Source: a virus. From it: a stretch of DNA of 21,940 bases. The notes beneath the pieces were generated by a model that was not told the origin of the DNA, ran no database searches, and saw only the letters and a list, made by a program, of their open reading frames with translations. Shown piece by piece: positions 1-21,940 of the stretch. Within the stretch, counting starts at the first letter, position 1, and every line of letters starts with the position of its first letter. The DNA is taken from IMG/VR virus record IMGVR_UViG_3300028536_000037, positions 1 to 21,940 of that record; one strand, given 5' to 3'. The translations under genes and the position numbers were made by a program.

Positions 1-150
1 TCCAAAGGCGGAAAAATTAATCAAGCGCGAGCGGCGATTGAGGCGTCTGCGGATCGGCAAGACCCGCGCGAATACATCGGCGCAATAATTCGAGGTCGCA
101 ACGACCTTGATGAGGTGGAGCAAGCAAGATTGCGAGGCGACCGATGGTAG
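1..150 (+). CDS. C-terminal end of an unrecognised phage protein (5' part outside window)
   Basis: Frame 1 is open from the first base to a TAG at 148-150 and gives 49 residues, ending RLRGDRW. The segment is polar and helical in character (QARAAIEAS, then PREYIGAII), with no motif I can assign. It sits directly before the primase/helicase, and its stop overlaps the next start (ATG at 144) by 7 bases. The two are therefore probably co-transcribed and translationally coupled, as replication accessory genes often are. It could be the tail of a helix-turn-helix or replication-initiation protein common at this position in rhizobial prophages, but that is a guess from context only. Confidence 0.55.
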   Translation, partial: SKGGKINQARAAIEASADRQDPREYIGAIIRGRNDLDEVEQARLRGDRW

Positions 151-428
151 CCAGCAAGCTAGATCGGCTCGGTATTCGGGTGCGATTTAAGTTCGGCGAG
201 CAGCGCACCCAATGCCCACAATGCAGTGCATCACGGCGTAAAAAACGGGATCGATGTTTGGCGGTGAGGATCGATGCAGACGGCGCACGTTGGAACTGTT
301 GGCACTGTGGTTGGACTGGCGGCGTCTCGGATCACGAGGACGGCCACAGCGTGGGGCGCCGAGAGATCGCTCACCGAGGAGACTTTGGCGCTGCTGGGCG
401 TCGCCTCCGGTACGGCGTTCTTTCCTGA
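144..428 (+). CDS. Zinc-ribbon N-terminal part of a T7 gp4-like DNA primase, separated from the rest by a +1 frame break
   Basis: The N-terminus carries a primase-type zinc ribbon: C24-x2-C27, a basic stretch (RRKKR), then W50-N-C52-x2-C55-G-W-TGG. In T7-type primases this ribbon reads the template recognition site for primer synthesis and is followed by a linker and a TOPRIM domain. Here the ribbon is in the frame of position 144, while the TOPRIM and helicase domains are one base further on, in the frame of 274. After residue about 61 the sequence (HRGDFGAAGRRLRYGVLS) looks like out-of-frame translation, so the true product probably leaves this frame between about 321 and 364. A GGGG run at 353-356 is a plausible indel site, since removing one G gives a continuous primase/helicase. 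A programmed +1 shift or a genuinely separate zinc-ribbon protein remain possible. Confidence 0.7.
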   Translation: MVASKLDRLGIRVRFKFGEQRTQCPQCSASRRKKRDRCLAVRIDADGARWNCWHCGWTGGVSDHEDGHSVGRREIAHRGDFGAAGRRLRYGVLS

Positions 429-1770
429 CATTGGCAAGAAAACAGAGGCGGTATTTTTCAAATATGGGACAGGTTGGAAAGCGCGGTCGATTACCGAAAA
501 AGCCTTCGTCGCGGGGGGCGGTTTCAAGCTGTCATTCTGGAACTTGGAGCGCGTCCTGCGGGCGAACCCGGCAGAGGTGTTCATCGTGGAAGGGGAGCTC
601 GACGCTTGCGCATTGGTCGAATCTGGCGTGCCTCCCGATCGCGTGCTGTCTGTGCCGAATGGAGCAAAAGCGAAACCGGCGAACGATCCGAGAGAACAGC
701 GCGGCTACGCCTATGTCGAGGAAGCTCTCAAAGCGGGCCTGAACCGTGTCAAGAAATTCATCTGGTGCGGAGACGGGGATGAGGCCGGTCATAGCTTGCG
801 GGCCGATATGGTGCGGATCCTCGGATCGGCCAAATTCTGGTACGTCGATTGGCCGGAAGGATGCAAAGACGCAAACGACATGCTTCGCGCGGACGGCGCG
901 GACGCGCTACGCGAGCTGGTTTCGGATGGCGCCTCACCATGGCCGGTCAAGGGGATTTACCGACTCCTGGAGCTTCCTGAGCCGCCAGCCATGGTTTTAT
1001 GGGGTCCCGGCTTCCCGGAATGGGAGCGCAAGGTAATGCTCGCGCCACGGACGCTGTCCGTCGTCACCGGCCATCCGGGGCATGGAAAGACGGTCCTGTG
1101 GCAGCAAATCTGGTTTCAGATCATTCGGGCCTATTCGCTCTGCGCTTGCATAGCCTCGTTCGAAACCCGAGCGAAACCCCACATTCGGCGGCAATTGCGA
1201 ACGTTGCTCAGTGGGAAACTCGAAAAGGATATGTCGCCTGAGGAGATGAAATCGGCCGATCGCTGGATCGACGATCGGTATCTATTCCTCGTCCACCCTG
1301 ACCAGCGACCGACACTCGAATGGTTCCTGGACATGGCTGAGATCGCCGTGGTGCGGCATGGGGCACGCATCGTTCAGGTCGATCCGTGGAATAGGTTGGA
1401 GGCCGCGCGCACCAGGGACGAGAGCGAAACCGAATACATCGGCCGGTGCCTTCGGGCTTTGCACGTATTTGCGCACGACATGAATTGCCACGTCCAGGTC
1501 GTCGCCCATCCCGCGAAGATGGACAGCTTGCGACGCGGCAAGGCGCCCTCGCTAGAGGACGTGAGCGGGTCCAAGAATTGGGAAAACATGGTCGACCAAG
1601 GCTTTGTGGTTCACCGGCCAGAGATCTTCGACGGTACCAATCGGCGCACTGAAGCCGAGCTTTACCATCGCAAAGCGCGGTTCGAAGAACTCGGATATCC
1701 CTGCAAACTCGCCCTGAATTATCAAGTTAATACAGGACGATATATATCAACGGATTACGAAAGAGCTTAG
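274..1770 (+). CDS. TOPRIM primase / DnaB-type replicative helicase (T7 gp4-like)
   Basis: This 498-residue product has a TOPRIM domain (EGELDAC at 106-112, GDGDEAG at 166-172, KDANDML at 198-204) and a RecA-like helicase domain with Walker A GHPGHGKT (266-273), a Walker B-like IVQVD (366-370), the sensor region VVAHPAK (409-415) and SGSKNWENMVD (431-441). Proteins of this build unwind DNA ahead of the phage fork and lay down primers. The zinc ribbon needed for template-specific priming is in the overlapping upstream frame. The frame is open back to 268 (TGA at 265-267), so ATG 274 lies inside the zinc-ribbon coding sequence and the first 25-30 residues are probably not native unless this is an internal start like the T7 gp4B one. 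A GAGGA just before ATG 274 makes internal initiation conceivable. The gene is followed at two bases by the putative regulator. Confidence 0.9.
   Translation: MQTAHVGTVGTVVGLAASRITRTATAWGAERSLTEETLALLGVASGTAFFPDIGKKTEAVFFKYGTGWKARSITEKAFVAGGGFKLSFWNLERVLRANPAEVFIVEGELDACALVESGVPPDRVLSVPNGAKAKPANDPREQRGYAYVEEALKAGLNRVKKFIWCGDGDEAGHSLRADMVRILGSAKFWYVDWPEGCKDANDMLRADGADALRELVSDGASPWPVKGIYRLLELPEPPAMVLWGPGFPEWERKVMLAPRTLSVVTGHPGHGKTVLWQQIWFQIIRAYSLCACIASFETRAKPHIRRQLRTLLSGKLEKDMSPEEMKSADRWIDDRYLFLVHPDQRPTLEWFLDMAEIAVVRHGARIVQVDPWNRLEAARTRDESETEYIGRCLRALHVFAHDMNCHVQVVAHPAKMDSLRRGKAPSLEDVSGSKNWENMVDQGFVVHRPEIFDGTNRRTEAELYHRKARFEELGYPCKLALNYQVNTGRYISTDYERA
1719..1746 (+). promoter_or_regulatory. Possible promoter inside the 3' end of the helicase gene
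   Basis: TTATCA (1719-1724) and TATATA (1741-1746) are separated by 16 bases, in an AT-rich patch unusual for this GC-rich window. A transcript would start near 1753, shortly before the regulator gene at 1773. The -10 lies within the palindrome GATATATATC (1739-1748). This is a consensus match by eye only; the AT-richness may simply reflect codon choice. Confidence 0.25.
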
Positions 1771-1772
1771 CC

Positions 1773-2303
1773 ATGCTAGGGGCAACAGGAATGGCGAAAC
1801 GCAGACACCGCGAGCCGGTCGACGTCCAGGAACGCGCCCGGCCCACGCCCGAGCGGTTGCGCCATGCCAGCGGCGACTGGGACCGGGGAGACACCGGGCA
1901 GATCACGCTGCGTGATGCCCCGCTGGAGCGCGCCTGGGGTAGAGGCGTCATCACCGCGGAGCAATACGCCGCCGGCATGAAGTTCAGGCACCACTGGTGG
2001 CACGCAGGGCTTGGGGAGGCGATCGGCTCGGTCGATCTCAATCGTATCCTGGCATCGGACGTGACCAGCTTCTCGGGAATGGCAAAGACCGAGGCGCAGG
2101 TTTTCCACAGGCAGCAGTATCGGGCGGCGGTCAAGGCGACGGGAACGATCGGTGCCAAGGTATTGGACGCCATCATCTGCCAGGAAGCGCCTCTGGAGCA
2201 GGTAGGCTATGCGCTGGGCTGGGGTTCCATGCCGCAAGCTATTAGTGCGGCCGCCGAAAGGCTCAAAGTGGCCCTCGACCGGTTGAATGACCTGTGGAGA
2301 TAA
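1773..2303 (+). CDS. Putative DNA-binding regulator, DUF6456-like; candidate late-gene activator or antiterminator
   Basis: This is a 176-residue basic protein. The mid region (WGRGVITAEQYAAGMKF, then a HHWWHAGL stretch) and the C-terminal segment APLEQVGYALGW followed by a predicted recognition-type helix (AAERLKVALDRLND) match the pattern I know from DUF6456 proteins of rhizobial prophages and regulators. Similarity is recalled from memory, not searched. The C-terminal third resembles a helix-turn-helix. Two starts are possible: ATG 1773, two bases after the helicase stop, or ATG 1791, preceded by AGGA and giving MAKRRHREP. Its place between the replication genes and a leader with a dyad and a strong terminator, just ahead of the packaging genes, is where lambdoid phages carry their Q antiterminator. 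A late regulator role is inference from position. Confidence 0.75.
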   Translation: MLGATGMAKRRHREPVDVQERARPTPERLRHASGDWDRGDTGQITLRDAPLERAWGRGVITAEQYAAGMKFRHHWWHAGLGEAIGSVDLNRILASDVTSFSGMAKTEAQVFHRQQYRAAVKATGTIGAKVLDAIICQEAPLEQVGYALGWGSMPQAISAAAERLKVALDRLNDLWR

Positions 2304-2318
2304 TTCTTTCATCCTCTT

Positions 2319-2340
2319 GCATTGACTTTAAGTTCAATGC
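2319..2340. promoter_or_regulatory. 22-bp dyad, operator-like
   Basis: GCATTGA and TCAATGC form perfect 7-base inverted repeats separated by 8 bases that include TTAA. The left arm contains TTGACT (2322-2327), which resembles a -35 box, but no good -10 lies 16-18 bases downstream. TAGAAT at 2359-2364 is a good -10 hexamer but too far from it. The site lies in the gap just after the putative regulator gene, so it is a natural candidate for its binding site. As RNA it could also form a small hairpin, without a U-tract. Confidence 0.45.
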
Positions 2341-2366
2341 TACGAATCAGTCACGAGCTAGAATTG

Positions 2367-2400
2367 CGCCGGGAGCAGGAAACTGCGGCCCGGCGTTTTG
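2367..2400 (+). terminator. Strong intrinsic terminator in the late leader
   Basis: The outer stem CGCCGGG (2367-2373) pairs perfectly with CCCGGCG (2389-2395). Inside it GCAG (2375-2378) pairs with CTGC (2383-2386) around a GAAA tetraloop, and TTTTGCGTTT follows. It separates the regulator gene from the late genes. It could end early transcription, or act as a conditional terminator in a late leader. Confidence 0.75.
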
Positions 2401-2431
2401 CGTTTCTGGCGCACGTTTCACGGGGAACCGT

Positions 2432-2659
2432 ATGAGCTTTTCCGCGCTCCATGAAGTATTTAGCCAAGCCGCCAGCACCGAGCTGAAGCTCGATCCCGGC
2501 TCCATGGTCCGCAAGTTCTCCTCGGGAGCGGTTGATCGGCTCATCGCTAGTGGCTCCGAGGAGATCAAGCGCGCGCTCCGGGCAGGTGACAACGACCACG
2601 TGGCCATCCTGATCGGCCGCAACGTCGGCTACCGGATATTCCAGCGGCTGACCACATGA
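2432..2659 (+). CDS. Small hypothetical phage protein, first ORF of the late region
   Basis: ATG 2432, preceded by GGGGAACC, gives 75 residues beginning MSFSALHEVF. The frame is open further upstream to 2294, but that extension runs through the terminator hairpin and has no protein-like character, so the later start is chosen. The product is soluble and amphipathic, ending IGRNVGYRIFQRLTT; I recognise no family. Its TGA overlaps the ATG of the next micro-ORF in an ATGA arrangement. It is placed just ahead of the terminase genes. Confidence 0.6.
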   Translation: MSFSALHEVFSQAASTELKLDPGSMVRKFSSGAVDRLIASGSEEIKRALRAGDNDHVAILIGRNVGYRIFQRLTT

Positions 2660-2718
2660 CCTGGACCAAGATCATCACCCACCGCGGCAAGCACATGTAC
2701 GTCTCCACCGGTGGCTGA
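2656..2718 (+). CDS. 20-residue micro-ORF coupled to the preceding gene
   Basis: ATG 2656 overlaps the preceding stop as ATGA and runs to TGA 2716-2718, giving a 20-residue peptide starting MTWTKIITHRG. It is basic and has no recognisable motif. The stop-start overlap suggests reinitiation by the same ribosomes, but a chance ORF of this size is quite possible. Confidence 0.3.
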   Translation: MTWTKIITHRGKHMYVSTGG

Positions 2719-2737
2719 AAACCGAAGGTAAGGCCTC

Positions 2738-2950
2738 ATGATGTTTATGGGAAAACAGGTCGTTTGCGCGCCGATACCTCCGAAGTGGGGAAGATTCGGG
2801 CCGAACCAGATTTTCGCCTCTGGCGAAGACCTGCAGATGATGGCCACCATCGCGGCCGGCCCTCGCACCGAGGGCGAGAAAAAATGGCTACACGACCTGA
2901 TGCATGAAATGCACGAGTACGAATTGAGCCATGGCCGGCCGTCCCTCTGA
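2738..2950 (+). CDS. Small hypothetical protein before the terminase
   Basis: ATG 2738 (a second ATG lies at 2741) is preceded by AAGGTAAGG at a good distance. The 70-residue product begins MMFMGKQVV and has a charged helical C-terminus (EKKWLHDLMHEMHEYELSHG). The 3' end overlaps the terminase small subunit gene by 20 bases, typical of the tight packing of phage late genes. No family is recognised. Confidence 0.6.
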   Translation: MMFMGKQVVCAPIPPKWGRFGPNQIFASGEDLQMMATIAAGPRTEGEKKWLHDLMHEMHEYELSHGRPSL

Positions 2951-3413
2951 TTTCACCCAAGAGACCGCGGACCTCATCTGCGCTCGAATGGCGGATGGGC
3001 AGTCGTTGCGTGAAATCTGCCGTGATGACGCCATGCCTGGACAGCGCACAGTTTTCCAGTGGCTTCAAAAGCATGCGGAATTTGCGCAGCAATACGCACG
3101 GGCTCGTGAGCAACTACTGGAACACTGGGCCGACGAGATTGTCGAAATTGCCGACGACGGCACCAACGATTGGATTGAGCGCGAGCGGTCAGACGGATCG
3201 AGGTCCACAACCGTGGACGCCGATCATATCAACCGGTCGCGGCTTCGGATCGATACCCGTAAGTGGCTGATGTCCAAGCTGGGGCCGAAGAAGTACGGCG
3301 ACAAGCTTGTGCACGCTGGCGACGCCGAGAACCCTGTGGTCATCCGAAAGATTGAACGTGTCATCGTCAACGCTGAAAATACCGACGGCGAGAGTGTTCC
3401 GCCCACTTCTTGA
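2931..3413 (+). CDS. terS: Terminase small subunit
   Basis: The 160-residue protein begins MAGRPSDFTQE and has an N-terminal helix-turn-helix segment (SLREICRDDAMPGQRTVFQW, about residues 25-44). A middle part contains DEIVEIADDGTNDW and a C-terminal part contains RLRIDTRKWLMSKLGPKKYG. This is the familiar layout of phage small terminase proteins, which recognise the packaging site on phage DNA and bring in the large subunit. The large terminase gene overlaps its 3' end. ATG 2931 is the natural start, matching the usual MxGRPS beginning of the family. Confidence 0.88.
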   Translation: MAGRPSDFTQETADLICARMADGQSLREICRDDAMPGQRTVFQWLQKHAEFAQQYARAREQLLEHWADEIVEIADDGTNDWIERERSDGSRSTTVDADHINRSRLRIDTRKWLMSKLGPKKYGDKLVHAGDAENPVVIRKIERVIVNAENTDGESVPPTS

Positions 3414-4650
3414 GCCGATGCGCTACAAAGGCGCGTTTGGCGGGCGCGGATCGGGAAAGTCGCATTTCTTTGCGGAATTGCTGGTGGAGAGCTGCTTGCG
3501 TGATCTCGGTATGCGGGCTGTCTGCATTCGCGAGTACCAGAAGTCGTTGGCGCAATCGAGCAAGCACCTGATCGAGACGAAGATCGAGCAGCTTGGCGTG
3601 GGACGAGACTTCAACGTCACGAAGGACAATATCGGCACGCCTGGTGGCGGCGTGATCCTCTTCCAGGGCATGCAAGACCACACAGCGGAGACCATAAAGT
3701 CGCTGGAGGGTTGTCGCATTGCCTGGATCGAGGAGGCTCAGACGCTCAGCGCCCGCAGCTTGGCAATGCTGCGGCCGACGATCCGCGCCGACGAAAGCGA
3801 AATCTGGGCCAGCTGGAATCCGCGGCGCAAGTCTGACGCGATCGACGAATTCCTACGGACGCTGAGGCCAGATAGCGCCGTCGTCGTCGAGGCCAATTGG
3901 CGTGACAATCCTTGGTTCCCCAAGGTGCTCGAGGAGGAGCGAAAGCTTGATCTGGAGAAATATCCGGATCGTTACGAGCACATCTGGGAAGGCGACTACG
4001 CCAAAGCATTCGAGGGAGCCTACTTCGCCAAGGGCCTTGCGGAAGCCAAGGCGCAAGGCAGGATAGGCCGTGTGTCGGCTGACCCGCTGCTCCCACTGCG
4101 GGCGTTTTTTGATTTGGGCGGCTCTGGTGCTCAGGCCGATGCCATGTCGATCTGGATTGTGCAGTTCGTCGGGCAGGAAATCAGGGTGCTCGATTATCTC
4201 GAAGGTGTCGGGCAGGTCTTGGCCTACTACGTGAGCGAGCTTCGTACGCGGGGATATGCAAAAGCGGTCTGTGTTCTGCCGCATGATGGCGTGAACGAGA
4301 ACAACATCACCGGCAAGCGCTACGAGGATCATCTCCGCGACGCTGAGTTTGAGGTTGATGTCGTCAAGAACCAGGGCAGGGGCGCCTCGGCCATGCGGAT
4401 CGAGGCCGTGCGGCGCATTTTCCCGAAGTGCTGGTTCAGCGATAAGACGACCGAGGCCGGCCGTGATGCACTTGGCTACTACCACGAACGCAAGGATGAG
4501 ACGCGCAACGTTGGCCTTGGTCCTGAGCATGACTGGTCGTCTCATGCATCGGACGCTTTCGGCCTGATGGCGATTGCGTATGAGCAACCGCAGGTCAACC
4601 GCGAAGAGCGTCGGCGCCGGGTTGCGCACGGCGGTTGGATGGGAGCCTGA
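3358..4650 (+). CDS. terL: Terminase large subunit (ATPase/nuclease packaging motor)
   Basis: With the GTG start at 3358 the protein has 430 residues. Walker A GGRGSGKS is at 28-35, Walker B IAWIEEA at 121-127 and a coupling motif SWNP at 152-155. The C-terminal RNase H-like nuclease domain begins at FFDLGG (first Asp about 252) and ends with DWSSHASDAFG. It drives DNA into the prohead and cuts the concatemer. The frame is open upstream to an ATG at 3307 (447 residues), but those extra residues are not family-like. Homologues normally begin shortly before the VFRPLLEPMRYKGAFGGRGSGKS stretch. GTG 3358 has AAAGA six bases upstream; TTG 3352 is an alternative. It overlaps terS by 56 bases. Confidence 0.93.
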   Translation: MSSSTLKIPTARVFRPLLEPMRYKGAFGGRGSGKSHFFAELLVESCLRDLGMRAVCIREYQKSLAQSSKHLIETKIEQLGVGRDFNVTKDNIGTPGGGVILFQGMQDHTAETIKSLEGCRIAWIEEAQTLSARSLAMLRPTIRADESEIWASWNPRRKSDAIDEFLRTLRPDSAVVVEANWRDNPWFPKVLEEERKLDLEKYPDRYEHIWEGDYAKAFEGAYFAKGLAEAKAQGRIGRVSADPLLPLRAFFDLGGSGAQADAMSIWIVQFVGQEIRVLDYLEGVGQVLAYYVSELRTRGYAKAVCVLPHDGVNENNITGKRYEDHLRDAEFEVDVVKNQGRGASAMRIEAVRRIFPKCWFSDKTTEAGRDALGYYHERKDETRNVGLGPEHDWSSHASDAFGLMAIAYEQPQVNREERRRRVAHGGWMGA

Positions 4651-4651
4651 G

Positions 4652-4888
4652 ATGCAGAAAACCGGAGCCCAAGTCGCCGAGCGCGATGCCCATATGCAAA
4701 ACGCGGCGGACTACGCGGTGCAGGTCTGCGATGCAGCTGAATTGCGCGGGCTCACAGGCTATCAGGTTGCGGTTTCTTTCGCCTCTGTGCTCGCCGCTCG
4801 CAATCCCACGCTTGCCGGCAAGGTTCTGGTCGCCGTGATGGATGCCATCCAGCGACAGCCGATCACCAACATTGCCAAGGTCAACTGA
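4652..4888 (+). CDS. Small hypothetical protein between terminase and portal
   Basis: ATG 4652 lies one base after the terL stop, with GGGAG seven bases upstream. The frame extends upstream to 4574 inside terL, but the Shine-Dalgarno sequence decides for 4652. The 78-residue product begins MQKTGAQVAE, is alanine-rich and mostly helical, with a mildly hydrophobic middle (GYQVAVSFASVLAARNP). I do not recognise a family. Confidence 0.65.
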   Translation: MQKTGAQVAERDAHMQNAADYAVQVCDAAELRGLTGYQVAVSFASVLAARNPTLAGKVLVAVMDAIQRQPITNIAKVN

Positions 4889-4889
4889 G

Positions 4890-5096
4890 ATGGCAAAACT
4901 CACAGCAGGCCAGCGCAAGAAACTTCCGGCCAGCATATTCGGCTTGCCGGGCAAGCGAGCCTATCCCATGCCAAATCGCACTCACGCGGCGAATGCCAAG
5001 AGCCGTGCATCCGAAGAACTGTCCGCCGGCAACCTGACCCAATCCGAGCACGACGCCATCGTACGTAAGGCTGACCGGATCCTGTACGGGCCCTGA
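4890..5096 (+). CDS. Small conserved phage protein of the MAKLTAxxRxxLP type
   Basis: The 68-residue protein begins MAKLTAGQRKKLPASIFGLP, continues with RAYPMPNRTHAANAKSRA and ends in a basic helix (EHDAIVRKADRILYG). The same N-terminal pattern recurs in small proteins beside portal or head genes of many phages of Proteobacteria (DUF6582-like, from memory). Its role is unknown; the high charge would suit a nucleic-acid or capsid contact. The start at 4890 is one base after the preceding stop, and its TGA overlaps the portal ATG (TGATG). Confidence 0.7.
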   Translation: MAKLTAGQRKKLPASIFGLPGKRAYPMPNRTHAANAKSRASEELSAGNLTQSEHDAIVRKADRILYGP

Positions 5097-7432
5097 TGGC
5101 GAAGAACCGCAAGCGCCAACCGCAGGCAGACGAGCCAGCGGACAGCGAAGCTGCGCCCGAGGAGGACAAGAAGGCCACGGCCGACACTGCCGACGACGAC
5201 ATGCACGCCGAGGCCATCAAGCGCTACGAGCGCGGGTGGGAACGCGACCGCAAGAACATGGAGCGGGCGTACGAGGATTTGCGCTTCCTCGCCGAGGAGG
5301 GGCAATGGGAAGACCGGGCCCGCCGGGAGCGCGAGGCTGAGGGTCGCCCGATCCTGACGGTCAACAAGTGCCCGCAGTTCGTGCGCCAGGTCACCGGCGA
5401 CATGCGGCAGATGCGACCGGCAATCAAGGTCGTGCCGGTCGACGATGCCGCCAGCCAGCAAGTGGCGGACAAAATACTCCCGGGCATGATCCGCTATATC
5501 GAGCGGCGCTCGGATGCGGCGGCGGCATATTTCAATGCGGCCGATAGCCAGGTCGGCGCCGGAATCGGTCATTGGCGGGTCCTGCGGGAGTACGCCAGCA
5601 ACACGACGTTCAACCAGGAGCTTCGCATCGCGCCGATCGAGGATGGCGTAGCTGTGGTCTGGGACCCGGATTCGATCCTACCAACCCGCGATGATGCGAT
5701 GTGGTGCTTCGTCCCGGTCGACATGAGCCGAGCGGCGTTCGAGGAGAAATATCCCGACAAGAGCGGCGATGCGCTGCCGAGCGTGCCGGCGCTGTTCCAT
5801 TCGTGGTTCACCGAGGATCATGTTCGGATCGCGGAATATTTCTACAAGGAGGCCGAGAAGCATACGCTGGCGATGCTCCCCGACGGATCGATTGTCGATA
5901 TCACGGATATGGAGCCCGGCGACCCGCAACTCCTCGACGTCATGATCCAACAACCCGACATCGAGGAGCGAGACGGCTTCTGTGTCTATCGGTGCGTGAT
6001 CTCAGCCAGCGATGTGATCGAGGAGCCAGAGAAAGAGCCCGGCGCGTTCATCCCGATCGTTCCTCTACTCGGCGAAGAGATCAAGATCGGCCGTGAGGTC
6101 ATCCGCCGCGGTGTGGTGCGGGCGCTCAAGGACGTGCAGCGGCTGTACAACTATGCGATATCGGCCGATGCCGAGGTTGTCGCGCTGCAGCCGAAGGCGC
6201 CTTACAAAGGCACGCGCAAGAACTTCGAGAAATATCAGGATCAGTGGGAGACAGCCAACAGCAGGAATTGGCCGTATCTCGAATATGAGCCTGATCCCAC
6301 GAATGGCGGGGCTGCTCCACAGCGGGAACCACCCCCGCTTGCGTCATCCGGCATCAAGGACTTGCTTGCTGTTTCATCGGCCGACATGAGCGCGGTGACT
6401 GGCATCTATCCGTCATCGCTCGGCCAGGCCTCGAACGAAACCAGCGGCAAGGCCATCATGGCCCGCCAGCGGGAAGGGGACACTGGAACCTACGTCTATG
6501 TCGATAACTTCGGCCGCGCTATCCGACGCACCGCGCAAATCCTGATCGACCTGATTTCGCACGTCTACGACACCGAGCGCACGATCCACATCGTCGGCGA
6601 GGACGGCAAAGTCGACATCATGAAGATCAACCAGGCGCAGCTGGACCCGAACGGGGATGGCATTGCTACAAACGTTCTCAACGATGTGACGATCGGCGCC
6701 TATGAGGTCGCGGTCGAGATGGGCCCGAGCTATTCGACCAAACGCGAGGAGGCCCGCGACGGCATGCAGGCGCTGATGCAATCGCTCGGCCCGCAGTCTG
6801 CGCTGATGTTCTCGGACCTGTTCGTGAAGTCGCAAGACTTCCCCTTGGCCGACAAGATCGCCAAGCGTGCGCAGCTATTGTTGCCTCCGCAAATCCAGCA
6901 GATGGAGGCCCAGGAGGCCGGCGAGCCGCCACCTCCGCAGATGCCGCCGCCACCTCCCACGCCTGAGCAACAGGCCGAGATGGCGAAGATGCAGCAGGAG
7001 GGCCAATTCAATCAAGCCCGACTGCAAATTGATAGCCGCAAGATCGACGCCGAGATGGCGAAGGTGAATGCCGAGCTTGAGAAGGCCCGCCTGGACCATA
7101 CGGCCACGATGGCCGGACATGCTGTGTCGGCCAGAGCGGCCGAGATGGGCGCGCAGGCCGCACAAACTCCACAGGAGCCCGCGCAGGACCCGCGCGTTGA
7201 CGAATTGGCCCAGGCCGTCATGCAGCTACGCGACATCGTTGTCGCACTGGCGCAGGCTGTACAGGGCAATGGAGGGCCACCGCCTGATGCTGGACCAAAT
7301 CCTATTCCATTTGGGATGACGCCACCGCCTGGAGCGCCGCCCGGTCCCGGGCCCCAATCGCCGATGCCCCCAGCCCCGCCGCCGAGCGGGGTTTTTGCTG
7401 CGCCTGTACCGCAAGGAGCCCTGATCCGATGA
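5096..7432 (+). CDS. Portal protein, P22 gp1-like
   Basis: The 778-residue protein is slightly longer than P22 gp1 (725). It has an acidic, probably disordered N-terminus, then the portal core with WEDRARREREAEGRPILTVNKC (about residues 71-92), the MRQMRP and VWDPDS segments, and a conserved SSLGQASNETSGKAI region. The C-terminal part holds a long helical stretch (from about 620) flanked by proline-rich runs. Twelve copies form the ring at the capsid vertex through which DNA enters and leaves. In P22 the C-terminal helices build the barrel inside the head, and the helical segment here is probably the counterpart. ATG 5096 overlaps the preceding stop, and the gene's own stop overlaps the next start (ATGA). 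Confidence 0.93.
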   Translation: MAKNRKRQPQADEPADSEAAPEEDKKATADTADDDMHAEAIKRYERGWERDRKNMERAYEDLRFLAEEGQWEDRARREREAEGRPILTVNKCPQFVRQVTGDMRQMRPAIKVVPVDDAASQQVADKILPGMIRYIERRSDAAAAYFNAADSQVGAGIGHWRVLREYASNTTFNQELRIAPIEDGVAVVWDPDSILPTRDDAMWCFVPVDMSRAAFEEKYPDKSGDALPSVPALFHSWFTEDHVRIAEYFYKEAEKHTLAMLPDGSIVDITDMEPGDPQLLDVMIQQPDIEERDGFCVYRCVISASDVIEEPEKEPGAFIPIVPLLGEEIKIGREVIRRGVVRALKDVQRLYNYAISADAEVVALQPKAPYKGTRKNFEKYQDQWETANSRNWPYLEYEPDPTNGGAAPQREPPPLASSGIKDLLAVSSADMSAVTGIYPSSLGQASNETSGKAIMARQREGDTGTYVYVDNFGRAIRRTAQILIDLISHVYDTERTIHIVGEDGKVDIMKINQAQLDPNGDGIATNVLNDVTIGAYEVAVEMGPSYSTKREEARDGMQALMQSLGPQSALMFSDLFVKSQDFPLADKIAKRAQLLLPPQIQQMEAQEAGEPPPPQMPPPPPTPEQQAEMAKMQQEGQFNQARLQIDSRKIDAEMAKVNAELEKARLDHTATMAGHAVSARAAEMGAQAAQTPQEPAQDPRVDELAQAVMQLRDIVVALAQAVQGNGGPPPDAGPNPIPFGMTPPPGAPPGPGPQSPMPPAPPPSGVFAAPVPQGALIR

Positions 7433-7737
7433 GTAAGCTTTACATCACTGAATTCTCTCGGCTCGGCATATCCAGTAATGGCGGCACGGCACAGATCATG
7501 GATTTCGATTCAGTCGTCACCGTCCAGCCGCCGATCGATTACAGCGCTGGCGCCGCGCAGTCTGCCGCCATCTCTGATGGGACGCGTTATGTCCGGGTTG
7601 AGACGGATGCCATTTGCTCGATCAAGTACGGATCGAATCCGACAGCCACGACGAACGATCAGCGCATGGCCGCAGGCGATGTTGAACACTTCTACGTTAG
7701 CCGCGGCAACAAAATTTCCGTAATCACGAACACCTAA
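7429..7737 (+). CDS. Small beta-rich virion protein
   Basis: The 102-residue protein begins MSKLYITEFS. It alternates short hydrophobic strands and polar turns (RYVRVETDAICSIKYGSNPTATTND, then EHFYVSRGNKISVITN), the look of small head-decoration or head-completion proteins found after the portal in rhizobial podophages. The start is set by AAGGAG at 7413-7418 and the ATGA overlap with the portal stop. It is the last gene before a non-coding gap with a terminator, so it closes the first late block. The assignment as virion component is from context and fold impression. Confidence 0.65.
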   Translation: MSKLYITEFSRLGISSNGGTAQIMDFDSVVTVQPPIDYSAGAAQSAAISDGTRYVRVETDAICSIKYGSNPTATTNDQRMAAGDVEHFYVSRGNKISVITNT

Positions 7738-7880
7738 ACGCCGGCCGTCGGTCGTTTTGGCCGTGACGGAGCAGGATAGCTGACAGTTTCCCAACTTCGG
7801 GCACGCCGTCGCATGACGCGATGGCGGCCACGATGACCCACGCCGCCTTCGGGCGGCTTTTTTCGTGAGCAGACACCAAC
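7738..7880 (+). promoter_or_regulatory. Intergenic leader with two hairpins before the scaffold gene
   Basis: This 143-base gap is the longest inside the late operon. CGCCGTCGC (7804-7812) pairs with GCGATGGCG (7818-7826) around ATGAC, with one G-U pair. Sixteen bases further lies the intrinsic terminator described separately. The first hairpin has no U-tract. Together they look like a control point between portal and capsid genes, but I see no clear promoter here. Confidence 0.4.
7842..7863 (+). terminator. Intrinsic terminator between the portal block and the capsid block
   Basis: A perfect stem GCCGCC (7842-7847) and GGCGGC (7852-7857), closed by a TTCG tetraloop, is followed directly by six T (7858-7863). 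It lies 17 bases before the scaffold ATG, so transcription of the capsid genes must either read through it or start between it and the gene. Confidence 0.85.
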
Positions 7881-8771
7881 ATGGATGATTCCCAGCTCGA
7901 TGCAGAGCTGGCGGCCCTCACCGGCACGCCGGCGGAAAAGAGCAAACCATCTGAGGCCGACACCAAGGGCAACGAGCCCGAGACAGAGGCCGAAACAGAG
8001 ACAGACGAAGAGGACACCGAAGCCGAGGCCGAGGAATCCGACGCTGGCGATAACGCCGGCGAGGAGGAGGAGGCTGACGGCGAGGAGTCCGAGGACGAGA
8101 AGAAGGACGAGCGGCCCAAGAAGAAACTCAGCGGATCGGAGCGGCTGAAACGCCGTCTTGCTGCTGCTGAGGCCGAACTCGCATCCGTACGCAGCCGCCC
8201 GGCTCAGTCCGAAGCGGATGTTGCGTCGGAGGTCGAGCGGATCATCGGCAAGCCGCCGAAAGAGGAAGAATACAAGGGCGACTACCTCGCCTTTGAACGG
8301 GCGCAGACGGCTTACGAGCTCGACAAGCGCCAGGTCACGAGAGAGGTCAAAGGCCAAGCTCAGCGGCAGGAAGGCCTTCGGGCTGAACGCCGCCGTGACA
8401 TGGCCGAAGCGCACCAGGATCGCGTCGAGGAATTTCGCGGAAAAGCGAAGGACTTCGACACCATTTTGAAAGGCGCCGGCGACCTCAAAGCGAGCCCGAC
8501 GGTCGAGGACCTGATCCTCGATTCCGACAAGAGCGCGCATCTCGTCTACTTCCTCGCCAAGAACCCGTCCAAGCTTCATGCGCTGAACGATATGAGCGAG
8601 CGCCAAGCCGCACGCGAGATCGGGCGCATCGAGTCAACGCTGTCTCTGCCGCAACCCAAAACGAAGACAAAGGCTCCCAAGCCCGTCACGCCTCCAAAGG
8701 GTGGTGCTGCGCCGTCATCGCCTGATCGCGATCTCGATACCTGGCTCAGCAAAACCTACGGCAAGAAGTGA
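7881..8771 (+). CDS. Capsid scaffolding protein (P22 gp8-like by position and build)
   Basis: The 296-residue protein is close in length to P22 gp8 (303). It has a very acidic first quarter (glutamate- and aspartate-rich, about residues 20-80), then long charged helices with coiled-coil character (about 85-200), and a small basic C-terminal tail ending WLSKTYGKK. A helical, highly charged protein directly before the major coat gene is the hallmark of a scaffold, whose C-terminal basic segment contacts the inner coat surface. Sequence identity among scaffolds is low, so the call rests on build and position. The start ATG 7881 has only a weak upstream GTGAG. Confidence 0.82.
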   Translation: MDDSQLDAELAALTGTPAEKSKPSEADTKGNEPETEAETETDEEDTEAEAEESDAGDNAGEEEEADGEESEDEKKDERPKKKLSGSERLKRRLAAAEAELASVRSRPAQSEADVASEVERIIGKPPKEEEYKGDYLAFERAQTAYELDKRQVTREVKGQAQRQEGLRAERRRDMAEAHQDRVEEFRGKAKDFDTILKGAGDLKASPTVEDLILDSDKSAHLVYFLAKNPSKLHALNDMSERQAAREIGRIESTLSLPQPKTKTKAPKPVTPPKGGAAPSSPDRDLDTWLSKTYGKK

Positions 8772-8781
8772 CGTGCCCGGA

Positions 8782-8805
8782 GCCATAGCCACAAAGGGCT
8801 ACGGC
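8782..8805 (+). promoter_or_regulatory. Hairpin abutting the coat start codon and overlapping its ribosome binding site
   Basis: GCCATAGCC (8782-8790) pairs with GGCTACGGC (8797-8805) with a single A-C mismatch and an ACAAAG loop. The weak Shine-Dalgarno-like AAAGGG (8793-8798) sits at the loop and 3' arm, eight bases before ATG 8807. The structure could modulate translation or protect the messenger of the most abundant virion protein. Confidence 0.4.
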
Positions 8806-8806
8806 A

Positions 8807-10081
8807 ATGGCTAATACCATCCTCAATCCGACCATCATCGCGAAAGCGGCGGTGCGCATTCTCGACAATGAGCTGGTCATGGCAAAGCGCGTGTATCGCG
8901 CCTACGAAGACGAGTTTGCCAAGAAGGTCAACGGCTACGACGTAGGCGACACGATCTCGATCCGCAAGCCAAATCAGTTCACCGTCAGAAACGGCGCCAT
9001 TGCGACACCGATTCAGGACGTGACTGAAGGTAAGTTGACGATGCAGGTCGCCACTCAGCGCGGCGTTGATTTCAAGTTCACCTCGGCAGAGCTGACCTTG
9101 AAAATCGAAGAACTCGCCGAGCGTGTAATGAAACCCGCCATGGTGCAGCTTGCCAACGATGTCGACCGGGCCGTGATGGCGGAATATATCCGTATCCCGA
9201 ACTGGGTCGGCCAGCCTGCAACCGGCCTTGACACGCCGATCTCTACGTTCGTCGCATTCGCCCGCGGCGCTGAGCGGCTCGACCAGTTTGCAGTTCCGCA
9301 GGATGAGCGTTCTGCGGTTCTCAGCCCCGAGTCCTATTGGGCGCTGGCTGGCTCGCAGACTGCCTTGTTCGTCAACTCCATCGCCAATCCGGCATATCGG
9401 CGCGGCGAGATCGGCGAGATCGGCGGAGTAGCAACGTACATGTCGCAGAACGTTCCGACTTATGTCGGCACCACTGCGAACGATGACGCCGCGACGGTCA
9501 CCGGCACCCAAAGCACGACTTATGCGGCGGTGCAGAATACCGAGTCGGTTCCTGGCACCATGTCGCTTATCACGGGCGGCTGGGGTGCGACGGATCTGAT
9601 CCGTGCGGGCACTGTATTCACGATCGCGAACGTGTTTGCGGTTAACCCGGTCACCAAAGCCACGCTGCCGTTTTTGCAGCACTTCACGGTGCTGGCGGAT
9701 GTCACCGCGGTGGCAAGCGCTGCGACGCTTACCATCACTCCGGCGATTATCCCGTTCACCGGCTCCGAAGCGTTTGCGTCCACCAATGCTGCGGCTATCG
9801 GCGGTGCGGCGATTGTCGTTGCGGGTGCGGACAGCGCTTCTTATCGGCAAAACCTCATGTTCCACAAGAATGCATTCGCCCTGTGTGTGGTGCCGATGGT
9901 GAAGCCGCCGGGCGCGGTTGACGTGGCACGAGAGTCCTACAAGGGACTGAGTGTTCGCGTGATCCCGTACTACGACGGCACCAATGACGTGTCGAACTTC
10001 CGTCTCGACATTCTCTATGGAACCAAGACGATTGACCCGCGGCTCGCGGTTCGCATGAGCGGCGGCGCCGGCACGATCTAA
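8807..10081 (+). CDS. Major capsid (coat) protein, P22 gp5-like
   Basis: The 424-residue protein is nearly the length of P22 coat (430). It begins MANTILNPTIIAKAAVRIL and carries the long-helix segment (LVMAKRVYRAYEDEF), the VGDTISIRKP strand region and FTSAELTLKIEELAERVMKPAM, all typical of P22-type HK97-fold coats. The middle (about 215-335) is a strand-rich, alanine- and threonine-rich region that probably corresponds to the inserted domain of P22 coat. Hundreds of copies build the icosahedral shell. It is followed by a terminator-like hairpin. Confidence 0.92.
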   Translation: MANTILNPTIIAKAAVRILDNELVMAKRVYRAYEDEFAKKVNGYDVGDTISIRKPNQFTVRNGAIATPIQDVTEGKLTMQVATQRGVDFKFTSAELTLKIEELAERVMKPAMVQLANDVDRAVMAEYIRIPNWVGQPATGLDTPISTFVAFARGAERLDQFAVPQDERSAVLSPESYWALAGSQTALFVNSIANPAYRRGEIGEIGGVATYMSQNVPTYVGTTANDDAATVTGTQSTTYAAVQNTESVPGTMSLITGGWGATDLIRAGTVFTIANVFAVNPVTKATLPFLQHFTVLADVTAVASAATLTITPAIIPFTGSEAFASTNAAAIGGAAIVVAGADSASYRQNLMFHKNAFALCVVPMVKPPGAVDVARESYKGLSVRVIPYYDGTNDVSNFRLDILYGTKTIDPRLAVRMSGGAGTI

Positions 10082-10096
10082 GTCCGATCGCGACGG

Positions 10097-10125
10097 AAAG
10101 GGCGGGCTGGTTGGCCCGCTCTTTT
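10097..10125 (+). terminator. Terminator-like hairpin after the coat gene
   Basis: AAAGGGCGGGC (10097-10107) pairs with GCCCGCTCTTT (10114-10124), with one G-U pair and a six-base loop (TGGTTG). The U-rich 3' arm gives the A-stem/T-tail layout of an intrinsic terminator. It could reduce transcription after the abundant coat message; the downstream genes must be reached by read-through. Confidence 0.65.
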
Positions 10126-10143
10126 CCAGGAAGAGGACGATTA

Positions 10144-10569
10144 ATGGCCTCCAAAACCCGCCGCCAACTGATCGATCAGGTGCTGGATAGTCTCGGCATC
10201 CTCGTGCCTGGGCAAGCGCCGTCGGACGAGAACGTGAGCCGCGTCGACGGCTTGCTCGATCCGGCATTATCCAGCCTGGCGGCGCAAGAGATCGTCTATG
10301 TCGCCGATACGGGCACGCCCAATCCAGTGACTGGCGGCGAGATCGATGAGGCCATTTTCCTCGCGCTCGCCGACATGGTCGCATGGCGCTGTGCCGGCGC
10401 GTTCAATTTGGCTGGCGATCCCGCGCTGATGGCAAAGTCCAAACTGGCCGAGGAGGAGTTGCGCGTCATCGGCCGGCCGGCGCGCACACGGCGCACGCTC
10501 ACCACGGATATTCAACTACGGGCGGGCAACCGCCGCTACACCAGCTTTAATTTTGTGACCGGACGCTAA
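10144..10569 (+). CDS. Head-to-tail connector / tail accessory factor, P22 gp4-like
   Basis: The 141-residue protein begins [20 protein letters not shown]. It is mostly helical, with [19 protein letters not shown] and [15 protein letters not shown] in the first two thirds and a short strand-like tail ([11 protein letters not shown]). Position between coat and the gp10-like gene, length and helical build fit P22 gp4, the first ring added below the portal after packaging. ATG 10144 is chosen because GGAAGAGGA lies directly upstream; the frame is open to 10111 but that would run into the terminator hairpin. Its TAA overlaps the next ATG. Confidence 0.75.
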
Positions 10570-10901
10570 TGGCTGATCTCGGAAGCCTTGGGGCAGGCCC
10601 GGCTGGGCTCATCATGCCCGGCAACATCGATTTAAACGCCCGCCCTATCGTGCGCAATCCAGACGGGTCGATCAGCACGGTTCGTTCGATGTCAGCGAAC
10701 TTCGGAAATGGTGAAGTGCTGATCCCGACGGTGAGCGACGATGGTCGTATCATGTCGGATCAAGAATCGATGGACCTCTACCGCAAGACTGGCAAGCACC
10801 TCGGCATTTTCGACACTCCAGATAACGCGACCTCCTATGCACAAGGCCTGCACGAGGATCAAGCGCGCCAATACCTTCCATTGAGCCAGGTTGGACGCTG
10901 A
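10569..10901 (+). CDS. Standalone small domain protein of the NIDLNxRPxVxNPDGSxSTVRS type
   Basis: The 110-residue protein contains [18 protein letters not shown] (from residue 17), then [24 protein letters not shown] and a C-terminal helix with [24 protein letters not shown] know this block as a recurring domain, usually embedded in long phage virion or ejection proteins or beside them. Its biochemical role is not established to my knowledge. Here it is a separate gene between the gp4-like and gp10-like connector genes, overlapping both by stop-start sharing (TAATG before, TGATG after), so it is probably made in step with the connector. Confidence 0.75.
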
Positions 10902-12334
10902 TGGTCGGCCCCGCCAACGTTCCGTTCCCATTGTCGACGGCGCCAGGGAGTCGTCCGCAAGAATCAGCCGGTAGAATTTTAAATGCGTACGTCGAACCCC
11001 TGACCGACGGAGCGCCGTCGGGTCGCAAGTACGTTCGGGCTCCAGGCCTGCGTAACTTCGGAACCACAAGTAGGTCAGGCTATCGCGGATCGATCGAGAT
11101 AGCGGGCATCCTGTACAGCGCCTTCAACGGCCAGATGGAGAAGCACACCAGCGTGGGTGGGGCATCGACTAATGTTGGCGCGCTCAACGGCACCAAGAAG
11201 GGGTTTTTTGCCCGCAACAATGCAGTGACGCCGGATCAGGTGTTCTGCGATCCCGACGGTAATATCGCGGTGTTCACGTCGTCGAGCGTCACCAACAGCT
11301 ATCCAGACCCGGATTTGCCTGCGGTCAATTCGGTCTGCTCGATCGATGGCTATCTCGTGTTCACGACCGGGAATGGCCGCGCATACGCGACGGATCTGAA
11401 TTCGACCTCGGTCAACGCCCTGTCGTTCGGCACGGCTGAGTCCAAGCCGGACGGGTTGGTCCGGTGCATCCCATATGCAGGACAGCTGTGGCTGTTCGGC
11501 GGCTTCACCACTGAGGTCTGGGCGGACGTGGGGACAATCCCGTTTCCGTTCCAGCGGTCGGTCGTGATACCGCGCGGGCTTGCCGGACCATACTGCATTG
11601 CCGGTCAGGAGGACGCGTTCGGGCGCGCTCTCGTCTGGATCGGTGATGACAGTGCGGTCTATCAGCTCAACGGCTACACGCCGGACAAGATCAGCTCGCC
11701 CGACATTGATGCGTTGATCGAGGCGGTGACGGACAAGACCCAGCTTGAGGTGTCGGTCTACATCTCCCGCGGCCATGGGATGGTGCAGATTTCATCGACA
11801 ACCTGGACATGGGTGCTCGACCTCAATACCTCGAAATGGTCGGAGCGCAATAGCTACGGCCTGACGCGATCGCGCATTATTGGCGGGATCAATGCGTTCG
11901 GATCGAAATGGCTCTGTGGGGATAGCCAGACCGGCAACATTCAGGAGATCACCAGCGCGGTCTTTAGCGAGGTACTCAGTCCGTTTCGGATGCGATTGGA
12001 AAGCGGCGCGGTGGAGAAGTTTCCCACGGGCGCCCGGATCGGACGAGCGGATTTCAGTTTCGTCACCGGAGTAGGGCAGGCATCCGGAACCGATCCAATC
12101 CAGACCAACCCGACCGTCGAGATATCGTGGTCCGATGATGGCGGCCAGACATGGTCCGCGCCGATCCAGCGTAAGCTTGGCAGACAGTCCGAAACGCGCG
12201 ATCTGGTGTCGCTGGTGGCGTGCACGGGCCGATCGAGCTGGAACGGCCGGCGCTGGCGGATAGACGTGGCAGACCCGGTATACGTCGGGTTCCTTGGGGC
12301 GACGCAAGCTGAAGACCCGCGGGTGATCGGCTGA
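10901..12334 (+). CDS. Packaged-DNA stabilisation protein, P22 gp10-like tail hub
   Basis: The 477-residue protein almost equals P22 gp10 (472). The N-terminus (PFPLSTAPGSRPQESAGRILNAYVE) is characteristic of this family. The body is a run of beta-blade-like repeats (FTSSSVTNSYPDPDLP, GYLVFTTGNGRAYATDL, QLWLFGGFTTEVWADVG, ALVWIGDDSAVYQLNGYTPDKIS). The C-terminus holds TVEISWSDDGGQTWSAPIQRKLG. In P22 a hexamer of gp10 closes the portal below gp4 and holds tailspikes and needle. Start and stop both overlap neighbours (TGATG), so translation is coupled with the genes on each side. Confidence 0.9.
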   Translation: MVGPANVPFPLSTAPGSRPQESAGRILNAYVEPLTDGAPSGRKYVRAPGLRNFGTTSRSGYRGSIEIAGILYSAFNGQMEKHTSVGGASTNVGALNGTKKGFFARNNAVTPDQVFCDPDGNIAVFTSSSVTNSYPDPDLPAVNSVCSIDGYLVFTTGNGRAYATDLNSTSVNALSFGTAESKPDGLVRCIPYAGQLWLFGGFTTEVWADVGTIPFPFQRSVVIPRGLAGPYCIAGQEDAFGRALVWIGDDSAVYQLNGYTPDKISSPDIDALIEAVTDKTQLEVSVYISRGHGMVQISSTTWTWVLDLNTSKWSERNSYGLTRSRIIGGINAFGSKWLCGDSQTGNIQEITSAVFSEVLSPFRMRLESGAVEKFPTGARIGRADFSFVTGVGQASGTDPIQTNPTVEISWSDDGGQTWSAPIQRKLGRQSETRDLVSLVACTGRSSWNGRRWRIDVADPVYVGFLGATQAEDPRVIG

Positions 12335-12813
12335 TGGCTGGCGCGAAGAATGCCATCCCGAAGCCAAGCGTGGCGCTGATCGACTTACAAACCGCGTTGG
12401 TTCGAAAGGACTGGTTCGACTTCTTCAGCAGCATTGCCGTTTTGCTCAACGGCGGATCGCTCCTCACGCAGGCAGTGACCGATACGCTCTACGAAAAGCT
12501 CGGGCTAAGCCGCGGCGTCAATACGCAAACCGGGAACTACACGCTGGTTCTGGCCGACCAAGGAAAAACGATCGAGATGAACGTGGCAGGCGCGAACACG
12601 CTGACCATCCCGCCGAATGCGTCGGTGGCGTTCCCGATCGGAGCCTGGATGAACATTGTGCAGGTCGGGGCAGGGCAGACCACGATAACGGCCGGCGTCG
12701 GTGTTACGCTTCGAACTCGCGTCGGTCCCAAGCTCATCTCGCAGTGGGCGATGGCGACGCTGTATCAGCGCGTGGCGAACGAATGGGTGGCAGGAGGCTC
12801 CCTGAGCGCCTGA
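12334..12813 (+). CDS. Small beta-rich virion protein, tail-fibre-domain-like
   Basis: The 159-residue protein has a helical N-terminus (IDLQTALVRKDWFDFFSSIAVLL) followed by a compact beta domain: TGNYTLVLADQGKTIEMNVA, then ANTLTIPPNASVAFPIG, the VGAGQTTITAG turn and a final strand. This second part matches a domain seen in many phage tail-fibre and capsid-attached proteins, probably a jelly-roll-like fold. It occupies the place of the P22 needle gene 26 but lacks the long triple coiled coil, so it is not an obvious gp26. It overlaps both neighbours by one base. Confidence 0.7.
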   Translation: MAGAKNAIPKPSVALIDLQTALVRKDWFDFFSSIAVLLNGGSLLTQAVTDTLYEKLGLSRGVNTQTGNYTLVLADQGKTIEMNVAGANTLTIPPNASVAFPIGAWMNIVQVGAGQTTITAGVGVTLRTRVGPKLISQWAMATLYQRVANEWVAGGSLSA

Positions 12814-13466
12814 TGTTTGAGCCCGGGTTTCTTGAAGGGGGCGCTGTTAAGATCACCAAGACGGACAGCGGAGCTGTCAACGGAGGAACGTACAACTTCG
12901 GTTCGTCAGCGAACGATCGCATCATTCTTGCGGCGGTGGCGGTTTACACAGGAATCGCCAACAACGTCACTGGCTGCACGATTGCAAGTAATGCAGCCAC
13001 GCTTGTGGTATCACGCTTCGTAACAACTAATCCAGGATTCACGCCATGGGTTGGCATCTGGGCTCTGGCTGTTCCATCTGGCACTAGCGGCGTAGTTACT
13101 ATTTCCGCTTCGGGGGCAATCGGCGCCATTGGCATTGGTATTTACGCCATGAATGGTGCTGGCGGTTTAACGCCATTCAATACCAATACTGGTTATAGCG
13201 GAAACGCAGTTGCATCGGTTTCTTCTAGCATCAATATTCCTTCGGCCGGAATTGCGCTTGCCGTTGCAGGCAATGGGGCTGGCAGCTTGCCAAGCTATAC
13301 ATGGACTGGGGGCTTGGCAGAGGATTTGGATTTTGGCGCCAATTCCACCAGCGGGTTTACTACCGGTGCGTCGTCGACGACAGGATCAAATAGCATAACG
13401 GTATCGGCCTCTGCGATTGCAAGTAACGTCGGGGTAGCTTTGGTTGCAGCGAGTTGGGGACCATAG
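12813..13466 (+). CDS. Hypothetical glycine/serine/alanine-rich beta protein, probably virion surface
   Basis: ATG 12813 overlaps the preceding stop (TGATG) and gives 217 residues. The sequence is almost entirely short strands rich in Gly, Ser, Ala, Thr and Asn (RIILAAVAVYTGIANNVTG, SGVVTISASGAIGAIGIGIYAM, the final SNVGVALVAASWGP), with hardly any charged residues after the first 40. It looks like a beta-sandwich decoration or adhesin-type domain; I recognise no family. The DNA is visibly richer in A and T than its neighbours, suggesting later acquisition. An AGGAGG lies 15 bases before the ATG, rather far. An upstream in-frame ATG at 12783 is possible. Confidence 0.65.
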   Translation: MFEPGFLEGGAVKITKTDSGAVNGGTYNFGSSANDRIILAAVAVYTGIANNVTGCTIASNAATLVVSRFVTTNPGFTPWVGIWALAVPSGTSGVVTISASGAIGAIGIGIYAMNGAGGLTPFNTNTGYSGNAVASVSSSINIPSAGIALAVAGNGAGSLPSYTWTGGLAEDLDFGANSTSGFTTGASSTTGSNSITVSASAIASNVGVALVAASWGP

Positions 13467-13478
13467 GAGGCTAACATC
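13465..13478 (+). promoter_or_regulatory. Perfect Shine-Dalgarno followed by an ATC initiation codon
   Basis: AGGAGG (13465-13470), shared with the preceding TAG stop, is followed after five bases by ATC 13476-13478 at exactly the place where a start codon is expected. No ATG, GTG or TTG occurs in this frame between here and ATG 13656. Confidence 0.7.
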
Positions 13479-14123
13479 GGAATCTTCGACATTTTTAGCG
13501 GCGACAGCGCAAAAGATGCCGCTGCCCAGAACGCTGCGCTCTATCAACAGTACGGCAATCAGGCGCAGGGCTATCTCGACCAGGGCCAGACGAGCGCTAT
13601 TGGCGCGTATACGCCGCTCACCAATCTGGGCACCAAATACGGCGGCGCGACCGATATGTACCTCAACTCGCTTGGGGTGAACGGCGCCGCCGGTACGCAG
13701 GCGGCGCAGGCGGCATTTCAGGCCGGTCCCGGTTATCAGTGGCAGGTCGACCAGGCAACGGACGCGGCAGCACGCAAGGCCGCCTCACTTGGTATTGCAG
13801 GCTCAGGCAACACGCTGGCCGAGATCGGAACGCGGGCACAGAACCTCGCCAACACGGAATACGGCAACTGGCAAACCAACCTCGCTGGATTCGTGCCGCA
13901 AGAAGCGAGCGTGACGGGGCAGGCCGCGGCTGGGCAGGCCGGCATCTATGGCCAGACCGCGCAGAACAAGGCGAATGTCGCGGGTAACGTCGCCAGTGGC
14001 ACGGCGAACAGCAACACGGCCGCGGCGAATGCCGAGATGGCGGGTTCGGGCGCGTTCTGGAACTCACTTTTGAACCTCGGTGGCTCGGTCGCCAAAGCTT
14101 ACAGCCCCGGAAAGACGGCCTAA
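13476..14123 (+). CDS. Probable DNA ejection / internal virion protein with ATC start
   Basis: Read from ATC 13476 the product has 215 residues starting (M)GIFDIFSGDSAKDAAAQNA, which is the expected beginning for this sort of phage protein. The first ATG is residue 61 (13656), has no ribosome site and would leave a 190-base gap. The sequence is alanine-, glycine- and glutamine-rich with amphipathic helices (YQQYGNQAQGYLDQGQ, WQVDQATDAAARKAASLG, ANTEYGNWQTNLAGF) and ends in a small hydrophobic segment (GAFWNSLLNLGGSVAKAY). It precedes two more long helical proteins in the place of P22 genes 7, 20 and 16, whose products leave the virion with the DNA. Function is inferred from order and composition. 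Confidence 0.72.
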   Translation: MGIFDIFSGDSAKDAAAQNAALYQQYGNQAQGYLDQGQTSAIGAYTPLTNLGTKYGGATDMYLNSLGVNGAAGTQAAQAAFQAGPGYQWQVDQATDAAARKAASLGIAGSGNTLAEIGTRAQNLANTEYGNWQTNLAGFVPQEASVTGQAAAGQAGIYGQTAQNKANVAGNVASGTANSNTAAANAEMAGSGAFWNSLLNLGGSVAKAYSPGKTA

Positions 14124-14127
14124 AACG

Positions 14128-15357
14128 ATGGCTATCAACGACCTCCAGTTACCGAAGTGGGCGCCTGCGCCGCAGGTAGACTTCACCCCGTTGGGGCAGA
14201 TCGGCGATGCCATTGCAGCGAACCGCCGCAAGCAGGCGATCGGCGAAGCATTGGCCGGCGCGACTGATCAGTCCGGCAATATCGATGTAGCGAAGGCGGG
14301 CACATCGCTTGCTCAATTGGGCCTGACGGACGAGGCCAAGCCGATGCTGGCGCTTGCCCAGCAGAAAGCCGCGCTGGCACAGAGCGCAGCCGGACAGATC
14401 GAGACGGCCCGACACAACAAGGCCATTGAAGGAATCCAATCGCAGGCCGAAACGCGCCAAGCCTCACAGCCCTTCGTCGTCCCCTTCGGTGCTGGCGTGA
14501 TGACCCGATCAGGCCAAACCCTTCGCGAGCCCGGCCTCGGCGAGACCGGCACCTTCGACGACGCGACGCTGACCGCGCTTGCCAAGCAGGCACAGGCCGG
14601 CGACGCGTCAGTGTTCACGAATTTGGGTCGTGGCGCTCAAGGGGCGGCGAATGTCATCGCCGTGCGCAAGAAGATCGCCGAACTGAACCAAGAGGGCGGC
14701 GAGGGCGGCGCTGAACAGGCGATGCGCAACGCCGAGTATCAGGGCGTCAAGGCGGGTCAGCGCACGACCGCTGTCAAAGGTGCCAACATTGAGATGGCGG
14801 CGACTGAGTTCAGTCAAGTGCTTCCGATCGTGAGGGATGCATCAAATGCGGTCAATCGCACGAACTATCCTGATCTGAACAAGATCATTCAGGCGTATGA
14901 AGAGAAGACGGGCGATCCCAACATAGTGAAGTTCGGCGGCGGCGTGAATACGCTGGTCAACCTCTATGCCAGAGCGATCAGCCCGACCGGTAACCCGACC
15001 GTCAGCGACAAGGATCATGCGCGCATTCTTCTGAACAAGGCGTGGTCAACCGGCCAATTCGACGCCGCGACGGGGATGATGGAGCAGGAGATTGCCGCCG
15101 CGCTGTCTTCTCCAGAAAAGGTGCGAGCCGCTCAACGCGAGCGATTTCTGAAGGGCGTCGGTCCTCAAAAGTCCACCGAGCAGCCCGCCGCCGCCGCTTC
15201 CCAAGCACAGGCCATCCAAATCCCGCAGGTCACGAACCGCAATGACGCCAACGCGGCCATTGCTGCCGCTCGCGCCGCGGTCGCCAACGGTGCCGATCCA
15301 AAGGCCGTGAATGATCGATTGCGCCAGATGGGCGTTCCGCCATTGGCTGGTCCTTGA
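14128..15357 (+). CDS. Probable DNA ejection / internal virion protein
   Basis: ATG 14128 follows the previous stop by four bases and gives 409 residues beginning MAINDLQLPKWAPAPQVDF. The start is chosen over the upstream in-frame ATG 14080 because the family-like MAINDLQLP beginning fits there. The protein is mostly helical and alanine- and glutamine-rich. It has FTPLGQIGDAIAANRRKQAIGEAL near the N-terminus, a repetitive helical part, and a more ordered middle (about 215-330) with NYPDLNKIIQAYEEKTGDPN and TLVNLYARAISPTGNPTVSDKDH. The last segment matches a region I have seen in several podophage internal proteins. It corresponds in order to the P22 gp20/gp7 group. It ends sharing TGATG with the next gene. 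Confidence 0.7.
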   Translation: MAINDLQLPKWAPAPQVDFTPLGQIGDAIAANRRKQAIGEALAGATDQSGNIDVAKAGTSLAQLGLTDEAKPMLALAQQKAALAQSAAGQIETARHNKAIEGIQSQAETRQASQPFVVPFGAGVMTRSGQTLREPGLGETGTFDDATLTALAKQAQAGDASVFTNLGRGAQGAANVIAVRKKIAELNQEGGEGGAEQAMRNAEYQGVKAGQRTTAVKGANIEMAATEFSQVLPIVRDASNAVNRTNYPDLNKIIQAYEEKTGDPNIVKFGGGVNTLVNLYARAISPTGNPTVSDKDHARILLNKAWSTGQFDAATGMMEQEIAAALSSPEKVRAAQRERFLKGVGPQKSTEQPAAAASQAQAIQIPQVTNRNDANAAIAAARAAVANGADPKAVNDRLRQMGVPPLAGP

Positions 15358-16898
15358 TGGCCGATCCGATCGACTTCTCGTCCGCATTCTCCGATCTGAC
15401 ACCAGCGGCCAAGCAGGCGACTGATTTCGGCAACTCGTTCGCCGACCTGGTCCCAGCTAAGGCTGCGCCAAAAGGCATGATCGGGCAGGCGCTGGAGCCG
15501 ATCACGAGCTATCCGTCGACCTACAAGGAGATGAGCAGGCAGTCTCTGGACCAGATGATCCACGGGTTCGACCAGCTGATGTCAGCCGGCAAGTTTGCCG
15601 TCAACAAGACCCCGGAAGGCATGTCCGAGAAGGATCAGACTGCGGCGGGCGCCGGCCAGCTTGTGCGCGGCCTGGGGAATACGGTTGTCGGCGCGGCCGG
15701 GTATATTTCGTCACCCATTAACGCGGCCATCCACACGGTTGTCGGACAGCCGGTCGAGAACGTCACGGGCATCCCTTCGAAGTACACAGATTTCGCCGCC
15801 GGCATGGCGCTGCCTATCCCGAAGCGCCTCCCGGCGGGAGCTGGGACGGCCACGACCGCCGAGCGCGCCACCACTCCGACCGCCCAAGAACTCAGGACGG
15901 CCGCCACAGCAGGTTATGAAAGCCCGGAGGTGGCCGGGCTCTCGGTCAAGGCGCCAGCGGTCCAGTCCTGGTCCGATCGCGCCCGCGCCACCCTTACCGA
16001 GGCCGGGCTCGACGAGAACGTGGCCCCGAAGACCTGGAAAATCCTGGAGAAGGCCGACAAGGCTCCGGTGGATGCATTCGCCACAGGCAAGAACATCGAC
16101 AGCCTGCGCAAGACGCTGGGACATGCGGCCAGTTCGACGGAGCCTGCCGAGCGGTTAGCTGCTTCGAGAGCCATCGAGTCGGCGGACGATTTTCTGTCCA
16201 ACCTGTCGAAGACGGATGTCATCGCCGGCGATCCTGCGGCCGCCGCCGCCACCTTGACGGAAGCCAGGGGCAACTATGCGGCTGCCAAGCGTTCGGAAGC
16301 GATAACGACAGCGGCCGAGAAGGCCGATCTCAATGCGGTGGCGGCCAATTCCGGCCAGAACGTCGACAACGCAGTCCGCCAAAGAATCAAGTCCATCCTG
16401 CAAGACCCCAAGCAACGGCGGGGCTACTCACAGGACGAACTTGCGCGGATGGACAGCATCGTCCGCGGGACATTCGTCGGCAATACATCGCGTTTTCTGG
16501 GCAACCTGTTTGGCGGCGGTGGCGGATTGGGGACGGTTGTCACAGCCGGCACTGGCGCAGCGGCAGCCGGCCCGGTGGGCGCCATCGCCCCAATCTTTGG
16601 CTATGGGTTCAAGAAACTCGGCAATGCGATTACGGCACGCGAGGTTGCCAAGCTTGATGAACTCGTGCGCTCGCGGTCGCCGTTCGCCCGCCAAGTCGGC
16701 GCGCCACTGCAAGACTGGTCGATGGCGGCTCAGGCGGCAGAAGTCAGCCCGACGCCGCGGAATGTTGCAAGGCTAACTGTGGCGTCACGCAATCTCTCGA
16801 ACAATCTATCGAGCGCTGGAATATCGGTGTCCCCCGATGATTTGCTGCGGTCTCTGCAAGGACCAATGCGCGGTGCCGCCGAAGACGAACAACCATAG
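15357..16898 (+). CDS. Probable ejection protein (gp16-like position), with a glycine-rich hydrophobic segment
   Basis: ATG 15357 shares bases with the previous TGA and gives 513 residues beginning MADPIDFSSAFSDLTP; the TTG at 15354 is not needed. The N-terminal half contains segments often seen in podophage internal proteins (RGLGNTVVGAAGYISSPINA, then a VGQPVENVTG stretch). A helical middle is followed by a hydrophobic, glycine-rich stretch (about residues 381-420: FLGNLFGGGGGLGTVV, then TGAAAAGPVGAIAPIFGYGF) that could insert in a membrane. In P22 gp16 is one of the proteins ejected into the cell envelope ahead of the DNA. The assignment is by position and membrane-active look; no enzymatic domain is seen. 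Confidence 0.7.
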   Translation: MADPIDFSSAFSDLTPAAKQATDFGNSFADLVPAKAAPKGMIGQALEPITSYPSTYKEMSRQSLDQMIHGFDQLMSAGKFAVNKTPEGMSEKDQTAAGAGQLVRGLGNTVVGAAGYISSPINAAIHTVVGQPVENVTGIPSKYTDFAAGMALPIPKRLPAGAGTATTAERATTPTAQELRTAATAGYESPEVAGLSVKAPAVQSWSDRARATLTEAGLDENVAPKTWKILEKADKAPVDAFATGKNIDSLRKTLGHAASSTEPAERLAASRAIESADDFLSNLSKTDVIAGDPAAAAATLTEARGNYAAAKRSEAITTAAEKADLNAVAANSGQNVDNAVRQRIKSILQDPKQRRGYSQDELARMDSIVRGTFVGNTSRFLGNLFGGGGGLGTVVTAGTGAAAAGPVGAIAPIFGYGFKKLGNAITAREVAKLDELVRSRSPFARQVGAPLQDWSMAAQAAEVSPTPRNVARLTVASRNLSNNLSSAGISVSPDDLLRSLQGPMRGAAEDEQP

Positions 16899-16954
16899 CC
16901 CGTACGGGTAATCGACGCACAGCCAAACGACGACGAGATAGCAGATCCACAGCA

Positions 16955-16981
16955 GCGCCCACCCGGGCGCCACTTTTTTTT
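16955..16981 (+). terminator. Intrinsic terminator between ejection and tail-fibre genes
   Basis: GCGCCC (16955-16960) pairs with GGGCGC (16965-16970) around ACCC and is followed after CAC by eight T (16974-16981). The tail-collar ATG is 12 bases further, so a transcript covering the tail genes must pass this site. The gap of 94 bases between genes holds no other clear signal. Confidence 0.75.
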
Positions 16982-16992
16982 GGGAAAACAGC

Positions 16993-17949
16993 ATGGCCGG
17001 TTCTATCAGCCTCTCAGGCTCCCAGCAATTCGACCAAGACGGAGTGCCGTTGTCTGGCGGCCTATTTTATACCTTCGCTGCTGGAACCACCACTCCTCAG
17101 AGCTGCTTCCAGGACATCGCGCTCACCATTGCGTATCCCAATCCAATAACCCTCCTTGCCGATGGTAGAATTCCGTTTTTCAACCTCGCGGACGGCAATA
17201 TCAAAATCCGTCTGACCGATAAGAATGGCGTCACTGTAATTGCCGCTGACAACATCCTGGTTGTCGGCCCTTCGTCTGGTGGAGGCGGCGGAGGCGGCGT
17301 CGATCCGACGACGGTCTTCCAAACCGGTGACCTCAAGAACCGTTACGTCAACAGCACGCACACCGGATGGGTGCGTTGCAACGGGCGAACGGTTGGCTCG
17401 GCAAGCTCGGGAGCGGCCGAGCGCGCGAATGCCGATGTGCAGGCATTGTTTGAATTCCTGTGGGGCGCTGATCCCAATCTGACCGTGTCAACTGGCCGTG
17501 GCGCATCCGCAAACGCAGATTGGCTCGCGAACAAAACCATCACGCTTCCAGACTTCCGTGGCCGTGTGCTCGCTGCCCTTGATGACATGGGCAATTCGGC
17601 GGCAGGTCGCGTCACGTCAGGCGGCTCCGGTATCACCGGCACGACCCTTGGCGCCGCAGGTGGCGCGCAGGCCGTGACGCTTAACGCCACCATGATCCCG
17701 CCCATTCCGGTCACCATTCCTGCCAACCAGGGCTCTCACGGCCACCCGGGCAGCACGGCTCCGTTTGCTATCTCGAATCAAACCCAAGCCGGCTCGGACA
17801 GCGCGAAGGCAAGCTCGGGATCAACGGGCATCACGATTGCCGCAAATACGCTCCCGGCGATGACAGGCACCGGCAACAATGGCGTAACGGCTGCGGCTGT
17901 CAACAAAATGCCGCCCGCAGCTATCGTCTCTATTTTCATCAAGCTGTAG
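16993..17949 (+). CDS. Tail collar / tail fibre protein
   Basis: The 318-residue protein has a virion-attachment-like N-terminal domain (MAGSISLSGSQQFDQDGVPLSGG, then LADGRIPFFNLADGNIKIRLTD), common in tail fibre genes of rhizobial phages. A glycine hinge (seven Gly, about residue 97-103) follows, then a tail-collar-type domain with GWVRCNGRTVGSA, LTVSTGRG, the hallmark ITLPDFRGRVLAALDDMG and a serine/glycine-rich end finishing PPAAIVSIFIKL. Collar-domain proteins form trimeric fibres or adaptors. GGGAAAA lies shortly before the ATG, downstream of the terminator. Confidence 0.85.
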   Translation: MAGSISLSGSQQFDQDGVPLSGGLFYTFAAGTTTPQSCFQDIALTIAYPNPITLLADGRIPFFNLADGNIKIRLTDKNGVTVIAADNILVVGPSSGGGGGGGVDPTTVFQTGDLKNRYVNSTHTGWVRCNGRTVGSASSGAAERANADVQALFEFLWGADPNLTVSTGRGASANADWLANKTITLPDFRGRVLAALDDMGNSAAGRVTSGGSGITGTTLGAAGGAQAVTLNATMIPPIPVTIPANQGSHGHPGSTAPFAISNQTQAGSDSAKASSGSTGITIAANTLPAMTGTGNNGVTAAAVNKMPPAAIVSIFIKL

Positions 17950-17957
17950 GGGCGCAC

Positions 17958-18314
17958 ATGTTCGTCGGCACCTTGGCGGCGGTCTCAAATCGAGAGGACT
18001 GGAACTTCTTTCTCGAGATGGCCGATCCGGCGACGAACACAGCGATCGACCTGACAGGCGCATCAATCGACATTGCGGTGCGCGCTCAGGACAATCGAAA
18101 TCCCGCACTAACCGGATCACTCGCTGATGGAAAAATCACCATTGTCGGAGCGGCGACAAACGGAACGGCCGAGATACTGTTTTCAGAGACTGATATGGCG
18201 ACGCTGTGCGCTGGTCAATATGACGTTGGCATTCGGGTGACGATGGCGACCGGCAGGAAATTTCAATTGCTTACCGCGATGCTCCCCGTGGTCCACGGAG
18301 TGGTGAGCGCATGA
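17958..18314 (+). CDS. Small beta-sandwich-like virion protein
   Basis: The 118-residue protein begins MFVGTLAAVSNREDWNFFLEM, followed by strands LTGASIDIAVRAQDN, GKITIVGAATNGTAEILF and a final GIRVTMATGRKFQLLTAMLPVVHGVV. The pattern resembles the N-terminal immunoglobulin-like domains of baseplate or fibre proteins (BppU-like in general look, not demonstrated). Wedged between collar and spike, and sharing ATGA with the spike start, it is probably an adaptor or assembly factor for the spike. Confidence 0.7.
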   Translation: MFVGTLAAVSNREDWNFFLEMADPATNTAIDLTGASIDIAVRAQDNRNPALTGSLADGKITIVGAATNGTAEILFSETDMATLCAGQYDVGIRVTMATGRKFQLLTAMLPVVHGVVSA

Positions 18315-20161
18315 GCCTCACCCCTTACCCTACGCTCAGGCTCAAGGTCACGCCTGCGCCGTCGATCAAGGTGCGAGTGCTGCCGAGCTTTTCCGCCACG
18401 CTGACCGGCTCCGATCCGATCGTCGTCGACAACAACGGCGGGAACTATCAGATCGGCCTCGATATTCCCTCCCTTCTTGGGCAGATCGCTGATGCTTCTG
18501 CCGCTAGACAGACGTTGACGGCGGATCGGACTTATTACGTTCGCCCCATTGACGGAGACGATTCAAGCAGTGGTCTGGAAGACCTGCCCGGGCTGGCATT
18601 TCAGACCTTGCAGCATGCGTGGGATGTGATCGAGACGACGCTTGACCGCGGCCAGTTTGCGGTCAACGTGCGGGGGGGCGACGGCACCTATGGTGCCGGT
18701 GTGATCGCGCTCGGCCCTGGCATCGGAAGCGGGCTGATTTCATTTCTGGGCAACCTGTCCACGCCCACCAATTGCAAAGTGAATAGCTCCGCTGAAGCTT
18801 TCATGGCGATCAACGGCGCCCGCTTCAAGGTGGATGGGTTCGAAATCGCCGGCGTCAACGCGTGTATCGAGGCTGCAAACCAGGGGCAAATTATCGCCGG
18901 GTCGAATATTCGGTATGGCGCCTGCAGCTTCTATCAAATCCGGGCGGTCAATGAGGGCTTTGTCGATATACAAGGCTTTTCCTGGTCTGTCATCGCCAGC
19001 GCTGCGGCCCATATTAATGCGGCGCTCGGCGGCGTCGTGAACATGAACGGGTCAACGATCAATATCCCGCTGGGGGTGATCGGCTTCACTTCCTTTGCGA
19101 AGGTAGACCGGGGCGGCATTCTCTACGCTGGCGGCGTGACGATCAACAATTCCGGCACTGTAACAGGTGCGCGCTTCAGCCTTACCAGTGGCGGTCTAAT
19201 CGATACCGGAGGTCTTGGGCTGAACCTCTTCCCAGGCAATTCCGCGGGGACCGGCGACGGCACCGGTATCTACGATGGCGTGATCATTGGGACGCAGACG
19301 ATCAATACCAACAGCGCTGCGCCGCCGTCGCCTGTATCCGGAACCATTCAGCATTTAGTTGGCGCCGGCTTCTCCGGCCAATTTCTCAGCACCTGGGCGA
19401 GCTTGCCTTTCGTCTTTGGACGCCGCGCCGAAGGAAGCATCGCTTCGCCGAGCGCAGTGCAGAGCGGTCAAAATTTGCTTTATCTCGGCGGTCTTGGTTA
19501 CGGTACGACTTACGCGACAATTGCCGGTGTCGGCATCGGTCTGCAGGCGGCAGAGAATTGGAGCGCATCCGCGCAAGGCACTAAGATCGTCTTTCAAACG
19601 ACGCCGCTCGGCAGCACAGCAGCGGCAGACGCGGCGTATATTGGCGCAGATAAGAGCTTTCAGCCTGTTGGCCGGCTCGATCTGAGCAGCGCAACTTCCG
19701 GCCAGATCAAGTTCCCTGCAACGCAGAATCCATCGAGCGACGTGAACACGCTTGACGACTACGAGGAGGGGACGTGGACGCCGTCATTCACATTTCAGAC
19801 GCCGGGTGATCTTGCCGTCACCTATGGAGTCCAGCTTGGGACATACACAAAGATTGGAAATGTGGTCGTCGCGACATGCCGCATTCAAACATCGGCATTC
19901 ACCTATACGACTGCATCAGGAGCGGCTTTAATCAATGGATTGCCATTCACGGCCGGCGGCATTCAGGGCTATTTCGGAATGAGATGGCAGGGCGTGACCG
20001 CCGCAGGATATACCGATCTGCTTGCGACTCCTGGGATAGGAACGGCGCAGCTTTCATTGCGGATGTCAGGCTCGGGGCAAGCTGTTATCATTCCGTCTAC
20101 GACGCAGATTGCCAGTGGCGGGTCCATTCAATTCGAAGGGACCGGAAGCTTCACGGTTTAG
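18311..20161 (+). CDS. Tailspike with right-handed beta-helix
   Basis: The 616-residue protein has a short N-terminal attachment region (TLRLKVTPAPSIKVRVLPSFSA, then GGNYQIGLDIPSL). From about residue 74 to 330 follows a beta-helix of regularly repeating short strands (TYYVRPIDGDD, LISFLGNLSTPTNCKV, AFMAINGARFKVDGFEI, IRAVNEGFVDIQGFSW, GDGTGIYDG). A central part follows and then a C-terminal domain starting at TLDDYEEGTWTPSF that recurs in many tail fibres. Such spikes bind and usually cut or deacetylate surface polysaccharide. No catalytic residues can be named with certainty. Its beta-helix is collinear with the minus-strand exported protein encoded at 20546-21439. Confidence 0.88.
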   Translation: MSLTPYPTLRLKVTPAPSIKVRVLPSFSATLTGSDPIVVDNNGGNYQIGLDIPSLLGQIADASAARQTLTADRTYYVRPIDGDDSSSGLEDLPGLAFQTLQHAWDVIETTLDRGQFAVNVRGGDGTYGAGVIALGPGIGSGLISFLGNLSTPTNCKVNSSAEAFMAINGARFKVDGFEIAGVNACIEAANQGQIIAGSNIRYGACSFYQIRAVNEGFVDIQGFSWSVIASAAAHINAALGGVVNMNGSTINIPLGVIGFTSFAKVDRGGILYAGGVTINNSGTVTGARFSLTSGGLIDTGGLGLNLFPGNSAGTGDGTGIYDGVIIGTQTINTNSAAPPSPVSGTIQHLVGAGFSGQFLSTWASLPFVFGRRAEGSIASPSAVQSGQNLLYLGGLGYGTTYATIAGVGIGLQAAENWSASAQGTKIVFQTTPLGSTAAADAAYIGADKSFQPVGRLDLSSATSGQIKFPATQNPSSDVNTLDDYEEGTWTPSFTFQTPGDLAVTYGVQLGTYTKIGNVVVATCRIQTSAFTYTTASGAALINGLPFTAGGIQGYFGMRWQGVTAAGYTDLLATPGIGTAQLSLRMSGSGQAVIIPSTTQIASGGSIQFEGTGSFTV

Positions 20162-20177
20162 AAGAGGGAAGGCGCAT

Positions 20178-20549
20178 ATGATCGAAAAGAAAACCATCGT
20201 CGATCAGATCGAGGTGGCAAGGTCCGGGTTCATCCAGATTCGCTTTGGTCTGCTACTGATCGACGATGGTCAAGAGATCGACTGCAAGTGGCATCGAACA
20301 TCGATCGAGCCTGGCGGCGACGTGGATGCGCAGATTGCTGCGGTGAACGCGCATCTCGCTCAAATGGGAAAGGCTGCTGTGGATACTGACCGGATCGAGG
20401 GCATCAAGAAGATCGCTGCAACGGTGCATACCTCTGAGCTGGTCGATCAATACAGGAAAGCTAGGGACGCAGCGCTTTCGGTTGACGACGAGTTGGGCGG
20501 TCCTGGTGCTCCAGCTCGGACGGCGTCGCCGCAGGATCGCCGGCGTTAG
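20178..20549 (+). CDS. Conserved small phage protein after the tailspike
   Basis: ATG 20178 with GGGAAGG upstream gives 123 residues beginning MIEKKTIVDQIEVARSG. It has a compact N-terminal beta part (IQIRFGLLLIDDGQEIDCKWHRT) and a helical second part (DVDAQIAAVNAHLAQMG, then EGIKKIAATVHTSELVDQYRKAR) and a charged tail. The same protein type occurs next to tail-fibre genes in many alphaproteobacterial phages; a tail-fibre assembly or chaperone role is a reasonable guess only. Its stop TAG overlaps the stop of the convergent minus-strand gene. Confidence 0.72.
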   Translation: MIEKKTIVDQIEVARSGFIQIRFGLLLIDDGQEIDCKWHRTSIEPGGDVDAQIAAVNAHLAQMGKAAVDTDRIEGIKKIAATVHTSELVDQYRKARDAALSVDDELGGPGAPARTASPQDRRR

Positions 20550-20559
20550 TTCAACGCCG
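20541..20559. terminator. Hairpin spanning both convergent stop codons
   Basis: CGGCGTT (20541-20547) and AACGCCG (20553-20559) form a perfect 7-bp stem with a five-base loop that contains parts of both stops. It is symmetric and could serve as a bidirectional terminator, but neither side has a U-tract, so an intrinsic terminator is not certain. Confidence 0.4.
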
Positions 20560-21439
20560 CGGCTTCACCAACAATCGTCCCGTCGTAGTTGCCGGTCCCG
20601 TCTCCGACGCCCGGTTTGTCGCCCGGAAAGAAGTCGCGGCCCTGATCGCCAGTCCAAATGGTGCTTCCGGTAACGACCATGAAGCGCGCGCCCATGACTT
20701 CGCCGTTGCGCTCGGCTTTGGCCTCGTTGGCGTTCACGATCGAGGACCGATCAGCGAGCGCGAAGGTCTCAAATGTGTGGCGCCCCGGCGCGATGGCGAT
20801 CGTCGATCCAAACAGGTTTATGGTGGAGCTGATCGCGGCGTTGATGCTCGCTTTGCCGGCGCCGCCTGCAATAAGGTATCGGGTCTTTTGCGCGCTCACA
20901 AAGGCATGGTTGACGGCGCGCATGTGATAAAGGGCGCTGGGGCCGAAGATCACCGACTGCCCGACCATTGCCGTGCCAAAATCAGCCGCCTCGACGGCCG
21001 CATATTCGGCTTGGATCTCCATCCCAGCGACCTGAAAGCGAGCATAGTTGCGAGCCATGAACGCCTCCTTCGGCGGCGCGAACTTGACCTTCGAAGGCTC
21101 ACGCAGATTGCCGACGAAGGTGACCAGTCCCGCGCCCGTCTGCGGCCACATCGCATCGAGGCCCACATTGTATTCGCCGTCGGCGATCTGCACCTCGACG
21201 TCGTGGCCCGCGAGATCGAGACAATTGGCGATGAAGCTCCATGCCTGCTGCGGGGACGGGAAGGCTTCGCTTTGGCTGCGCGCGCACGTGGCGTAATCGC
21301 TCCCGCCAGCAGAGATGAAATAGGCCCGATTGCTCGAGAGCCTATCGCGGTGATCAATGGCAGCGCTCGGCCGCAAGGATAAAACCAGAGCCGCTATGGC
21401 CACGGCAAAGGCCGCGATGGCAAGCGCGCGGTATATCAA
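20546..21439 (-). CDS. Exported tailspike-like beta-helix protein (candidate lysogenic-conversion gene)
   Basis: On the minus strand a TTG start at 21439 (a TGA two codons upstream excludes a longer frame) gives 297 residues. Residues 1-27 form a signal peptide or anchor: Arg4, a hydrophobic run (ALAIAAFAVAIAALVLSL) and a possible cleavage at SAA. From residue 38 to about 291 the protein follows the tailspike beta-helix block by block: GLVTFVGNLREP, EAFMARNYARFQVAGMEI, HMRAVNHAFVSAQ, SINAAISSTINLFGSTI and GDGTGNYDGTIVGE. The spike's attachment and C-terminal fibre domains are missing. It is the only credible leftward gene in the window, so it probably has its own promoter; TATTAT (minus strand, 21510-21505) is a weak -10 candidate. 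A role in changing the lysogen's surface against related phages is inference; a stray bacterial polysaccharide enzyme is the alternative. Confidence 0.85.
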   Translation of the reverse strand: MIYRALAIAAFAVAIAALVLSLRPSAAIDHRDRLSSNRAYFISAGGSDYATCARSQSEAFPSPQQAWSFIANCLDLAGHDVEVQIADGEYNVGLDAMWPQTGAGLVTFVGNLREPSKVKFAPPKEAFMARNYARFQVAGMEIQAEYAAVEAADFGTAMVGQSVIFGPSALYHMRAVNHAFVSAQKTRYLIAGGAGKASINAAISSTINLFGSTIAIAPGRHTFETFALADRSSIVNANEAKAERNGEVMGARFMVVTGSTIWTGDQGRDFFPGDKPGVGDGTGNYDGTIVGEAAALN

Positions 21440-21590
21440 AGCTCAACCCCAAGTGCGATAAGTGCCGGCCGCAACCTGTAGCAGCCCATCGGGTCCATAT
21501 CACCATAATACCGCCGCCGCAACCGCGGCGAGCAACCGTTGACCGGGCTCGGCGGGCCCTACCCTCGGTCGGAACGGAGGGGGCGCCCAA
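21440..21590. other. Divergent intergenic region with a small GC hairpin
   Basis: The 151 bases separate the leftward exported-protein gene from the rightward remnant at 21591. CGCCGC (21515-21520) pairs with GCGGCG (21525-21530) around AACC; it has no U-tract on either side. The only promoter-like hexamer is TATTAT on the minus strand. I see no clear repeat or attachment site. Confidence 0.35.
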
Positions 21591-21827
21591 ATGGCTGCGA
21601 AGATTACCCCGCAGATGCTGCGTCCGCTGTGGCCGCGCGCCTCGCAGCAAAAGATCGACGCCATCGTGATGACGGCGCCAGCGCGGTGCTGGCAATGCTC
21701 TTGTTCCCGCCGCCGCTGGCGACCTGACATGCTGTGCGCGATCGTCGTCGCCGTTCTCTTCATGGCCCTTGTCGCCATCATCGGCGGCATTGCGTGGCTC
21801 GGCTGGCAAATCCTGTTCGGGCGCTGA
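21591..21827 (+). CDS. Short ORF: endolysin-like (GH19) N-terminus joined to a membrane segment, probably a deletion remnant
   Basis: ATG 21591 has GGAGGGGG upstream and yields 78 residues. The first 31 (MAAKITPQMLRPLWPRAS, then QQKIDAIVMTAPA) resemble the beginning of GH19 chitinase-type endolysins of Rhizobiales phages, which continue about 170 residues more with catalytic glutamates; that part is absent. After an arginine- and tryptophan-rich junk-like stretch, the last 32 residues (from ATG 21729: MLCAIVVAVLFMALVAIIGG, then IAWLGWQILFGR) form a clean single membrane helix. That segment could be an independent 32-residue membrane peptide: its ATG is one base after a TGA in another frame (21725-21727) that closes a stretch reading SAVLAMLLFPPPLAT. 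The likeliest story is an internal deletion in a lysis region. Similarity to GH19 is from memory. Confidence 0.45.
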   Translation: MAAKITPQMLRPLWPRASQQKIDAIVMTAPARCWQCSCSRRRWRPDMLCAIVVAVLFMALVAIIGGIAWLGWQILFGR

Positions 21828-21858
21828 TCAACATCTGAAAAATCACGAGGTCTGTCAT

Positions 21859-21940
21859 GGCCGCACCCTGGGCGCCGACAAGGGCTATGACGCAGCGGCA
21901 TTCGTCGCCGACATGCGCGGGCTCAACGTGACGCCGCACA
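21859..21940 (+). mobile_element. IS5-family transposase fragment, 5'-truncated, running off the window
   Basis: From 21859 the frame reads G-R-TLGADKGYDAAAFVADM, then RGLNVTPH to the window end. This is the DKGYD region of the catalytic domain of IS5-type transposases frequent in rhizobia. The N-terminal two thirds of such a protein are not upstream; instead the unrelated membrane ORF ends 31 bases before. The element is therefore a remnant or a recombination junction, and probably marks the right limit of the intact phage sequence. The continuation beyond 21940 is not visible. Confidence 0.75.

Follow-up and report, generated by a model that had tools for sequence, protein, structure and literature searches.

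A gene lying between the tailspike and the contig end of a P22-like phage encodes a second version of the beta-helix of that spike, in which a signal-like N-terminus stands where the spike has its presumed virion-attachment part. We give about an even chance to the reading that this gene, here called wExp, serves lysogenic conversion: the duplicate of the resident spike helix, exported instead of attached to the virion, would act on the polysaccharide recognised by the spike and so exclude other phages at the level of adsorption. The homology to the resident spike, a second, independent case in a Devosia phage-plasmid, and the genes that relatives carry at the same position are the main evidence.

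wExp and its surroundings

The window analysed is a whole virus contig of 21,940 bases. The genes on its plus strand for terminase, portal (phrog_156), coat (phrog_283), Hc3 connector, collar-like tail protein and spike belong to the late region of a short-tailed phage of P22 type. As the preliminary description had claimed, wExp runs against these late genes; the plus strand holds every called gene of the window apart from it. The features of the right-hand part are as follows.

16993..17949, plus strand: collar-like tail protein (phrog_8763), the anchor for sampling the equivalent locus elsewhere
18311..20161, plus strand: resident tailspike, 616 aa, after the collar gene, with C-terminal matches to the tail fibres of other phages
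20178..20549, plus strand: small gene of unknown function (phrog_6228), directly after the spike
20546..21439, minus strand: wExp, an exported-looking copy of the spike beta-helix, 297 aa, TTG start
21864..21940, plus strand: fragment of an IS5 family transposase, at the end of the contig (blastn, 79–85% to IS5-bearing records)

wExp is a true coding gene. A codon model trained on the late genes of related loci accepts it on the minus strand, with a score of 70, but none of the plus-strand ORFs that overlap it. wExp and the small phrog_6228 gene meet tail to tail, their stops overlapping by 4 bp, and the same 4-bp overlap is found in three of the sampled loci (L330, L408 and L410). The IS5 piece makes up the final 77 bases of the contig, 425 bp past wExp. 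An ORF at 21591–21827 begins MAAKITPQMLRPLWPRASQQKIDAIV and ends in a membrane segment; its start presumably resembles GH19-type endolysins, it has no database match, and it could be what is left of a disrupted lysis region beside the IS5 element. A scan at wExp returned no consensus promoter, such a scan being uninformative for this host.

No family was assigned to wExp by Pfam, PHROGs or NCBIfam, a search of the PDB by sequence gave no match, and a peptide-pattern search of viral contigs and genomes yielded no close relative. The same phage is present in a second sample, an 8.3-kb contig from another metagenome (L310) whose terminase-to-Hc3 proteins are 99–100% identical to those of the window. 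That contig covers the left part only, and wExp is known from one contig.

wExp is a sister of the resident spike helix

Aligned by BLASTP, residues 31–291 of wExp match residues 66–327 of the spike with 102 of 263 columns identical (39%), 3 gap columns, 164 bits and an E-value of 1e-50. By this comparison the similarity of the two proteins is far above the chance level, which bears out the earlier claim of a helix copy; the range first given on the spike, residues about 74–330, was close, the actual start being residue 66. The parts concerned are:

18311..18505, plus strand: spike residues 1–65, presumed virion-attachment part, missing from wExp (BLASTP)
18506..19291, plus strand: spike residues 66–327, beta-helix, sister of wExp (BLASTP; tree support 0.991)
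20567..21349, minus strand: wExp residues 31–291, right-handed beta-helix domain (BLASTP, AlphaFold2, VIA-align)

wExp has no counterpart of spike residues 1–65 or 328–616, the presumed attachment part and the C-terminal trimerisation region, so that the loss of both, as originally described, stands. Judged by eye, spike residues 1–65 resemble a motif, LKIKVLPKP..FPANV, at the N-terminus of the spikes and adapter genes of related phages. Since both end regions are missing, wExp is not a virion spike, though it may act as a spike module, and since the C-terminal region is lost, a spike-like trimer is uncertain. In a FastTree phylogeny of 177 helices, wExp is the sister of the window spike, which indicates that the duplication involved the resident spike itself; an origin of wExp as a host-derived enzyme was considered and is ruled out by the same tree. 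Four acidic residues, E125, E141, E150 and D230, are common to spike and wExp and rare in the helix family.

N-terminus, fold and cysteines

Two further features were marked on wExp itself.

21359..21439, minus strand: signal-like N-terminus, residues 1–27, with a hydrophobic run at 5–22 and a possible signal peptidase I site SAA/ID
21221..21286, minus strand: Cys52-to-Cys73 stretch, a possible disulfide between the only two cysteines of wExp

The first 27 residues read LIYR-ALAIAAFAVAIAALVLSL-RPSAA/ID, comprising a basic n-region, an uncharged run of 18 residues and an S-A-A c-region. The composition suggests a signal peptide or anchor, and residues 2–21 are predicted by AlphaFold2 as a single helix; both fit the N-terminal signal or anchor initially proposed. 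The AlphaFold2 model, made from an input alignment of 62 sequences, has a pLDDT of 92.9 and a pTM of 0.86, and shows this N-terminal helix followed by a right-handed beta-helix. Compared by VIA-align, the model matches, at Z 13–17, polysaccharide enzymes of beta-helix fold and tailspikes, including Fri1 gp49 (15.7) and CBA120 TSP2 (13.4). The high Z values come from VIA alone, as Foldseek against the PDB gave nothing at E <0.001. The best named match in BFVD is the fibre of Acidovorax phage ACP17 (TMq 0.76, rmsd 2.9). The model of the full spike, with a pLDDT of 45 from a diluted alignment, is too poor for superposition on wExp.

The pair Cys52 and Cys73 is absent from all other helices among the 62 aligned, and none of the three cysteines of the spike helix is retained in either wExp or the exported copy from Devosia described below. 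This pattern in wExp would be compatible with an oxidising destination.

A second exported-looking copy beside its own spike

The helix domain is widespread: in Rhizobiales genomes and in phages it forms the C-terminal part of tail-fibre proteins and of DUF2793-type proteins. The gene transfer agent RcGTA has DUF2793 as its tail fibre protein (PMC10883770). Among 250 helix frames, a signal-like segment stands directly before a phage-type helix in only two distinct genes, wExp and a gene of Devosia sp. SL43. The signals seen in L154–L165 are those of large secreted proteins of bacteria, which match chiefly in the N-terminal cap. A signal acquired on wExp by chance was rejected as an explanation, no other phage-type helix of the 250 frames than the Devosia copy having one.

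The Devosia gene lies on a circular phage-plasmid of 44,650 bp (NZ_CP063402) with HK97-type head and long-tail genes. The exported-looking copy (WP_236900037), at 3415–4680, is 14 bp downstream of its own spike gene (4695–6980), shares the late-gene strand with it and stands just ahead of a GH108 endolysin. The N-terminus of this copy, SRRRALQSLVAGSAAAGLSAIATPARA/EQ, resembles a Tat signal. The helix is 49% identical to that of the Devosia spike, and over its final 79 residues the copy shares 57% identity with the spike end, while the identity to wExp is 25%. In the tree of 177 helices the Devosia copy pairs with the Devosia spike (support 0.999). As each copy is the sister of its own spike, the pairing either arose twice or gene conversion has kept the members of each pair alike. 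The late-gene orientation of the Devosia copy fits expression at lysis better than expression in lysogeny.

Absence of a conserved pairing of spike and exported homologue in related prophages had been named as a ground for refuting the idea. The nearest related prophages examined have no such pair; what was found instead is an independent recurrence in the unrelated siphovirus-type phage-plasmid of Devosia.

Spike paralogues often occur in tandem within this helix family. One phage contig (L244, 1578–7350) has a spike array of six tandem beta-helix genes. On two rep_cluster_252 plasmids, from Tateyamaria (L090, 3317–4735) and Parasedimentitalea (L007, 4497–5591), a gene combining DUF2793 with the same beta-helix lies immediately upstream of a dTDP-rhamnose cluster, thus placing a fibre of gene-transfer-agent type beside surface-sugar genes.

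Relatives carry surface-modifying genes in the same inverted position

Relatives were sampled as prophages with a related portal in Xanthobacteraceae genomes and as viral contigs anchored on the collar gene. Their presence in Xanthobacteraceae and Rhizobiaceae genomes is consistent with the label 'rhizobial' that the phage had been given. Between spike and lysis genes, relatives carry single minus-strand genes oriented like wExp. A simple marker search counted such an inverted gene in 9 of the 26 loci whose spike and lysis genes share a contig, under a rule that missed L344; upstream of the collar gene, inverted genes number 3 of 502 sizeable genes.

The slot gene is an Acyl_transf_3 protein in L391, L408 and L410 (in L410 together with SGNH) and a methyltransferase, known by family and not by substrate, in L329, L330 and L344. 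In L328 it is similar to the O-antigen ligase family Wzy_C, at 30.6 bits just under the curated cut-off of 31.7. Pfam gave no family for the slot genes of L351, L384, L403 and L382, of which, on inspection by eye, those of L384 and L403 seem to encode multi-spanning proteins. P22-like prophages typically carry an O-antigen acetylase, one of them just downstream of the tailspike (PMC3303846), and gtrABC of P22 modifies the O-antigen and thereby blocks adsorption (PMC10883804). Since relatives hold surface-modifying genes in the same inverted slot, wExp sits in a slot for surface conversion, and its position is that of a lysogenic conversion gene among the morons of this group.

Signal-peptide tail fibres in the late operon

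Ten or more further loci encode proteins with a textbook Sec signal (e.g. MNIIRLLKVASAAFFFVLGPAAAQ/NPG) followed by mosaic tail-fibre repeats common to virion fibres and by variable ends. These genes lie in the late operon, and most are start-stop coupled to an adapter gene of 168–185 aa. The tail-fibre-like proteins with such a Sec-type signal peptide (..AQNAGTVTNHAFAIGKGPG) are encoded at:

L328, 5578–7257, minus strand
L344, 12360–14012
L373, 11821–13293
L385, 11841–13082
L392, 2430–4253
L394, 11801–13603
L399, about 12054–13433
L403, about 7370–9724
also in L339, L364 and L374

Exported fibre-like proteins thus recur in this phage group. Their recurrence supports the idea of export in general, and at the same time raises the alternative that exported spike modules act in the release of progeny.

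Discussion

The reading that we prefer runs as follows. The receptor-binding beta-helix of the prophage would have been duplicated, with the virion-attachment part swapped for an export signal. wExp would then be expressed in the lysogen and its product exported at least as far as the periplasm, where any Sec or Tat substrate stops unless a further step carries it out. Once exported, the protein would act on the surface polysaccharide recognised by the spike, most likely by trimming it, or else by occupying it as a lectin. With the receptor reduced or altered on the lysogen, phages with the same spike would adsorb less, and the outcome would be superinfection exclusion. We favour trimming over masking on two grounds: most of the fold neighbours are enzymes, and the four acidic residues, rare in the family, are common to spike and copy. 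The argument from these residues is weak in view of the recent common ancestry of the two proteins. The suggestion of the preliminary description, that the prophage exports a receptor module, is in this way partly upheld: the exported-looking spike homologue, the duplication of the resident spike, the Devosia case and the surface-gene slot speak for it, and the lack of conserved pairing in the nearest prophages speaks against it.

Two other functions could be served by an exported helix. It may be a receptor-destroying protein whose removal of receptor polysaccharide, at a late stage of infection, keeps new virions from sticking to the dying cell and its debris. The Devosia copy, following its spike on the same strand just ahead of the endolysin, would suit this role, as would the signal-peptide fibres of the late operon in ten or more phages of the group, mostly adapter-coupled. 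wExp, however, is oriented against the late genes, at a position that relatives use for conversion genes, and for this gene we consider the explanation unlikely. Alternatively, wExp could be a moron of benefit to the host, an exopolysaccharide-modifying enzyme for biofilm or symbiosis traits in the manner of WceF, with no role against phages. Exported exopolysaccharide hydrolases of tailspike fold are indeed known as bacterial genes (PMC7949094) and the fold of wExp would fit, but the tree places wExp with the resident spike and not with a host enzyme, and the slot is otherwise occupied by glycan-changing genes. We hold this to be decidedly unlikely.

A copy without a function of its own, either a truncated duplicate kept as a recombination donor for the spike or one decaying near IS5, seems to us a shade less probable again. 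The IS5 piece close to the gene and the frequency of tandem spike paralogues in the helix family point that way, whereas 297 codons have stayed open at 39% identity with a strong codon bias, a signal has been gained, the cysteines have been rearranged, and Devosia offers a parallel. Finally, a homologous inverted module adjoining the spike recalls one half of an invertible tail-fibre segment of the Mu or P1 type, with wExp as the alternative spike module. Against this, wExp has its own start and signal and does not have the C-terminal fibre part, and no invertase is seen in the partial contig. A pair of inverted repeats resembling recombination sites was looked for and rejected, the longest being 26 nt at 73%. 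This last explanation is very improbable.

Returning to conversion, the closest known systems are the O-antigen conversion genes of P22-like phages (oac of Sf6, gtrABC of P22 and the acetylase downstream of the O104 tailspike), which alter the polysaccharide of the spike. Like oac-type genes, wExp adjoins the tailspike, and related phages keep such genes in the same inverted slot; it differs in being not a transferase but a signal-bearing copy of the spike's beta-helix. Changes of the receptor made by prophages through transferases are thus already known, and wExp would be a variant of them that uses an exported spike copy. Virion tailspikes and fibres with this helix (DUF2793-type proteins, the ACP17 fibre) share the beta-helix domain with wExp, but have an attachment or DUF2793 N-domain and no export signal.

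That an exported tailspike fold can work on the producing cell is illustrated by WceF of Pantoea stewartii, which is exported by Tat and cleaves the producer's own exopolysaccharide (PMC7949094). The likeness lies in the tailspike-type beta-helix of wExp and in the Tat-like signal of the Devosia copy. WceF, however, is a bacterial protein of 736 aa encoded in an exopolysaccharide cluster, a trimer with head and neck domains, and its stable trimer required its N-terminal domains (PMC7949094), whereas wExp has 297 aa, consists of signal and helix only, and lies in a prophage without P22-like head or neck domains and without an exopolysaccharide cluster. In the Foldseek list for wExp, WceF (6tgf) stands at rank 35 with an E-value of 1.7, and it is not among the best 50 VIA matches listed, so that the fold gives no specific link to it.

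Secreted exclusion proteins include Cor and Llp. The Ltp lipoprotein of TP-J34 is likewise a prophage-encoded exported protein that excludes superinfection at the cell surface (PMC3952083). In the open PMC literature no paper was found on an exported copy of a resident spike, in agreement with the earlier remark that this is not an established system. We know of no secreted superinfection-exclusion protein that duplicates the receptor-binding protein of its phage. A parallel would be offered by retroviral envelope proteins, which act in receptor interference.

It is possible, though we would put it somewhat below an even chance, that temperate phages repeatedly turn exported copies of their own receptor-binding spikes against a shared receptor, the window and Devosia being two independent inventions and the signal-peptide fibres a late-expressed branch. 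The exported tail-fibre proteins of rhizobial phages form an unexplained class, which we flag here. If the conversion reading is true, an exported spike copy would be a simple and directly evolvable route to an exclusion that is otherwise achieved with sugar transferases, and its specificity would automatically track that of the resident spike. The prediction is that spike and exported copy have a common ligand, and the combination of a signal with a spike module adjoining the spike would provide a signature by which all prophages could be screened.
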